Source of the DNA: Candidatus Bathyarchaeota archaeon
GTDB lineage: Archaea; Thermoproteota; Bathyarchaeia; Bathyarchaeales; Bathycorpusculaceae
DNA length: 64,000 nucleotides
Direction of reading: 5' to 3'
Assembly (NCBI GenBank): GCA_025058315.1
Contig: JANXET010000009.1
Span: 1-64,000 of the forward strand
This document shows, piece after piece, positions 1-64,000 of this stretch. Below the pieces are notes generated by a model. That model did no database searches. It was not told the origin of the DNA and saw only the letters and a program-made list of their open reading frames with translations. How positions within the stretch are numbered: the stretch's first letter is position 1; each line of letters opens with the position of its first letter. The position numbers were made by a program, and so were the translations under genes.

Positions 1-486
1 AACGACCCAAATATAATGCTTCAATATGATTCTATAGATACCTATTTAAATGAAAATTTCAAATATTGGGATTTGATTAAGTTCATTTATGGTTATAACA
101 TTCAATATTTTGGTAAAGACAGCGCCTGCTATGACTGGTTATATTTGCCTACTGCAATGAAAGCCTTTGGAGTAGCTCACAGCAACAGAGGAGTATGGTA
201 TGAGCATTACATAGATGCGCCTGCAAGGTATGCTGCTGGCCCAGAGGATGTTATTTTCGGCTTGCCTGATGCTCTTGTTCAGCCTTTGAAGGCAGGAAGG
301 TACAATGAAACTTTGATTTATCCGGGAAATGGCTTCAGCTGCATCGGCTCACCCCTATACGGAATCAAAAAGGATATGGCCTACGGAAGACAGTATCCAG
401 TAGAAGCAAATTCTAAGTATATAGAGTTATACGTGCCTTTGAGAGGAAACAAAATAATTCTGTTCAAGGATGGAGAGAAAGGCTAG
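1..486 (+). CDS. C-terminal end of an unrecognised protein, open at the left edge
   Basis: The reading frame is open from base 1, so the gene begins outside the window; the first in-window Met (base 16) is probably not the start. The visible 161 residues are rich in Tyr, Trp and Phe and carry no motif I recognise. There is no membrane segment, Cys cluster or nucleotide-binding loop in this part, and the composition resembles an extracytoplasmic domain. It ends in a short charged tail at a TAG stop. I do not assign a function. About 290 bases with no convincing gene follow before the convergent queC. Confidence 0.6.
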   Translation, partial: NDPNIMLQYDSIDTYLNENFKYWDLIKFIYGYNIQYFGKDSACYDWLYLPTAMKAFGVAHSNRGVWYEHYIDAPARYAAGPEDVIFGLPDALVQPLKAGRYNETLIYPGNGFSCIGSPLYGIKKDMAYGRQYPVEANSKYIELYVPLRGNKIILFKDGEKG

Positions 487-772
487 CTTAGCAAGTTTAC
501 TAGGTAATTGTTGGGTTTGCATCTGACCCGCAGCACTGAACGCAGCATCCAAGGCTTTACGCTTTAAACTCTTCATGTTGTTTTCGAGCTGGCTTGTTTC
601 AAAAACTTTGGCTGTCGCATAATTTTCGGTTTACATTCTCTTAATAGTGGCTAAATGTTTGTAAACAGATTTAAGGACATTAATTATAAAAGAAATGCGT
701 GTGCTGAATCTGGCGTCTGTACCTTTCACCCTGTCCATCTTCGTCTACATCTTCTGTAATTACGGCAAAAGA

Positions 773-1435
773 CTATTCCTTTTCGTATATTGTTGGATCT
801 GTTACACCTGCTTCAATAAATGCCTTCTTTCGATTTAAGCAGGACTCACATTTTCCGCAATGTTTCAAATCGTTAAGATAGCATGACCAAGTAAGATGAT
901 AAGGCACACCAAGTTTCATACCTATTCTTATAACTTCGGACTTCGGGATTGAGCTGAATGGGGCTTCAATAATCAATTCTCTGTTAGTTCCGATAGCAGC
1001 GGCCTTCTCAAAAGCCTTGTAGAATTCTCTTCTGCAGTCCGGGTAGAATGGCTCGTCTGAACCTTGTGCGCCATAAAAAATTCTGTTTACATTTATTGAT
1101 ACGGCGTATGCAACCGCCACTGAGAGGAAAATGGCGTTTCTGAAGGGCACTATTAGTAGAGGATTAAACTCTGAAGTCATAGGGATGCGTTCATCACACA
1201 GTGAAGTTGCCCCTTCAAAGACCTCTTTAAGCGTTGAAAGATCTATTATCTTGATTGGTATTCCTAATTTTTCCGCTATTTTGGCGGCGCATTCAACTTC
1301 GCGTGTTGCTATTTGGCCATACTTAAAGGTGATTGCATAAACCCGGTACCCTTGGTTTTTAGCCCAATATGCAACAGTTGATGAGTCAATTCCTCCACTA
1401 AGTATAACAATACATTTCTCCTTTTCCAACATCAT
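773..1435 (-). CDS. queC: 7-cyano-7-deazaguanine (preQ0) synthase QueC
   Basis: QueC converts 7-carboxy-7-deazaguanine to preQ0 using ATP and ammonia; preQ0 is the precursor of archaeosine and queuosine. The N-terminus has the PP-loop SGGIDSS (about residues 13-19). The C-terminus has the zinc-binding Cys set, with a WSCYL Cys followed by CGKCESC. Length (about 220 aa) is normal. A GTG-ATG-ATG run gives a choice of start; the ATG at 1435 makes a TGATG overlap with the stop of queT, so the two genes are translationally coupled. Other preQ0-pathway genes (queD, queE) are not in the window. Confidence 0.95.
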   Translation of the reverse strand: MMLEKEKCIVILSGGIDSSTVAYWAKNQGYRVYAITFKYGQIATREVECAAKIAEKLGIPIKIIDLSTLKEVFEGATSLCDERIPMTSEFNPLLIVPFRNAIFLSVAVAYAVSINVNRIFYGAQGSDEPFYPDCRREFYKAFEKAAAIGTNRELIIEAPFSSIPKSEVIRIGMKLGVPYHLTWSCYLNDLKHCGKCESCLNRKKAFIEAGVTDPTIYEKE

Positions 1436-1908
1436 CACCCTTTAAACCTAGTTTCAATCAGCTTGAATAGGGTTGCCCCTATCAAGCATACTGTCTGCTC
1501 GCTAATGAACAGGTAGGGTAATGTTGCCAACATCGGCAGATTAAACAACTGGTTCAGCATCCAGCTCACACTTATGGATATGATTGTTGCGATTACAAAG
1601 CCGGCGACGAAGTAGTTGTGATTGAATTTTTTGGCAATCAAATACCCCAATACGCCTGCAAGAAAACTCATGGCGGGCATAAAAACAAGCTCATAAGGTC
1701 CAGCAAATGGGCTGAAAAGGTTGCCTAAAACCACCCCTATAGCGTAGCCTACCGCAAGCACCCATCTTTTAGCAATCCAAGGCCTTAATACGCCGGCAAC
1801 ACGAAACTGCAGTGCATAGAAGGAGATGGGTGCAAATAAATAAACCAGTAAAGCATACAATGATGAAAAAACCGCTATTAAAGATATATCTTTACTACTT
1901 ATCTTCAC
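1435..1908 (-). CDS. queT: QueT-family queuosine/deazaguanine precursor transporter
   Basis: A small membrane protein of about 157 aa with five or six hydrophobic segments, matching the QueT family (substrate-binding S-component-like transporters for queuosine precursors). It is upstream of queC and overlaps it, so uptake and synthesis of the deazaguanine are encoded together. A GTG at 1914 also opens the frame, but it sits one base from the Shine-Dalgarno GGGAGG (1921-1916). The GTG at 1908 lies 7 bases after GGAGG and is the likelier start. Energising ECF subunits are not in the window. Confidence 0.88.
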   Translation of the reverse strand: MKISSKDISLIAVFSSLYALLVYLFAPISFYALQFRVAGVLRPWIAKRWVLAVGYAIGVVLGNLFSPFAGPYELVFMPAMSFLAGVLGYLIAKKFNHNYFVAGFVIATIISISVSWMLNQLFNLPMLATLPYLFISEQTVCLIGATLFKLIETRFKG

Positions 1909-1980
1909 ATTCACACCTCCCTACACCGGGGTTTATATCGCGGAACGGGTGGGAGGCCCCACTCACCCGCGCACGTGCAA
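1909..1980 (-). promoter_or_regulatory. GC-rich structured leader of queT-queC, candidate riboswitch
   Basis: The 60 bases before queT are far more GC-rich than their surroundings. On the minus strand they can form a GTGGG/CCCAC hairpin with a four-base loop (1949-1962 in plus coordinates) or the overlapping CGGGTG/CACCCG hairpin (1946-1951 with 1964-1969). These are mutually exclusive. The CCTCCC inside (plus 1951-1956) is exactly complementary to the GGGAGG Shine-Dalgarno of queT (plus 1916-1921), so it could mask it. A GGGG in the loop could also pair with CCCC just downstream. Location and architecture suggest a preQ-type switch, but I cannot match a known aptamer consensus. Confidence 0.45.
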
Positions 1981-2719
1981 ATGACAGAATTATAATATTA
2001 AAGCTTTTCCATATCAAGTTAAAACAAAAGAAGACAATAAATACGAAAAATAAGCTAATGGTTAAAAGATGGCATGTCGAATGCTCATCACTATCTGTGC
2101 TATTTATGTTCAACAGTTACTTTATGACTTTAAGTTAATGACAATGAGCAATGATGAACTCAATAGGGATTCTTTTTCATCCATGCAGACGGCTGGATAT
2201 TGCTACTGGGATGTCTGGAAAATTTGAATATTACAAAAAAGAGAGGTGTCGGCTGGAAAGATCAAGCGAATCTTATCCTGTGCAAGAAGAGCTTCCTCCC
2301 AAACTCTGATTAATTATGGATTAATTAGCCATTAACTGGGAATGACTGGTGTTTCTGCCATAATGGAGCGATAAATGATTTTATTTCTGAGCGAAGAAGC
2401 AACTCTGAAGTTTTTCTTATTAACTCTTTATCAATCAACGCGCCGTAATGATGTTATAGAAGCAATAAGTAAAACGGTGAGCAAAATAAAAATACGCGGC
2501 TCTTAACTCATGCAATAGTATAAAGCTTTTTGTTTTCATAAAATACCAAAAATATCCGAATATTTGCAGAATCAGAATTTTGCAATTGTATCCTTTGAAA
2601 CTCTTCAAAATTCTATGGGCTGCTGGAAACAAACATCCAATAACACGTTACTAGAATTGGATTTCAGAATGCGAAGCATTCAATTGTTAACCCAACTAGT
2701 CACTAAAAACCAAACATTA
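1981..2719. other. Long AT-rich stretch with no convincing gene
   Basis: These 739 bases contain only short open frames on both strands, none with a recognisable protein pattern, good start context or family motif. The queT promoter must lie near the left end and any PadR terminator near the right. No tRNA, repeat or insertion-sequence ends were seen. It may be decayed coding sequence next to the accessory locus that follows. Confidence 0.5.
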
Positions 2720-3103
2720 TTATGCGGAATATAACATTATATTACATAAGCGCTGAGGGAATTTTATCTTTTTGCATATAAGGTTAAGGGATTCCTCAGC
2801 GCACCTTAGCAGGTTTTTGCCTTCATCTGTCAGCGTATAAACTTTCCTGGGCCTGTCATGGCTCATGTCCCATTCGCTTTTAACATAACCACTTTTCTCC
2901 AAGGAATTCAGAAGCGGGTATATAGTGCTCGGGCCGAAATATATCCCGAAGTTTCTGCGAATCTTAGATATTATTTGATAACCATGCATGGGGCTTGCGC
3001 TTAATAGTTGTAGAACGATTAGGTCAAGCAATCCTTTCATAAGCTTAAGCTGAACATCTTTAAGGCTTTCCATCCCCATGCTAAGCACCCTCAGATGCGA
3101 CAT
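2720..3103 (-). CDS. PadR-family transcriptional regulator
   Basis: A 127-aa winged-helix protein with the PadR hallmarks: a leading helix ending in LLDLIVLQLLS, then MHGYQI, a GPSTIYPLLNSLEKSGYV recognition helix, and a wing followed by RKVYTLTDEGK. It probably binds DNA as a dimer and represses a nearby transporter or enzyme gene. It is divergent from a second PadR gene with about 200 bases between them, an arrangement that commonly holds shared operators. The C-terminal dimerisation helix is short. Start at 3103 is the longest; internal Met codons at residues 9 and 11 are possible. Confidence 0.85.
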   Translation of the reverse strand: MSHLRVLSMGMESLKDVQLKLMKGLLDLIVLQLLSASPMHGYQIISKIRRNFGIYFGPSTIYPLLNSLEKSGYVKSEWDMSHDRPRKVYTLTDEGKNLLRCAEESLNLICKKIKFPQRLCNIMLYSA

Positions 3104-3305
3104 TTTTGTTTAACAGTTCTTCTGTTGAACCCGTATACAATATGTTCATTTTCGTACATATTTATCACTTTACAATAATCATCTCTTAAAATATAAAGGT
3201 TTAGGCTTACAATAGGCATAAAAGGGCATATCGCAACATAAAATCACATTCCAAAAAGCGCAACAACCCATATATAAGACGTGAAGCGAACATGAGGATG
3301 GGCAC

Positions 3306-3629
3306 TTGAGCATGGAGGATGAGCTTAGGGGGCGAATTGTTCAACACATAATTAAGAGTCTGTTAGATTTTCAAGTTTTGAAGATACTAGAAAGGGAGCC
3401 CATGTGGGGATATAAGATTAAGAGACTGATTGAGAAAAAATCAGGCTTGAAGATCCGTCATGGAACATTATATTCCCTTCTAGATTGGATGAAACAAGAA
3501 GGTTTCATAGAAAGCCACGAACAAACATACGGACGCAGAAAAAGAAGAGTCTACAGATTAACGAACAAAGGACGATCATTCCTTGAAGCCTACCGTAACA
3601 TAGTAAAAGAGCAAATATTAGATGACTAA
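3306..3629 (+). CDS. Second PadR-family regulator heading the accessory locus
   Basis: A 107-aa winged-helix protein: LLDFQVLKILE, MWGYKIKRLIE, RHGTLYSLLDWMKQEGFI and RRVYRLTNKGRSFL match the PadR DNA-binding domain. It has only a short C-terminal helix. The frame opens at TTG 3306, with ATG at 3312; a GAGG sits about 8 bases before the TTG. The stop codon overlaps the start of a 42-aa ORF (GATGACTAA), and the polyprenyl-synthase-like gene follows on the same strand, so it is probably a local regulator of that set. Confidence 0.82.
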   Translation: MSMEDELRGRIVQHIIKSLLDFQVLKILEREPMWGYKIKRLIEKKSGLKIRHGTLYSLLDWMKQEGFIESHEQTYGRRKRRVYRLTNKGRSFLEAYRNIVKEQILDD

Positions 3630-3750
3630 AATGATTGAAGTCAGAATTGTAAGTGGCGACCCAGTAAAAGCTTACTGCGGGCACTATCTAGCAGAAAAAA
3701 GCATATCAATAATATTGGCCATACACATTCATGTAAAAAGCCGCGTGTAG
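3622..3750 (+). CDS. Possible 42-aa small protein overlapping the PadR stop
   Basis: An ATG overlaps the PadR stop by 8 bases and opens a frame of 42 codons to TAG. The product has one Cys, several His and a hydrophobic stretch (ISIILAIHIHV) near its end. No family is recognised. It is listed because its start is set up for translational coupling and because it sits between a regulator and a prenyl-synthase-like gene. It could equally be a chance frame. Confidence 0.3.
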   Translation: MTKMIEVRIVSGDPVKAYCGHYLAEKSISIILAIHIHVKSRV

Positions 3751-3819
3751 ACATAATTTCGCTTAGCCCAAGAAATCAAAAGAACAGAATCCGAAAATGC
3801 ACAGGCATTAGTGATTATA

Positions 3820-4821
3820 ATGAACATCGAAAAGGAATTTAAAATGATAATCGCTGAGCTTAGACGCCTCGGAAAAGAAGCTCATGACATTGCCTTTGAA
3901 ACTATTTTAAGCTGGAATTTTGAGTGCGAACGCCTCCAAGAAGCTGCAGAATACTTTATGAAAGATGTATGGCTCAATTATCAGCACCCATCTTTATTAG
4001 CAATTGCATGCGAGGCCGTAGGCGGAAAGCCCGAAGATACAAAAATGGTAGGTGCAGCCATAGTTCTTCTTACAGGGGCCGCAGACGTACATGACGACAT
4101 TATAGACAAATCTAAAACAAAAGAGTCAAAACCCACGGTTTATGGAAAATACGGTGAAGACATTGCGATACTTATAGGCGACATTTTACTAGTCCAAGGA
4201 CATGCACTACTTACCAGAGCATGTGAAGAGTTACCTAAAGAAAAAGGCCAAATGATGATAGAAACCATAAGGAACGGCTTTCTCAAGCTTGCAGAGGCAG
4301 AAGCACTCGAAAGCAAAATAAGAGGTGACTGGAAAACTCCACCTGAAAAACTCCTCGAAGTAATAGAGAAAAAATCAGCTGTGTCAGAGGCTACAGCACA
4401 AGCAGGAGCAATCATAGGAAATGCAAAACCAAAACAGATTAAAGATTGGGCAGAAATAGGCAAGCGTCTAGGCATACTTATGAACATTATACACGAATTC
4501 ATAGATATGTTCGAAGCAGAAGAACTCATGAACAGAAGAGATAACGAATGTTTACCCTTACCAATACTTTACGCCCTAGAAAAACCGCTAATAAGAGAAA
4601 AAATACATCATATACTCAGTAAAAAAGAGTTAACAGATAACGATGCCGCTGATATAGCTGATATCAGCATGAAAACAAGATCATTTAAAAAATTCGAAGC
4701 GATAATACAAAATTACGCTAAAGAGGCACTGAAACTGTTGGATATATATCTAATTAAATGTAAAAATGTTGAGGTCATCCGTAAGTTAATCATACTGGCG
4801 ATGGAAGAAATGTATTTGTGA
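3820..4821 (+). CDS. Polyprenyl synthetase family protein with degenerate second Asp-rich motif
   Basis: About 333 aa with the all-alpha isoprenoid synthase pattern. The first aspartate-rich motif is intact in VHDDIID (about residues 90-96), followed by KPTVYGKYGEDIAILIGD, typical of trans-prenyl diphosphate synthases. The usual second DDxxD is replaced by IHEFIDMFEAEE. Loss of the second motif is seen in non-catalytic subunits and in ComQ-type peptide prenyltransferases. The neighbours (PadR, small ORF, MFS, radical SAM) are not lipid genes, which argues against the housekeeping GGPP synthase. ATG at 3820 is chosen over GTG 3811; no strong Shine-Dalgarno decides it. Confidence 0.75.
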   Translation: MNIEKEFKMIIAELRRLGKEAHDIAFETILSWNFECERLQEAAEYFMKDVWLNYQHPSLLAIACEAVGGKPEDTKMVGAAIVLLTGAADVHDDIIDKSKTKESKPTVYGKYGEDIAILIGDILLVQGHALLTRACEELPKEKGQMMIETIRNGFLKLAEAEALESKIRGDWKTPPEKLLEVIEKKSAVSEATAQAGAIIGNAKPKQIKDWAEIGKRLGILMNIIHEFIDMFEAEELMNRRDNECLPLPILYALEKPLIREKIHHILSKKELTDNDAADIADISMKTRSFKKFEAIIQNYAKEALKLLDIYLIKCKNVEVIRKLIILAMEEMYL

Positions 4822-5014
4822 GTTTACCACCAAGTGAATGGAAACGGACGAATAGGCTTTGGCCTGTTTCTAACCTTCATCCTTTCACCCGTATATTTGT
4901 TGTACAGATAAACACTTTAAAAATTTTATTCATAATGCAGAATACTGATTCTCAATAAGTTTTCATACTGCCAAATGTTTAATTTAAAAAGAATAGTAGA
5001 AATATTGAAAAAAG

Positions 5015-6247
5015 ATGCATCCTTTAAATAATAGTGATTCAAAAGAGCACATCCCATCAAATATCTTGGCTGGAAGTTGTTTAATTATTATTAGCGCTTT
5101 TATTTGGTGCACATATGGAATGGCGATTTTGAGAAAGTTAATCATTATTAATACCATGGTAAGCGATTATGTGACAGAATTAATGTTTTGCACTTTCTCG
5201 TTTACTGGAACAGTTCTCTCCATCTTTACAGGCATCCTATTAGTAAGTAGATTTATAAGTAGACGATCTTTGTTGCTGAATTGGGCTGCCATTGGAATTT
5301 TAAGTTCCACAGCATTACCTTTTTTGTTGTTACCTACAACAGAAGGCAGCATTTTTGCATTGGCATTTCTAATAAGTTTCTCGTTCGGATTTGGGTTACC
5401 CTCAGCCCTAGCTCAGTTCGCAGAAACCACTAGTAAGGCTAATAGAGCGAAAATGGGAGCTATAGTGACAGTTTTTATGATCCTAGGAAACATTATAGCA
5501 TATATTATGATAACTGATAATTTGATGTTAAATACTTTAATCCTTATCATCTGGAGGAGTTTAGGGTTAGCTGGAGTTATTCCTTTATGGAGTTTGGGTA
5601 AAAAAGAGCAAAATATAGGATCCGCGATCGCATACTCCAATAGAAATGTTTTTAATTACTTCATTTCATGGCTCATTTTTTCATCAATTAACTTTTTTGG
5701 TCTGTCAATGAGTTATCAGATTTATGGATATGACTTCGTTAATTCCTCAGCTACATTTGAATATTTGATAGCAAGCATGTTTGCGATTTTATCCGGCTTA
5801 ATCGCTGATAGATTTGGTCGGAAAAAAATAGCCTTAGTAGGGTTCATTCTTCTAGGAAGCGGCTACGCCATATTGGGAATGTTTCCGTTTAACATATACG
5901 CATGGTACCTTCACATGTTTATTGATGGAATTACATGGGGGATTTTTAGTGTGATTTTCTGGTTTACTATATGGGGCGATTTGGCCAATGAAAAATCTGG
6001 TGAGGTTTATTATGTTCTAGGTTTGTTACCTTACACTTTGTCGGCTTTTCTACGTGTAGCCGTCGGACCATGGGTTGCTGAGTTCTTTTCGCCTTATGCT
6101 GTTTTTTCTTTTGTAGCTTTTCTCCTTTTTTTGGCTGTGATTCCTTTAATGTATGCCCCTGAAACACTTCCAGAGAATGTCGTTAAGGAATGGGAACTTA
6201 GACGTTATGTCGAGAAAGCAAAAAGGATTAGGGAAAAGTTTACATAG
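5015..6247 (+). CDS. MFS transporter
   Basis: A 410-aa membrane protein with about 11-12 hydrophobic segments and the major facilitator loop signature ADRFGRKKIAL between transmembrane segments in the second half. The N-terminal tail is polar and the C-terminus is charged and cytoplasmic. The substrate cannot be read from the sequence. It follows the polyprenyl-synthase-like gene after about 190 bases containing a TATA-like CTTTAAAAATTTTA, so it probably has its own promoter, and it precedes a radical SAM/SPASM gene on the same strand. Confidence 0.85.
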   Translation: MHPLNNSDSKEHIPSNILAGSCLIIISAFIWCTYGMAILRKLIIINTMVSDYVTELMFCTFSFTGTVLSIFTGILLVSRFISRRSLLLNWAAIGILSSTALPFLLLPTTEGSIFALAFLISFSFGFGLPSALAQFAETTSKANRAKMGAIVTVFMILGNIIAYIMITDNLMLNTLILIIWRSLGLAGVIPLWSLGKKEQNIGSAIAYSNRNVFNYFISWLIFSSINFFGLSMSYQIYGYDFVNSSATFEYLIASMFAILSGLIADRFGRKKIALVGFILLGSGYAILGMFPFNIYAWYLHMFIDGITWGIFSVIFWFTIWGDLANEKSGEVYYVLGLLPYTLSAFLRVAVGPWVAEFFSPYAVFSFVAFLLFLAVIPLMYAPETLPENVVKEWELRRYVEKAKRIREKFT

Positions 6248-6301
6248 ATACTCGATTGCTTTCCTTTTTGAAATTGCATGACGGAGGACTAGAATAGAGG
6301 C

Positions 6302-7423
6302 ATGTTTTTTCACCTATTCACGACGACTGAGTGTAATTTGGAATGTAAGTACTGTTTCGGCGAAGCGTTGGAGGATACTGTTGGCGATTTCGGCTTCGAT
6401 GTAGACTACGGGCTCCCAAGGCATATAGTCTACAACATGGATTATTTGAAGCGCTTCTGCAGTTTGGATCCGGAACCTGTATTGATTTTTTATGGTGGAG
6501 AACCGCTTCTTTACGCTGAAGGCATAAGGCGGATCATGGACCATGTTATAGCCAAGCATTTTCTCATTCAGACTAATGGGCTACTCTTAGATAGGCTGGA
6601 GCCTCGGTATGTTAACAGGTTTACGGCGATACTGGTTTCCTTAGATGGTGATGAGAGCCTAACGGACTTTTACAGGGGCAAGGGTGTACACCGCAAGGTC
6701 ATAGAGAACCTTAAGCTGGTTAGAAGTAGAGGATTTAGAGGCGAGATAATTGCTAGGATGACGGTGATGGAGCAGACGGACATTTATAAGCAGGTTTTAT
6801 GGCTTTTGCAGAATGAGGTATTTCCCTTCAGTTCAGTGCATTGGCAAATTAACGCGGGATTCTGGAGTCATGACTTTGAGAGGCGAGGCTTCGCCGAATG
6901 GAGTAAGTCAAACTATACTCCTGGGATAATACGCCTCGCGGAATTTTGGGTTAACACTATGGAAAGGAAGGGTATTGTTTTAAGGTTATATCCGTTCCTA
7001 GGGATTACACACTCGTTACTCTCGGGCGAAGAGAAATGTGGACTGCGGTGTGGTGCAGGATGGATGAATTATTCGATACAAACGGATGGCACCATCATAC
7101 CGTGTCCAGCTATGTGGGGAATTCGCAAGTACTATTTAGGTCATATAAAATCATCCCATCCTTTAAGACTTCCGAAGATTAGTGTAGGTGAGCCGTGCAT
7201 TAGCTGCAGGATATATGGTCTATGTGGGGGAAGATGCCTATATGCTAACATAACAAAAAGATGGAATTCAGCCGCCTATAGGCTTGTGTGTGAAACCGTA
7301 GAGAATACAATAGAGGCCATAAAAGCTCAGCTTCCAATAATAAAAACACTCATAAAAGCTGGAAAAATTAGGATAGAAGATTTTAACTTCATGAAATACA
7401 ATGGCTGTGAGATAATTCCATAA
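6302..7423 (+). CDS. Radical SAM/SPASM protein, AF0577-type putative peptide-modifying enzyme
   Basis: 373 aa beginning MFFHLFTTTECNLECKYC; the CxxxCxxC binds the SAM-cleaving 4Fe-4S cluster near residues 11-18. YGGEPLL (about residue 65) is the GGE motif. A Cys-rich C-terminal SPASM-like region follows (CGLRCGAGW, then IIPCPAMWG, then CISCRIYGLCGGRC). The pattern matches the archaeal AF0577 family, annotated as putatively peptide-modifying. No obvious precursor peptide is adjacent apart from the small ORF at 3622. The family assignment is firm; the substrate is unknown. Confidence 0.85.
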   Translation: MFFHLFTTTECNLECKYCFGEALEDTVGDFGFDVDYGLPRHIVYNMDYLKRFCSLDPEPVLIFYGGEPLLYAEGIRRIMDHVIAKHFLIQTNGLLLDRLEPRYVNRFTAILVSLDGDESLTDFYRGKGVHRKVIENLKLVRSRGFRGEIIARMTVMEQTDIYKQVLWLLQNEVFPFSSVHWQINAGFWSHDFERRGFAEWSKSNYTPGIIRLAEFWVNTMERKGIVLRLYPFLGITHSLLSGEEKCGLRCGAGWMNYSIQTDGTIIPCPAMWGIRKYYLGHIKSSHPLRLPKISVGEPCISCRIYGLCGGRCLYANITKRWNSAAYRLVCETVENTIEAIKAQLPIIKTLIKAGKIRIEDFNFMKYNGCEIIP

Positions 7424-7516
7424 TCCTTCCATAAAACACTTTTACAGTTCCCAGAAGGCCTATTCTGCTGGAATAAGAAAAAGCCTTTAAAAAGGAATAA
7501 TCACTTATCCTCTATT

Positions 7517-7729
7517 ATGCGGTTGGCAACACTGATAATTGGCGAGTTGATACTTCTCGGCGCGTCCATACTGGTTTTTAGAAGCGTCTGGATATTGCTT
7601 GACGAATACTTTGGCAACTCCTATTTAACCTTAATGCTGGTATTAGGCATCATCCTAGCAGTGATAGGGTTAATGCTTGTAAATTACGAAGTAAAATGCG
7701 GGCTGCAAAAAGCGCACAAAATTCATTGA
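7517..7729 (+). CDS. Small two-transmembrane protein
   Basis: 70 aa with two hydrophobic helices (about residues 3-24 and 35-57) and a short basic C-terminal tail containing one Cys. No family is recognised. A TATA-like sequence precedes the ATG by about 20 bases, so it may be separately transcribed with a short leader. It is the last intact gene before the pseudogene block. Confidence 0.5.
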   Translation: MRLATLIIGELILLGASILVFRSVWILLDEYFGNSYLTLMLVLGIILAVIGLMLVNYEVKCGLQKAHKIH

Positions 7730-7741
7730 AACCTTGATCTA

Positions 7742-8330
7742 ATTACTTTGTTGCGTTACATGGCAAAAACAAGTCCTGTCGCCCTGCAGATTCTGCATCA
7801 CAAGCTCTTGTTTGCCGAACCAGTATATGAGTCTGCGTTTCAAGGTCGTCTGGCACCAGCATATTAGCGTTGGATATCCAATTGCCATACTACTAATATT
7901 TGTCGCTTGGAAGTTCAAGGCACCACCAGCTGGTCTCAGTGTTAACGCATCGTGAGTGAATTTCAATTGAAAGTTCGGCTTTCATTAGTATCCGCCCCAT
8001 CCTGGTCTCCACTCAGATCCATTCGCCCTCGGATATAACTAATTTTCTAGCCGTTTTCGGATGAATTTCCAGTGGTGGTTCAGGGTGACGCTCCCGCATA
8101 CCCATTTGTTGCTATTTTTCAGCCCTCTTTTACCGACACGATTTAGAGGGCGCTTAAGCTGATCAGCATGATAGATAAAATCAATCATATTGGCTTATTC
8201 TTTCACCGCAAACATATCCTCTACTTATGAGATGCTCAAGGTTGCCGGTGACCTTCAAAATAAGCCCAGATTCACTATCAACATATGCGATCAAACCGCA
8301 GCGAAGCCAACGGGGATTGGCTGGACTGCG
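7742..8330 (-). pseudogene. Remnant of a molybdopterin oxidoreductase, centre deleted
   Basis: Reading the minus strand from about 8330, CGLIAYVDSESGLILKV and then GYVCGERISQ match the N-terminal 4Fe-4S/Mo-bisMGD domain. After a shift to another frame, IYHADQLKRPLNRVGKRG continues the same domain. It then jumps, near 8100, to the C-terminal molybdopterin-dinucleotide-binding domain: LEIHPKTARKL, then VETRMGRILMKAEL, then TSWW and NWISNANMLVPDD, with in-frame TGA and TAG-TAG stops. About 500 central residues are missing. It is a dead copy of a DMSO-reductase-family catalytic subunit. The Fe-S gene at 9178 could be its orphaned partner. Confidence 0.75.
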
Positions 8331-8339
8331 AATTAAACT

Positions 8340-8450
8340 GCTCTGAAAAGGCTTAAAGATCTATCAGCAAAGTATGGCATGGACTTGTGCGGTGAAAACG
8401 GTGAATATTACACCTAGTGCTTGACGGCCCTGAATTAAAAAAACAGTTAA
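8340..8450 (+). pseudogene. Fragment of a DUF71/COG2102 (Dph6-like) protein
   Basis: LKDLSAKYGMDLCGENGEYY, then (after a one-base shift and a stop) VLDGPELKK, matches the conserved C-terminal GENGEYHT...DGP region of DUF71 ATP-dependent ligases. That family includes diphthine-ammonia ligase Dph6 and a second subgroup proposed for B12 salvage. Only about 37 residues remain. The N-terminal PP-loop part is absent, and the sequence runs directly into the SfsA remnant. Confidence 0.5.
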
Positions 8451-9074
8451 CTCGTTTTTCAGCATCAGTCCAAATTTATGATAAAATAGTTACATGCTAC
8501 TTGCAAATCCAGGGAGACTTCAAGAGTTACTTACACCAAATGTTGAGGTTATTTTTGAACGAAAGCGAAAAAGCTTTAAGGAGAACCGCTACGACATTGT
8601 CGGAGTGCAATTAGATGATAAATTTGTTTCAGTGGACTCACGCACATCTAATAGACTCATGTATGAAGCGCTTAAGAATAGAGATTACCGGATTTCACTG
8701 AATCTACTGAAATCAAGCCTGAGCCGCTTTACAACCATGCGATGCGCGACTTCTACTAAGAAGCGGTGCGGAGAACAATGCTATTAAAGATCAAATTATG
8801 CACTCTGGCAGAGATGAAGTTGCCATATTTCCAGACACCAACAAAAGAGGTGGAGGGCAAATTCTGAAGTTGGCAAAGGCCAAATATGGAGTATCATGCA
8901 TGCGTCCTGTTTCTAATCCAGAGAGAAGATGCCTATATCTTCAAGCACAATGACGGGATGGATGGGAGATTTGGAAATACTCCGATTCGCCGAAGAACAA
9001 GTAGTAGAATTCGCTACTCTGCGAAGTTCATAAATGACAAAATAATGCTAATAGCTGAATCAAAGTTGACTTAG
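8450..9074 (+). pseudogene. sfsA: Frameshifted SfsA pseudogene
   Basis: SfsA segments appear in order but in different frames: RFSASVQIYDK, then LANPGRLQELLTPN, then ENRYDIVGVQLDDKFVSVDS and RLMYEALKN. These are followed by EIKPEPLYNHAMRDF with a stop, then EVAIFPDTNKRGGGQILKL, then CVLFLIQREDAYIFKHND and LRFAEEQVVEFATL. At least four frameshifts break the roughly 210-aa protein. SfsA is a conserved nucleic-acid-binding/nuclease-like family. Family order and spacing are preserved, so the decay looks recent. Confidence 0.8.
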
Positions 9075-9177
9075 AGCAGTGATTTAAACATGACTTTTGA
9101 ATCTCAATTAAGGATAATTATAAAAACTAGTTTTATATGAAAGTACTAGAATCAACAAGACTCGGAGTCGAACCTGT

Positions 9178-9780
9178 ATGGTCAAGTTTAAGGATAGGAA
9201 GTTTATAGCTGTCGAACCAAGCAAATGCACGGGGTGCAGTCTCTGCGAGTATGTATGTGCGCTTGAGAAGAAGGAGACTGTTTGGAACCCTCTAAGGTCA
9301 AGAATACGAGTCATACGTGTAACTCCGGCATTCAACCTTGCTATGGCATGCCGATTCTGTGAGGATGCACCGTGCATTAAGGCTTGCCCGCGTGATGCCC
9401 TGATCCAATCCGAGGAAAACGGCATAATAAAGGTTAACGAGGTAAAATGCGACGGCTGCGGCTGGTGCGTACAAGCATGTCCCTACGGCGGTATTGCTGT
9501 TCACCCTGACAAGAAATCAGTCCTGGTCTGTGACCTCTGCGATGGAAAGCCTCAATGCATCGAATTCTGTCCAGAAGAGGCTCTTGAGCTTGTAATCAGC
9601 GATGAAGAAGCAAACAGAAAACTTGCAATGGCTCTAGGAAAACTTCCAGCAGAGATCGAAAGGCTATCCAACTTGGCGAAAGGTAAAGCGTGGAACACCT
9701 TATTGGCTGAGGCTGAAGGTAAAGCTAAGAGGCTGTCTGCAAAACTGGAAGCACTCAACAAGAAGTGGACCATGAAATAA
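9178..9780 (+). CDS. Ferredoxin-like protein with four 4Fe-4S clusters (HycB/DmsB type)
   Basis: 200 aa with 16 Cys in four clusters: CTGCSLCEYVCALE, CRFCEDAPCIKACP, CDGCGWCVQACP and CDLCDGKPQCIEFCP. This is the electron-transfer subunit pattern found with molybdopterin oxidoreductases, aldehyde ferredoxin oxidoreductases and hydrogenases. The last 50 residues are a charged helix (AEAEGKAKRLSAKLEALNKK) without Cys. No intact catalytic partner is nearby; the only candidate is the molybdopterin oxidoreductase remnant upstream on the other strand. Coding quality is good, so it is probably still functional. Confidence 0.85.
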   Translation: MVKFKDRKFIAVEPSKCTGCSLCEYVCALEKKETVWNPLRSRIRVIRVTPAFNLAMACRFCEDAPCIKACPRDALIQSEENGIIKVNEVKCDGCGWCVQACPYGGIAVHPDKKSVLVCDLCDGKPQCIEFCPEEALELVISDEEANRKLAMALGKLPAEIERLSNLAKGKAWNTLLAEAEGKAKRLSAKLEALNKKWTMK

Positions 9781-9970
9781 TAATCCCACTCAAACAATTC
9801 AATTTTTACAGACAGGTAACAATCCACATTTTATTTGTGTCATAAGCAGGCAGAAAACCTCTTGCTTGATCAGCAACAACTATAGATGAACCATTAAACG
9901 GACGAAGAATAACTGGGATATATAAGAAGGCGTGAAATATGAACGCTGGAAATGATTTGGAATTGCATTA

Positions 9971-10243
9971 CTAAAGCTTCTTATATAATATGTCTTTTTC
10001 CCTGACGCGCTGCGCCACCTTCAAGCCTATAATTTGCCCTGCTTCAGCTCTCGGCACATTTTTATGTTCAATCTGCATAGATTCAACTGTTTGTTCAAAA
10101 TCTGTTGTAGGTCCCTTGAATACTATGCAATCCCCAACCGACAAAGGTGCCTTAAGTTCTATAACGGCAACACCTATCTTGTTGAAGAAGTGTGTTACAC
10201 GCCCAACCTCAATTAATTCTTCCTCTTCAATCAAATTATGCAT
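9971..10243 (-). CDS. Translation elongation factor-like protein (EF-Tu domain 2 fold)
   Basis: 90 aa: VGRVTHFFNKIGVAVIEL, VGDCIVFKG, TDFEQTVESMQIEHKNV and GLKVAQRVREKD. It matches the widespread archaeal family of isolated beta-barrel proteins related to domain 2 of translation GTPases. It lacks any GTPase domain and its exact role is unknown. It stands alone between the ferredoxin gene and ppcA. Confidence 0.85.
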   Translation of the reverse strand: MHNLIEEEELIEVGRVTHFFNKIGVAVIELKAPLSVGDCIVFKGPTTDFEQTVESMQIEHKNVPRAEAGQIIGLKVAQRVREKDILYKKL

Positions 10244-10299
10244 CCCCTCAGCAGTATATTATTGAAGTGTAAAACCTTAAATAATTTTTCAGAAATGCA

Positions 10300-11874
10300 T
10301 CAGCCTAAACATTTTCTAATTTTCGCAGCTTCAAGAAGATTTCTCTGAGCATCCTGCCAATCCCCGTCAAAGAGGGATAGGAGGAAGTTGTTAACAGCGT
10401 TCTCATGTCTTCTCTCAGCGAAGTTCTTAGGACCTAAACGAATGCCAAGTTTTTCCTCTGCAACATGAAGATCATTGAGTATGTCCGCGATGGCGAATCG
10501 TAGGTTTCCCTCGCTTAAACAGGAAGTTTTAGCAAAAAACTCTCGCATTTCAACAAGTAATTCGATGTTACGCCATGAGACAAAACCGCTTACAGATTCC
10601 AGGTCGCTTTTCAGTGTCATATAATGATTTTTAAGGGCGTTCCATTCTGACTCGCTAAGTTCCTCCAGCGCGCTTAACCCTATGAATTCAGGCGGTATTC
10701 CAAGCGTGTATAGGGCCCCAGCGAAGGGTATAGCTCTTGGAAGGGAGATTCCACCCATACTTCGGCTATACCCGAAAAGTCCGATGTGAAGTTTTCTTGC
10801 CCGCCGCGGCGGAACAAACGCGGCTACAGTGTTCACCAACGGAGCAATCTTTTCTACAACTTGTTGATACTTCCTCATGAACTTAGATAAAACATCCATA
10901 AGAGCTTTTGCTTCATGATATTCAATTATTTCAGGTTCACCATTTGGCAGTCTTTTATTCAATTCGGTAACAAGATTTTTAACATCATCTCTTGGGTAAT
11001 CATACTTTAAAGCGGACTGTATGGTTACAGTACACAAGCCTTTGTACTCCTCAATGAAGTTGCTAAAGTTCTTAGGAGATAAGTGCCCTCTAAAAGGCAT
11101 TGTACCCACGCCGAGGATTGGGTAAATAGAGATTTCGTTTGATTCTTCAAGCTTTCTTAGCTGAGACAAAGCTAACTTGCATAGTATTACAGCGCAAACC
11201 AAGCCATAATTAAGAGCCGGGTCCGAACGAGCTATGAAAACCCTCAAGTAATCAGGTTTTGCAGCTTTTATAAAGTATTGAAGTATCCCTGTTACGTTTA
11301 GAATGCTCTTCATATCTTCTATCAAAGGTATGACTTCTATTGTCTCAGGCTTGAAGGGCCCAAGCCATTCCTCAACACGACATGATTCATCAAGGCATAC
11401 GCCTCCGGTGCCAGCCACAACCTTCTCATAGTATTTCTTCAGCCAAATCAGATCTTCACCACATGTTGTGAAAGGCAAAATAACCTCAAATATTGGTGAA
11501 ACAGGTCTCTGATAAAACTTAACAGCTATGTCGTATGCCACTGGAATGTTTACCAAAGACTCTAAGAGGATCTTCTGCTCAGCCACCTCAACCCGAGGGT
11601 TCGGAACACGATATGTTAGATAAACATCTTCGCCTAGAACTTTATTTCGGAAGAAATCACCGTACTTTTCCAGAAGCTTTCTGACAACTCTAGTGTCCAC
11701 ATCTTTACCCTCAGCATCCCACATAACCTCCATGCAGCCTAAATCATGATATGCAAAATACGCCTCATCAACCTCCGCTTCACCGTGAATCATATTGCCG
11801 GTTACCCACGGTGGCAAAGAGGCATTATCAGGATGCTGAGTCGACATTGTCCTAGGTATATTCCTGACGCTCAA
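10300..11874 (-). CDS. ppcA: Archaeal-type phosphoenolpyruvate carboxylase
   Basis: 524 aa, the usual size of the small archaeal PEPC (the bacterial enzyme is about 900 aa). It opens with IPRTMSTQHPDNASLPPW and contains EAEVDEAYFAYHDLGC, both hallmarks of this family. The enzyme makes oxaloacetate from PEP and bicarbonate, an anaplerotic step. The start is TTG at 11874, and MSTQHPDN could also be a start. It is separated by 77 bases from the methylthiotransferase gene upstream on the same strand. Confidence 0.95.
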   Translation of the reverse strand: MSVRNIPRTMSTQHPDNASLPPWVTGNMIHGEAEVDEAYFAYHDLGCMEVMWDAEGKDVDTRVVRKLLEKYGDFFRNKVLGEDVYLTYRVPNPRVEVAEQKILLESLVNIPVAYDIAVKFYQRPVSPIFEVILPFTTCGEDLIWLKKYYEKVVAGTGGVCLDESCRVEEWLGPFKPETIEVIPLIEDMKSILNVTGILQYFIKAAKPDYLRVFIARSDPALNYGLVCAVILCKLALSQLRKLEESNEISIYPILGVGTMPFRGHLSPKNFSNFIEEYKGLCTVTIQSALKYDYPRDDVKNLVTELNKRLPNGEPEIIEYHEAKALMDVLSKFMRKYQQVVEKIAPLVNTVAAFVPPRRARKLHIGLFGYSRSMGGISLPRAIPFAGALYTLGIPPEFIGLSALEELSESEWNALKNHYMTLKSDLESVSGFVSWRNIELLVEMREFFAKTSCLSEGNLRFAIADILNDLHVAEEKLGIRLGPKNFAERRHENAVNNFLLSLFDGDWQDAQRNLLEAAKIRKCLG

Positions 11875-11951
11875 GCGAACACCAGCAAACTACATTAAAG
11901 ACTTACAGATAAACATTTGGCCTTACGATCAGAGTATGTTGAAAAGGGTGA

Positions 11952-13250
11952 TTAGACATAGGGAGCATCAACAACCTCCGCTTCAAGATATGCACATGTA
12001 GCATTTACAACACTTACATCCAAAACCTTGCCTAAGAGATTCGAATTATTTTTAACCACAACTGGCTTGTAGGCGAAGTTCCTTCCAACCCATGATCCTC
12101 TAACTGAACCAGCCTCGTCAATTAGCACCTCACCTACCCAGCCAATCCACTTCTTATTTCTTTTAAGGGCAATTTCTTTAGCTAAATTGGCTAACTTGAC
12201 ACTTCTGGCCTTAATAACAGAAGCAGGCACATGATCTTTCATGCTTGCTGCAGTGGTTCGAGGTCTTGGGAAGAATTTTGATATATTAACTATGTCTGGC
12301 TCTACTTCTTTAATTATGGCAAGAGTCTTTTCAAATGATTCATCAGTTTCCCCTGGAAAACCACATATAATATCCGTTGCCAAGGTTATCTCGGGGAGTT
12401 CACGCCTGAAAGTTTCTACAACATTTCTAAAATCTGTAACCGAGTAGAATCGTCTCATCGCCTTTAAAATTTGATCATCGCCACTTTGCAAAGGAAGATG
12501 AATGAACTTGAAGATTTTTTCATGACTAAAAACTTTAACCAAGTCTTCAAGTATATCCATTGCAAAATTTGGGTTCATCATGCCAACTCGAACCTTAAAG
12601 TATCCATCTATTTTACATATAGCCTCAAGAAGCTCCACGAGGTTTACTCCAATATCCCTTCCATAGCATGCAGCATCCTGGGAGGTTATCCAAATCTCCT
12701 TGGCTCCTGAGGAAGTATCCTCTTTAACTCTCCACACGATTTCCTCAATCGAATAACTCCGTAAGCGTCCTCTAGCGAAAACGACACAACAGTAAGCACA
12801 TGACCCAAGGCAACCATAAGATATCGGAACTATGCCTATAACAGGATTCACCCGGATACGAGGAAGGGTTATTCTGGGCTTTGTTTTATCCCCATTTTCA
12901 AGCTCCACCACTTTTTCGCCTCTAGAAACCCTTTCAACAATCTCAACTATCTTATCCCCGAGAGCTGGACCAGCTACGCCATCAAAATGCACCTCTCTAC
13001 AAAGACGTTCAAAGTTTATTAGAGGAAGGCAGCCTACAACAATCAACTTCTTATACCTTGGAACCATACGCAAATAACTGATCATCCGGTTTTCAGTTGG
13101 GCCCTTCACTGCGCAAGTATTGCAAATCACTAAATCTGCCTCCGCCGAATCATTAACCAGAATGTGCCCAACTCTAGCTAGACAACCAGCCAGAACTTCA
13201 CCATCTGCAAGATTAGCGGAGCAACCGAAGCTTTTGATGAAGATGCGCAC
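11952..13250 (-). CDS. tRNA methylthiotransferase, archaeal MtaB/CDKAL1 type
   Basis: 432 aa. The N-terminal UPF0004 domain has Cys in SFGCSANLAD, NTCAVKG and VVGCLP for the auxiliary cluster. The radical SAM CxxxCxxC is SYGCLGSCAYC (about residues 150-160), followed by GRLRSYSIEEIV. The last 60 residues form a TRAM RNA-binding domain. The family adds a 2-methylthio group to N6-threonylcarbamoyladenosine at tRNA position 37. ATG start; length is normal for the archaeal members. Confidence 0.92.
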   Translation of the reverse strand: MRIFIKSFGCSANLADGEVLAGCLARVGHILVNDSAEADLVICNTCAVKGPTENRMISYLRMVPRYKKLIVVGCLPLINFERLCREVHFDGVAGPALGDKIVEIVERVSRGEKVVELENGDKTKPRITLPRIRVNPVIGIVPISYGCLGSCAYCCVVFARGRLRSYSIEEIVWRVKEDTSSGAKEIWITSQDAACYGRDIGVNLVELLEAICKIDGYFKVRVGMMNPNFAMDILEDLVKVFSHEKIFKFIHLPLQSGDDQILKAMRRFYSVTDFRNVVETFRRELPEITLATDIICGFPGETDESFEKTLAIIKEVEPDIVNISKFFPRPRTTAASMKDHVPASVIKARSVKLANLAKEIALKRNKKWIGWVGEVLIDEAGSVRGSWVGRNFAYKPVVVKNNSNLLGKVLDVSVVNATCAYLEAEVVDAPYV

Positions 13251-13389
13251 CTTACATCAAACGATACATTAAATACTTAATAGCCAGATAAAAACCTAAA
13301 GGTCTTTAGCACTTAATTTACAAGTTTTTGAAACAGAGCGTGAGTAATCTTTAAATGTTTTTGGACGATCATATTTAAAACATATTTTT

Positions 13390-13414
13390 ATCATATTATG
13401 TATAAGTATATGAT
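13390..13414. promoter_or_regulatory. Inverted repeat in the cdrS-ftsZ promoter region
   Basis: ATCATAT and ATATGAT form a perfect 7-base inverted repeat with an 11-base spacer, within a very AT-rich promoter region 37 bases before the ribbon-helix-helix gene. It is a plausible operator for that regulator or for another factor controlling the ftsZ operon, but AT-rich repeats also arise by chance. Confidence 0.35.
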
Positions 13415-13450
13415 AGCAAATTTAGTGTTAATCAAGGAGGGGTGTATCAC

Positions 13451-13606
13451 ATGAAAATGATTACTATTTACTTACCTGAGCCCTATCTTAAAGCTTTAGA
13501 TCAGCTAGTTGGCGAAAGGTTGTACCCAAATAGAGCTGAGGCTATACGTGTGGCGATTCGTGATTTGATTGAGAGTGAGGTTTGGCGCAGGAAGAGGGTA
13601 GCTTAG
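13451..13606 (+). CDS. CdrS-like ribbon-helix-helix regulator, coupled to ftsZ
   Basis: 51 aa: a beta strand (KMITIYLPEPYL), helix 1 (KALDQLVGE), then YPNRAEAIRVAIRDLIE, the classic RHH/CopG fold, and a basic tail. GGAGG lies 10 bases before the ATG. The stop is two bases before the ATG of ftsZ, so the two genes are almost certainly co-translated. In haloarchaea a short RHH protein, CdrS, is encoded beside ftsZ2 and controls cell division. Size and linkage match that arrangement; functional identity is inferred. Confidence 0.85.
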   Translation: MKMITIYLPEPYLKALDQLVGERLYPNRAEAIRVAIRDLIESEVWRRKRVA

Positions 13607-13608
13607 GA

Positions 13609-14724
13609 ATGCAACTGACAAGGCAGATGTATCGATATTCATGGCAGAACACTATAGAGTGCAAGGTTAAGCCTCCTGAACCATGCCGTATGCTAGTGCT
13701 TGGTGTTGGCGATGCGGGCAATAACACAGTATCACGTTTGATGGAATTAGGGGTTGTGGGTGCGGAATGTATAGCTGTCAACACGGATGCTTTACATTTG
13801 GAACTCTCAAAAGCTCATAGGAAAATCTTGATTGGAGAAAAGCTAACTAAGGGTATAGGCGCCGATGGGAACCCATGGATTGGAAGAGCGGCCGTTGAAG
13901 AGTCAGAGGAGTACATGGAGAAGTTACTTATTGGGGCGGATGTCATTTTCGTGACAGCGGGTCTAGGTGGGGGTACAGGATCAGGCGCGGCACCAGTGAT
14001 CGCGAAAATAGCTCAGAGAAGCGGAGCCCTAACGGTAGGTGTTGTTACAATGCCATTCAGAATTGAGAAGGAACGAGTAAAACATGCCGCTTATGCGCTT
14101 ACGGAATTGAGAAGATGCTGTGATACTGTTGTGGTTATAGACAACAATAAGCTTATGCAGTTTGCACCCAGCCTGCCCATAGCTGACGCTTTCAGAGTAG
14201 CAGACAGAGTTTTAGCTGACATGATTAAGGGGATAGTGGAGACCATTTCAGCTCCAAGTCTGATAAACATTGACCTAGCTGAATTCAGAAATATCGTTAA
14301 GCGCGGCGGAGTTGCAGTTGTGGGTGTAGGCGAATCTGATGCTCCGAACCGCGCAGAAGATGCTGTCCGCAACGCCCTAAGAGCACTACTGTTAGATGTG
14401 AACTATGCCGGAGCAAGAGGAGCCTTAATACATGTCTCAGGAGATGCCCAAATGACTCTTGAGGAAGCTAATCGTGTAGGCGAAATAGTTACGGAAATGA
14501 TGGATAATGATGCCCTTGTAATATGGGGTGCACGGGTTAACCCCGAGTTGAATGGCAAAATGAAAGTTACCTTAGTGGTGACCGGAGTGAATTCAACATC
14601 AATACCCAGTGAATTTGATTATACAGCACCTGAACTGCTCAACCTCGAATCATCATCTGAACCGGAAAAACCGTTAGACATAAAGCTGAACCTATACCAG
14701 ATGGAGGAAGACTGCATAAACTAG
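13609..14724 (+). CDS. ftsZ: Cell division GTPase FtsZ
   Basis: 371 aa. The tubulin signature GGGTGSG (in [18 protein letters not shown]) and the N-terminal [15 protein letters not shown] nucleotide-binding motif are intact. NTDALHL and the T7-loop region INIDLAEFR are present, so it should assemble and hydrolyse GTP at mid-cell. The C-terminal tail is short and acidic and ends [12 protein letters not shown]. The longest frame opens at TTG 13582 inside the RHH gene, but ATG 13609 just after that gene's stop is chosen. The stop codon sits inside a strong hairpin (14703-14741). Confidence 0.95.
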
Positions 14725-14741
14725 CCATGCAGTCTTCCTCC
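14703..14741 (+). terminator. 15-bp perfect hairpin spanning the ftsZ stop codon
   Basis: GGAGGAAGACTGCAT pairs perfectly with ATGCAGTCTTCCTCC across a 9-base loop that contains the TAG stop. It is followed by a pyrimidine run and TTGTTTTTG. It is built like an intrinsic terminator whose left arm is coding sequence. In archaea T-runs matter more than hairpins, so it may instead be an mRNA 3'-end stabiliser. Confidence 0.7.
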
Positions 14742-14841
14742 CCCTCCTCCCCTTGTTTTTGTCGTCTTTTCAGCGAGGCTAGCCATTCCTTCAACAAATA
14801 GTTTATGTGCATAGGCGCGCTAATTCTTACCGGTATCTCTG

Positions 14842-15666
14842 ATGACCTTGGGTGTGGGAATTATCGGCTGCGGTTCTATCGGATCAGTAATAGCTCACGC
14901 TATAGACACTGGTCAAGCTGGAGAAACTCAACTTTTGGTAGTTTATGATCGAGTTATGGAGAAGGCTTTGTATATATCTCAAGGTTTGAGCAACAAGCCA
15001 ATAATTGCAAAAAACTTTGATGAATTCCTTAAGTGCAATTATCTGGGCTTGGTTGTGGAGGCTGCTTCACAGGATGCGGTAAAAGATTATGCCCCTATGA
15101 TTTTAAGGGCTGGAAAAGATTTGATGATCATGAGTGCTGGAGCGCTTATCGATCACAGCTTTGTTAAGGAAATACGTTGCCTTGCAAAGGAGAATCGCAG
15201 GCGAGTTTACATTCCATCCGGTGCCATTGCAGGACTGGATAGCATTAAGGCTGCAACCTACAGCGCCATAGAAAAAGTAACCTTAACAACAAGGAAGCCT
15301 GTTGAGGCGCTGAAGGACAGCCATTACTTTAGTGAGAAGTTTGGAAATAAAACCATAAAGGCACCCCTCATAATCTATGAGGGCCCTGCTTTAGAAGCTT
15401 GCAAGCTTTTTCCATTCAACGTGAACGTGGCGGCAACCCTCAGCCTTGCTGGCATAGGCCCGGAGAGAACGCTAGTGCGGATTATAGCTGATCCCACCAT
15501 AAACCGTAATATACACAAGATTGAGGTTAGAGGAGGTTTCGGTACATTGGAAATAAGTATTGAAAACATTCCTATGCCTAGCAACCCGAAGACCAGCTTC
15601 TTAGCTGCGCTTTCTGCAATAGCCATGCTGAAGAGGATAACTGACCCCCTTCAGGTGGGGACGTAG
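14842..15666 (+). CDS. nadX: L-aspartate dehydrogenase
   Basis: 274 aa. GVGIIGCGSIGSVIA is the Rossmann NAD(P)-binding motif; EAASQDAVKDYAP, SAGALID and PSGAIAGLD are conserved NadX segments. HKIEVRGGFGTLEISIENIPMPSNPKTS near the end is given here only as its first part, HKIEVRGGFGTL. The enzyme makes iminoaspartate for NAD synthesis in place of NadB. The start ATG has no clear Shine-Dalgarno. It overlaps the convergent PHP gene by 16 bases. nadA and nadC are not in the window. Confidence 0.92.
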   Translation: MTLGVGIIGCGSIGSVIAHAIDTGQAGETQLLVVYDRVMEKALYISQGLSNKPIIAKNFDEFLKCNYLGLVVEAASQDAVKDYAPMILRAGKDLMIMSAGALIDHSFVKEIRCLAKENRRRVYIPSGAIAGLDSIKAATYSAIEKVTLTTRKPVEALKDSHYFSEKFGNKTIKAPLIIYEGPALEACKLFPFNVNVAATLSLAGIGPERTLVRIIADPTINRNIHKIEVRGGFGTLEISIENIPMPSNPKTSFLAALSAIAMLKRITDPLQVGT

Positions 15667-16352
15667 GAGTCATTTTTGCCGGCAATTCTCATTTTGATTG
15701 AAAGAATCTCCCTTTTTAATCTTATACTTAATGGAATAGCTTTCCCAACAGCCCGGCATGACCCATGTTCAATAGCTCCAACTATGCTTTCCAGGTTTGG
15801 CTCAGCCTCAACTGTCGTGTACGCTGAGCCTATTTCTGGGCCATAGTGGGCATCACTGCCTCCAACTTGTGGAAGTCCAAGTTGTTTGACTATTTCTTGA
15901 CCACGCTTTACGGCGCGCTTAAAGGGAAAAGCTGAGGCGTTAATAACCTCCACGGCGTCGAAGCATTTACTTACTGATTTATTGAAACTTGATTTTAGGA
16001 GCGCTCCAGGATGACAGGCTATGGCAATGCCGCCAGCATCATGTATCCTGTCAATGGTCTCATTAACATCTAAACCCTTTGGAATTGGTTCTTGAATGTT
16101 TAGCCCTATAATGTGTCCACCTTTGCTGGAAACTTCCATGCCGGGAATAATTAGAAAGTTCGATTCTCTCGCCAGTTTTACAGCACCATCAATCCTGTTA
16201 TGATCAGTTATTGCTACACCATGTAGGCCAGATAAACGAGCATACAAAACAAGGTCCTTTGGTGTTATTAGAGCATCATAGGAATAATATGTATGAACAT
16301 GTAAGTCTATCTTGAGCATCATATCATCATTAACCCTTTTCTTTGAAGGCAT
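15651..16352 (-). CDS. PHP-domain phosphoesterase
   Basis: 233 aa with PHP metal-ligand motifs: DLHVHTYYSYDA, ITDHNRIDGA, GMEVSSKGGHIIGLN, ACHPGAL and GGSDAHYGPEIG. These bind a two- or three-metal centre that hydrolyses phosphate esters, as in histidinol phosphatase and nucleoside-phosphate phosphodiesterases. The substrate is not evident. Residues 1-10 precede MMLKIDLHVH, so an internal Met could be the true start. It overlaps the convergent nadX gene at its 3' end. Confidence 0.85.
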   Translation of the reverse strand: MPSKKRVNDDMMLKIDLHVHTYYSYDALITPKDLVLYARLSGLHGVAITDHNRIDGAVKLARESNFLIIPGMEVSSKGGHIIGLNIQEPIPKGLDVNETIDRIHDAGGIAIACHPGALLKSSFNKSVSKCFDAVEVINASAFPFKRAVKRGQEIVKQLGLPQVGGSDAHYGPEIGSAYTTVEAEPNLESIVGAIEHGSCRAVGKAIPLSIRLKREILSIKMRIAGKNDSYVPT

Positions 16353-16404
16353 ATTCTAATCTCCGATAGATATTAGAATTATTAGCATTTTTAACGATTT
16401 TAAA

Positions 16405-17169
16405 TCAGTATTCAAATTCATACGGGACTTTTATTTTCTTTAAAGCTTCCTCAAACTCAATTTTCTTCTGCTTGAAGTATTTCTCCGTCATCGCGTATTT
16501 TAGCCCATACTTCTCGTAGGCCCAGTTCGCATAATGATAGTTCATTTTATCAATGTAGATTTGGTCAACATTTCCGTTTATCGCCTCTATTAGGCCCTCT
16601 GCATTGGGAAGTATTGGCCCTATCATAACTGATGTTCTTATGCCAAGGGAATGCATCCTTTCAAGAACCTTTAACCTATCAGGTATAGACGGCGCATTAG
16701 GCTCGAAGATCCGTCTTATGTTGTCGTCAGCCGTGGTGATCGTTAAAATAACTTCAACATCGTTTCTATTCTGCAGCAGTTCCAAGTCCCTCAGTACAAG
16801 AGTGGACTTTGTCTGAATTGAGACAGGCCATCCCCGCTTAAGCAGTATTTCCAAGCATCTACGGGTTATCCCGTATTTAGCCTCAATGGGCTGATAGGGA
16901 TCACATAGACCGCTAATCCAAACCCGACCAGCACGCTTACGCCGTACCTCATGTTGAAGCAGGTGGGCAGCGTTAACCTTCACATCGACAAACTCTCCCC
17001 AGTTCTCCCCATGCCCAGTGAAACGCTTTATGTAGCGTGCGTAGCAGTAGATGCATCCATGCTCACAGCCAATGTAAGGGTTAATAACGTAATCGAAAAC
17101 TTTGGATCGTGAAAGTATTGTTTTAGCGTAAATTTCGCGTATAATCATAAACTTTCCTTGGAGCCCCAT
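16405..17169 (-). CDS. SPL-family radical SAM protein (SplB-like)
   Basis: 254 aa. CEHGCIYCYARY is the CxxxCxxC cluster motif in the form typical of COG1533. WISGLCDPYQPIE and ITRRCLEILLKRGWPVSIQTKS are also characteristic of the spore-photoproduct-lyase-like family. Archaea make no spores, so the substrate is unknown; members are often listed as DNA-repair-like. The ATG abuts the TAA of metG directly (TAAATG), so the two are co-transcribed. Confidence 0.85.
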   Translation of the reverse strand: MGLQGKFMIIREIYAKTILSRSKVFDYVINPYIGCEHGCIYCYARYIKRFTGHGENWGEFVDVKVNAAHLLQHEVRRKRAGRVWISGLCDPYQPIEAKYGITRRCLEILLKRGWPVSIQTKSTLVLRDLELLQNRNDVEVILTITTADDNIRRIFEPNAPSIPDRLKVLERMHSLGIRTSVMIGPILPNAEGLIEAINGNVDQIYIDKMNYHYANWAYEKYGLKYAMTEKYFKQKKIEFEEALKKIKVPYEFEY

Positions 17170-18849
17170 TTAGCTACTTTGAGCTAAATTCTGCCTGACA
17201 TTTTCCAGCATTGCTTCAAGTTTTTTTGCATCAGCATCAATTTTCTTGAAAAGTGGTTGAGCCTTGGCTATCCTATGTCCATTCTGCAACGGCCTAAGGG
17301 CCTCATCCCAGCTCTGAATGCTCCCCGGCAGATTCAACATTTTCCAAATTTCCTCAGCCGTGAAGGGCATTACAGGTGCTGATATTACAGCTAAGGCTTT
17401 AACTAGCTGAACCGCGACATAAATTGTCACGGCAGCTTTAGCCCTATCCTTCTTTATCTGGTTCCAGGGTTTCCGCTCATTTAAGTATTGATTACCCAGA
17501 CGCGCAACATCCATGATGCTGCTTGCTGCATATTGAAGCCTACAGTTCTCATAGTGCCTGGCAACTTCATCAACGTATCTATTTAGTTCTTCCAAGATTC
17601 TTCTATCGGAACTGTCCATGGTGCTTGGTTCAGGAATCTCGCTACTAAATTGGTTGTTAATGAAAGTGAGAGTTCTATGTATAAAGTTTCCAAAGGTGTC
17701 GTTTAAGTCAGAGTTTATCTTTTCTGTGAAAAGTTCCCATGTGAAGTTGGAGTCCTTAGTCTCTGGTCTAGTAGCAATTAGGAAATATCTCCAGTAGTCC
17801 GCCGGGAATAGCTCTAAAGCCTCGTCAATCCATATGCCTATACGCTGGCTTTTGGAGGCCTTTTCGCCTTTAAATTGTAGAAACTCGGTGGTAGATACAT
17901 TCCATGGCAGGTTATAACCTTCATGGGAAGCCATGAGTAGTGCAGGCAATATTATGGTGTGAAATGGAATGTTATCCTTACCGATGAAATAAAATGTCTT
18001 AGCATCCTTGTTAAACCAGTATTCCTTCCACCCCTCTGGGTTTCCGCGGTTTATGAAGTACTCAATAGTTGCTGAAACATAGCCAAGCAAGGCCTCCACC
18101 CAAACATATATCGTTTTACCTTCAGACTCTGGAAAAGGCGCCGGGATACCCCATGAAATATCTCGAGTTACTGCTCTTGGCTTTAGCCCTTCCTTTATCA
18201 GGTTTAGGCTGAAGTTTTTGGCGTTTGCCGATAACTGTTTGTTCTCTCTAAGAAAAATGACAAGTTTTTCGGAAAACTTTGGAAGGTCAAAGTACCAGTG
18301 CTTAGTGGTTTTCACAACAGGTTTACTCTTGCATATCGCGCAGTACGGGTCTACGAGGGTGGTTGGTTCCAGCAGCCGGCCGCAGGCGTCGCATTGATCA
18401 CCTCTTGCTGGCAGGTGACCACAGTGTGGACACTTGCCCTCAACAAATCTGTCAGGTAGAAAGCGGCCACACCTTTCGCAGTAAAGCATTTCCGTTTCTT
18501 GGGTGAATATGTAGCCATTATTGTAAATCTTCATGAGATGCGCTCTTACAAATTCCTTGTGAATGGGATTTTCCGTTCGAGTGTAGTTGTCGAACGATAT
18601 TCCCCATCTGTTAAAAAGTTCCACAACCTTTGCATGATTCTTGTCAGTGAGCTCTTTTGGCGAAACACCGCGTTTTATAGCTTCAACTTCTATTGGGGTT
18701 CCATGCTCATCAGAGCCGCTAACCATCAAAACATCTTCGCCCTTAAGCCGATAATAGCGTGCAACCACGTCAGCTGAAAGCACAGAACCCACTAAGTTAC
18801 CTATGTGAGGTGTAACATTGATGTAGGGCCAAGCTGAAGTGACTAAAAT
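17170..18849 (-). CDS. metG: Methionyl-tRNA synthetase with no ordinary start codon
   Basis: The class I synthetase motifs are present: TSAWPYINVTPHIGN (HIGH) at the very beginning, zinc knuckles CERCGRF, CPHCGH, CDACGR and CAICKS, and KASKSQR (KMSKS). The first in-frame ATG/GTG/TTG, GTG 18792, lies after HIGH and would delete it. Upstream the frame is open to TAA at 18900-18898 but holds no ATG, GTG or TTG. ATT at 18849, before LVTSAWPY, is given as a nominal start. TTG 18863 and ATG 18887 are one frame off. Either a non-AUG start or a one-base indel is present. Confidence 0.9.
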   Translation of the reverse strand: MLVTSAWPYINVTPHIGNLVGSVLSADVVARYYRLKGEDVLMVSGSDEHGTPIEVEAIKRGVSPKELTDKNHAKVVELFNRWGISFDNYTRTENPIHKEFVRAHLMKIYNNGYIFTQETEMLYCERCGRFLPDRFVEGKCPHCGHLPARGDQCDACGRLLEPTTLVDPYCAICKSKPVVKTTKHWYFDLPKFSEKLVIFLRENKQLSANAKNFSLNLIKEGLKPRAVTRDISWGIPAPFPESEGKTIYVWVEALLGYVSATIEYFINRGNPEGWKEYWFNKDAKTFYFIGKDNIPFHTIILPALLMASHEGYNLPWNVSTTEFLQFKGEKASKSQRIGIWIDEALELFPADYWRYFLIATRPETKDSNFTWELFTEKINSDLNDTFGNFIHRTLTFINNQFSSEIPEPSTMDSSDRRILEELNRYVDEVARHYENCRLQYAASSIMDVARLGNQYLNERKPWNQIKKDRAKAAVTIYVAVQLVKALAVISAPVMPFTAEEIWKMLNLPGSIQSWDEALRPLQNGHRIAKAQPLFKKIDADAKKLEAMLENVRQNLAQSS

Positions 18850-18940
18850 TTTCCCGAGTTCAACGCACCCCCAAGCGGGAAGACCATTACATTGCTTTTA
18901 AGATGCAATCTAATACTTAAATTTGAAGCAGGGAAACTTC

Positions 18941-20164
18941 TCATTTAGAAGATGAAACCTTCAGTAAAGCCTGCTTCACTTGCGCTGCAGAAGCATTAGT
19001 CCGGATACCTCTAGGATGAAAATGCGTTGACGTCGCCACGAAGCCCCATGACTTAAGCATTTCAATAATCTTAGTTTTCGATGGAATAGATAGCCCTAAA
19101 TTATCACATATTTTGTCAAGCACAAAATAAGTTGGAGGAGCATTAATTTCCTCTCTGATCAACTTCAAAATTTGCATTACACGCTTCATGCATCCAAGCT
19201 TTTTGCGCCCAGTTTCCTCCATCATTAAGGCATGGAATTCTCTGTCCCAGAGACAACCAAGCCAGAGGGGGCCTGCATAGTCCATTTTTGAACCGCACTC
19301 AGGACAACTTATCCCATGCTGGAGAAGAGTGCTTTCGCATACAGTTTCCCTGTGGAAGCAGTTAAAGCAGTGGAGCACATAGCCCATTTGACTTAGCGTC
19401 TTATCAGCCATTTCTGCTCCATGCTTAAGAACCGCATAAACTCGTACATAATGATCGGTACTGTGGCTGAAGAGAGGTTTTATGCCCATTTCGTGCCGTG
19501 CAGCAGTCACCGATAACAATCCCATTAAAAGCCTAACAGCTAATTCATGGCAGTATTCAGTGCGCAATGGCCGCCCACCATACTTCCGCATGCAAGCCTT
19601 TACATGTACGCCGCATAATGGCGCCGTATCCGTTGCTGTTAAGGCAATGAGGCCGCCGTTACGAAGCGCCTTTATTGATGAGTCTAAGAATGGAGCCGGT
19701 GATCCGAATGGATCAACATCTATAACGTCGAACCGTCTACGTGGACCGCTGTGACAAGCCAGCAACGAGGTAGCGTCAGCTCTCTTCGCGATTACACGTC
19801 CCTCAAGTCTATTAACCGCGATATTATACCTCATAAGCCTGTAGGCTTTCAGGCTAATGTCGCCTATGACAACAGTCTTTACACCTTCAACCTCTCTTCC
19901 AAAACGTATGCCCCTTATCCCGCATCCAGCAAGAGGCTCACATACAGCAAGTTCCCGGTTAACCATCCTTTGATAGGCTTGAAGAGCGATAACTGCGATG
20001 TCACGGTTCAGTTCCATAGCAGGGTTATAGAAAACTGGCGCCATGCATGGCGCATAATCCTGCGGCTGCTTCTTAAAAAATTCAAGTCTTGGAACATAGA
20101 CCTCAACCTCGCCTTCACTAACTACTTCCAATGGAAAGTCCAAGAGCGGCTCTTTGGAAGTCAT
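18941..20164 (-). CDS. trm1: tRNA (guanine26-N2)-dimethyltransferase Trm1
   Basis: 407 aa. FYNPAMELNRDIAV, CEPLAGCGIRGIRFGREV (SAM binding), DVIDVDPFGSPAPFLD (catalytic) and LTATDTAPLCGVH are diagnostic. A zinc-ribbon-like CFNCFHRET...CPECGSKM lies in the C-terminal domain. It methylates G26 of tRNA with SAM. The ATG at 20164 makes a 4-base ATGA overlap with marC and begins MTSKEPLLDF; the longer frame from 20182 is less likely. Confidence 0.95.
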   Translation of the reverse strand: MTSKEPLLDFPLEVVSEGEVEVYVPRLEFFKKQPQDYAPCMAPVFYNPAMELNRDIAVIALQAYQRMVNRELAVCEPLAGCGIRGIRFGREVEGVKTVVIGDISLKAYRLMRYNIAVNRLEGRVIAKRADATSLLACHSGPRRRFDVIDVDPFGSPAPFLDSSIKALRNGGLIALTATDTAPLCGVHVKACMRKYGGRPLRTEYCHELAVRLLMGLLSVTAARHEMGIKPLFSHSTDHYVRVYAVLKHGAEMADKTLSQMGYVLHCFNCFHRETVCESTLLQHGISCPECGSKMDYAGPLWLGCLWDREFHALMMEETGRKKLGCMKRVMQILKLIREEINAPPTYFVLDKICDNLGLSIPSKTKIIEMLKSWGFVATSTHFHPRGIRTNASAAQVKQALLKVSSSK

Positions 20165-20940
20165 GCCCTTGCTATACCCCACTCTAAAAGGGCTGAATGT
20201 ATCATCTGCGAAGCTACAGCTGCAAGAATCACAGCCATTATGCGACTGATAGCTTGAATACCATTGCTGCCGATGGCGGAAACAAGGACTGGGGCAAAAC
20301 GTAAAGTTATGTATACGCCTAGCGTGGCTATTAAAGCGCCTAAAAGCACATTTACTATAGTATAGGAGTTAGATAGCACCATAACGGTTGTCATGGTTCC
20401 AGGCCCAACAAGAAGCGGAGTAGCAAGAGGTACAACAGCCACTTGACTTGTGTCTATGGTTTTTGATCTTGACATCCCGCCAAGCATGTCTATGGCGAGC
20501 ACAATTAACAGGACACCGCCGCCGAGCCTGAAGCTTGAAATAGAAACATTTAGAGCAGAAAGTATGATTGTCCCGAAAAGAGAAAACGTCAAAAGTAGAG
20601 CCATAACCATAAGAGCGATGGTGCTGGTTATTTTACTTCTCATCTCACCATCAAGTCCTCCAGTGTAGATCAGAAAAGTAGGTATTGCGCTAATTGGATT
20701 CATAATTGTGAAGAGCTGTATGCTCGCGCTTAATACCACTGCAGGTTCAATCTGGATCCACTCGCCAACACCACCTATAGAAAACCGAAACGACACCAAG
20801 ATGAGAAATAATACAGTTATGAGAATGAGTGACAAGCGGAAAACTTTAGGATGTTTACGCATTATCCATTCGCCGAGCTGTTTCTCAATAAACGAGAATC
20901 TTCTTTCCGGTGTTTTACTAGAAACCATATACTGCCACAC
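20161..20940 (-). CDS. MarC-family integral membrane protein
   Basis: 259 aa with six to seven transmembrane segments after a polar N-terminus. FTIMNPISAIPTFL and ATPLLVGPGTMTTVMVLS are the two conserved MarC half motifs. Despite the name, MarC proteins are not shown to confer multiple antibiotic resistance and their function is unknown. It overlaps trm1 by ATGA. An internal Met at residue 5 or 27 could be the real start. Confidence 0.85.
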   Translation of the reverse strand: MWQYMVSSKTPERRFSFIEKQLGEWIMRKHPKVFRLSLILITVLFLILVSFRFSIGGVGEWIQIEPAVVLSASIQLFTIMNPISAIPTFLIYTGGLDGEMRSKITSTIALMVMALLLTFSLFGTIILSALNVSISSFRLGGGVLLIVLAIDMLGGMSRSKTIDTSQVAVVPLATPLLVGPGTMTTVMVLSNSYTIVNVLLGALIATLGVYITLRFAPVLVSAIGSNGIQAISRIMAVILAAVASQMIHSALLEWGIARA

Positions 20941-21050
20941 CTAACAAGCTTCAATATCAGAACGATAATAATGAAACCCTAAATGAATATTAGACTTCTG
21001 GTTCAAAACTTAAAAGTGAAATAATATTATAACCGCAATGCATTATATCA

Positions 21051-21347
21051 ATGGGAAATGGAATGTTGAAGAAAATTCGCAGAGATTTCCCTTTAATTGG
21101 TTCAAAAAGCGAGGATATCGATCAATTTGTTGAGGAGATTAGGAACTGTCTAAATGAAGAAATTCCTGAAGGATGCGCCATTAAGGTTTATAAGTACTCA
21201 GTTTCATGCTGTGCATTCATTCCCGTGGGAATATCCGTTGAAATAGAAGGCCACAATGAGCAAGAGACTTGGACATGCAAGCGTACGCAAGAATCATTGA
21301 GGTTCTTGAGAGGAAAGGGGCAAATTTTCAACATCCTGAAAACATGA
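21051..21347 (+). CDS. Hypothetical 98-aa protein upstream of the THEP1 NTPase
   Basis: A soluble alpha/beta protein with two adjacent Cys (SVSCCAFIPVGISVEIEG), no membrane segment and no recognised domain. ATG at 21051 follows an AT-rich promoter-like stretch. It is 25 bases before the NTPase gene and probably co-transcribed. Coding character is good, but function is unknown. Confidence 0.65.
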   Translation: MGNGMLKKIRRDFPLIGSKSEDIDQFVEEIRNCLNEEIPEGCAIKVYKYSVSCCAFIPVGISVEIEGHNEQETWTCKRTQESLRFLRGKGQIFNILKT

Positions 21348-21372
21348 ACATTGTATAGCTCATGAATCAGGA

Positions 21373-21945
21373 ATGATTCATTTGCAAAAACGTATTTTTC
21401 TCTTAACGGGCAGTCCATGTGTAGGTAAAACCACAGCTTTGCTAAGAGTTATTGATAAACTTAAAGCTGAAGGTTACAGTGTGGGAGGCATGGTCAGCCG
21501 TGAGGTGCGCCAGGGCGGAATCAGGGTGGGGTTTGAGATTCTGGATCTAACTGGAAACAGGCGCGGCTGGCTTGCCCATATCAGCCAGAATAGCGGGCCA
21601 CAGGTGGGAAAATACCGTGTAAATCTAAATGACTTAGAAGATGTCGGCGTACAGGCAATAATGACAGCAATCAAGAGATGCAACATTATAGTTGTGGACG
21701 AAATAGGTCCTATGGAGCTGTTCTCTGAAAAATTCAGGATAGCCGTTAAGGATGCTATTGAAAGCGGTAAGCCATTAATCGGTGTTGTCCACTGGAAGGC
21801 TAAGGATGATCTCATAAAGTCCATAAAGGGCAGAAACGATGTGGAAATTTTAAGCCTCACCTTCCAGAATAGAGACGCTGTGCCCAATATTGTTTTAGAA
21901 AAACTGGAAAACTTTCTAAATAAGCATTCGTCTGTAAAGGCATAA
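21373..21945 (+). CDS. THEP1-family nucleoside-triphosphatase
   Basis: 190 aa. Walker A is LTGSPCVGKTTALLRV at the N-terminus and Walker B is IIVVDEIGPMELFS, the characteristic THEP1 form. GGMVSREVRQGGIRVGFEI is also family-typical. THEP1 enzymes hydrolyse NTPs slowly, and their biological role in archaea is not settled. It precedes the YchF-like GTPase by about 45 bases on the same strand. Confidence 0.9.
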   Translation: MIHLQKRIFLLTGSPCVGKTTALLRVIDKLKAEGYSVGGMVSREVRQGGIRVGFEILDLTGNRRGWLAHISQNSGPQVGKYRVNLNDLEDVGVQAIMTAIKRCNIIVVDEIGPMELFSEKFRIAVKDAIESGKPLIGVVHWKAKDDLIKSIKGRNDVEILSLTFQNRDAVPNIVLEKLENFLNKHSSVKA

Positions 21946-21989
21946 GGCATATAGCAGCTTCATGACAAAACTAATTGTGCGTGAATTTA

Positions 21990-23213
21990 ATGCAGAAGTC
22001 CTATTCGAGATTATTAGGCATAGTTGGAAAGCCGAACGTTGGAAAATCCACATTCTTCTGTGCGGCTACTTTGGCGCCGGCTGAGATCGCAAACTACCCC
22101 TTCACAACAAAAAAGCCGAATCGCGGAGTGGGTTATGTTAGAGTGCCATGCATATGCAGAGAATTCAACGTCAAAGATAACCCTGTAAACTCAATATGCC
22201 TAGAAGGTGTTAGGCTTATACCTGTGGAACTAATCGATTGCGCGGGACTTGTACCTGGAGCGTGGCAGGGGAGAGGTCTTGGCAATCAGTTTTTAGATGA
22301 AATAAGAAAGGCTGATGCTTTACTGCACATTGTGGATGCCTCAGGTGGAACAGATATTGAGGGAAGACCATGCAACCCTGGTGAACATGACCCGTTAGAG
22401 GACGTAAAATTCCTGGAAAATGAGATTACCATGTGGATGGCGAATATGCTGAGAAAGGACTGGTCTAAAATCGCCAGAACAGCTGAGTCTGGAGGGAAAG
22501 ATCTGGTTACAATGCTGGAGGAAAGATTCAGCGGACTGGCAATAAGACGCACTCACATAATTGAAGCTGTAAGGAGAACAGGACTTAACGCTGAGAAACC
22601 AACATTATGGAACGAGGGGGACTTTCTAAGGTTTGTGGATACGCTTAGGCAAGTATCCAAACCTATGCTTATAGTAGCAAACAAGATGGATATTCCGCAG
22701 GCTGAGGAAAACTATGAACGGCTGAAGCAGCTGAAATACCCTGTAATTCCGTGCTGTGCTGATTACGAGTTAGCGTTGAGAAGGGCTGCTGAGAAAAAGT
22801 TGATAGATTATAGGCCTGGCGACTGTAACTTTAAAATAAATAATCCGGAAAAGCTGACGTTAGACCAGATAAAGGCTTTAGAAGCCATAAAGGAGAAAAT
22901 ACTGGTTAAGTGGGGCTCCACAGGAGTGCAAGACGCCGTAAACATGGCATATTTCAAGCTTTTAAACATGATAACGGTCTATCCTGTTGAGGATCATGAA
23001 CACTTAACCGATCATTATGGAAGAATTCTGCCGGACGCGTATCTTGTGCCCTATGGAACCACAGCCAGGGAGTTCGCCTACATAATACACACGGAGCTGG
23101 GAGAGAGCTTCATTTATGCGATAGATGCCAGAGAGAAGAAAAGGATCGGTGAGGATTATGTGCTTAAAGATGGAGACGTTATATCTATCGTAAGCGCGAA
23201 AAAGAGGGCATAA
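21990..23213 (+). CDS. YchF/OLA1-like GTPase with C-terminal TGS domain
   Basis: 407 aa. G1 is GIVGKPNVGKSTFFCAAT, followed by EIANYPFTTKKPNRGVGYV, DCAGLVPGAWQGRGLGNQFL (G3 region) and ANKMD (G4). The C-terminal 80 residues form a TGS domain ending in LKDGDVISIVSA. The family is ribosome-associated in bacteria and eukaryotes. ATG 21990 is chosen over an upstream TTG at 21975. It is convergent with uppS; the stop and the uppS stop are adjacent. Confidence 0.9.
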   Translation: MQKSYSRLLGIVGKPNVGKSTFFCAATLAPAEIANYPFTTKKPNRGVGYVRVPCICREFNVKDNPVNSICLEGVRLIPVELIDCAGLVPGAWQGRGLGNQFLDEIRKADALLHIVDASGGTDIEGRPCNPGEHDPLEDVKFLENEITMWMANMLRKDWSKIARTAESGGKDLVTMLEERFSGLAIRRTHIIEAVRRTGLNAEKPTLWNEGDFLRFVDTLRQVSKPMLIVANKMDIPQAEENYERLKQLKYPVIPCCADYELALRRAAEKKLIDYRPGDCNFKINNPEKLTLDQIKALEAIKEKILVKWGSTGVQDAVNMAYFKLLNMITVYPVEDHEHLTDHYGRILPDAYLVPYGTTAREFAYIIHTELGESFIYAIDAREKKRIGEDYVLKDGDVISIVSAKKRA

Positions 23214-23996
23214 CTAGGCGCCGAATCGTCTTTTACGCTTTTGGAAAGTCCTTATGGCTCTAAGGAGATCTATGAACCTAAAGTCTGGCCAGTAAACGTC
23301 AAGGAAGCAAAGTTCGCTATAGGCGGACTGCCAGAGCAGGAAGCCGCTGAGTCTTTCCTCTCCAGAGGTCCTAACTATCAAGTCAGGCTCCTGCTTAGGC
23401 AGGTGAGAAGTGTATAGAAATTTTTCGAATAAAGATTCATTTACATCCTCAGGATCTAACTCGTTACTGCGAACCTTGTCAGCAATCCTCTTTGCAGCAT
23501 CAACTATTTCAGCTCTTCCGCCATAGGCGAATGCTATGTTCAAGTAATAATCTTGATATTCTGCGGTTGCATTCTCTACCTCAGCGATGAGCTTCTGTAA
23601 ATGCTCAGGCAGCAGGTTTATTCTGCCTATAACTTTTACATGGATCCTATTTCTATGGATTCTCTCGTCTGTCAGGATCTTTTGCAGCCTTTCGGCAGCT
23701 ATGCGCATAATTTCTTCAACTTCATTCTTTGGGCGGCGGAAGTTCTCCGTTGAGAATGCGTATATAGTTATGGTTTTTACGCCAATTTTGGCACACCAGT
23801 CTAGAAGCTGCTCAACTTTTTCAGCGCCTTTTTCATGTCCAAACCAGGGGTCTAGATCCTTCTCCATCGCCCAGCGTCTGTTTCCGTCAAGGATTATGGC
23901 TACATGTTCTGGCTTAGGATTATTCTTAAGCTGATGTAGAAGCCACTTCTCATAAAGCTTATAAACTCCTGTTATCGAGAGCAGCGCCTTAAGCAC
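23214..23996 (-). CDS. uppS: cis-prenyltransferase (UppS family)
   Basis: 260 aa. HVAIILDGNRRWAMEK contains the catalytic Asp and the diphosphate-binding segment; TIYAFSTENFRRPKNEV, NIAFAYGGRAEIVDA and DLIVRTSGEERLSGF are the other conserved regions. It builds the long-chain polyprenyl diphosphate used as the dolichol-type glycan carrier in archaea, which fits the glycosyltransferases later in the window. The GTG start overlaps the TAG of mtnP, giving TAGTG. Confidence 0.94.
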   Translation of the reverse strand: MLKALLSITGVYKLYEKWLLHQLKNNPKPEHVAIILDGNRRWAMEKDLDPWFGHEKGAEKVEQLLDWCAKIGVKTITIYAFSTENFRRPKNEVEEIMRIAAERLQKILTDERIHRNRIHVKVIGRINLLPEHLQKLIAEVENATAEYQDYYLNIAFAYGGRAEIVDAAKRIADKVRSNELDPEDVNESLFEKFLYTSHLPKQEPDLIVRTSGEERLSGFLLWQSAYSELCFLDVYWPDFRFIDLLRAIRTFQKRKRRFGA

Positions 23997-24796
23997 TATT
24001 TGAACCCCGCATATTCAGGCGCACTTGCACATGGACATTTACCCGTACGCTCTAATGGTAAGGCTACAATTGTATCAATTAAGATTTGCCTTACTTTTGG
24101 CGTTACCTGCTTTGATATTTCAACGACCTCTGAAGGTGTTAGGCGCTCTTGCATGCCTGCAGCCATGTTAGTCACAAAACATAATGATGCATAGCATATT
24201 CCAAGCTCCCTAGCCAGAACCACCTCTGGAACACCGCTCATCCCCACGATGTCGAAGCCGAGCCTTCTAAACATTTCAATCTCCGCTGCTGTTTCAAAGC
24301 GGGGGCCCTCAGTGCAGACAAGTATAGCAGTATCCCATAAGGGGATGCCATTGTCCTTTGAAATCTTGGACATCAGCCTGCGAATCTCCGGGCAGTAGGG
24401 TTGAGTAACGTCTATATGTTTAACCGGAGCCTCATCATGGAATGTTGCAGGACGCAGTTTTGTGAAGTCAGCGAAGTCATGGGGCATTACGAGGTCACCG
24501 GGTTTGAAATTAGGGTTTATGGCGCCAACGGCGTTTATGGCTATTATTCGCTCTACGCCAATTGAATGAAGCCCGTGAATGTTCGCTCTATAATTCACCC
24601 TGTGTGGCGGTGTAGAATGGTTCAGCCCATGTCTTGGGAGGAAAACTATATCCTTCTCGCCGATTCTGCTCAGGATTAGAGGTGGCGGAAAACCGTATGG
24701 TGTGCCTACGCGCATTTGCCTTATTCCATCAAAGAATTTCTCGAATCCTGATCCGCCGATTACAGCTATCTTAACCTTCCTCGAGTTCTTCGACAC
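23996..24796 (-). CDS. mtnP: S-methyl-5'-thioadenosine phosphorylase
   Basis: 266 aa. VIGGSGFEKF, FLPRHGLNHSTPPHRVNYRA, AINAVGAINP, CTEGPRFETAAEI and VGMSGVPEVVLARE match the MtnP/PNP family. It phosphorolyses methylthioadenosine, the by-product of polyamine and related SAM-dependent synthesis, for methionine salvage. The C-terminus carries CPCASAPEY, and the paired Cys may form a stabilising disulfide as in thermophilic MTAPs. The GTG start overlaps the DUF373 gene by 26 bases. Confidence 0.93.
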   Translation of the reverse strand: MSKNSRKVKIAVIGGSGFEKFFDGIRQMRVGTPYGFPPPLILSRIGEKDIVFLPRHGLNHSTPPHRVNYRANIHGLHSIGVERIIAINAVGAINPNFKPGDLVMPHDFADFTKLRPATFHDEAPVKHIDVTQPYCPEIRRLMSKISKDNGIPLWDTAILVCTEGPRFETAAEIEMFRRLGFDIVGMSGVPEVVLARELGICYASLCFVTNMAAGMQERLTPSEVVEISKQVTPKVRQILIDTIVALPLERTGKCPCASAPEYAGFK

Positions 24797-25949
24797 GACC
24801 CTTTTCCTCCTTGAAGAATCCCTTAAATGACCTGTGAACTACAATGATCACCAGGAATGATACTATTCCAAGCAGTATGCCAACCACTATAGAGAAGATT
24901 AAAACTTCATATCCCATACTAGGGTTAATCAAGAGTGTGGAGGTTGCCTCCAGAATCTGTCTACTCCATCCGATCAGAACTATGGATGCAAGGTTACGCA
25001 GCAGCTTGGCATCCCTCTCAAAGTACCATCGGACAGCTCTTCCAATCAGCGCTACACAAATACCCACTATCACCAGGTCCTTTGAATGCTTGAGGAAAAG
25101 CCCGGTTACAGTGGGCATTAGGCTAATCCAATTTTCCCAATTCATATTTACAGTTGAAGCTGTATCCCAGCCTAGATAGATTCCTGTTCCTATGCACAAG
25201 ATCCCGATAAGAGTTGTGAATATGGAAATTTGAACAGTCATCGGAGGCGGAGAATACTCCTTCAGCCACACATAAAGCCTTTTAACGGCTTTATCAACCC
25301 CGAATCCCTTAACAAATAGAAAAAACCCTAAAACAACAATAAAGGCGAGTAGGTAATAGTGAACCATGTTGAACACTGCAAGAACTCCTAAAAGCAGCAG
25401 CAGCACGCCCGGTAAGCCCAGTAACACGCGAGAGTATCGCGGGTTCTCTACGAGCGCTCTGATATACCTTAAGAAAAGGGCAGCCGTCGCTTCTATGGAT
25501 TCGCTATGTTTTATTATGATACGCCTAACGGATGATACGGGAATCCTAGACTCTACAAGCGGCAACACGGCCTCATCTGAGTATCCGTCAGTGACGAGAA
25601 TAACCTCGTTTGCGGGGAACTGTTTGAGCACTTCATTTAGTTCAGTAACTATTTTCCTGTCAGCGCTGACGCCTCCAAATTCCGAACCAGCTACTGTTGC
25701 AACTTCAAAAACTTCTTCTGGCTTGGCTTCGCCCAGTAACCTGTCATAAATTCGCACGGCTTCAAACATAGCATTAGCATCAGCCTCTTCAGGATCTCTA
25801 AGGGCCAGAGCCACAGCAGCATTGAGGTTGTTATCCCGGCCTATGACAGGTGTTTTGATTTGGGCCTTAACGCTTAGATCCCCATCTCGGTCGACACAGA
25901 GAATCAGTATCTTTCTGGGCTCTCCGCCCTTTCGTTCTTCCAGGGACAT
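24771..25949 (-). CDS. DUF373 family membrane protein
   Basis: 392 aa. The soluble N-terminal half begins with ILILCVDRDGDLSVKAQI and contains VATVAGSEFGGVSADRKI and ILVTDGYSDEAVLP. The C-terminal half has about six transmembrane helices. This is the archaeal DUF373 family, whose function is unknown. It heads an apparent DUF373-mtnP-uppS operon. Confidence 0.9.
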   Translation of the reverse strand: MSLEERKGGEPRKILILCVDRDGDLSVKAQIKTPVIGRDNNLNAAVALALRDPEEADANAMFEAVRIYDRLLGEAKPEEVFEVATVAGSEFGGVSADRKIVTELNEVLKQFPANEVILVTDGYSDEAVLPLVESRIPVSSVRRIIIKHSESIEATAALFLRYIRALVENPRYSRVLLGLPGVLLLLLGVLAVFNMVHYYLLAFIVVLGFFLFVKGFGVDKAVKRLYVWLKEYSPPPMTVQISIFTTLIGILCIGTGIYLGWDTASTVNMNWENWISLMPTVTGLFLKHSKDLVIVGICVALIGRAVRWYFERDAKLLRNLASIVLIGWSRQILEATSTLLINPSMGYEVLIFSIVVGILLGIVSFLVIIVVHRSFKGFFKEEKGRVEELEEG

Positions 25950-25986
25950 TCTTTTCTGCTCTCAATAATAAATTATGAAGTCAGAT

Positions 25987-26811
25987 TTAATCTTGTTGTG
26001 TCAGCTCTCTATCAGCAATTAACTTGAACTCCTCCCATGTTAGCTTTTCACCTCGTTTCAGCTTCTCTAAAGCTTGTTTTTCAACACTCTTCAAAAGCTC
26101 CTCCTCAGCTTTCTTCCTCGTAATTTTCTCCTCAGCCGTGATTTCCGCTTTAACCCGCTTCATATCCTCTATAATTCTTGAAATCTCCAATTGCAGATTT
26201 TTTAAGTCTGCCTTTGCCTTCATATAGAGCTCATGGGCGGAATCCGCCTCAGCCTTTACTTGCTTGGACTCCTCAAGTATCAGCATCATCTTTTCACGGA
26301 TGTTTTGGCTCTCCTTGACTTTTTCAGTAATCTGCTTTTGTAAGGATTTCACTCTAGCTGAAAGGGCTTTTACTTCAGCTTTAAGCTCTAACGTCTTCTG
26401 CCTTAGCACGCTGATTTTTCTATGAATGCTTAGCTGTAGCTCCAGCTTGCCAGCCCTTTCAACAAGTCTCTTCTCTTGGTGTAAATCGAGAGGTGTTGTC
26501 TGTATCTTCCACTCAATCTTCTCGATTTCTTTTTTCAACCTATAAGGAGCAGTTGCTGGTCTTCTAGAACATAAGTCTTCAATTTCCGGCCTCAGGTGTT
26601 TAAGCTCTTCAAGTTTACGGATGAGCTCTGCTTTAATTTGGCTCCTTTGTTGCTTCAACTCCCTAACTTCTGACTTAATTCTATCCTTGATGCTTTTTAA
26701 CTCGAGAAAACTAGTGTATAACTCTTTTACCTTCTCATTGAGTTCATCTCTCTTCTTTGCAAGCTTCTCAGCTTCTAAGATCGTTTCGTTTTTCTTTTCT
26801 TGAAGTATCAA
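25987..26811 (-). CDS. Long coiled-coil protein (COG1340-like)
   Basis: 274 aa, almost entirely heptad-like and rich in Lys, Glu and Leu, broken near residues 83-95 by CSRRPATAPYRLKKEIEKIE, a typical hinge of archaeal COG1340 proteins. Only TTG 26811 is a usable start. The open frame extends about 24 codons further upstream with clearly similar coiled-coil sequence (KLHKIEELKTKLLIL) but has no ATG, GTG or TTG there. The N-terminus is therefore uncertain. Function is unknown; structural or chromatin/cytoskeletal roles have been suggested for relatives. Confidence 0.8.
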   Translation of the reverse strand: MILQEKKNETILEAEKLAKKRDELNEKVKELYTSFLELKSIKDRIKSEVRELKQQRSQIKAELIRKLEELKHLRPEIEDLCSRRPATAPYRLKKEIEKIEWKIQTTPLDLHQEKRLVERAGKLELQLSIHRKISVLRQKTLELKAEVKALSARVKSLQKQITEKVKESQNIREKMMLILEESKQVKAEADSAHELYMKAKADLKNLQLEISRIIEDMKRVKAEITAEEKITRKKAEEELLKSVEKQALEKLKRGEKLTWEEFKLIADRELTQQD

Positions 26812-26984
26812 GAGCTTAGTTTTTAATTCTTCGATTTTGTGGAGTTTATCGCTATTCGACTGGGAGACGCTCCCTTCAACATGTTATCCAATCAATTGAT
26901 ACTACTAATGGATTAAGTTTGCTGTGCTCTCTATTAGATTGGACATAGTAAAGTTAATGTGGCGGGATAAACTATCCAGTATTA

Positions 26985-27539
26985 ATGTCTAAAAGTAAAA
27001 GGATCTGCACACTAACAGTTATCGTTGCTCTTTGCCTAGGATCAAACTACGCGCTATCCAGCATACCGAACTTCAAAGTAATGGATTTCCTTGTATTCAT
27101 CAGCGGATTAATTTTTGGTCCAGAAATTGGAGCTTCCACAGGAATGCTCGTTTGGATGATTTATGGGGTGATAAATCCCTATGGCTTTGTTCTGCAAGTT
27201 TGGCTTGCAACGATGTTCTCAGAGGCAATTTATGGACTTGCCGGAGGAATCCTTGGAAGGAAGATTTCCTTATCAAATCCAAGCTCAGATTACGTTGGAA
27301 CAAGTGTTATGTTAGGAGCTGTCGGATTCATTTTGACGCTTGTTTATGATCTTTTGACCAACATCGCTTATGCCCTGGCTTTTAACATCCCCCTAATTGT
27401 AGCCATAGTTATGGGGGTGCCCTTCACACTTGTTCATGAGATATCTAACGCTGCAATCTTCGCTATATGTACAGTTCCACTTTTAAATTCGCTACAGAAG
27501 TTTATAGGAGGTGAGAGAGTTGACATCATTAAGAAATAA
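26985..27539 (+). CDS. ECF transporter S component
   Basis: 184 aa with five to six transmembrane segments. NFKVMDFLVFISGLIFGPEIG and VHEISNAAIFAICTVPLL fit the ECF substrate-binding fold. It is followed with overlap by a DUF4430 protein, a pairing seen around candidate corrinoid uptake systems. The ATPase and T subunits are not in the window. Substrate is inferred only from the partner. Confidence 0.75.
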   Translation: MSKSKRICTLTVIVALCLGSNYALSSIPNFKVMDFLVFISGLIFGPEIGASTGMLVWMIYGVINPYGFVLQVWLATMFSEAIYGLAGGILGRKISLSNPSSDYVGTSVMLGAVGFILTLVYDLLTNIAYALAFNIPLIVAIVMGVPFTLVHEISNAAIFAICTVPLLNSLQKFIGGERVDIIKK

Positions 27540-28002
27540 GTGGACAATAGCTACAATAGCCGTACTATGCTGGGCCATAGCTGCATCGCTAGTATCCGGC
27601 TACTATTACTATCAATACAGCAACCTCATTACAAGACTTGAAAAGTCTGGCGAGGGCGGGTTAACGGCTGTTGGGATAAACTTGGGTATAGACTATGGGA
27701 ATGGTACAAGGATATGGTATAATGGAACGAAAGGTGTAACGCTTTATGATGCCATGGTTAAAGCCGGCTGGAGTATTGAAAGCGAATCTTACGGTGTCAT
27801 GGGCCTATACATAAAATCAATCAACGGCGTGAAGGAATCCTCCTCTAATATGCGATATTGGGGCTGGTGGTCATGGACTGATTTTGGATGGTACCATGGA
27901 CAAGCGGCATGCGACAAGTATGTCGTAAGTCCAGGTGAAGTTATATTATGGTATTACTCGCCGACAGATCCGCAGACTTATGAAATGTCTGCTCCACCAT
28001 AA
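27520..28002 (+). CDS. Membrane-anchored DUF4430 protein
   Basis: About 160 aa: one N-terminal transmembrane helix (ATIAVLCWAIAASLVSGYYY), then an extracytoplasmic domain with IDYGNGTRIWYNGTKGVTLY, MRYWGWWSWTDFGWYHG and SPGEVILWYY, the DUF4430 pattern. DUF4430 resembles the C-terminal part of eukaryotic transcobalamin. TTG 27520 is the likely start because GGAGG (27507-27511) is 8 bases upstream. The gene begins inside the S-component gene. Together they may bind and import a corrinoid or similar ligand. Confidence 0.75.
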   Translation: MTSLRNKWTIATIAVLCWAIAASLVSGYYYYQYSNLITRLEKSGEGGLTAVGINLGIDYGNGTRIWYNGTKGVTLYDAMVKAGWSIESESYGVMGLYIKSINGVKESSSNMRYWGWWSWTDFGWYHGQAACDKYVVSPGEVILWYYSPTDPQTYEMSAPP

Positions 28003-28017
28003 AACAGCCTTGGCAAA

Positions 28018-28042
28018 ACCCACTTTTTTATTTTTTATTGGG
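28018..28042 (+). terminator. T-run after the ECF/DUF4430 pair
   Basis: CCCACTTTTTTATTTTTTATT follows the DUF4430 stop by about 17 bases on the plus strand. Archaeal RNA polymerase stops at such T-runs. The convergent htpX ends just beyond. Confidence 0.5.
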
Positions 28043-28054
28043 CGCACAGGGATA

Positions 28055-29047
28055 TCAGCCGAGTTCTTGTAGGGCTCTAAGCCTTTTAACTATGTTGGGA
28101 TGTGTCGAAAAGAGTTCTATCAGTTTGTCAGCGAATGTAATTCTCTGCGTTACTATCTCCTGCACCAATCTTTGATCACCTGAAACTGCAGCTGCAGCCA
28201 TAGCTATATTGGCTGAGTCAGTTTCCGCACGGTCTGGATCGGTTATGAAAAGCGCTTTAAAAGCGTTTAAGTTCTGGATTTCCTTCCTTCTTTCACCCAT
28301 GCTCCGTGTGGCGTGAACTATTTTTGCTAATCCTACTGCAAGCTTCTGTGCGCCGTTTTCGCATATTGACGCGCTATGCCTATCAGCATAATATTCGCGG
28401 ATACGGCTTAAGTACAAAATGAACAAGTTTAGAATCCATGAAAACAGCGTTAAACCTACGCCAATTATGGCTGCTCCACCACTGCCTTCTCTTCGCCTGT
28501 TAAGTATTGATGATATTATGAGCGAGTATCCTATGTAATATAAGAGAGCCGGTAGAAGGGACACGAACATCATTAGCTGTACGTCTCTATGCTTCAGGTG
28601 TCCAAGCTCATGCCCTATGACCGCCTCAACCTCATTCATGCTGAGGGTTTTTAAAAGTCCACTAGTTACGGCGACGCGGTTTCCAGCTATGGGTGAACCA
28701 TAGGCGAATGCGTTAGGTATGGGTATCTGCGCCAGCATAAGCTTGGGTTTCTTAATCCTGCTTTTCTGGCTGAGTTCTTCCAGCATCTTATGAAGTTTTG
28801 GATTTTCGCTTTCCGGGATTTCCTTTGTCCTGTACAGGGCATCGATTATGTATGGAGAGATAAGCCACTGAATTATATTCCAGGAAACAATCAGCACACC
28901 AAGTGTTATTATATCCAGTAAACCGAACAGGCTTAATATTGCTGCAAACACTAATGTAGATAGGCCTATTATTATGGCTAGGGTTCCAACCATAGATATG
29001 CGTAGCCGCCATAGACTTGACATTTGTTCACCAAGTATCTTCTGCAA
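28055..29047 (-). CDS. htpX: HtpX-like M48 membrane metalloprotease
   Basis: 330 aa. Two N-terminal transmembrane helices, zinc motif HELGH in VEAVIGHELGHLKHRDV (about residues 140-156), and EYYADRHSAS supplying the third zinc ligand. PNAFAYGSP upstream is a family-typical motif. It probably degrades damaged membrane proteins. It is monocistronic and convergent with DUF4430. Confidence 0.92.
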   Translation of the reverse strand: MQKILGEQMSSLWRLRISMVGTLAIIIGLSTLVFAAILSLFGLLDIITLGVLIVSWNIIQWLISPYIIDALYRTKEIPESENPKLHKMLEELSQKSRIKKPKLMLAQIPIPNAFAYGSPIAGNRVAVTSGLLKTLSMNEVEAVIGHELGHLKHRDVQLMMFVSLLPALLYYIGYSLIISSILNRRREGSGGAAIIGVGLTLFSWILNLFILYLSRIREYYADRHSASICENGAQKLAVGLAKIVHATRSMGERRKEIQNLNAFKALFITDPDRAETDSANIAMAAAAVSGDQRLVQEIVTQRITFADKLIELFSTHPNIVKRLRALQELG

Positions 29048-29136
29048 GAGACGGTGACTTATATTTGTTATCCCGTCCGCTTAGAGGTAACGATATTATA
29101 GGGGGCGAAGAATGTATATGCTGTTGACGAAACAAA

Positions 29137-30162
29137 ATGGAAACTCTCGTAGATGATATAGGAAGCTTCCCCTTACCGGCTAACGTGGATAGGCGGGACT
29201 TTGAGAAAGCCTATTCCATAGCCAGAGAGGCCATGATTGAAGGAAAATATTTAGAGAAGGACGAGTTCCTTCTTAAAAACTTTTACAAGGTAGTTTCTAA
29301 CTCTTTCAGGAAGAAGCTTGAAGCAGGGCTTGATGTCGCCAACTACCCACAACATTGTGATATGTACAGACAGTTCGCTGACCCCATCCATAAGGCCATG
29401 GAAGAAGGCACATACATCGTGGACGAAAGGGCCGCCATAATACCAGAGGTGCATGTGATAGCCAAAGAAGCAAAAAATATCTGCGAGGAGACTGGAAGAG
29501 AAAGGATTGCACTGCGTGTATGCATCACGGGACCTATGGAGTTGTACCTTAGGGAGGTGGGTACAACCCTTTACAGAGATGTGCTCTTTATGCTAGCTGA
29601 GACCGTTAGGAACTTTGCAAGAACCTCCATAATGAGAACCAAATACTTGGAGACCAAGGTTGTCTCCATAGATGAGCCTAGCTTTGGATTTCAGGAAATA
29701 CGCGCAGATCAAGAATCCCTGGAAGAGGCATTAGAAAGAGCCCTTGACTTCAAGGGGGTTGTCAAGCAGATTCATCTACATTCGCCATCGAGGATTCCAT
29801 TTCTGCTAAGCGTGAAAAATCTTGATGTAGTCTCACTTGAGTACGCTGCATCCCCTAATAACATTGAATATGTTTCTAGGGTTATGCTAGAAAAGGCTGA
29901 TAAGCAAATCCGAGTGGGCATCTCAAGAACAGACATAGACAACATAATGGCAGAGCTCCATCAAAAGGGCATAACGAAACCAAGTGTAGAACAACTCATT
30001 GAATATAAGGAAATTATAAGAAGACGATACATAAAAGCTAAAGAGAAGTACGGCGAAAGACTCACTTTCACAGGCCCAGATTGTGGATTAGGCGGGTGGC
30101 CAAGCCAAGAAGCAGCTCAAAATCTGCTTAAAAGAACCGTTGAAGCCGTGAAAAGCCTCTAA
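29137..30162 (+). CDS. Short archaeal MetE-type methionine synthase
   Basis: 341 aa, equivalent to the C-terminal catalytic half of MetE with no N-terminal half. DDIGSFPLP, SIDEPSFGF, IHLHSP (His ligand) and FTGPDCGLGGWPS (Cys ligand) carry the zinc-site residues. These short archaeal enzymes make methionine from homocysteine, and some use methylcobalamin as donor instead of methyltetrahydrofolate. The second point would link it to the cobamide genes further on, but is inference. It is read alone, with tRNA-Lys downstream on the other strand. Confidence 0.85.
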   Translation: METLVDDIGSFPLPANVDRRDFEKAYSIAREAMIEGKYLEKDEFLLKNFYKVVSNSFRKKLEAGLDVANYPQHCDMYRQFADPIHKAMEEGTYIVDERAAIIPEVHVIAKEAKNICEETGRERIALRVCITGPMELYLREVGTTLYRDVLFMLAETVRNFARTSIMRTKYLETKVVSIDEPSFGFQEIRADQESLEEALERALDFKGVVKQIHLHSPSRIPFLLSVKNLDVVSLEYAASPNNIEYVSRVMLEKADKQIRVGISRTDIDNIMAELHQKGITKPSVEQLIEYKEIIRRRYIKAKEKYGERLTFTGPDCGLGGWPSQEAAQNLLKRTVEAVKSL

Positions 30163-30253
30163 TCCTCTAATTTTTACGCTCTTAGTTTAAACTTAGTCTA
30201 CCTAATAAAACGCCATGAAACAAGCCTTTTTAATCAATTAAAAGAGCCAAACA

Positions 30254-30359
30254 TGGCGGGCCCGCCGGGAATTGAACCCGGGACCTACGGGTTAAGAGCC
30301 TCAACCTAACCCCGCGCGGCAGGTTAGTCCGCCGCTCTACCTTGCTGAGCTACGGGCCC
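30254..30359 (-). tRNA. tRNA-Lys(CTT) with a 29-base intron in the anticodon stem, CCA encoded
   Basis: On the minus strand the acceptor GGGCCCG (30359-30353) pairs with CGGGCCC. The D arm is GCTC...GAGC and the T arm is CCGGG-TTCAATT-CCCGG. The discriminator is G, with CCA encoded at 30256-30254. Removing 30328-30300 gives a 74-base tRNA with stem GCGGG/CCCGT and loop CTCTTAA, so the anticodon is CUU. The intron splits the stem at about position 30/31, not the usual 37/38. Within it CTAACC can pair with GGTTAG. Boundaries may slide by one base. Confidence 0.9.
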
Positions 30360-30473
30360 AATACGTGAAAACTGCATGATTATTGCTTTAGAGCACTTTT
30401 TAATAAAGTTAGCTTTATTGCAATGTGAGATTTAAATCTTCAAAGCTAATATTCATTAAAGGTTGGCGGGCAT

Positions 30474-31271
30474 ATGGGTGAGCTTGTTTTTGTGGGATTG
30501 GGGTTATATGACGATAGGGACATAAGTCTGAGGGGGCTAGAGGAGGTTAAAAGTGCTGATGATGTTTTCCTTGAACTTTACACAAATTTTTTGCCGGGTT
30601 TCTCTCTGGAGCGATTTGCTGAAATTTGCGGAAAAGTTCCCAGAGCAGTTTCTCGCACAGAGTTGGAGGAAAATGGCGGCAAAATTATTTTGGATGCAGC
30701 TAAACAAGGTAAGGCGGTTCTGCTTGTTCCAGGTGATCCTTTTGTAGCCACAACACATGTCGCACTTAGACTTGAGGCCGCCAAGCATGGTGTGAAAACA
30801 CGCATCATACATGGTTCATCTATAGTGTCCGCTGTTTCAGGAATTTCCGGACTTCATAACTACAAATTTGGAAGAAGCGTAACTATACCTTTCCAAGAGA
30901 ACTATTCAGAATTACCTTACGAGGTTATATCCCAAAACCAAGCCTTAGGACTTCACACCTTATGCTTTCTAGACATTAACGTCGAACAAAGGCGATTTCT
31001 AAGCGTAAGTGAAGCTCTAAAGATGCTTCTGAAAATTGAGGAAAAAAAGAAGAAAGGCGTAGTTACATGCGATGCTATTGCCATTGGCATTGCGAGAGCA
31101 GGAAGTCCAAACCAGACTGTAAAAGCAGATTACGTTAGGGTTCTGTTAAAGCATGACTTCGGCGCTCCCCCATACAGCATAATTTTTCCAGGAAAACTCC
31201 ACTTTATGGAGGCTGAGGCGCTCATGTACTTCGCTGGCGCACCTGCAGACATCAGGAGGCTTGTTGAGTGA
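30474..31271 (+). CDS. dphB: Diphthine synthase
   Basis: 265 aa tetrapyrrole-methylase-fold enzyme. LVFVGLGLYDDRDIS, LLVPGDPFVATTH, HGSSIVSAVSGISGLHNYKF and FPGKLHFMEAEAL are diagnostic of Dph5/DphB. It methylates the modified His of EF-2 with SAM during diphthamide formation. Other diphthamide genes are absent apart from the DUF71 fragment at 8.4 kb. The stop overlaps the GTG of the DUF357 gene. Confidence 0.94.
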   Translation: MGELVFVGLGLYDDRDISLRGLEEVKSADDVFLELYTNFLPGFSLERFAEICGKVPRAVSRTELEENGGKIILDAAKQGKAVLLVPGDPFVATTHVALRLEAAKHGVKTRIIHGSSIVSAVSGISGLHNYKFGRSVTIPFQENYSELPYEVISQNQALGLHTLCFLDINVEQRRFLSVSEALKMLLKIEEKKKKGVVTCDAIAIGIARAGSPNQTVKADYVRVLLKHDFGAPPYSIIFPGKLHFMEAEALMYFAGAPADIRRLVE

Positions 31272-31555
31272 CGTTAGAGAAGCTCGTCTTGAATTACATA
31301 GCCTCTGCAGAGCAGGCCTTAGATGAATTGAAAATAATTGAGGCGGCATCACATCTTTCTAAGGAGCTCATTATGAGTGTTGTTGATTTAGCTAAGGATT
31401 ATCTACATGACGCTAAGTATTACAGAGAGGAAAAGAAATTTGAGATAAGTCTTGCTTCTGTGGCATATTGCGAGGGATTACTGGACGCATTGAGAATCTT
31501 GAAGTTGGTGAAGTTTGAATGGCGCAAACCAGGGGAGAACGTAAAAGAAAAGTAG
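31268..31555 (+). CDS. DUF357 protein
   Basis: 95 aa helical protein. The start GTG overlaps the dphB stop, and the end overlaps ribL by 37 bases. LAKDYLHDAKYY, KKFEISLASVAYCEGLLDAL is the DUF357 core (given in two parts). The family is archaeal and of unknown function, and is often encoded beside ribL as here. Confidence 0.85.
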   Translation: MTLEKLVLNYIASAEQALDELKIIEAASHLSKELIMSVVDLAKDYLHDAKYYREEKKFEISLASVAYCEGLLDALRILKLVKFEWRKPGENVKEK

Positions 31556-31986
31556 TTCTGGCCTCGGGAGTATTCGATCTACTACACCTTGGGCATGTAA
31601 GATATTTGGAGGAGGCTAAAAAGGCAGGAGGTAAAGATGCTGAACTGATCGTTATTGTTGCAAGAGACAGTACCGTGGAAAGGCGGAAAGGTGTAAAGCC
31701 GGTGATGTCTGAAAACCAGCGTAGGGCCCTTGTGGAAGCATTGAAGGTTGTGGATGAAGCACTGCTGGGTTATGAAGACTTTGATATGGAGAAAGTTATG
31801 GAGAAGATTAAACCTGACGTAATAGCCGTGGGCCATGATCAAGAGTGCATAGAAAGAGCTGTTAGAGAATACGCTGAGAGAAAAGGGTTAAAAATTAAAA
31901 TTGTTAGAGTTGGGAAATTCAGTGAGGATGAGCTGGACAGTTCCTCAAAAATAAAACAAAAGGTAATTGAACATTATAAAAGATGA
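31519..31986 (+). CDS. ribL: FAD synthase (archaeal RibL)
   Basis: 155 aa cytidylyltransferase-fold protein: VVLASGVFDLLHLGHVRYLE has the HxGH nucleotide-binding motif, and ERRKGVKPVMSENQRRALVE follows. It transfers AMP to FMN to make FAD. Together with ribK 600 bases further on, riboflavin-to-FAD conversion is complete in this region. ATG 31519 lies inside the DUF357 gene, with GGTGA about 8 bases before. Confidence 0.92.
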   Translation: MAQTRGERKRKVVLASGVFDLLHLGHVRYLEEAKKAGGKDAELIVIVARDSTVERRKGVKPVMSENQRRALVEALKVVDEALLGYEDFDMEKVMEKIKPDVIAVGHDQECIERAVREYAERKGLKIKIVRVGKFSEDELDSSSKIKQKVIEHYKR

Positions 31987-31992
31987 GCGTAA

Positions 31993-32592
31993 ATGTATAG
32001 TTCTAGGATTCTAAGGGAGATTACGGTTACGTTGCTTATCGCTATAGCCAACCTTTTAGTTTATGCGTACACCTCTCTGGCCGGCGGGGACTTCTTAGTC
32101 ACAAGCGATTTTGCACTCTTAAGTTATGGACAGCTTAATCACTCTGTGCTTAACGGCGAATATTGGCGGCTATTCACAGCAATGTTTATCCACACCAACA
32201 TTGTGCACTTGCTTGGGAACATATTTTTCCTCATAGTTTTTGGCTTGAGGGCTGAAGAGTTGTTCAGCAAAGCTGAATATCTCGCCATCTACTTTCTAAG
32301 CGGATTGACAGGGAACATTCTAACGTTAGCTCTGGGGCCGACAGTTCTGTCAGCAGGAGCTTCAGGTGCAATATTTGGGATTTTCGGAGCATGCACAATA
32401 TTCATCCGACGCACGCTGGGGCAATCTCTCTTTGGAGCACTACTATACGCTTTCTTCTTGCTGACAATAACGGGTACAACACCCAACGTGAACATTTTAG
32501 CGCATTTCGGCGGATTAATCGCGGGACTTATACTTGGGTATGTCTTCTCATCCAAGCGTGAGCATAACGCAACCTATAGGCTATTGCATTAA
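31993..32592 (+). CDS. Rhomboid-family intramembrane serine protease
   Basis: 199 aa with about six transmembrane helices. HTNIVHLLGNIFFLIVFG is the conserved loop and TM2, GASGAIFGIFG holds the catalytic Ser, and NILAHFGGLIAG holds the catalytic His. The protease cuts membrane proteins within the bilayer. It is close behind ribL and probably co-transcribed. It is convergent with ribK. Confidence 0.92.
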   Translation: MYSSRILREITVTLLIAIANLLVYAYTSLAGGDFLVTSDFALLSYGQLNHSVLNGEYWRLFTAMFIHTNIVHLLGNIFFLIVFGLRAEELFSKAEYLAIYFLSGLTGNILTLALGPTVLSAGASGAIFGIFGACTIFIRRTLGQSLFGALLYAFFLLTITGTTPNVNILAHFGGLIAGLILGYVFSSKREHNATYRLLH

Positions 32593-32610
32593 TGTGGTTA
32601 ATTTCCATTT

Positions 32611-33300
32611 TTATGGTAATGTCAAAACTTCAACCTTGACTTTATTTCCATCTTTTAGATCTAAGGCTTTTCTTAGGCACACTGGTGATATCAGTTCAAC
32701 AACTGAAGAGTTATAGTGACTTCGCATAGCCGAGATCACAGCCCCCTTAAACTTGTTTTCTATAGTAGCAGGATAACATTTAACGGGGCCGAATGTTCTA
32801 TCCTCATCCACGAAGCCATCGATCTCTATTGCAGGATAGGCTCCGAGCTCTGAATATGTTTTTATGTCGTATTCCGTTACAAGCTTAAGATTTAGGGTGC
32901 CGGGGTACGGATCGAAGCCAAGTTTCTCAATGAATTGTTTCCTATAATGGTCTCTACTGACATAGTAGGCCCCTTCACCGAACCCTGTAAAAACCACGCC
33001 CTCAAAAGTTACAGATGGAGGATAGGATTTTTCCATGATAAATTGGAGATTTGAATAAAGCCTCTTGAGTTGTGTAAGCCCGTGATCAGTAATTCTGACG
33101 AGGCAACCCTCACGAGTTATTGTTCGGTTTATCCATCCAATATGCTCCAGCTCTATAAGACGGCGTGAAGCGGATTGCTGAGAAATCCCAAGCTTACGAG
33201 CCAAAAACTCAGTGGATATCTTGGCCGTACGCCTATGAGCACCCAGCTCCGCAAGCTTCAACAACGTGCACAAGCGACGCCAGTCTTTGATATTGGACAT
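32611..33300 (-). CDS. ribK: CTP-dependent riboflavin kinase with N-terminal HTH (RbkR type)
   Basis: 229 aa. Residues 1-85 are a winged HTH (LARKLGISQQSASRRLIELE). The remainder is the DUF120 kinase, with GFGEGAYYVSRDHYRKQF, PYPGTLNLKL and AIEIDGF. The HTH-fused form is RbkR, which both phosphorylates riboflavin with CTP and represses riboflavin genes. ATG 33300 has GGGAG 5 bases upstream and is preferred to TTG 33312. A palindrome at 33354-33367 is a candidate operator. Confidence 0.92.
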   Translation of the reverse strand: MSNIKDWRRLCTLLKLAELGAHRRTAKISTEFLARKLGISQQSASRRLIELEHIGWINRTITREGCLVRITDHGLTQLKRLYSNLQFIMEKSYPPSVTFEGVVFTGFGEGAYYVSRDHYRKQFIEKLGFDPYPGTLNLKLVTEYDIKTYSELGAYPAIEIDGFVDEDRTFGPVKCYPATIENKFKGAVISAMRSHYNSSVVELISPVCLRKALDLKDGNKVKVEVLTLP

Positions 33301-33353
33301 GCTTGCTCCCAAACTGATATGCTGTCCAGTTTTAAATATAGATGTAACGTTTA

Positions 33354-33367
33354 ATTTACGCGTAAAT
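33354..33367. promoter_or_regulatory. 14-bp perfect palindrome, candidate RbkR operator
   Basis: ATTTACGCGTAAAT lies 54 bases before the ribK start, just upstream of a TATA-like TATATTTAAA (minus strand, about 33340-33331). It sits between divergent ribK and an ECF S component, the place expected for autoregulation by the RbkR HTH domain. Confidence 0.45.
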
Positions 33368-33584
33368 AATCATATGTGTTTGTTGAAACTTGATTGGCCA
33401 ATTAGAAAGACTTATACACGCATTATACATGAGGCGCGGTGGAATTGTTGAAAATTTTCAAACAGTTGCCAAAGATAGAGGTTACACCTTAAGTTTAAAC
33501 ATGTTTAAACAATACATAGGAAACCTTTATTTAGTCAATAAGATCAATTCGTCCACTTCTCTACCCTATTGAAGGGGAAGCGCA

Positions 33585-34328
33585 ATGAAAGCGTTGCGCG
33601 TAGCGATGATTGGAATCTGTGCAGCTTTGTACGCGGTGATTGGGCGCCTTACTGATCTAGGCATAACTGTTGGAGGTGTAGCCTTCTGGCCTGCGGCTGT
33701 GATTCCAGCAGTATTCTCAGTTCTCTTCGGGCCATGGGTTGGCGGAGCAGGCGCAGCCATAGGAATATTCATTAGGGACATGCTTTTTCATGGTGATGCT
33801 CTACTAAGTCTCTCGGCAGGTGTAACAGCCAATTTCACAGGATTCCTTATTCTAGGTTATATCGCCAGAACAAATCTTAACTGGAAACGAATTGGCACCG
33901 GGGCAACCATTGGCGGTGCAACCATAATCACAGGACTACTCTTGCCAACCGTTCTACTGCCGGCAGAAACCCAAGCTTACACCGGGTTATCTTCAATCAA
34001 CAGCACCATACTTTTCATTGCAACGGTGATTGTAAGCATATTGATCATCACGGCTGTTGCCCGATTCTGGCCTGAATGGAGAAACTATGGAGTAGCTTCA
34101 GTTACTGGACTCGGCATTGGAAGCGCCATAATAGCCATAGTGGTCTGGGCTTATAGCCAAGTATTCTTTTCACCGCAGGGCTACTTCAAAGCACCAATAC
34201 CAATCTCATTAATTCCAATAATATTTACTTGGACCTTCGCAACAGAAATACCTTTCATCCTCCTGCTGGGCCCGCCAATTATAAAGGCATGTCGAAGAGC
34301 ATTCCCCTCTATAACTCGGAAGGGCTAA
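33585..34328 (+). CDS. ECF-type S component (vitamin uptake), substrate unsettled
   Basis: 247 aa with six or more transmembrane segments and the S-component-like start ALRVAMIGICAALYAVIGRL, then FGPWVGGAGAAIGIFIRD. It is divergent from ribK (riboflavin) and directly followed, 7 bases on, by pantoate kinase and coaD (CoA synthesis). Either riboflavin or a pantothenate-related substrate is plausible; the tight coupling with pantoate kinase favours the latter and the possible shared operator the former. Confidence 0.75.
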   Translation: MKALRVAMIGICAALYAVIGRLTDLGITVGGVAFWPAAVIPAVFSVLFGPWVGGAGAAIGIFIRDMLFHGDALLSLSAGVTANFTGFLILGYIARTNLNWKRIGTGATIGGATIITGLLLPTVLLPAETQAYTGLSSINSTILFIATVIVSILIITAVARFWPEWRNYGVASVTGLGIGSAIIAIVVWAYSQVFFSPQGYFKAPIPISLIPIIFTWTFATEIPFILLLGPPIIKACRRAFPSITRKG

Positions 34329-34335
34329 GGCAAAA

Positions 34336-35265
34336 TTGAATACAGCTAAGGCCTATAGTCCAGCTGGAATCTCAAGCTTCTTCGAGATATGTGACACCAT
34401 GCCTGACGGTACACCCATCAGTGATGTTGAGCGTATAGGTTCTAGAGGAGGAGGGTTCGCATTCCAGAAAGGCGTGACCACAGAAGTGGCAATCTCAGAA
34501 GCGGAGATAAACAGTGTAAGAATCTTCATTAACGAAAAAGAAGCACCGGAAGCTGAAACCACCAGAACTGTTGTGAAAAATCTACTAGGTTTGGCTCGAG
34601 GCAAATATGAGGTCATAGTTAAACATACTGTTGAGGTGCCTATTGGTGCAGGGTTTGGTTCAAGCGCTGCCGGAGCATTAACCACAGCCCTTGCGCTATC
34701 AAAAGCCCTCAAATTAAACATGACATATAATCAGCTGGGCAGGATAGCCCATGCTGCAGAGGTTAAATGTAAAACAGGTTTAGGCACAGTTGGTCCTCTG
34801 ATGATCGGCGGATGCGTAATCACCCTAGAGCCGGGAGCACCAGGGATAGCCATAATAGACCGTATACCTATATCAACCGACTATATCATTGTGGCAGGAG
34901 TTCTTGGACCAATTTCAACAAGGGAAGTTCTATCCTCTATTGAAAGAAGATTAGCTGTTAACAAATGGGGTAAAAGGATCCTTGAGGAAATTTTAGCTGA
35001 ACCATCTCTTGAAAATTTTATGAACAGCTGTAGAAAGTTCGCGGAAAAATCGGGATTTATAACTTCTAAGACAAAGAGATTAATGGATTTAGCAGTTAAA
35101 GCTGGAGCCATAGGGGCGGCTCAGAACATGGTGGGGGAGGCTGTTCACGCAGTAGCTGAACCCGATAATGCTGAGAGAGTAGCTCAAGCTTTTAAGAGTG
35201 TTCTTCCAGAAAATAATGTGCTGGTTGCCCCTGTGGATATTCAAGGAGCGAGAATTTTGGGGTAG
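34336..35265 (+). CDS. Pantoate kinase (archaeal GHMP type)
   Basis: 309 aa. VPIGAGFGSSAAGALTTALA is the GHMP ATP-binding motif and CKTGLGTVGPLMIGG a second conserved segment. SPAGISSFFEICD near the N-terminus is typical of archaeal PoK. It phosphorylates pantoate in the archaeal CoA route. TTG 34336 is the likely start. coaD follows after 4 bases. Confidence 0.9.
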   Translation: MNTAKAYSPAGISSFFEICDTMPDGTPISDVERIGSRGGGFAFQKGVTTEVAISEAEINSVRIFINEKEAPEAETTRTVVKNLLGLARGKYEVIVKHTVEVPIGAGFGSSAAGALTTALALSKALKLNMTYNQLGRIAHAAEVKCKTGLGTVGPLMIGGCVITLEPGAPGIAIIDRIPISTDYIIVAGVLGPISTREVLSSIERRLAVNKWGKRILEEILAEPSLENFMNSCRKFAEKSGFITSKTKRLMDLAVKAGAIGAAQNMVGEAVHAVAEPDNAERVAQAFKSVLPENNVLVAPVDIQGARILG

Positions 35266-35269
35266 AAAA

Positions 35270-35767
35270 TTGCAGAAAAAATTTAATGTTGTAGCTGTGG
35301 GCGGAACGTTCGACGAACTCCATAAGGGACATAGGAAACTTTTAATGAAAGCCTTTGAGGTGGGAGAGCATGTTCTTATTGGGTTATGCACAGATGAATT
35401 CGTTAAACAAATGAATAAGCCTCACATGACGGCATCCTACATGGAGAGGTTGAAGGAACTTAAAGAATTCCTTGCCAAACACGGGTTCACGGATCGGGCG
35501 AGAATAATACCGCTTAACGATCCCTATGGGGTAACACTCTCCGGCGGATGCGTTGAAGCTATAGTGGTAAGCAGAGAAACAGAGCGAACAGCAATAAAGA
35601 TAAATGAGGAGAGGTTAAAGAGGGGATTTCCGCCTTTAAGCATAATCACAATTGACATGGTTCCCGCGGAGAACCACATACCTATATCCACAACTAGAAT
35701 TCGCCGTGGAGAAATAGATAGGGAAGGACACATAATAGGGAAACATGTTGAAAGAGGATCTGTTTAA
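35270..35767 (+). CDS. coaD: Phosphopantetheine adenylyltransferase
   Basis: 165 aa. VAVGGTFDELHKGHRKLL has the HxGH motif, followed by GLCTDEFV and PISTTRIRRGEID near the end, matching the archaeal CoaD family. It makes dephospho-CoA. The longest frame opens at 35198 inside pantoate kinase, but TTG 35270, with GGGG upstream, gives the normal N-terminus. The stop overlaps the convergent MBL gene by 4 bases. Confidence 0.92.
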   Translation: MQKKFNVVAVGGTFDELHKGHRKLLMKAFEVGEHVLIGLCTDEFVKQMNKPHMTASYMERLKELKEFLAKHGFTDRARIIPLNDPYGVTLSGGCVEAIVVSRETERTAIKINEERLKRGFPPLSIITIDMVPAENHIPISTTRIRRGEIDREGHIIGKHVERGSV

Positions 35768-36750
35768 GGTCTCCTTTTGACTCTTCTCTTCATGGACTCT
35801 CTATAGGTGATTAGCAGAAATACTGCGACAAGAATGAAAGCCAGTCCAAGATATATGATTCTATCCTGAAGCGATATTCCAAATTCTGGGATTTCCATAG
35901 TTCCCGCCGCGTTAACCTTTATAATCTGCCCGTCCGTGCTGACAACTACGGTTCCACATGCATATGTGCCATAAATCAACACACCCTTTTCACTAAGTCT
36001 CTGAAGGGTTTCCTGGTGAGGGTGCCCATAGGGGTTGCCTACTCCAGCGCTGATAATGGCGTATTTCGGATTTGCTGCGTCTAAAAATTTATGTGAAGTG
36101 GCATAGCGACTTCCATGATGGCCAACCTTAAGCACTTGACCGTTAAGGTTGAAGCCTGCACGGATAATGCTTTCTTCAGCCTCGAAAGTTGCATCGCCCA
36201 TGAACAGCAAAGCAATGCTTCCAGCTTGAAGCCTAAAGACGATGCTGTTGCTGTTAATGTCATCAAACTCAAGAGGCTGCGTGGGATTTAGTATCGTTAG
36301 GTTTACATTAAAATCAAGAATGTACGTCTGGCCTCTTTCAGCAATCACCATTTTGTCATGAGCCAGATTGATGAAGTCCGAGTAGATCTTTGTGTCTGCT
36401 AACTGCCCATTATAGAGAATTGTATTGGTTGCTATGGTTGATTTGAGCACTGCTACAAGCCCGCCGATGTGGTCCTCATGAGGGTGAGTGGCGATGACAA
36501 TATCTATTTTCGAGACGTTAAGGTTCATTAAATAACCTAAAAGTCTTACGCCTGCATCACTAGAGCCCCCGTCAACCAATACATCTAAGCCATCAGTATC
36601 AATGAATGCGGCATCCCCCTGTCCAACGTCGAAGAAGTATACTTTGACAAAGCCTGAATTTCCATAAGTTATTGGTAAAATGCTACAGATTAGTGTGGCG
36701 CAAAGTAGAATAGTGAATAGGAGCGCCCAAACCCGTTGTAATAGAGCCAT
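35764..36750 (-). CDS. Secreted, membrane-anchored MBL-fold hydrolase (ComEC C-terminal-like)
   Basis: 328 aa. An N-terminal signal-like helix, then VYFFDVGQGDAAFID and ATHPHEDHIGGLVAVL (HxHxDH metal motif), FMGDATFEAE and VGHHGSRYATS. This is the metallo-beta-lactamase domain found at the C-terminus of the DNA uptake protein ComEC. A transmembrane helix and a basic tail close the protein. The ComEC channel domain is absent, so it is a stand-alone extracytoplasmic hydrolase, possibly acting on nucleic acid. Confidence 0.88.
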   Translation of the reverse strand: MALLQRVWALLFTILLCATLICSILPITYGNSGFVKVYFFDVGQGDAAFIDTDGLDVLVDGGSSDAGVRLLGYLMNLNVSKIDIVIATHPHEDHIGGLVAVLKSTIATNTILYNGQLADTKIYSDFINLAHDKMVIAERGQTYILDFNVNLTILNPTQPLEFDDINSNSIVFRLQAGSIALLFMGDATFEAEESIIRAGFNLNGQVLKVGHHGSRYATSHKFLDAANPKYAIISAGVGNPYGHPHQETLQRLSEKGVLIYGTYACGTVVVSTDGQIIKVNAAGTMEIPEFGISLQDRIIYLGLAFILVAVFLLITYRESMKRRVKRRP

Positions 36751-36773
36751 TTCCTGGACTCACAAGAGTAAAC

Positions 36774-37586
36774 CTATTTTATTTTTAATAAAGATTCGCT
36801 CCGAATACGACCATGTAAATTCCATTCCTGCGTAGAGTATTTAGCCATACACAGTCTCTCTGCAAGTGCCTTTTCATAGTCTGTTAAATTGCCTTTCTTA
36901 AGGGTAATGCCTAATGTTTCTTGGAAGCCTTCTACAAGGGCATGGTAAACATCTTCAATTTGGATGCCCCTTCCAATTTCCATGGTTATCGAAGTTATTT
37001 TGCCCTTAGCAACCTCTACAACCTCAGCACAGGTCTTAGCCCAATGCACTTTAAGGAAAGTGAACATTTTTTCTAGGTTAACGTTTAATAGTAAAGTGCC
37101 ATGTTGAAGTACAACATCTGACCTATGACACTGTGCACTTCCAGAAATTTTGCGCCCCGCTATCGTTAGGTTTGGACAGGCTTTTGCATCGCCTTCATGA
37201 AAAGTAGCGGTCAACCCGAGAATTTCCAAAGCTTGAACTATTCCAGAATACACTCTAGCATAAACTTCCAAGGCATTTTTAGCTCTTAACGATTCCTTGT
37301 CAGCTACTACACTGTAAGTTATTTCTCCTGAACTATCATGATAAACGGCTCCACCTCCGCTTATACGTCTTACAACATCTACGTTGCTTTCTCTACAATT
37401 CTCAATGTGAACAGCGTTTTCAAGCTCTTGGAAACGTCCGATAGATACTGCTGAAGGGTTCCAACGGTAAAACCTTATAGTGTTAGGAGCGACCCCCTTG
37501 ATTTTTGCCTCCAATATAGCCTCATCTATGGCCATGTTCATATACGCATTAAATGTATTTAGACTCAGCATTCGCCAGACAGACAT
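36774..37586 (-). CDS. lplA: Lipoate-protein ligase family protein
   Basis: 270 aa. NMAIDEAIL, RFYRWNPSAVSIGRFQ, VDVVRRISGGGAVYHD (lipoate/AMP-binding RRxSGGGxVxHD) and IAGRKISGSAQ match LplA. It attaches lipoate or octanoate to carrier proteins. The two LipS-like genes at 44.6-47.1 kb suggest de novo lipoate synthesis as well. The usual small C-terminal domain appears short, so a separate subunit could be needed. Confidence 0.88.
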   Translation of the reverse strand: MSVWRMLSLNTFNAYMNMAIDEAILEAKIKGVAPNTIRFYRWNPSAVSIGRFQELENAVHIENCRESNVDVVRRISGGGAVYHDSSGEITYSVVADKESLRAKNALEVYARVYSGIVQALEILGLTATFHEGDAKACPNLTIAGRKISGSAQCHRSDVVLQHGTLLLNVNLEKMFTFLKVHWAKTCAEVVEVAKGKITSITMEIGRGIQIEDVYHALVEGFQETLGITLKKGNLTDYEKALAERLCMAKYSTQEWNLHGRIRSESLLKIK

Positions 37587-37746
37587 GTAAATTACCGCGG
37601 ATTAAGTTGCAACTATACTGTTTATTCCTCGAACTTAAAATTATGGTTTCTCATACGCTTTTGACGTTAAGCCAATTTTCCCAAGTATCCGGTTTAAGTT
37701 TAAATATTAGAGTTGTAATTAACGTAGCGAGAGGAATGTAGAAGGC

Positions 37747-38187
37747 ATGGGCTCCAAATCCCCAAGAGGCGAGTTCGCAGCTAGAAAACTTGCCAGGAAG
37801 AGGCAGAAGTTTCGATGGAGCAGCCGAGACTATAAGAGGCGCATGCTCGGTCTTGACGTGAAGGCAGACCCTCTTGAGGGGGCCCCTATGGCTAGGGGTA
37901 TAGTCCTGGAAAAGGTAGGTGTTGAAAGCAAGCAGCCTAACAGCGCAATCAGAAAATGTGTGAGAGTTCAACTTATAAAGAATGGCAGAGCCATAACCGC
38001 CTTCCTACCAGGAGACGGAGCCTTGAACGTGGTTGATGAGCATGACGAAGTCATAGTTGAGGGGATTGGAGGCTCGAGAGGTAGAAGCATGGGTGACATT
38101 CCGGGAGTACGTTGGAAAGTGATAATGGTTAATGGTGTATCGCTTAAGGAACTTGTTCTTGGAAGAAAGCAGAAGCCGATGCGGTGA
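37747..38187 (+). CDS. rps12: Small-subunit ribosomal protein uS12
   Basis: 146 aa archaeal/eukaryal-type uS12: [19 protein letters not shown] is the decoding-centre PNSA loop, and [18 protein letters not shown] follows. A TATA-like TTTAAATATTAG lies about 45 bases upstream. Its stop overlaps rps7. RNA polymerase, L30e and NusA genes, which precede it in many archaea, are absent. Confidence 0.97.
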
Positions 38188-38789
38188 GGAGCTTGAGCAA
38201 GGAGCAAACAGCAAAGGAAGAGACTAAGGAAGTAAAACTTTTCGGCAAGTGGAGCTTCAGCGAAGTTGAAGTAAAAGACTTGGGATTAAAAAGGTATGTA
38301 TGCCTTAAACCAGTTTTCATCCCACACTCTATGGGACGACACGAGCATAAGCGCTTTGGAAAAGCCGAGGTAAATATTGTTGAGAGACTTATAAACAATC
38401 TTATGCATCCTGGAAGAAATGCTGGAAAGAAGGCTAAAGCTATAAACATTGTAAAAAATGCATTTGAAATCATTAACTTACGCACAGGTAAGAATCCAAT
38501 CGAGGTGCTAGTTAGAGCTATAGAGAACTCAGCGCCATGCGAAGACACTACAAGAATAGCCTATGGAGGAATAGTCTATCACCTCTCAGTGGACATTTCA
38601 CCGCAGAGGAGAATTGACTTAGCTTTGAGGACCATATGTGAAGGCGCAAGAACTGCAGCCATGCATAGCCCCAGATCAATTGCTGAGTGCCTAGCAGAGG
38701 AGCTTATATTGGCAGCAAACCATGACATGAAAAGCTACGCGGTTTCAAAACGGCACGAGCTTGAGAGGATAGCCCAAGCTTCAAGATGA
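38184..38789 (+). CDS. rps7: Small-subunit ribosomal protein uS7
   Basis: About 200 aa. [50 protein letters not shown] and [17 protein letters not shown] are archaeal uS7. GTG 38184 overlaps the rps12 stop; TTG 38193, with GAGG just before, is an alternative start. EF-2 does not follow; the next gene is on the opposite strand. Confidence 0.97.
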
Positions 38790-38805
38790 TACACTCTAAT
38801 TCAAA

Positions 38806-39981
38806 TTATTTTGCATGAATTTCCACGATATCCCCATCCTCAAGTATGAAAGCTGCACCCACCTTTTGCGGACTAAATGATAAACGCTTAGACCAGATCT
38901 TAGCGTAAAGGAAGCCATCAATAAAGTCGCTGTGGATATGCTTCGCTAAATCCTGCACGGTTGAACCTCTCTTCAAGATAAAGGGCTTCTTAGATGGTTC
39001 CTTCTCTCCAGGCTCCTTTGTATAAACTCTAATAAGCCCTAAAGCCTTGAAAAGAACTTCACCAATTCCTTTAATGCCTTGTCCGTTTTCACATGAAACA
39101 GCTATCACCTTAAGGTTTCCTTCCACATAACTCTCTAGAAGCCTTAAATTTGATTCAGCGCCTTTCAAGTCCAGCTTATTGGCAACAATTATTGCAGGTT
39201 TGTATGTAATGTTACCGAATATAGCATCCTCAACCTCATCTAGAGTTGCTTGACCATAAATTTTAACCAGCGCGTTTGTAACGCCATAACTCTTCAAGAG
39301 ATCCTCAACATCCTTAAAAGTGCATCCTAGTAGTTGCCCAAAGACGATTATTCGAAGACCCTCACCCATGTGTCTCCGCTCGATTTCTACGTAGGCTCTA
39401 GGCTTGCTTACAAGGATTCGAGCTTTCTGTAGCTCCCCTAAAATAATGGAGAGTTGTTTAACTGGATCATGCCCCAAATCCACCATTAGAATTAAACCAT
39501 CAGCATTTCGTGCAAGAGCTAAAGTCTGAAGGCCCCAAGCCTTGCCTTCTGCAGCTCCCTCCATTATGGCTGGAGCCTCAACAATTTGAAACTGAATATC
39601 CTCATAAGAAAGCATGCCTGGAACAGGTTCACTTGTTGTGTATGGCGCTTGTGAAACCTCGACTTTAGCATTAGTCAAGGCTCTAAGTAAACTGCTCTTT
39701 CCAACATTAGTTAATCCTATGACGACCACTTGTGCAGCACCCTCTTTCTCGATGAAAAACCTTGATCCGCCTCTGCCAGCTTTTCTCCGCTGCTTTTCTT
39801 CCAGCTCTTCACGTATCATTGCCATTTGCTTCTTTACTTGAGCACATAGCTTGGCGGTTCCCTTGTGCTTAGGAACAAGACTTAAAAACTCTTCCATAAG
39901 CCTAAGCTTCTCATGCGGATTTCTCGCAGCTGAAACCTCAGTCCACTTACGCTTAGCTTCAGCAGGTAAATTGGTTGGCAT
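38806..39981 (-). CDS. DRG/Obg-related GTPase with C-terminal TGS domain
   Basis: 391 aa. A basic coiled N-terminal region (to about residue 75), then G1 VVIGLTNVGKSSLLRAL, YTTSEPVPGML (G2), EAPAIMEG (G3, with E instead of D) and ANKLD (G4). The last 80 residues form a TGS domain (LKRGSTVQDLAKHIHSDF). It resembles eukaryotic/archaeal DRG ribosome-binding GTPases. It interrupts the ribosomal gene string in the opposite orientation. Confidence 0.87.
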   Translation of the reverse strand: MPTNLPAEAKRKWTEVSAARNPHEKLRLMEEFLSLVPKHKGTAKLCAQVKKQMAMIREELEEKQRRKAGRGGSRFFIEKEGAAQVVVIGLTNVGKSSLLRALTNAKVEVSQAPYTTSEPVPGMLSYEDIQFQIVEAPAIMEGAAEGKAWGLQTLALARNADGLILMVDLGHDPVKQLSIILGELQKARILVSKPRAYVEIERRHMGEGLRIIVFGQLLGCTFKDVEDLLKSYGVTNALVKIYGQATLDEVEDAIFGNITYKPAIIVANKLDLKGAESNLRLLESYVEGNLKVIAVSCENGQGIKGIGEVLFKALGLIRVYTKEPGEKEPSKKPFILKRGSTVQDLAKHIHSDFIDGFLYAKIWSKRLSFSPQKVGAAFILEDGDIVEIHAK

Positions 39982-40155
39982 AAATTAGGCTCGCCTGGAA
40001 ATAATTCCAAAACAAGCTCTAATATCCGTTTCTACACAAAATAATGCCTATTTGAGAAAGCTCATCACAAACTTAAAATAATCGAATAACCAGTTGAGTA
40101 AACGAGTTCACTAAAAATAAGGAACAACTGGAATAAGAAGCATGGAGGAGGAATA

Positions 40156-41463
40156 ATGAGTAAACCTGAAAAACCACACTTAAACCTGATAGTGATTGGA
40201 CACGTGGACCATGGGAAATCAACAACCACGGGACACTTGCTGTACCTAGCGGGCGTCGTTGACGAGCGCACAATAAAGCAGTATGAAGAAGAAGCGGAGA
40301 AGATGGGTAAAGGAACTTTCAAGTTTGCATGGATCCTTGACAACCTTAAGGAAGAACGCGAAAGAGGATTAACGATAGACTTACGGTTCCTAAGATTTGA
40401 AACTAAGAAATACTACTTCACAATAATCGACGCTCCAGGTCACAGAGACTTCGTCAAGAACATGATTACCGGCGCAAGCCAAGCTGATGCAGCCATACTC
40501 ATCGTCTCAGCGAAAAGAGGAGAATTCGAGGCAGGTGTCGGCCCAGGCGGCCAAACTAGGGAACATGCGTTTCTAGCTTCAATTTTAGGTGTAGGTCAGC
40601 TTGTAGTCGGCATAAACAAGATGGATGACCCAACCGTCAACTGGAGTCAAGATCGCTATAACGAAGTCAAGAATGAGCTCAGCAGAATGCTGAAGCTTGT
40701 CGGTTACAAAGTTGACAAGATTCATTTTGTACCTATTTCAGGATGGACAGGTGACAACCTTGTAAAAACAAGCGACAAGATGCCGTGGTACAAAGGTCCA
40801 TCCCTGCTAGAGGCGCTTGATTATTTCGAAGTGCCTCCTAAGCCCATAAACAAGCCTCTCAGGATACCAATTCAGGACGTTTACAGCATAACTGGCGTGG
40901 GCACGGTTCCAGTAGGAAGGGTTGAGACTGGAGTTTTAAAAGAAGGCGACATGGTTGTATTTATGCCAGCAAACAAGCAAGGAGAAGTTAAGTCTATAGA
41001 GATGCACCATGCAAGGATACCGAAGGCTGAACCTGGTGATAACATAGGCTTCAACGTCAGAGGCATAGCAAAGACCGATGTACGCCGCGGAGACGTGTGC
41101 GGGCATCCGGACAACCCGCCAACTGTTGCAAGAGAGTTTATTGGACAAATCATTGTGATTTACCATCCAACAGCAATAGCCGCAGGATATACGCCTGTCC
41201 TGCACTACCACACTGGACAAATGGCATGTAGATTTGTGGAGTTGCTGAAGAAAATTGACCCACGCACTGGACAAGTAGTGGAGGAAAAGCCATCATTCCT
41301 GAAAACAGGCGACGCTGCCCTAGTTAGAATGGAGCCACTTAGACCTATAGCTATTGAACCTTACTCAGAATTTCCAGAATTAGGAAGATTTGCAGTTAGA
41401 GACATGGGTACAACAATAGCTGCTGGCATAGTTAAAGAGATAACTAAGAAAGGCTTACAGTAA
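40156..41463 (+). CDS. tuf: Translation elongation factor EF-1 alpha
   Basis: 435 aa. [16 protein letters not shown] (G1), [20 protein letters not shown] (G3), GINKMDDP (G4) and the domain 2-3 sequence ending in a Lys-rich tail identify archaeal aEF1A. It delivers aminoacyl-tRNA to the ribosome. GGAGGAATA lies just before the ATG. rps10, the usual downstream neighbour in archaea, is not present. A T-run at about 41477 may terminate transcription. Confidence 0.98.
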
Positions 41464-41529
41464 ATTCTCATCTTCCTCTTTTTATTTCGCCCAGCAAAGC
41501 GGTTACTTTTCGGAACTATTTATGGGATA

Positions 41530-41867
41530 ACCCAACTTCTTGAAACTAATGATACGCATAGGTCTTGGAGTCTTAAGATTTTGTAACACTTTTTAGGGTC
41601 AGGATCAATATTTGTAGGCTTCCGAATCCATCTTTCACAGCACCCTTGCCCGTGTGGCCGATGATTGGCTTCCGGGTTATTCGCTCTATCCTCGCATAAC
41701 CGCAGCTTATCCTGCCAATTACAAGCTCCACCAGTCACCGGGTTCCGAGCCAGCGTTCATTCTAACGGTCATAGCCCTGACCCGCTCAAAAATGCGATGG
41801 ATACTGCCCCTTGAACCGCAACTGCTTAAACTCACGAGGCCCACTTGCCTCGCTATAGCTGAATAAA
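41530..41867 (-). ncRNA. Candidate structured RNA gene, identity unassigned
   Basis: About 340 GC-rich bases between tuf and xpf hold no credible protein. On the minus strand a TATA-like CTTTAAATC (about 41896-41888) is correctly placed for a start near 41867. The region begins with hairpin CGAGGC/GCCTCG and has further stems such as GGTCA/TGACC and GGTTAT/ATAACC. Size suits RNase P RNA. GAGGCAAGT near the 5' end, GGGGCAGTATCC, and ATTCGGAAGCCTACA near the 3' end loosely resemble its conserved regions in order, but the match is weak and SRP RNA motifs were not found. Confidence 0.4.
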
Positions 41868-42070
41868 ATCAGTTTAACCTATGAAGATTTAAAGCATCCA
41901 ACATGCTCCAAGGATGGGGTGTAGGATTATGTGTTTTGATTTTACGGTGCATTTTGAGCGGCCGAGACCAAACATCAAATGGATTTTCCAAATTCTGTTG
42001 AAAAGCGAATAAATCTTAAACCGCAACATAAAATAGCCTATAATATTATGGTAGATTCAGAGTTGAGTTT

Positions 42071-42832
42071 ATGTCAGGATCTGAAACTCTGGTTCCATAT
42101 TTAAGGGAGAAGAATGATAAGCCTGATTTAACAATAATTGTCGATAGCCGTGAGGCAAGCAATGCCCCGAAGGTTATCAAGGGTCTTAAAGAATGCGGAA
42201 TTAACGTTAAGGTAGAGAATATGGAGAAAGGTGATTATATCCTATCAGACGTATGTGCTGTAGAACGAAAAACTGTGCATGACTTCGTTCACACGCTCAC
42301 TCACCGTTACCTTTTCGAGCAGCTATTTAAGCTTAAAGAGGCTTATCCCAAAGCTCTCATTTTGCTTGAGGGCTACATGCCCACAATATACAGGTTCAGC
42401 AGGATACAGCCAACCGCAGTCTGGGGTGCACTTTTTAACTTAGCGAAAAACGGGATAGCAATAGTGAACACTGCATCCTATAAGGAAACTGTGGATTTTC
42501 TATGTGTCGCAGCCCGTCAAGAGCAGATAATGGAAAAGAGAACACCAACGATTCATCCGGTTAAGAAGTGTGAAAACTTATCTGACGCGCAAATATTTTT
42601 CTTGGCAAGTCTCCCCAGCATCGGGAGAGAGAAAGCTATAGCAATCCTTAAATCCTATCAAACTCCTCTGAACGCTCTTATAAATGTAGATGATTGGCCA
42701 AAAACAGTTTACGGCATAGGCCAAAAAATAAGTAGCCGCATTAAGGAAGTGCTTAATATGCCATTTCAAGGTGAACAGCATGGATGTGGAAATATGCACC
42801 ACAAAGAAGATCCGCGTTCTAGGCTTAGATAA
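42071..42832 (+). CDS. xpf: Short XPF/ERCC4-family structure-specific endonuclease
   Basis: 253 aa. IIVDSREA, KGDYILSDVCAVERKTVHDF (nuclease ERKxxxD) and LILLEGY form the ERCC4 nuclease domain. After residue 175 there is a helix-hairpin-helix pair (LASLPSIGREKAIAILKSY, YGIGQKISSRIKEVL). The helicase domain found in Hef proteins is missing, as in crenarchaeal XPF, which works with PCNA. No clear PIP box is visible at the C-terminus. It overlaps the next gene by about 50 bases. Confidence 0.92.
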   Translation: MSGSETLVPYLREKNDKPDLTIIVDSREASNAPKVIKGLKECGINVKVENMEKGDYILSDVCAVERKTVHDFVHTLTHRYLFEQLFKLKEAYPKALILLEGYMPTIYRFSRIQPTAVWGALFNLAKNGIAIVNTASYKETVDFLCVAARQEQIMEKRTPTIHPVKKCENLSDAQIFFLASLPSIGREKAIAILKSYQTPLNALINVDDWPKTVYGIGQKISSRIKEVLNMPFQGEQHGCGNMHHKEDPRSRLR

Positions 42833-43115
42833 GCGTTTAGTAAACGACATCGCGTGGTGTGCAACAACGTATGGAGCCAGCAGGTTATACTGGATAGACG
42901 GCTACCTACTTTGTCTTGAGGTATATGAAAAATCCTTTGAGCATGAGTTAACAAATAGAGAATTTCCGATAAGTCAGATATGCTATGCAGAATATCCAAA
43001 ATATGGGAGGATTTATGAAGTTGAAAAAGGAGTTCAGATGCCTATAGTGAACGTCTCAGAGATGAGAATATTCAAAGAGCTTTTAAAGGCAATAAAGCAA
43101 CACATAAACCATTAA
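42780..43115 (+). CDS. Hypothetical protein overlapping the xpf 3' end
   Basis: About 111 aa: MDVEICTTKKIRVLGLDKRL, then WCATTYGASRLYWIDGYLLC. No known domain. The ATG at 42780 lies within xpf in another frame, with AAGGTGA about 5 bases upstream. Composition is protein-like and the frame is long for a chance overlap. It may be a small partner of XPF. Confidence 0.6.
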   Translation: MDVEICTTKKIRVLGLDKRLVNDIAWCATTYGASRLYWIDGYLLCLEVYEKSFEHELTNREFPISQICYAEYPKYGRIYEVEKGVQMPIVNVSEMRIFKELLKAIKQHINH

Positions 43116-43277
43116 TTTCAAATTTGAAATGAATGAAAAATGCTTCGCACTTGGGGAATTTTAATTTGAAAGTTATCTGTTTACGTTAACTAAAAAGCTA
43201 GCTTCACTAATTTTTATATATGTTCTTGCCACAGAATAATGGTACGCTTGACTCTATAACATAAAATGTGATGTTAA

Positions 43278-44600
43278 ATGCGTAAGACCATATTTAAAAA
43301 ACTTGAGGCTGAAGGGCTAATTGCTAATTATAATAGGCTGAGGAAGAACCTTCCGCCGAGACTGCCTGAAAAAGTTTTCATATGGGATGAAACTCTAAGA
43401 GAGGGTGTTCAAACACCTACAGTTTATCTTACATACATTGAGAAAGTTAAGCTTGCCAAAATGCTGGATGAAATTGGCGTTCCAATAATAACTGTCGGTT
43501 TTCCAGCTCTTTCCGAAGAGGAAAGAAACACCGTTAAGAAGATAGCTAATGAAGGATTTCGACAAGCAACAATAGTAGCTTCGGCACGTGCAAGAAAAGA
43601 AGATATTGACGCTTGTCTCAACTGTGGAATAAGAGAAATCCTCGTTTTTACACCATATAATGGGCTTAACCTTAAGTATAGGCTTCGAATGGCCAAGGAG
43701 CAAGTGCTTAAAAACACTGTTGAATCCATAGAGTATGCTAAAAGGCAAGGTGCAACCGTGGATTTCTTGTTAGAAGATGCGTCAAGAACTCCGTTGTCGG
43801 ATATTTTACAAATATTTGAAGCCGCTGTTAAGGCTGGAGCAGACAAACTTGTAGTGGCAGACACTGTTGGATTTCTGAGACCCCTTTCCATGCGATACCT
43901 AATCTCCCACATAAAGGATGAGCTTCACAAAAGCCTAGGAAAAGAGGTCAACATATCCGTTCACTGCCATAACGATTTTGGGCTGGCAACCGCTAATACG
44001 CTTGCAGCCGTGGAGGAAGGCGTAGCATACTTGCATACTTGCATTGCAGGTTTCGGTGAGAGAGCAGGTGTTGCACCTCTGGAGGAGGTTGTGATGTCTC
44101 TTGAACTCCTCTACAATATTGATACGGGAATAGACGTTAAGAAGCTCTACAGACTTGTACAACAAACAGAGAAAAGTTTTGCCTTGCCAATTCAGTTCCA
44201 TAAACCAATAGTCGGCGAGAATTCCTTCTCTTTTGAAGTTGATGAGCACGTCAACGGGATGCTGGCTCATCCCCTGTTATACGGACCATTCCCACCTGAG
44301 ATGATTGAAAGAGAGATTCAGTTGTATATTGGAAAGGGCGGCGGCAGAAGTCTTGTTGAGAAGAAGCTGGAGGCCGCAGGAATTAAAGCTACAAACTGGC
44401 AAATAGACGAAATAATTAAACGTATAAAGGCGGTACATGAAAGCCTTGACAAAGGGGGAGCTCAAATGACGTTCTACCAGATTAAAAAACTGATGAAAGA
44501 GCTTAGAAGAGGCATAACTGAGGAAGAGTTCTGGCGAATAGTTGAGCAAGTTACAAAGCAAAAACCAAAACTTCCACAGCAAGCCAGCGAAAATATGTAA
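43278..44600 (+). CDS. Isopropylmalate/homocitrate synthase-family (HMGL-like) enzyme
   Basis: 440 aa TIM-barrel protein: IWDETLREGVQTP (metal-binding DxxLREG), VDFLLEDASRT, ADTVGFLRP, SVHCHNDFGLATANTLAAVE (HxHN metal ligands) and GFGERAGVAPLEEV. These are diagnostic of 2-isopropylmalate/homocitrate/citramalate synthases. A C-terminal helical extension replaces the leucine-binding regulatory domain, so feedback control by leucine is unlikely. Which 2-oxo acid it uses cannot be told. It is convergent with the LipS-like gene after only 3 bases. Confidence 0.85.
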   Translation: MRKTIFKKLEAEGLIANYNRLRKNLPPRLPEKVFIWDETLREGVQTPTVYLTYIEKVKLAKMLDEIGVPIITVGFPALSEEERNTVKKIANEGFRQATIVASARARKEDIDACLNCGIREILVFTPYNGLNLKYRLRMAKEQVLKNTVESIEYAKRQGATVDFLLEDASRTPLSDILQIFEAAVKAGADKLVVADTVGFLRPLSMRYLISHIKDELHKSLGKEVNISVHCHNDFGLATANTLAAVEEGVAYLHTCIAGFGERAGVAPLEEVVMSLELLYNIDTGIDVKKLYRLVQQTEKSFALPIQFHKPIVGENSFSFEVDEHVNGMLAHPLLYGPFPPEMIEREIQLYIGKGGGRSLVEKKLEAAGIKATNWQIDEIIKRIKAVHESLDKGGAQMTFYQIKKLMKELRRGITEEEFWRIVEQVTKQKPKLPQQASENM

Positions 44601-44603
44601 ATT

Positions 44604-45545
44604 TTAAAGAGTTAAGCCCAACTCTTCAGCTGCCTTAATTATTTCTTCTTGACTTAAAGGTCTTGGATAGTTGTATATGGGACCACCAGGTTTTTCATTG
44701 TAGTATGGGCGATTACAGTTCGGACAGCCAGAGGTCCTGAAAGGTTCACCGGACAATACTGCATGTCTCAGAGTTGCGAAGTCAACACCGAAACCTGTTA
44801 TCTGGCCGCACTCGTTAAAATCCATTAGTTCCACACGTGAAAAGCCATTAACAATCAGATATCTGGCTAGTTGCACTCTACGGTAATGCTGGATTAATGG
44901 GGGATTATTTTTTTCCAGAGATGTCCCAGTAACCGGCGTAAAGGCAAAAAGGGCTGATGTAATCCCAATGTCAGCGCACTTTTGGATGACATGCACCATT
45001 TCCTTTTCAGTCTCGCCTAAACCAACAATGAAGTGAGTGCTTACAAATCCCCGTCCAAATATTTGAAGCGCTTCCCCCAAAAGTTCCCACTGCCGCCTCA
45101 TCTCGTAGAGCCCATCTGCAGCTTTACCCTTAACCCTGTTAAAGATTTCCTCCGTCGCTGCGTCAAGCGGTATTCCTATCCTCTCAGCGCCAGCGCTCTT
45201 CAGGCCGATAACGCTATTTATGCTTAGTGGTTGACAAGATACTGAAACGGGAATGCCCAACCGGGAAAGACTGTTCACCAAGGCTTCAAGATGATTGAAA
45301 ACTTCAGGATAGTTTAGGGCTTGTATGCAAACACGCATGAGTTTTCCTTTTAAAAATGCCTCTTCAACTTTTTTCAACAAAACAGCGAAATCAAAAGTAG
45401 GCCATGAAACTCTCGAAAGCATATCGATTCTGCTGCGGCTTTGCCTTGCTTGGGGGCAAAAACCACAGTTTGCGAGGCATCGTCCATCTTTATATGTCAT
45501 TAAATAAGCCGTTGTGGGTTCAGCATCAAGTTTCCCTCTTAACAA
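44604..45545 (-). CDS. Biotin-synthase-like radical SAM protein, candidate lipoate synthase subunit (LipS1/LipS2 type)
   Basis: 313 aa. CLANCGFCPQARQS is the radical SAM CxxxCxxC motif, and CPNCNRPYYNEKPGG near the C-terminus supplies extra Cys. FVSTHFIVGLGETEKEM and FTPVTGTSLE are biotin-synthase-like. In Thermococcus and Sulfolobus two such proteins together make lipoate. A second candidate lies 550 bases on, and lplA is 7 kb away. Which of the two is LipS1 or LipS2 I cannot fix. Divergent from the HTH gene. Confidence 0.6.
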   Translation of the reverse strand: MLRGKLDAEPTTAYLMTYKDGRCLANCGFCPQARQSRSRIDMLSRVSWPTFDFAVLLKKVEEAFLKGKLMRVCIQALNYPEVFNHLEALVNSLSRLGIPVSVSCQPLSINSVIGLKSAGAERIGIPLDAATEEIFNRVKGKAADGLYEMRRQWELLGEALQIFGRGFVSTHFIVGLGETEKEMVHVIQKCADIGITSALFAFTPVTGTSLEKNNPPLIQHYRRVQLARYLIVNGFSRVELMDFNECGQITGFGVDFATLRHAVLSGEPFRTSGCPNCNRPYYNEKPGGPIYNYPRPLSQEEIIKAAEELGLTL

Positions 45546-45694
45546 TCCTAATTGGATCGCGGTTCCGATAGATACACGAATCTTCTCCGGAAGCTCTTTA
45601 CTAATTTGATATCCCTCTTGATGAATTCATTATTTTAAATGCAGTTTTCTTCTATGGATTTTGGATTCATAAACATTTTTATTAGTATTGATGA

Positions 45695-46045
45695 ATGGAA
45701 TTTTGGCGGATATACTTGTACAGATCAAAGCTTGAGATTTGCGAAGCCATCCTGGAGACTCTGATAAAAAGACCAATGAAGATTGACACCATAGCCTATA
45801 AAACCAATATGGACTGCCTAACAGTTAAGCGCTATCTAGACTTTTTGAGAGATAATGGACTAGTTGAGGAAAGAATCTCAGATAGGGGACAGTTTTACGC
45901 CATAAGCTGGCGAGGTAGAGCCATTTTCCGAGTTCTTAATTTCCAGAGGCAAATGGACAAACTAACAAAGACAGTTAGAGCTGTTGACGTTACCGTGGAA
46001 AAGCCTCCAGCCTTAGGGAACAGGAAGGATAAGGATGAAAGCTGA
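45695..46045 (+). CDS. Winged-helix transcriptional regulator
   Basis: 116 aa. KLEICEAILETLIKRPMKID, IAYKTNMDCLTVKRYLDFLR and NGLVEER form a winged-helix domain of the archaeal DUF4364/PF14947-like type, followed by ISWRGRAIFRVLNFQRQM. It lies between the two LipS-like genes and may regulate them. It is followed closely by the second radical SAM gene. Confidence 0.78.
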   Translation: MEFWRIYLYRSKLEICEAILETLIKRPMKIDTIAYKTNMDCLTVKRYLDFLRDNGLVEERISDRGQFYAISWRGRAIFRVLNFQRQMDKLTKTVRAVDVTVEKPPALGNRKDKDES

Positions 46046-46089
46046 TCGAAAAATATTAAGCATTGTGGTATAGCTTACTACAGGGAAAT

Positions 46090-47115
46090 ATGGTAAAAAT
46101 TTTGCCACAGGAAATATGGAGAATGCCCGCGGATGAATTATCCAGACTACTAGAAAGCGGCACCTTTATTCCAAAGAATAGGAAAATCCACTTTTATGCA
46201 CCAAGCTTCATGTATTATAAAACAGCCTACTTCAGTTCCTCGCCAAATAATTTTCCAACAATATCCGTCACCGGAAAAGGATGCGCATTAAAATGCAAAC
46301 ACTGTGGCGGAAAAGTCCTAGAAGCCATGCGACCAGCCACAACTCCAGGAGAATTTTATTCCACGTGTACAGAGCTGAGAACAATGGGGGCAAAGGGATG
46401 CTTGATAAGTGGCGGATGCTTACCAGATGGATCAATTCCATTAGATGACTTACTTGATTCAATTAAAAGAGTTAAAAAGGATTTAGCGTTGACCATATTC
46501 ACCCATGTAGGCATGATAGATTTTGAAAGGGCTAAACATCTTAAAGAAGCAGGAATAGACGCAGCTCTAATCGACATAATAGGTTCAGATGAAACCATCA
46601 GGGAAATTTGTAACCTTGATCTCACCGTCAGCAATTATGACAAGTCCCTGAAAGCTTTAAACGACGCAGGTTTGAACTTTGTACCACATGTTATTGCTGG
46701 ACTTCACCATGGAAAATTGTTAGGTGAAATGCATGCACTGCAGATGATTTCTAAGTACAATCCCTCAGCAATAGTTATAATTGCATTTATGCCAATTCGA
46801 GGAACCGAAATGGAGAAAGTTAAACCGCCAAAACCCATAGACATAGCAAGGGTGATTGTTGCGGCTAGACTAATGTTTCCTGATAAGCCCATCGCACTAG
46901 GATGTATGCGGCCGAAGGGAGAACATCGAGATGAAACCGACATTATGGCTATAGAAGCCGGAGTAGACGCTATAGCCTTCCCTTCAGAAAAGGCCATAAA
47001 ATATGCTGAAGCAGCAGGTTACCAGCTTAAGTTTTCATCATTTTGCTGCGCAAGAATCTACATGGACTATAACGCAGGGCACTCTTATAGTAAACGCATA
47101 AATAATTCTTGTTAA
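46090..47115 (+). CDS. Second radical SAM protein of the candidate lipoate synthase pair
   Basis: 341 aa. SVTGKGCALKCKHCGGKVLE has the CxxxCxxC cluster motif; CLISGGCLPDGSIPLDDLL and CMRPKGEHRDETDIMAIEAG are conserved in the uncharacterised biotin-synthase homologue family (COG1856). SSFCCARIY near the end may bind an auxiliary cluster. ATG 46090 is chosen; the longer TTG frame from 46063 overlaps nothing useful. Inferred to work with the protein at 44604. Confidence 0.6.
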   Translation: MVKILPQEIWRMPADELSRLLESGTFIPKNRKIHFYAPSFMYYKTAYFSSSPNNFPTISVTGKGCALKCKHCGGKVLEAMRPATTPGEFYSTCTELRTMGAKGCLISGGCLPDGSIPLDDLLDSIKRVKKDLALTIFTHVGMIDFERAKHLKEAGIDAALIDIIGSDETIREICNLDLTVSNYDKSLKALNDAGLNFVPHVIAGLHHGKLLGEMHALQMISKYNPSAIVIIAFMPIRGTEMEKVKPPKPIDIARVIVAARLMFPDKPIALGCMRPKGEHRDETDIMAIEAGVDAIAFPSEKAIKYAEAAGYQLKFSSFCCARIYMDYNAGHSYSKRINNSC

Positions 47116-47207
47116 GGGGATGTTTTACATTTGCATGTCGGCAACTTTCACTTAAACATTTTTAGTTTAGTTAGAATAACCAGCTAATCCAAGCTAGATA
47201 TAATTTG

Positions 47208-48335
47208 CTATTGAATGTTTTTTGATGCAATGACCCTTAACCTCTCCAAAGCCTTCATTTTTTCAGAATTACCCAATTTTGACTCATCAACTGCCATTTT
47301 AAGAAACTGTATTGACTCATCCATGGCTTTTCTATCAACCGGAAATGGTACGCCATCCTTACCTCCATAGGCAAAGGAATACTTAACAGGATCCTTCCAA
47401 CTGGGCTTCTCCCCGTAGATAAGCTCAGCAATTAGGGCTAAACCCCTCACTGTAGCTGCACCTACACCCTTGAAACTCAGGAGCTCTTCATAGTTTCTTG
47501 GCTTAAATTCGTATACTTGCTGTAGAGCTTTCCAGTTAACGCTTAAAGGCACAGATAAAACATCAATAGGAACGTAATTGCTTCTAGTTGGTGTAGGAAG
47601 CCAGCTTTCGAGGGATTTCTGGTAGGCTGGTCTTATTGACAAAAGCAGCCGCATGATTTTCTTTGGAGGTCCACATGCCAGATCCACCGAAACCTTTCTG
47701 CAACCCTCGCTTTCCCTTGCTGTCATGTTCAGGGCTATTTCCCGTTTAATGTCTCCAACTATGGCATCATGGGGTTCGACAACAAAGTTACTAACATTCT
47801 CAGATAACCAGTGGTAACGTCTAGCAGTGCGATCTTGTAAACACATGCCCTGCTGGACTACAACCCATTTTCCATTCTTGTCAACGAAAAACGCATGGTG
47901 ATAAAGCGGGTAACCTGCTTGAATTGCAGCATTATCAACCTTTGCGCTCATACGGCTGGCATAGCAAAGACCTTTTATTTGGGTTTCTGAAAAATCAAAT
48001 TTCTCGCCCACACCCTTTATCTCTAGAAGAGTTTGTCTTGAAAGTTTACCCTTGCCGCCACAAACTGCAACACCGTGCTCCTGTGGAATAATTGCCTTCT
48101 TAAGAACGCCTGTGACAACAGTAGTCACACCAGATGAATGCCAATCATAACCAAGTACACAACCTAAAGCCTGAAACCAAAATGGGTCGGATAAGCGCTT
48201 AAGGAACTCGCCGCTACCATACTCATCAATAATTATAGTTACAATCTCTTTGGCAAGCCTTTGCATACGAACAACTAACCACTCTGGCGCTTTACCATGA
48301 TGAAGTGGAAGTTCCGCCACGCCAGTTATGCGCAT
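47208..48335 (-). CDS. DUF763 family protein
   Basis: 375 aa. TGVAELPLHHGKAPEWLV at the N-terminus and YDWHSSGVTTVVTGVLKKAI, CGGKGKLSR and LCYASRMSAKVDNAAIQAGY are hallmarks of DUF763. A helix-hairpin-helix-like segment (LLSFKGVGAATVRGLALIAE) lies near the end, which suggests DNA binding. Function is unknown, although the family is often near DNA repair genes. Confidence 0.9.
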   Translation of the reverse strand: MRITGVAELPLHHGKAPEWLVVRMQRLAKEIVTIIIDEYGSGEFLKRLSDPFWFQALGCVLGYDWHSSGVTTVVTGVLKKAIIPQEHGVAVCGGKGKLSRQTLLEIKGVGEKFDFSETQIKGLCYASRMSAKVDNAAIQAGYPLYHHAFFVDKNGKWVVVQQGMCLQDRTARRYHWLSENVSNFVVEPHDAIVGDIKREIALNMTARESEGCRKVSVDLACGPPKKIMRLLLSIRPAYQKSLESWLPTPTRSNYVPIDVLSVPLSVNWKALQQVYEFKPRNYEELLSFKGVGAATVRGLALIAELIYGEKPSWKDPVKYSFAYGGKDGVPFPVDRKAMDESIQFLKMAVDESKLGNSEKMKALERLRVIASKNIQ

Positions 48336-48426
48336 ATGCCTAAAACCAATAATTATGCTGACTTAACATCTATTTTGCCTTATCTATAGCATCTTAACAA
48401 TGGCTTAGCATTATTAAACATGAATA

Positions 48427-48981
48427 ATGAATCTTTCAGTTGGCGAGCTACAGAAAAACTTATTATTAGGATGGATTAACCATCCATATATGTCTTTGAA
48501 AGAAATCGCTAAACCTCCAAAAGCTCGCCTGATTTCGGAAATAGTGCTTTTCTCAGCATTAAGCGGTATAGGAGCTATGATTCCCATTCCAAGCCCTGTG
48601 GGTTCTGTGGCTTTGGACTCTTTTCCAGGCTATTTCATGGCTCTTTGGAGAGGAACCACAAGCGGCGCATTAGTGTGCGCCATTGGGCATCTGCTTTCTT
48701 CTATAAGATCAGGTTTCCCCCTGGGTTATTTGCATATTCCAGTAATATTGTTGATGATGATGGTGGGAGCTGCAACAGCATTGATGAATAGGAAGTTTGG
48801 CGTAGTGGCTGGTCTAGCTAGTGGAATTGCCATAAATACGGCAGGGGCTGTGCTTGCAGTTCCAGCCATGGGGTGGGAAGTCTTGCCGATGCTGACACCG
48901 ATCCTTTTTGTGGCGTCTCTGATCAACGCTTCCGCAGCTGGCATGGTTTACGAGGTGACCAAGAAAATCATAAAGGGTTGA
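48427..48981 (+). CDS. ECF S component, CblT-like (alpha-ribazole uptake candidate)
   Basis: 184 aa with about five transmembrane helices and the S-component segment FSALSGIGAMIPIPSPVGSV. It is directly followed, 19 bases on, by an AIR-synthase-related kinase of the CblS type. In Listeria and Geobacillus, CblT imports alpha-ribazole and CblS phosphorylates it. The pairing is the basis of the assignment. Confidence 0.7.
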   Translation: MNLSVGELQKNLLLGWINHPYMSLKEIAKPPKARLISEIVLFSALSGIGAMIPIPSPVGSVALDSFPGYFMALWRGTTSGALVCAIGHLLSSIRSGFPLGYLHIPVILLMMMVGAATALMNRKFGVVAGLASGIAINTAGAVLAVPAMGWEVLPMLTPILFVASLINASAAGMVYEVTKKIIKG

Positions 48982-48999
48982 AAATCCAACTATTAGACG

Positions 49000-49785
49000 A
49001 TGATTATGCCTAAAGCGCCAAGCGGCCAAAATTCATCTTCCACATTTTTTTATAGGGACGCGCTAATTAAACCGTTATCAGGTAATAGATTTTTGGTTGT
49101 AAGTTGTGATTCTTCAGGCGCGGTGGGTCCGAAGGCAGGGGATTTGATAAAGGTTAATGGTGAAGTTCTAGGAAAGTTCATTGTTAGAACCGCCCTTATG
49201 GAAGTCCTGGCAGTTGGAGCAAAGCCACTGTGTGTTGCATGCGGTTTAGGTGTGGAGCCTGAGCCGTCTGGAAACAGTATTCTTGATGGTGTAAGGATGG
49301 AGATGAGAAAGGCTGGTCTAGATCCCAAATCTGACCTTGTTGTGAGCACCGAAAAAAATTTTCAGACAAGCCAAACGGGAATTGGTGTTACCGCCGTAGG
49401 AATTGTCCACAGGAATAAACTGCTTATTGGAAAATCTAAGAAAGGAGATATTGCTGTATGTATAGGCTTACCTTCAGTCGGGTTAGAGGTTCTTGAAAAT
49501 GAGTGCAAGGGAGCAATAGCTGATCTTGACGACCTGCTAAGATTACTATCATTAGATTTTGTGCATGGAATAATACCTGTGGGTTCCATGGGAATACTAA
49601 AGGAGGTGGAAGTTTTGGCTATGGAATCGAAATTACACGTGGTGCTCTGCGAGGACCCACCTGTGGACCTTAAAAAATCCGCTGGACCAAGCACTGTCCT
49701 AATAGCCACAGTTAGAAAAAAACACTTTGAAAAGCTGAGGGCACTGTTTAGAAAACCGGCGTATATAATAGCGACTTTGACGTAG
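49000..49785 (+). CDS. AIR-synthase-related kinase, CblS-like (alpha-ribazole kinase candidate)
   Basis: 261 aa PurM/AIRS-fold protein: VVSCDSSGAVGPKAGDLI, FIVRTALMEVLAVGAKPLCV and SQTGIGVTAVG. Known relatives (ThiL, HypE, SelD, PurM) have different N-termini. The CblS alpha-ribazole kinase of Listeria belongs to this superfamily. With an S component upstream and cobZ, cobS and cobY within 12 kb, alpha-ribazole salvage is the best supported role, though still an inference. Confidence 0.65.
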   Translation: MIMPKAPSGQNSSSTFFYRDALIKPLSGNRFLVVSCDSSGAVGPKAGDLIKVNGEVLGKFIVRTALMEVLAVGAKPLCVACGLGVEPEPSGNSILDGVRMEMRKAGLDPKSDLVVSTEKNFQTSQTGIGVTAVGIVHRNKLLIGKSKKGDIAVCIGLPSVGLEVLENECKGAIADLDDLLRLLSLDFVHGIIPVGSMGILKEVEVLAMESKLHVVLCEDPPVDLKKSAGPSTVLIATVRKKHFEKLRALFRKPAYIIATLT

Positions 49786-49794
49786 AGAATGCTT

Positions 49795-51237
49795 CTAACT
49801 AGTTTTTCTTTCGATTCTCCACTTAACGCCTTGAGGGGTGTCCTCGATAATTATGCCCATAGCTCTAAGCTGCTCTCTTATCTGATCTGCTGTCTTCCAA
49901 TCTTTAACCTTTCGAGCTTCCTCACGTTTTCGTATGAGTTCTTCAGCCTCTTTGGGCAGTTCACGCTTAAATATGCCTTCATCCATTATGCCTAAAACTC
50001 TGTTAAATCTCATCATTAACTCATAAACATCTAAGGCTTCATCCCTACTTAATGCTTGTTCGTCTAATAGCTTGTTAACATCCCTGACAAAATCAAACAG
50101 TGCAGCTAACGCCACGCTTATGTTTAAGTCATCATCCATAGCTGACTCAAAACTTTTCTTAAAGTTCTCCATTAGCTGCTTTATGACTTTACCGCAGCCC
50201 CTACCATTAGCATCCAATAATCTATGCACAAAATTTCTAAGACGACTTACAGCGTTTCCCGCAGCTTCTAACCCATCAAAGGTGAAGTTTAATTGTTGTC
50301 TGTAATGTGTTGAAAGTAGTAGAAAACGTATTGCCATAGGATCATATCCTTTAGCTGTTAGATCCCTTAAAGTGTAGAAGTTGCCAAGGCTCTTAGACAT
50401 TCGTTTCCCCTCAACAAGCAAGTGCTCCGAGTGTAACCAATAGCGTGCAAAGGGCTTTCCAGTAGCGGCCTCGCTTTGAGCTATCTCATTTTCATGATGA
50501 GGGAATATTAAATCTACACCACCACTATGGATGTCTATGGTTTCTCCCAAATACTTCATGGCCATAGCTGAGCATTCCACATGCCAACCTGGTCTTCCCT
50601 TGCCGAGCTCAGTTTCCCAGTAAACATCTCCATCCTCTTCATCCCAAGCTTTCCATAATGCGAAATCCTGGACTTCCTCCTTCCCGTACTCATCAACCTT
50701 AACCCTAACTCCAGGCTTTAACTCATCAATCTTCAGTTTAGAAAGCTTACCATAATCCTTAAACTTTGAAATGTCAAAATAGATAGAACCATCCTCGCCC
50801 ATGTAAGCATAGCCTTTCTCCATGAGTTGCTTAATAAGAGCAACCATCTCAGGAATATGATCCGTAGCTCTCGGATAATGTTCAGCGCGTTCTATGTTTA
50901 GTATTTTAAGATCCTCGAAGAACGCCTTCATGTAATAGTCTGTATACTGCTTGAGGGTAACACCTTTCTTTCTAGAGTTCCTTATTGTTTTATCATCCAC
51001 ATCAGTGATATTCATAACATGGGTTACATTGAAACCGCGATACTTAAGCCATCGTTTCAATAAATCTTGAAAGATAAAAGTTCTAAAGTTCCCTATATGG
51101 GCAAAGTCATAAACTGTAGGACCGCAGGTGTACATTTTCACTTTGCCCTTTTCTATCGGAACAAATGGTTCTTTTTTACGTGTTAAAGTATTGAATAATA
51201 GAATATGATCTTCTGAATCTTCCATGATCTTCCTCAA
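49795..51237 (-). CDS. cysS: Cysteinyl-tRNA synthetase
   Basis: 480 aa class I synthetase: YTCGPTVYDFAHIGNFRTF holds the zinc Cys and HIGH, WHVECSAMA the second zinc Cys, HSGGVDLIFPHHENEIAQSE the remaining ligands, and GKRMSKSLGNF is KMSKS. Start could be the Met at residue 1 or residue 5. Convergent with the cblS-like gene. Upstream on its strand are a 47-aa ORF and a structured RNA with its own TATA box. Confidence 0.96.
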   Translation of the reverse strand: MRKIMEDSEDHILLFNTLTRKKEPFVPIEKGKVKMYTCGPTVYDFAHIGNFRTFIFQDLLKRWLKYRGFNVTHVMNITDVDDKTIRNSRKKGVTLKQYTDYYMKAFFEDLKILNIERAEHYPRATDHIPEMVALIKQLMEKGYAYMGEDGSIYFDISKFKDYGKLSKLKIDELKPGVRVKVDEYGKEEVQDFALWKAWDEEDGDVYWETELGKGRPGWHVECSAMAMKYLGETIDIHSGGVDLIFPHHENEIAQSEAATGKPFARYWLHSEHLLVEGKRMSKSLGNFYTLRDLTAKGYDPMAIRFLLLSTHYRQQLNFTFDGLEAAGNAVSRLRNFVHRLLDANGRGCGKVIKQLMENFKKSFESAMDDDLNISVALAALFDFVRDVNKLLDEQALSRDEALDVYELMMRFNRVLGIMDEGIFKRELPKEAEELIRKREEARKVKDWKTADQIREQLRAMGIIIEDTPQGVKWRIERKTS

Positions 51238-51292
51238 AAAGGATAATAGCGAAAGCCTTTAAAGGCTTTCCCTAAACGCCAAGCCGCATCGC

Positions 51293-51436
51293 TTAATCAT
51301 ATCTTTTAACTCTAATCATACGCCTAAAACTTCTCAGATCTTGAGCTACCAACTTTAGGAAGCAAATTTCTTCCATTGTCTTCTCCAGTTCGATAAATTC
51401 CTCCCGGATTCTTTCAAGGGACTTTTCCTTGTCCAT
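51293..51436 (-). CDS. Possible 47-aa helical protein upstream of cysS
   Basis: ATG 51436 opens a frame for a highly charged helical peptide (DKEKSLERIREEFIELEKTM, then LKLVAQDLRSFRRMIRVKRY). A longer frame starts at 51484 but runs into the structured RNA. Composition looks protein-like. It lies 55 bases before cysS and could be co-transcribed. No family is recognised. Confidence 0.45.
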   Translation of the reverse strand: MDKEKSLERIREEFIELEKTMEEICFLKLVAQDLRSFRRMIRVKRYD

Positions 51437-51469
51437 ATGATTCACAGCTTCCCAATATAGGCCATGGCA

Positions 51470-51593
51470 TGTATGGGGGTTCATTGCGTTTTGGCTTAAG
51501 CAGCCATTCCGTCATCGAGGAGAAAGGAGAAGGCTTCGAAAACGGAAAAAATTTGGCTGCTTATGGGCCCTCAAACTCACCCCCATGCAGCAT
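51470..51593 (-). ncRNA. Structured hairpin RNA with own TATA box (H/ACA-like or cysS leader)
   Basis: On the minus strand, nested stems pair plus-strand 51473-51480 with 51579-51586 (8 bp), 51497-51506 with 51554-51563 (10 bp, extended by GGC/GCC) and 51507-51512 with 51542-51547 (6 bp). An internal loop between the outer stems could be a guide pocket, and ACA directly follows the closing stem. TTTATAAA centred at about 51620 lies 26 bases before the predicted start. Features fit an H/ACA guide RNA, or a structured leader for cysS. Confidence 0.5.
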
Positions 51594-51684
51594 CGTAAGA
51601 CTTAATACTTATTCCTTTATAAAAGGATTGCTAATTTCAAAGAAATACGTACGATAAACGAATCTAATGCACGATAAACAGAAT

Positions 51685-52269
51685 CTAATGAGCGGTTATA
51701 GCGCCTTCAAGAATGCTTTCTTCCGGAACAGCTAGCCTTTTAGATAACCAAGCCTTAAGCAGGTCTGGTGTTTTCGGAACTTCTCCAACGTACGTGATTA
51801 TTTGCCCGTTCTTAAAAGCATCTATTTGGAATACATTTTCAGCCTCTTTGAATGCAAAAGATAGTGTCTGCGCTTGTTTGGCTTGCATTTGAAAGTCTTC
51901 CCATTTTTTGCAACGCAAAATAAGCGTAGGCCCCCTAACCTCACCAGCGTGGCCCTTCTGATCTTGGAACTGTTGAGGTAAACCCGTACGGATTTCACTT
52001 ATGCTTGGAATACATCCTACAAGGTGAGATATTTCGCTTTGAAGATGTGTAAGTCGTTTTTCAATGTCATCTATCTTACCGTCCAATATGCTAAGGTATT
52101 TTCCCCCGCCCATTCTGCCACTTGCTTCACCAAGTTCGCCTAACCTTTCAGTTATTTTATTCAACTCATTAACTAGGCGATCTAGGTCTTTCTCATGCTC
52201 CCTTAAAACATTTATTATGAAATCTAGAGCTTCCAAAGCATCATCTTTAGATGGCGCTTTCTGGGACAT
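51685..52269 (-). CDS. Unrecognised protein with N-terminal coiled coil
   Basis: 194 aa. Residues 8-90 are coiled coil (VLREHEKDLDRLVNELNKIT, then KIDDIEKRLTHLQSEISHLV). The C-terminal half is alpha/beta (RGPTLILRCKKWEDFQMQAK, QIITYVGEVPKTPDLLKAWL). It has no membrane segment or catalytic motif I recognise. It begins next to cobZ, with about 160 bases between. Confidence 0.65.
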   Translation of the reverse strand: MSQKAPSKDDALEALDFIINVLREHEKDLDRLVNELNKITERLGELGEASGRMGGGKYLSILDGKIDDIEKRLTHLQSEISHLVGCIPSISEIRTGLPQQFQDQKGHAGEVRGPTLILRCKKWEDFQMQAKQAQTLSFAFKEAENVFQIDAFKNGQIITYVGEVPKTPDLLKAWLSKRLAVPEESILEGAITAH

Positions 52270-52427
52270 TCATTTATCCCCTTTTTCTGAGCTATCAATG
52301 GTCACCTCCATAAATAAAGATAGCGAATTATCAAAATGTATCTGAATGAATCGCTAAACATTCTTATTGACAATCACGTTGAAACATCAATTCAAGACAT
52401 GCATCGTAGGCTTCATGATTGCAAATC

Positions 52428-52904
52428 TTATATAAGATTTTGCTTTGAGGCACAAGTGTACATGTTTGACGAGACGCCGGCGATTAAACCGCCTATAGCA
52501 TCATTCACAAACGGCCCCAAATTTTTAAGAATCCCAGGTTTAATTTGGTCAAACCTAACGAATTCGAAAAGTCCCCTAGCTCCCGCAATATACGTTGCTA
52601 TGTTTATTCCGAGTAGTTCATCAGCTACGATGCCCCCTGGACTGCGCAATCTAATGGATGTCAGCCCAGGTACTTTTCCATTTTCTGCTGCAGCTTCTAG
52701 CAGAAAACCCGCCACAATTAAACATGAAACGTTCACATCGGATAAAGCCTCCATGAAACCTTCTCTAAGAAGTTCAGATGCCTTTTCCCTTGTCTCCACA
52801 CCAGGATGTGGCGAAAATAACTCTAAGGCTGTGGCTATAAGATCATCAATTTTTATTCCCTTTTCCCTCAGGTAATTGACAAGCGGCACGTTTTCGTAGC
52901 ACAT
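52428..52904 (-). CDS. cobZ: Alpha-ribazole phosphatase CobZ
   Basis: 158 aa. ATALELFSPHPGVETREKA, DVNVSCLIVAGFLLEAA, VADELLGINIATYIAGARGL and LGPFVNDAIGGLIAGVSS match archaeal CobZ, a PgpA-superfamily enzyme. It removes the 5'-phosphate from alpha-ribazole-5'-phosphate or from adenosylcobalamin-5'-phosphate at the end of cobamide synthesis. It is divergent from cobS 77 bases away, so a shared promoter region is likely. Confidence 0.9.
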   Translation of the reverse strand: MCYENVPLVNYLREKGIKIDDLIATALELFSPHPGVETREKASELLREGFMEALSDVNVSCLIVAGFLLEAAAENGKVPGLTSIRLRSPGGIVADELLGINIATYIAGARGLFEFVRFDQIKPGILKNLGPFVNDAIGGLIAGVSSNMYTCASKQNLI

Positions 52905-52981
52905 TTACCTCAGCACTGGAAAACTTTACAATTAGGATCTTGTTAAAGTTTTGCATAGCACACGGCAACGGAGATGTTGAC

Positions 52982-53740
52982 ATGCTTAAGAGTATAAAAA
53001 ATATGCTCTCATTTCTGACGATATTTCCTGTCGGTATGACTGAGGACTGCCTGAACGATGCTGCAGAACACATGTACCTTTTCCCGCTTATCGGGGCGCT
53101 TCTCGGTTTCTTAGCAGGAATTTTTGCATTGGCTCTTAACTATGTACTACCCAGCTTGGCTGTTGGAGCGTTAACATGCGGTTTTCTGTTGTTACTTACG
53201 GGACTCCATCACACTGACGGACTTTTGGACTTCGGGGATGGACTGATGTGTCATGGAACGCCAGAGGAAAAGATTAGGGCAATGCATGACGTGCAAACCG
53301 GGACAGGGGGCTTCACACTTGGGATAATAACTATCCTTGTAACCGCTTTATCAATATCACAGCTTAGAAACGGAATAATCCTACAGGGTTTAGTCGTATC
53401 AGAAGTTTCAGCTAAGCTTTCCATGGTTGCCCTTGCTTGGCTTGGGAAATCGGCTCATGAAGGAATGAATACGTATTTTATAAGGGCTATGCATGGCAAC
53501 AATCGGAAAATGACTGGAGCCTTAATAATTTCGCTGGCAATAGCTTTGATAACACTGAAAATTGCAGGTGTGATAACCATAATTCTAGGACTAATTACGG
53601 CGGCCATTTTGTTGGCTATCTCTGATAAGCATTTTAGAGGAGTTACTGGTGACGTTATGGGAGCGTCAAATGAGCTCACGCGAGCGGTCTCTCTTCTGGC
53701 GATTTTATCATTAAGTCAAAAGGCAAATTGGCTACCATGA
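52982..53740 (+). CDS. cobS: Adenosylcobinamide-GDP ribazoletransferase CobS (canonical copy)
   Basis: 252 aa polytopic membrane protein. GLHHTDGLLDFGDGLMCHG carries the conserved DGLxDxxDG acidic motif and RAMHDVQTGTGGFTLG the second conserved segment. CobS joins adenosylcobinamide-GDP with alpha-ribazole phosphate. GGAGATG (52970-52976) places the start at ATG 52982 rather than the TTG at 52940. It pairs with divergent cobZ. Confidence 0.92.
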   Translation: MLKSIKNMLSFLTIFPVGMTEDCLNDAAEHMYLFPLIGALLGFLAGIFALALNYVLPSLAVGALTCGFLLLLTGLHHTDGLLDFGDGLMCHGTPEEKIRAMHDVQTGTGGFTLGIITILVTALSISQLRNGIILQGLVVSEVSAKLSMVALAWLGKSAHEGMNTYFIRAMHGNNRKMTGALIISLAIALITLKIAGVITIILGLITAAILLAISDKHFRGVTGDVMGASNELTRAVSLLAILSLSQKANWLP

Positions 53741-53828
53741 ATAACTGAGGAAAAAGCGTTATTGATCTACGTGGTAAGATATTAAGTTTTTATAATTGGG
53801 TCGTTATTATAACTCGGCTGAGCAGCAA

Positions 53829-54986
53829 ATGAACCGTATAAGGGTCTGCGTTGTAACTCATCTTTTTCTTCCTCATGTGGGAGGTATAGAGAGAGTAGTT
53901 TATGAGCAGAGTAAACGCTTGCCCATGGAGGAGTATGAACCCATAATTCTAACAAGCGACATTTACGGGAAAACCAATTATACCGTTGATGGTTTACCGG
54001 TTTACTGTTACCCAACGCTAAAAGTAGGCTTTAAACTGGGGATACCCTACAGCATTCCAAAACCTAGCGGTTTCAGATTGTTTTTGGATCAAATTAAAAA
54101 ATGCGACATTGTCCACGCCCATGGGCATCCATATCTCTCATCGTACTTTGCGATTAAGATCGCCAAAAGGTTTGCAAAGCCTGTTATCTTGACACAGCAT
54201 AATACATTTATTGAATATGGCAATTTCTGGGATCATGCTGAGAGGATTAATGATGCTGTTATTGGAAGAAGTAATCTTCAGGCAGCAGATAGGATAATAG
54301 TCGTTAGCAGAGCGACGATGAATTACGTTTTGGGCCTTGGTGCAGATCCGCAGAAAACTGAGGTACTCTATAATGGTGTTGATCTAGAAAGATTTAAACC
54401 GGCACCTTCAATGAAAACCGAATTCAGAAAAATGCTGGGAATTCCTGAGGACTATTTTGTTGCGCTGACCGTTAGAAGGCTTGTTTACAAAAACGGGATA
54501 GATTTTCTATTAGAAAGCGCCAGAATTGCCGTAAAAAAGAATCCACGCCTACTATTTCTGGTTATAGGAGGAGGCCCTGACTTTGAAAAAATTAGTGATA
54601 AAATTTCAGAGCTTAAACTTGAAGAGAACTTTAAGCTTCTAGGATTCATATCAGATGAAATGCTTCCACAATATTATAATGCTTCAGACGTTTTTGTACT
54701 GCCATCTAAGTCTGGAGAAGGATTGCCTCTGGTTTTGCTTGAGGCTATGGCGTGTGGACTTCCCGTGATAGCAACAAACGTCGGAGGCGTCCCGGAGATT
54801 GTGAATGAAGTCTGCGGCGAAATAGTTCAACCAGATGATGCTCTTTCACTTGCCGAATCTCTGGTAAAGTTTTCGCATAGGGAGGTAAACTTCCATCGCA
54901 TGGAAGTTAGGAAGTTTACGGAGCAGAGGTTTGACTGGAACAAAAACGTAAAAAAACTCGCTGAAATCTACGAAGAGCTTATTTAG
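53829..54986 (+). CDS. GT4-family glycosyltransferase
   Basis: 385 aa GT-B protein. FLPHVGGIERVVYEQSKRL is the N-terminal acceptor-domain signature, LYNGVDLERFKP the linker, and SKSGEGLPLVLLEAMACGLP the donor-binding ExxxxxxxE motif, followed by ATNVGGVPEIV. It probably adds a sugar to a lipid carrier or glycan. ATG 53829 (MNRIRVCVV) is preferred over the 53796 start. A GT2 enzyme follows 44 bases on. Confidence 0.9.
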   Translation: MNRIRVCVVTHLFLPHVGGIERVVYEQSKRLPMEEYEPIILTSDIYGKTNYTVDGLPVYCYPTLKVGFKLGIPYSIPKPSGFRLFLDQIKKCDIVHAHGHPYLSSYFAIKIAKRFAKPVILTQHNTFIEYGNFWDHAERINDAVIGRSNLQAADRIIVVSRATMNYVLGLGADPQKTEVLYNGVDLERFKPAPSMKTEFRKMLGIPEDYFVALTVRRLVYKNGIDFLLESARIAVKKNPRLLFLVIGGGPDFEKISDKISELKLEENFKLLGFISDEMLPQYYNASDVFVLPSKSGEGLPLVLLEAMACGLPVIATNVGGVPEIVNEVCGEIVQPDDALSLAESLVKFSHREVNFHRMEVRKFTEQRFDWNKNVKKLAEIYEELI

Positions 54987-55030
54987 CCAGTAAACAGATT
55001 CTAAATTGCTTCATCATCCGGGTTACAGCG

Positions 55031-55726
55031 ATGTCAAGGATAGGTATGGTTTCGGTGGTGATCCCAACATTAAATGAAGCTGGAACCATAGGGGGGACCA
55101 TAAAGACCATAAAAGAGTCTCTAAGGCGTCCTTATGAGATAATAGTTGTCGACGGGAATTCCACAGATAACACAAAAGAGATTGTAAAAAAGGAAAACTG
55201 TAGATTGATTGTGGAGCCTCGTCGAGGCTATGGCACAGCTTTAAAAGTTGGAATATCCCATGCAAAGGGCGACGTCATCGTTATGGTTGATGGGGATGGA
55301 ACATATGATGTCAAAGACATTAATCTATTACTGGATACGCTAAGCAAAGAAGGCGCTGAGCTCTGCATGGCGTCACGCATGAACAGCCTCTATGATGGAT
55401 CGATGGATCTCCTAAACTTTTTAGGTAATAGGATAATAACGCTGGTCTTTAACCTGCTTTTCAGACAAAATCTTACAGATACTCAGTCTGGTTTTAGGGC
55501 TATAAGGCGGTCGGCATTAGATAAAGTGGAATTGAAGGAGAACGACATGGCTTTTGCAACTGAAATGCTTGTGCGCTTCGCCAAGAAAGGATTCAAAATA
55601 ATTGAGGTGCCCACATCGTATAGACCAAGGGTTTACGGCAAGTCTAAGTTAAGGAGGCTAAGAGCAGGACTTGAAATATTTAAGGTTCTAATAGAAGGGG
55701 CATTGCAAAGTGAAAACTCGACATGA
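55031..55726 (+). CDS. GT2 dolichyl-phosphate sugar synthase-like
   Basis: 231 aa. SVVIPTLNEAGTIGGTI, IIVVDGNSTDNTKEI, VMVDGDGTYD (catalytic DxD region), DTQSGFRAIRR and VPTSYRPRVYGKSKLRRL are diagnostic of Dpm1/DPG-synthase-like GT2 proteins, which transfer a sugar from an NDP donor to dolichyl phosphate. No C-terminal membrane helices. It overlaps the DUF1616 gene by 17 bases. Confidence 0.9.
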   Translation: MSRIGMVSVVIPTLNEAGTIGGTIKTIKESLRRPYEIIVVDGNSTDNTKEIVKKENCRLIVEPRRGYGTALKVGISHAKGDVIVMVDGDGTYDVKDINLLLDTLSKEGAELCMASRMNSLYDGSMDLLNFLGNRIITLVFNLLFRQNLTDTQSGFRAIRRSALDKVELKENDMAFATEMLVRFAKKGFKIIEVPTSYRPRVYGKSKLRRLRAGLEIFKVLIEGALQSENST

Positions 55727-56231
55727 AAAGCGCTTGAAGAAACATTTTGAACAAATAATGAAGTTCTCCAATCAAAACATCCACATAGCATCGACGTTGA
55801 TAGCGCTTATTGTCGTGTCAACTCTTCTCGTGTACAGTTACATTTTAATAAACAAAGGCGATGAATACATAAATTTTTATATTCTCGACCAGAACAGAAG
55901 AGCTGAAAAATATCCAGAAGTTGTAATTTTAGGAAAGAATAACACGTTTACAGTATTCGTAGTTGTTGAAAACTATATGAAAAGAACTTTGACGGGAGAA
56001 GTTCTCTTAAAAATAACAGACAAGCCTGTTTACACATTTCCGGCTCCAGTGGAGCCTGCCCAAAGCTTTTACTTAAAAATCGATATCGGCAAGTCTATGG
56101 AAATACCTTTTGAGGTAACATTAAACATGACTGGAAAATTTAACCTAATCTTTGAATTATGGATACTGAACGAAGAAAAATATGAGCTGGATAAATTCCT
56201 TGTCCTTAACGTCGACGTCAAAGAGGACTAG
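55710..56231 (+). CDS. DUF1616-like membrane-anchored protein
   Basis: 173 aa: basic N-terminus, one transmembrane helix (about residues 26-48), then an extracytoplasmic beta-rich domain with DEYINFYILDQNRRAEKYPE and LGKNNTFTVFVVVENY, the archaeal DUF1616 pattern. This domain is common near surface glycosylation genes. It is coupled to the GT2 gene and overlaps the convergent radical SAM gene by 4 bases. Confidence 0.75.
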   Translation: MKTRHEKRLKKHFEQIMKFSNQNIHIASTLIALIVVSTLLVYSYILINKGDEYINFYILDQNRRAEKYPEVVILGKNNTFTVFVVVENYMKRTLTGEVLLKITDKPVYTFPAPVEPAQSFYLKIDIGKSMEIPFEVTLNMTGKFNLIFELWILNEEKYELDKFLVLNVDVKED

Positions 56232-57706
56232 ACTTTAGCGCGTAATTTTATGGGTTTCTTTGAAAACCTAGCTTCAACCTGTGTTCTGTAAATGTTGTTA
56301 TATGCACAGAAAGGTATAATGTTTAGATCAGGTGTTACGTAATGTATAACGCATCTTTTAACGCGGTTTATGTCGAAGTTGTACCGGTCCATGAAGGCCA
56401 TACATCCCAGCAGGAATACGCGTCGCCTTATGTTGCCGAGGGACTTATACGTGGGAGACATGTGAACCCTTAAAACTGTCTTGAAGAAGTTGAGTAATCC
56501 TATTTCTTTCTGGACAAGCTTCCAGTTAAGAGATCTTAATGCGGCTGTAAAAAGTGTTAAAAGGATTTGAGGTTTGCTTTTAGACTCTATGGAATTAGCT
56601 AATTTAATTAGGGCACCGAAGAACCTGTCGAAATTGAGAAGCCTGTTTAACGGTATAAGGCGACCATCATTAGATACGTAAATCCAGTTTACGATTCCAC
56701 AATGGGGACTGCAAGAAAAAAGTGGCCAAGGCTTCTTCATAAATCGGCTCATCACGATGATTGGCGGAGTCATAATTGAAACTGGAAAAAGGTCTGTTGC
56801 CTTTATCTCGCCGGTTTGTTTTTCAACTTCCTCCGCGAAATTGTAATCCGTCCAGTCGCCTATTGAAAATCCATTTAAAGCTCTTCCAGTAAAGGCTATA
56901 GGTTGGAAAACGAGGCCCCTTATGATTTCCGAGTTTTCAGCTGCAAACTTTATTATTTTTCCAATATCAAGATCATTCAAGCCCTTTATCAGCGTCGGCA
57001 CCAGTATGATTTCGATGTCATGCTTACGGCAGATTTCTATAATCTTCAGTTTCTCCTCAAGCAGTTTTCGCCCTCTTAATTTTTCATAAACTTCATCTCT
57101 AAGACTGTCAAACTGCAGATAAACAATATTCAATCCGCTCTTTTTCAGCTCAGCCGCTAATGATGGTTCACTTGCAAGTCTTAGCCCGTTTGTGGCGATT
57201 ATAGTCATAAACCTAAGCTCATGCGCATAGCGTATTATCTCGCAAATGTCCTTTCGCAGAAGGGGTTCACCTCCAGAAAAGAGCACAGCAGGCGGCTTAG
57301 GTTTAAGTTGGCTTAGGAACTTAAGCATCTTAAAAATCTCCCATTTCTCAGGCTCGTATTCAGCTTCATTTTCTGAAAAACTTGCGAAACATATTGAACA
57401 CTGAAGATCACATTTTTTGGTTAAATCGATGACCGCGATAACAGTTTTAGAAATATGTTCGTTACATAAACCGCAAACGTATGGACAATTTTTGGAACCC
57501 GCTATGTCATACTTATTGATAAAGTGCTTAAAATAATCATATTTCTCAACATAATCATAAATTTTAAAACTCTGCCAGTGGGGGATGAAAAACTCCCCAT
57601 GCTCCTCACAGTTTTTGTGTATCAGAACGCTGCAAGAATCGTCGTCACAAGTTATGGTTGCATCTATTTTTTTAAGACATCTGGGACATATGCTCTCAGT
57701 TTTCAT
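56228..57706 (-). CDS. Tes-like radical SAM protein (tetraether lipid synthase family)
   Basis: 492 aa. An N-terminal Zn-ribbon pair (CPRCLKK, CDDDSCSV) and CPYVCGLC precede the radical SAM motif CDLQCSICFASF. SGGEPLLRKDI is the GGE motif, and HYVTPDLNIIPFCAYNN lies near the end. This layout is that of MJ0619/Tes proteins, which couple two archaeal lipid chains into tetraethers. It overlaps a DGGGP-synthase-like UbiA gene by ATGA, supporting a lipid role. Other reactions within the family remain possible. Confidence 0.75.
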   Translation of the reverse strand: MKTESICPRCLKKIDATITCDDDSCSVLIHKNCEEHGEFFIPHWQSFKIYDYVEKYDYFKHFINKYDIAGSKNCPYVCGLCNEHISKTVIAVIDLTKKCDLQCSICFASFSENEAEYEPEKWEIFKMLKFLSQLKPKPPAVLFSGGEPLLRKDICEIIRYAHELRFMTIIATNGLRLASEPSLAAELKKSGLNIVYLQFDSLRDEVYEKLRGRKLLEEKLKIIEICRKHDIEIILVPTLIKGLNDLDIGKIIKFAAENSEIIRGLVFQPIAFTGRALNGFSIGDWTDYNFAEEVEKQTGEIKATDLFPVSIMTPPIIVMSRFMKKPWPLFSCSPHCGIVNWIYVSNDGRLIPLNRLLNFDRFFGALIKLANSIESKSKPQILLTLFTAALRSLNWKLVQKEIGLLNFFKTVLRVHMSPTYKSLGNIRRRVFLLGCMAFMDRYNFDINRVKRCVIHYVTPDLNIIPFCAYNNIYRTQVEARFSKKPIKLRAKV

Positions 57707-58554
57707 AGAAATACCTCAATTATTAAGGCTAATGGGAGAAGAATCATTGACATGGTGATTATGCGTTCATTTCTTCTAATGTTATTTGGAGATGACGATC
57801 GCAAGATCATTATAGAGGAGCTTATGATGATTATGCTCCATGGCAACATTAACATTAGATATGCTTTTCCAAAAACGTTTAATAAGTAAGGTAAAGGTGA
57901 AAGGAAGGCGCAAATAAGAAAGAAGAATGCTGCCACTTGAGATGCCTTTTTTACACCAATTTTCCTTGGAAGAGTGGGATATCCAACCTTTGAGTCGCCA
58001 TCCATACTTAGGATATCCCTCAGAATATTGCCGCCGATTGTTCCGATGCAAACAGGGTAGATACTTAGAGAGGCTGTGGTTATTGCCCCAAAACCTGCTG
58101 CTTCTCCATAAAGAAAAGCCGTCCCGGTGAGACATCCAACTAAAATATTTGCAGCGATCCCAGACCTCCTTTTAATATATGTGGAGTATGCTATTAGGAG
58201 CAGAGCATCAACTAGCACTATGAGTAAACATAGCCAATTTATAAGAGCTGATGAAAGCATTGCTAGCGCAAAGAGAATTATTGAAAACACAATCGCCATC
58301 TTAGGAGATACTTCCCCATGCGGAATGGGCCTATTGGGCTTAACTATGGCGTCGCTATCTTTATCAAAGTAATCGTTTATGGAGAAACCTGCAGAGCCTA
58401 GTAAAGCCAGAGAAAGAAATGTTAAGATTGCAACATAGAAGTTTATTTGGCCGCTCCATAAGGCAAGTAGTGTTAGAAGGGATAAGCCGCCAGTCATCAG
58501 CCAATATGGCAATCTTAAAAGCTTGATAAAACCGATAAAGTTAGCTTTAGACAA
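57703..58554 (-). CDS. UbiA-family prenyltransferase, digeranylgeranylglyceryl phosphate synthase-like
   Basis: About 283 aa with eight or nine transmembrane helices. INDYFDKDSDAIVKPNRPIP and DGDSKVGYPTLPRKIG are the two aspartate-rich motifs. Archaeal relatives add the second geranylgeranyl chain to glyceryl phosphate. GGAGG (58566-58562) is 7 bases before TTG 58554, so this start is preferred over the frame opening at 58605. The gene ends in an ATGA overlap with the Tes-like gene. Confidence 0.85.
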   Translation of the reverse strand: MSKANFIGFIKLLRLPYWLMTGGLSLLTLLALWSGQINFYVAILTFLSLALLGSAGFSINDYFDKDSDAIVKPNRPIPHGEVSPKMAIVFSIILFALAMLSSALINWLCLLIVLVDALLLIAYSTYIKRRSGIAANILVGCLTGTAFLYGEAAGFGAITTASLSIYPVCIGTIGGNILRDILSMDGDSKVGYPTLPRKIGVKKASQVAAFFFLICAFLSPLPYLLNVFGKAYLMLMLPWSIIIISSSIMILRSSSPNNIRRNERIITMSMILLPLALIIEVFL

Positions 58555-58721
58555 ATAGCAGCCTCCTTCCGCCATGAGAGACATAAGCAACTTTATAAAT
58601 AACATAATGATTGAGAACCCTGGATGATTCCATATTTAATGAGCTGTTTTTGCCTGCAACGGTATCCAACATTCACCGACCTACAGCTTTATTTGAAGGT
58701 TAGAGTTTTAATAGTTATGCT

Positions 58722-59522
58722 ATGAAAGCCTTAGAAGTTTTTAAGGATTTGCTGTCTTTCCTGACAGTAATACCATTAGCCAAGAGTGAAAGCTTTCTTG
58801 AGACATCTGCCAAGTACATGTTTCTGTTTCCACTCATAGGCGGGTTCATGGGACTTTTAATTTCAACGTACAATTACGTTTCAAAGTTGCTTTTGGCCTT
58901 CATGTTTTCTTTATTCGATTCTTTTCTGGTTTTGCCAGAAAGTATCCTGATCAGAATCTTTTCAGCTGGAACAACCCTTGCATTCATACTTGTGCTAACA
59001 GGCCTTCAGCACTTTGATGGACTTGTAGATGTAGGTAATGTTGTTGGATTGAGAAAAATGGATGAAAGGATAAAAATTGCGCATGCATGGATTGTTACAT
59101 TCAGAGGCGCGTTTTTCGCAGTTCTCATTGAAACGTTAACGTTCCTTGGAATATTTATAATTGCCGACTTAGTTTTCACAGCTAAAGCGCTTATATGCTC
59201 TGAGGTCTTCGCCAAATTGGCCATGGTTACTGTGGCTTGGATCGGCAAACCTGGAGACTCAGGATTAGGATCATTATTTGCGAAATTTAACAGTAAAAAA
59301 AGATTGAATATTATCGCTTACATCATTTCCACGAGTGTTACTCTGCCACTGCTTGGTCTTCTAAGCCTCATGCTGACAGCCATAATTCTCCTTTTAGGAT
59401 TACTGATGGAAAGAGTCTCTGAGAAGCTTTTTGGAAGAGTTTCCGGCGATGTTATAGGAGCTACAAACGAAATAGCCAGAGCTACCTCACTCCTACTGAT
59501 AGCGTTACTGGGGGGTTTATGA
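58722..59522 (+). CDS. Second, divergent CobS-family protein
   Basis: 266 aa membrane protein aligned with CobS over its length, but TGLQHFDGLVDVGNVVGLRK has Asn where the third Asp of DGLxDxxDG is expected. The following HDVQTGTGG segment of the first copy is replaced by HAWIVTFRG. The C-terminal GRVSGDVIGATNEIARATSL keeps the family motif. It overlaps cobY by ATGA, so it is expressed with a true cobamide gene. It may use another lower-ligand nucleotide or be inactive. Confidence 0.85.
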   Translation: MKALEVFKDLLSFLTVIPLAKSESFLETSAKYMFLFPLIGGFMGLLISTYNYVSKLLLAFMFSLFDSFLVLPESILIRIFSAGTTLAFILVLTGLQHFDGLVDVGNVVGLRKMDERIKIAHAWIVTFRGAFFAVLIETLTFLGIFIIADLVFTAKALICSEVFAKLAMVTVAWIGKPGDSGLGSLFAKFNSKKRLNIIAYIISTSVTLPLLGLLSLMLTAIILLLGLLMERVSEKLFGRVSGDVIGATNEIARATSLLLIALLGGL

Positions 59523-60145
59523 CGGTTCCAGCTTTGATAATGGCTGGAGGTAAAGGAAGCAGGTTCAAGTTTAATGTTGAAAAGCCACTGGCACTTTTCC
59601 TGGGTAAGCCACTAATAGACTGGGTTATGGACGCTGTAAAATCTTCAAACAAAGTTTCAGAATTTTTTGTTGTAACCAGCCCTAATACCTTAGAAACCGA
59701 AAGAAGGTGTCTAGAAAAAGGAGTAAAGGTTATCAGAACCGATGGGAGAGATTATCATCACGATTTAAAACAGGCTATAGTGAAAAACAGGCTTTACTGC
59801 CCAGTTCTAGTAGTATCCTCGGATCTTCCTGCCTTAACCGGCAACTTCATTGACATGGTGATTTCCATCTATGAAAAATGCGGGAAACCTGCCTTGACGG
59901 TGTTGGCTCCAATGTGGAAAGTTAGGGAGGTAGGGCTAACCTCAGAGTCCGGCTACGAGTACGGAGGCAACATCTACGCCGTCTCCGGAATCAATGTAAT
60001 TGATGGCTCCAGAATATTCGAGGAGGAGATGGAGCAGGAGGTGCTGGTAAGCGACAGCATAGAAGCCATATTAAACATAAATAGTCTGGACGATCTGATT
60101 ATCGGCGAGAAGTACATGAAACTGGGGAAAGCAGGATCTCACTAG
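59519..60145 (+). CDS. cobY: GTP:adenosylcobinamide-phosphate guanylyltransferase CobY
   Basis: 208 aa nucleotidyltransferase. LIMAGGKGSRFKFNVEKPLA is the nucleotide-binding signature, and VVSSDLPALTGNFIDMV follows. Archaea use CobY in place of the bacterial CobU to activate adenosylcobinamide phosphate with GTP. ATGA overlap with the cobS paralogue. Convergent with cobD, with a 4-base overlap. Confidence 0.92.
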   Translation: MTVPALIMAGGKGSRFKFNVEKPLALFLGKPLIDWVMDAVKSSNKVSEFFVVTSPNTLETERRCLEKGVKVIRTDGRDYHHDLKQAIVKNRLYCPVLVVSSDLPALTGNFIDMVISIYEKCGKPALTVLAPMWKVREVGLTSESGYEYGGNIYAVSGINVIDGSRIFEEEMEQEVLVSDSIEAILNINSLDDLIIGEKYMKLGKAGSH

Positions 60146-61245
60146 TTTTTCTTTAGAATTTCCTTTATGGTTTGCACAAGCATAATGTTTTCTTCGGCTT
60201 TCCTAACTGAAACCCGAAAGTAGCTGTCACCAAGTCCACGGAAGTCCTCGCAGCTCCTTATTAGGACCCCTCTTTCCGCAAGCTTATCCTTTAACTCCCT
60301 TGCAGTTATCTCTTTATCCAGTATTTTAACCAGCAAAAAATTCGCCTCAGAAGGAAAAACCTTGAAGGGGCCAGCGTCACTCAGCATTGCTATAAGCCTT
60401 TCCCGTTCCCTTTTTATGAAATTTTTAGTTTCTTCGATGTAGGGTTTATCTTTCAAGGCTGCTTGCCCCGCAATAATTGATAGAACACTCACGTTCCACG
60501 GTATCCTTAAATCTTCTAGCAGCCCGATGGTCTCTTTGTTGGCTATTCCATATCCAAGCCTTAAGCCGGGCATGCCGAAGAACTTGGAGAAAGATCTCAG
60601 AACAAAGAGGTTTAAGTATTTGTGTACTTGATTTGTTACCGTGTAATCTTGACTCGAACTTATGAAGTCCATGTAGTTCTCATCAACCATTACTTGAATA
60701 TTCTTGTAGTTACAGAATTCAACTAGCTCAAGTATTGAGTTTCGATTAAATAGCCGTCCAGACGGGCTATGAGGGTTACAAATTATCAGCACACGGGTTT
60801 TATAAGAAATAGCCTTTTTAATCTTATCAACATCTAACGAAAAGTCTTCAGTCATTTCTACAGTTAACGGTTTAGCATCCGCCCTTAAAGTTGCTCTTTC
60901 GTATTCAGTGAATGATGGAACTGGAATTAGCACTTCATGACCACGTGCAAAGATATCCAGAAATAAGTAGATAAGCTCAGCAGAGCCGTTTCCAAGTATG
61001 ACATTTTCAGGCGATATCCCACTGATGTACTCGGATATAGCAATCTTCAGCTCAAGCGGGTTCTGATCTGAATAAAATCTCACTAGACGCGAAGACCTTT
61101 CTATAGCCTTAATCGCCTCTGGAGGTGGCCCGAGAGGGTTTATTGGAGCGCTAAAATCTATCACCTTCTCAACTGGAAGGCCATGCTTCCTTGAGAAACC
61201 CCAAACATCTCCGCCGTGTGGTTTACGTGTTACCCGCATGATCAT
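60142..61245 (-). CDS. cobD: Threonine-phosphate decarboxylase CobD (class I aminotransferase fold)
   Basis: About 367 aa PLP enzyme. PHGGDVWGFSRKHGLP near the start and DFSAPINPLGPPPEAIKAI are typical of CobD; ICNPHSPSGRLF and LRSFSKFFGMPGLRLGYG (PLP Lys) are catalytic segments. It makes aminopropanol phosphate for the nucleotide loop. HisC is a close relative, but the neighbours cobY and cobS favour CobD. ATG 61245, with GGGGAAAAG upstream, is preferred over the 61266 start. Confidence 0.88.
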   Translation of the reverse strand: MIMRVTRKPHGGDVWGFSRKHGLPVEKVIDFSAPINPLGPPPEAIKAIERSSRLVRFYSDQNPLELKIAISEYISGISPENVILGNGSAELIYLFLDIFARGHEVLIPVPSFTEYERATLRADAKPLTVEMTEDFSLDVDKIKKAISYKTRVLIICNPHSPSGRLFNRNSILELVEFCNYKNIQVMVDENYMDFISSSQDYTVTNQVHKYLNLFVLRSFSKFFGMPGLRLGYGIANKETIGLLEDLRIPWNVSVLSIIAGQAALKDKPYIEETKNFIKRERERLIAMLSDAGPFKVFPSEANFLLVKILDKEITARELKDKLAERGVLIRSCEDFRGLGDSYFRVSVRKAEENIMLVQTIKEILKKN

Positions 61246-61819
61246 TAATCTTTTCCCCTTGCTCAATCAGTTTTATCAGCTTATCCTCAACCATCCATTG
61301 TTCTTTAAAGTGGGAGTTATAGCTGTTAAAGATTTTGTTAAGCCAATAGATAATGCCCAATCCAAGTGTAAGCACTGTTATGAGTAAGCATTTCCTTATA
61401 TTTATGCTTGAAGAAAACCCCGCATTTTCGGTTACACCTAGTTTTTGGAAAAATAAGCGCTGCCGCCTATCGTGCACGGTTATGTCCTTGGAAAGGAGAT
61501 AGGCTATTATAAATGCTGGAAAAACGAAAACTATGGATGCCGCCCATAAAAGTGAGTTTCTTCTGGCAGGAACCTCTTCTTCTTGCAGGATTTTATCCTC
61601 TAGCTTAAAATAAGCGATCAGGAGGCTTTCTAATTCTCTTTGACGCGAGAAATGCCTGTTTCTTCTTTCAACCAGCAGATAAAACATGGGGAAAAAAGCC
61701 AAGCCAAAAGTGGCGACTGCTGTGAGGAACCACATAGAGAACCACATGATTCTATCTGTTTTCTCTGCAATCTTTCTTTTAATCTCAACTGTAGCCAATT
61801 TACTATCCATTTTGAACAT
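61223..61819 (-). CDS. DUF4234-like membrane protein
   Basis: 198 aa with about four transmembrane helices (around residues 25-50, 85-108, 146-165) and polar loops such as VERRNRHFSRQRELESLL. It ends VLTLGLGIIYWLNKIF, a pattern common in DUF4234-type proteins. Overlaps the start of cobD by about 20 bases. No function known. Confidence 0.7.
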   Translation of the reverse strand: MFKMDSKLATVEIKRKIAEKTDRIMWFSMWFLTAVATFGLAFFPMFYLLVERRNRHFSRQRELESLLIAYFKLEDKILQEEEVPARRNSLLWAASIVFVFPAFIIAYLLSKDITVHDRRQRLFFQKLGVTENAGFSSSINIRKCLLITVLTLGLGIIYWLNKIFNSYNSHFKEQWMVEDKLIKLIEQGEKINDHAGNT

Positions 61820-61865
61820 GTAATGTCAACATCATTTATAAATCCCTTCGCTCCAAAGACTTGTG

Positions 61866-62564
61866 ATGCTAACCCTTAAACCAACGGTTTCGATAATTAT
61901 TCCGGTATTTAATGAGGAGCATACCCTTGGAAAAGTAATACAAAACGTGAAAAAAACCATGGAGTGTATGGGTTTATCGTTTGAAGTTTTGGTTGTGGAT
62001 GACTGCTCCACGGACAATTCACTAGACATTTCCTTAAAAAGCAACGTGAGGGTTTTACAGATTACTGAGCATCGCGGTAAAGGTTGCGCTTTGAGAGCTG
62101 GATTCAGGAAGGCTAGAGGTGAAATCATCGTTACAATAGATTCAGATGGTTCTCACAGCCCCGAGGAACTTCCGAAGCTTGTTGAACCTATCCTCAACGG
62201 TGAAGCGGATTTTGTAATAGGCTCCAGATTCTTAGATAAGAATAATGTTTTCCAAAATAAGTTTAACAAGGTTGGAGTTCAGCTTCTAAACATCCTTGTG
62301 AAAGCATTGACCGGAAAAGGCGTGTCAGATTCGCAGTCGGGTTATCGTGCATTTAAGTCAGTAATGTTGAATTTTGTAAATCTGAAGTCGAATGGATATG
62401 AGATAGAGTCTGAAATGCTTGTTAAAGCGTTTAGAACAGGCGTTAGGACTAAAGAGGTGCCTATAAAATTCATGCAGAGAACTCATGGAAAATCAAAACT
62501 TGATCCCCTAAAGGACGGAATCAAAATTTTTACCGCAACCTTGCTCTCATTTATAGGAGCATAA
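61866..62564 (+). CDS. GT2 family glycosyltransferase
   Basis: 232 aa. SIIIPVFNEEHTLGKVI, VLVVDDCSTDNSLDI, GKGCALRAGFRKARGEII, TIDSDGSHSPEELPKLV (DxD) and DSQSGYRAFKS match dolichyl-phosphate sugar synthases. It is close to the GT2 at 55031 and may be a paralogue with another donor. The next GT2 begins after 2 bases. Confidence 0.9.
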   Translation: MLTLKPTVSIIIPVFNEEHTLGKVIQNVKKTMECMGLSFEVLVVDDCSTDNSLDISLKSNVRVLQITEHRGKGCALRAGFRKARGEIIVTIDSDGSHSPEELPKLVEPILNGEADFVIGSRFLDKNNVFQNKFNKVGVQLLNILVKALTGKGVSDSQSGYRAFKSVMLNFVNLKSNGYEIESEMLVKAFRTGVRTKEVPIKFMQRTHGKSKLDPLKDGIKIFTATLLSFIGA

Positions 62565-62566
62565 AC

Positions 62567-63565
62567 ATGAAAAAATCCGATGAGACCCTGCCAAAGATTT
62601 CCATAATAATTGCTACGCTTAATAATGAAAGAACAATAGGGGAATGTCTCAGGTCGCTCTTTGAACAGGATTACCCTACTGATAAAATGGAGATAATAAT
62701 CGTTGATGGCGGATCAGAAGATGACACATTAAAAATTGCCAAAAAATATCCTGCCAAAATAATGATCAAGCCGTTTAATGTCCCTGAAGCGTACAATCAC
62801 ATAATAAAAAGCTTGGATAGCGAGGTTATAGGCCTAGTGGATGCTGATGCAAAGGTAGAAAAATCATGGTTGAGAAAGCTTTTGCAGCATCTGGAAAATC
62901 CGAATGTTGCAGGAGCTAGTGGAACAATTGAAACTTGGAATGATGAATCTATATTGCCGAGATGTATAGGATACGATTTGAAGTATCGATACAGCCGCAT
63001 AAAGAGATATGCTAACCGCATAGCGACTATGAATTTACTCCTTAAGAGAAGGATTATAGAAGAAGTAGGAGGCTTCAATGAGAAACTTCCGACACAATAT
63101 GATACGGAGTTTGGTGTGCGCGTGACAAGCCGAGGATACACATTTGTTCTCGACTCTGAAGTGAAATGTTATCACTTCAATAGACCTACATGGAAAGAGT
63201 ACTTTAAGCAACAATTACGGTATGGAAAGAACACGCTTAGGCTTTACATTGAACGCCCAGAACTTATTAGAGGCGATGCCATAACAGATTTCTGGATGAA
63301 CATGCAGCCAGTGCTGATTCTGCTTACAGTTTTGCTTACGGTTTTAGGTTTCATCTACAGTATAATGTGGTATGTTTCAGCATCAATCTTGTTTATTCTC
63401 ATAATACTCTACATAACTACGGCAGCAAAACTTGCATGGCTGTACAAGGATAAAAGCGCATTATTTCTGGTTGCCGTGTACTTGGTTAGGGCAGTCGCAT
63501 GGACCAGTGGCGCATTTATCGCTGTCTTAGACATGTTAAAGTTTCGAAGGAAAAAGGTGAACTGA
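62567..63565 (+). CDS. GT2 glycosyltransferase with C-terminal membrane helices
   Basis: 332 aa. KISIIIATLNNERTIGECL, IIIVDGGSEDDTLKI, GLVDADAKVEKSWL and GGFNEKLPTQYDTEFGVRV form the GT2 domain. Two to three hydrophobic helices fill residues 245-320. Unlike the previous gene it resembles hyaluronan/exopolysaccharide-type chain-extending enzymes. TGATG overlap with the next gene. Confidence 0.88.
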   Translation: MKKSDETLPKISIIIATLNNERTIGECLRSLFEQDYPTDKMEIIIVDGGSEDDTLKIAKKYPAKIMIKPFNVPEAYNHIIKSLDSEVIGLVDADAKVEKSWLRKLLQHLENPNVAGASGTIETWNDESILPRCIGYDLKYRYSRIKRYANRIATMNLLLKRRIIEEVGGFNEKLPTQYDTEFGVRVTSRGYTFVLDSEVKCYHFNRPTWKEYFKQQLRYGKNTLRLYIERPELIRGDAITDFWMNMQPVLILLTVLLTVLGFIYSIMWYVSASILFILIILYITTAAKLAWLYKDKSALFLVAVYLVRAVAWTSGAFIAVLDMLKFRRKKVN

Positions 63566-64000
63566 TGAATATCTGCTTCATAACTCCGGAGTACTATCCT
63601 ATAAGCGGAGGAACAGGTTCTTACGTATATTATCTCTCGAAGATGCTTGTTAAGCGGGATAATTCCGTCTTTATCGTGACAAAGGGGAACAAATACAAAA
63701 AAGAGTACATAAGCACTAATTTGGGAATTATGCAGATCAGGGTTTCTGAAATTCCATTAATAGGACCACTTCTGTTTTTTAGAAGATCCGGTGAAAGTTT
63801 AAAGGAGCTTGAGATGAATTTTCCAGTAGATGTTGCCCATGCGAATCTACCACTGATTCCAAGTTTTGCAATCCCGAAAGGTTTTGGAAAGACGTTAATT
63901 TCAACGGTTCACTCGACGTGGGAAGGCGAAGCTAAAGCTTTAGAAAAAGAGCCTTTTGGAAGATTGAACGTTAATGAGAAGGTTGTCAGGTGCTTTAAAT
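63565..64000 (+). CDS. GT4-family glycosyltransferase, truncated by the window edge
   Basis: The first 145 codons: MNICFITPEYYPISGGTGSY, then VYYLSKMLVKR and HANLPLIPSF, ISTVHSTWEGEA. This is the acceptor-side half of a GT-B glycosyltransferase. The ATG overlaps the preceding stop (TGATG), so it belongs to the same glycosylation operon. The donor-binding half lies beyond the window. Confidence 0.85.
   Translation, partial: MNICFITPEYYPISGGTGSYVYYLSKMLVKRDNSVFIVTKGNKYKKEYISTNLGIMQIRVSEIPLIGPLLFFRRSGESLKELEMNFPVDVAHANLPLIPSFAIPKGFGKTLISTVHSTWEGEAKALEKEPFGRLNVNEKVVRCFK

Follow-up and report, generated by a model that had tools for sequence, protein, structure and literature searches.

A conserved pseudoknot predicted to mask the Shine-Dalgarno sequence of archaeal queT: a candidate 7-deazaguanine riboswitch of Bathyarchaeia and other archaea

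The leader of the queT-queC operon in a Candidatus Bathyarchaeota genome is likely to represent a new archaeal class of riboswitches, predicted to act as a translational OFF switch that senses 7-cyano-7-deazaguanine (preQ0) or a close relative. It was studied in a window of 64,000 nt (contig JANXET010000009.1, positions 1 to 64,000), by which the whole stretch of analysed DNA is meant. That the leader belongs to a family of pseudoknots masking Shine-Dalgarno (SD) sequences is, on comparative grounds, nearly certain, and it is highly probable that the family would serve as metabolite riboswitches of the 7-deazaguanine pathway. A first-pass annotation had proposed that the leader could mask the SD of queT, which would be notable in an archaeon; conservation, covariation and the predicted position of the element at the RNA 5' end strongly support this proposal.

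The element occupies approximately positions 1972-1915 of the minus strand (about 58 nt), between a TATA box (2003-1996) and queT. With 67% GC, it forms the GC-rich island that had been noticed before. The queT gene (1435..1908, minus strand) encodes a 7-deazaguanine transporter subunit and is overlapped by 4 nt by queC (773..1438, minus strand), encoding preQ0 synthase. Both identities were confirmed by profile matches (PF06177, E 2e-18, and PF06508, E 4e-66, respectively); for QueC, PF06508 and TIGR00364 are both above cut-off. Two PadR-type regulators are encoded on opposite strands upstream of the queT-queC unit (window positions 2720-3629).

Sequence comparison strongly supports folding of the leader as an H-type pseudoknot, in which helix P1 encloses a loop with the anti-SD and ACCCG, whose downstream partner is CGG-N-GU-N-SD. 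On the minus strand, P1 is built from CGCGG (1967..1971) and CCGCG (1939..1943) by pairs C1971-G1939, G1970-C1940, C1969-G1941, G1968-C1942 and G1967-C1943, with G1966.U1944 as a possible extra pair (5-6 bp in total). Its 3' strand is conserved in alignments and covaries with the 5' strand, compensatory changes being found at two pairs. P2 (about 11 bp) begins with anti-SD CCUCCC (1951..1956, minus strand), which is, as noted in the first-pass annotation, the exact complement of SD GGGAGG (1921-1916) and covaries with it across archaea. It continues with ACCCG (1946..1950, minus strand) through pairs A1950-U1923, C1949-G1924, C1948-G1926, C1947-G1927 and G1946-C1928; two homologous loci (L142 and L146) have AUCCG paired with CGGAU instead. 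The 3' strand of P2, CGG-U-GU-A-GGGAGG (1916..1928, minus strand), ends with the SD and is defined by pairing and covariation. Its bulged U1925 and A1922 vary freely among homologues, while neighbouring positions do not. Loop L1 (1957..1966, minus strand), GUGAGUGG-like and conserved in alignments A2 and A3, crosses P2. L2 (1944..1945, minus strand) is UU ahead of the P1 3' strand in the conserved CCGUUCCGC core, and L3 (1929..1938, minus strand) is A-rich linker AUAUAAACCC, with AAA-N-CCC nearly invariant in alignments.

A local nested fold of -37.1 kcal/mol, compared with -28.1 +/- 3.1 for shuffled sequences (z -2.9), agrees with the earlier description of a structured leader. The fold kept by evolution is the pseudoknot, which is beyond reach of nested folding programs. 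Rough energies (-23.9 for the nested fold; -6.9 for P1 plus -21.2 for P2 before pseudoknot penalty) indicate that both are probably of similar stability. The knot consists of SD/anti-SD and CCG/CGG pairing; a GGGG/CCCC contact suggested previously had to be abandoned, as the GGGG (1960-1957) is not conserved. The 3' part of L1 (GUGG) is able to form a competing apical hairpin. Minimal family members L133 and L170 have lost this upstream half of the hairpin and kept the anti-SD, and this speaks for the pseudoknot being what is functionally conserved.

A six-base match is by itself weak evidence, and GC-rich sequence might complement an SD by chance. Since homologues carry the same leader, in hundreds of copies, the probability of this explanation is practically nil. 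P2 can be formed, completely or for the most part, by all 94 distinct parsed sequences, and true P2 partners out-pair shuffled ones in 500 of 500 trials, with kinship among the sequences retained. For 37 distinct helix types, aligned with the register of some rows set by hand and including related, hence not independent, sequences, the covariation score is 0.229 versus 0.081 +/- 0.012 after shuffling (reached in 0/500 cases). Paired cells make up 94.6% of this alignment. Two-sided changes occur at 6 pairs and in 29 cells, versus two at most in slid-register controls, where pairing collapses. Such statistics inform only on pairs that vary, and most core bases never do. The conserved pairing in homologous leaders on which the first-pass reading depended is thus present, and both helices covary.

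Individual replacements illustrate this. The outer pair of P1 occurs as G-C, A-U, U-A and C-G, and near its inner end a G-C to C-G swap is found (GGCGCG/UGCGCC). In Asgard archaea, the masking helix P2 has been exchanged for CCUCGCA/UGCGAGG, CCUCUCA/UGAGAGG or UUCGCA/UGCGAA, and the gene that follows is queT in every case. The length class of pairing (CCUCC/GGAGG or CCUCCC/GGGAGG) switched at least nine times on the QueT tree, mostly on both strands together. Of 110 labelled elements, ten are mixed in this respect, some of them being true U-A replacements (L108, L172). Pairing is imperfect in a few members: L103 and L164 have a mismatch within the SD helix, L024 is devoid of CGG and L235 is weak.

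The TATA box CTTTAATA (1996..2003, minus strand), preceded by an A-rich BRE-like stretch, lies at -32 to -25 from P1. Upstream regions of 102 copies reach an A+T peak of 0.91 at -30 (values being high from -34 to -28 from P1) and are A-rich at -39 to -35, which, judged from base composition, is the layout of archaeal BRE/TATA. The usual TATA-to-start spacing in archaea is 26-27 nt. With the TATA box approximately 30 nt upstream, transcription is expected to start a few nucleotides 5' of P1, at about 1974, so that the RNA element sits at the 5' end of the mRNA. As the masking proposal presupposed, the predicted start is upstream of the structure and not downstream. Proximity to the transcription start would also suit a conserved DNA operator acting without RNA. 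At DNA level there would be no point in compensatory changes, which occur in both helices and extend to the rewritten SD helix of Asgard archaea, and spacing inside the element varies. Covariation largely refutes the operator, which we regard as hardly credible.

The likely start codon of queT, as judged from the sequence, is GTG 1908-1906. It is preferred to the mechanical ORF start at 1914 because it follows the SD by 7 nt, as in relatives, and the latter by 1 nt only. Across homologues, TTG (49), ATG (28) and GTG (17) are used and the modal SD gap is 7 nt. As these start codons are often weak, expression of queT should depend on the SD.

Of 30 fetched queT orthologues, 28 have the same leader in front; queT genes devoid of it exist as well (L015, L029). 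Using covariance model R1, which contains P1 only, the element was detected in 185 of 257 Bathyarchaeia genomes (98 of 120 high-quality ones) and in 18 Thermoproteota genomes outside Bathyarchaeia, the latter from a sample of the phylum. The broader model R3 was applied to Asgard archaea and Pseudomonadota and detected it in 13 of 227 and 0 of 150 genomes, respectively; a search of viral contigs gave no matches. Loci from Bathyarchaeota, Methanomethylicota, Nitrososphaerota and Asgard archaea were among the matches listed in a gene-independent pattern scan of GTDB genomes, by which alone archaeal phyla beyond Thermoproteota and Asgard were covered. Six bacterial pattern matches (L128, L131, L140, L169, L176 and L180) were rejected as chance hits, their genomes having no covariance-model match. 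Locus L178 (JAJPJY010000158.1), from a MAG that bears the name "bacterium Centralia_MAG_577", contains the element as well, and its queT groups with Bathyarchaeia; the bacterial label is probably wrong. Rfam 15 models, tested on 101 nt of the window and on eight further loci with E values of up to 10 allowed, gave only unrelated chance matches. Hundreds of copies, from TACK as well as Asgard archaea, thus belong to an archaeal RNA family that Rfam 15 does not record.

Like riboswitches in general, the conserved structured leader stands before pathway-specific genes. The gene downstream of the element is queT in 81 of 90 cases, queE in four, queC in one and a membrane protein family without Pfam match in four. 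The four queE products are radical-SAM proteins; each of them scores best against a QueE model of NCBIfam, though below the equivalog cut-off. At one locus (L122), queE is followed by a GAT-QueC fusion, which we take to be the archaeosine-synthase type of some archaea. Genome G583 carries three copies of the element: one precedes queE and an adjacent QueC-like gene, one a second queE and its FolE-like neighbour, and one queT (the QueC-like and FolE-like names are based on motifs read by eye).

QueF was found in 0 of 121 Bathyarchaeia genomes, bacterial controls being positive, while tRNA-guanine transglycosylase (TGT) of archaeal-type length is encoded in all 40 high-quality Bathyarchaeia genomes. 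QueD (PF01242, PTPS) is missing in 39 of 41 relatives, including the genome of the window, with four archaeal controls positive. A QueE search in the relatives was discarded as unspecific, since it matched generic radical SAM proteins. The lack of QueD in spite of TGT makes the relatives look like salvagers of 7-deazaguanine precursors; most of them probably take up a precursor from outside and use preQ0 for insertion into tRNA. Because QueF is absent from the class, preQ1 is an unlikely natural ligand and, in organisms with TGT, preQ0 is the likeliest one. It is also what all types of operon under the RNA have in common as product. On balance, preQ0 is somewhat favoured as the ligand.

Gene context shows the pathway and not the molecule, and the substrates of archaeal QueT are presumptive, which leaves a minor but real chance that the riboswitch would respond to CDG, archaeosine base, guanine or another purine. 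On the other side, queT-only and queT-queC operons share the same RNA and have preQ0 in common as product. SD-masking helices can by themselves act as thermometers, so that the leader might also be an RNA thermometer or a ligand-free translation brake. For a thermometer, some 20 near-invariant bases, a pseudoknot and restriction to one metabolic pathway would be unnecessary, and we consider both readings very improbable. Invariant unpaired bases (GUGAGU, AAANCCC) might alternatively make up the site of a regulatory protein, such as TGT (near-universal in the class), QueC or another RNA-binding protein, acting on a real SD-masking pseudoknot as in ribosomal-protein leaders. This is unlikely: with a length of about 58 nt and its SD placed within the pseudoknot, the compact RNA has the layout known from preQ1 riboswitches (PMC11625349), and the family stands before transporters as well as differing biosynthesis enzymes.

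For a riboswitch sensing preQ0, the following mechanism may be envisaged. RNA transcribed from just 5' of P1 would fold as the pseudoknot with A-rich L3 along P1. At high levels of free preQ0, or of a closely related 7-deazaguanine, the ligand would bind at the P1/P2 junction and lock the pseudoknot, thereby hiding the SD and stopping translation of queT-queC. When it is scarce, the loop could make its own GUGGG/CCCAC hairpin, the SD would be free and the transporter would be made. The net effect would be a translational OFF switch guarding the supply for archaeosine synthesis.

The first-pass annotation had brought up bacterial preQ1 switches, and comparison with models of all three classes gave no match. 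Like preQ1-I (RF00522), the leader is a small H-type pseudoknot with P1, loop-tail P2 and A-rich L3, both helices covarying, and it stands before queT, as preQ1-I does before queT and queC/D/E/F; SD bases may be part of the second helix there. In contrast to preQ1-I, it has 58 instead of about 34 nt, a long GC-rich P2 with the whole SD, other conserved bases and archaeal hosts without QueF, where preQ1 is unlikely. While UC (type I) or AC (type II) precedes the P1 3' strand of preQ1-I (PMC11625349), nearly all members of the archaeal family have UU. The preQ1-I model found no match up to E 10 on the 101 nt, nor at the eight further loci.

With preQ1-II (RF01054, COG4708 RNA), the leader shares location before queT, an anti-SD in the loop that pairs with the complete SD in the pseudoknot helix, and translational OFF logic. 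It differs in sequence and in lacking the HLout arrangement with a P4 hairpin before the SD, L3 being usually about 10 nt long without hairpin (a short insertion occurs only in L027). The RF01054 model did not match the 101 nt of the window or the eight further loci, and preQ1-II is restricted to Bacillota (PMC11625349). PreQ1-III (RF02680) also precedes queT, forms a pseudoknot and pairs the SD in its expression platform. This bacterial RNA is, however, about 100 nt long, with the platform distant from the pocket (PMC11625349), an architecture that the archaeal element of about 58 nt does not have; its model had no match in the same regions. The leader was not filed as preQ1-I or preQ1-II owing to absence of Rfam matches, other conserved bases, lack of P4, the other domain of life and the probable absence of preQ1. 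Fluoride (crcB) and TPP riboswitches have been reported for bacterial as well as archaeal hosts (PMC2864571), whereas our family was found only in archaea and is unrelated to them in sequence, genes and presumed ligand.

The part of the journal literature that was searched gave no preQ0 riboswitch and no record of the leader family, and archaea are not mentioned in a 2024 review of preQ1 riboswitches (PMC11625349). Few archaeal classes are named in the riboswitch literature searched. A family of this size, linked to archaeosine supply and masking the SD by a pseudoknot, would be a new one. We lean, by a modest degree, towards regarding it as the fourth class of 7-deazaguanine riboswitches and the first specific to Archaea, which would sense preQ0, govern archaeosine supply in Bathyarchaeia, other Thermoproteota and Asgard archaea, and have evolved apart from bacterial preQ1 switches. 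If this is true, sensing of 7-deazaguanines by RNA would seem to be either ancient or a product of convergence, and a compact regulatory part for archaea would become available. Salvage of 7-deazaguanine precursors is a further trait to which the family points, in uncultured archaea without QueD.

Two observations concern the transporters. The membrane family of about 230 aa occurs under the same RNA at L065:1564-2259, L114:863-1549, L115:49-750, L118:4165-4866 and L119:3871-4566. Its profile similarity to QueT is weak (probability 47), its AlphaFold model was rejected (pLDDT 45), and it is a candidate for a new 7-deazaguanine transporter. Among QueT proteins themselves, the D of the QxRVA[D] motif is retained in 60 of 60 readable sequences without adjacent queC and replaced by G or N in 22 of 24 readable ones with queC directly downstream, both counts being uncorrected for kinship. 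This change suggests that the imported substrate may be altered in queT-queC operons, perhaps to CDG instead of preQ0.
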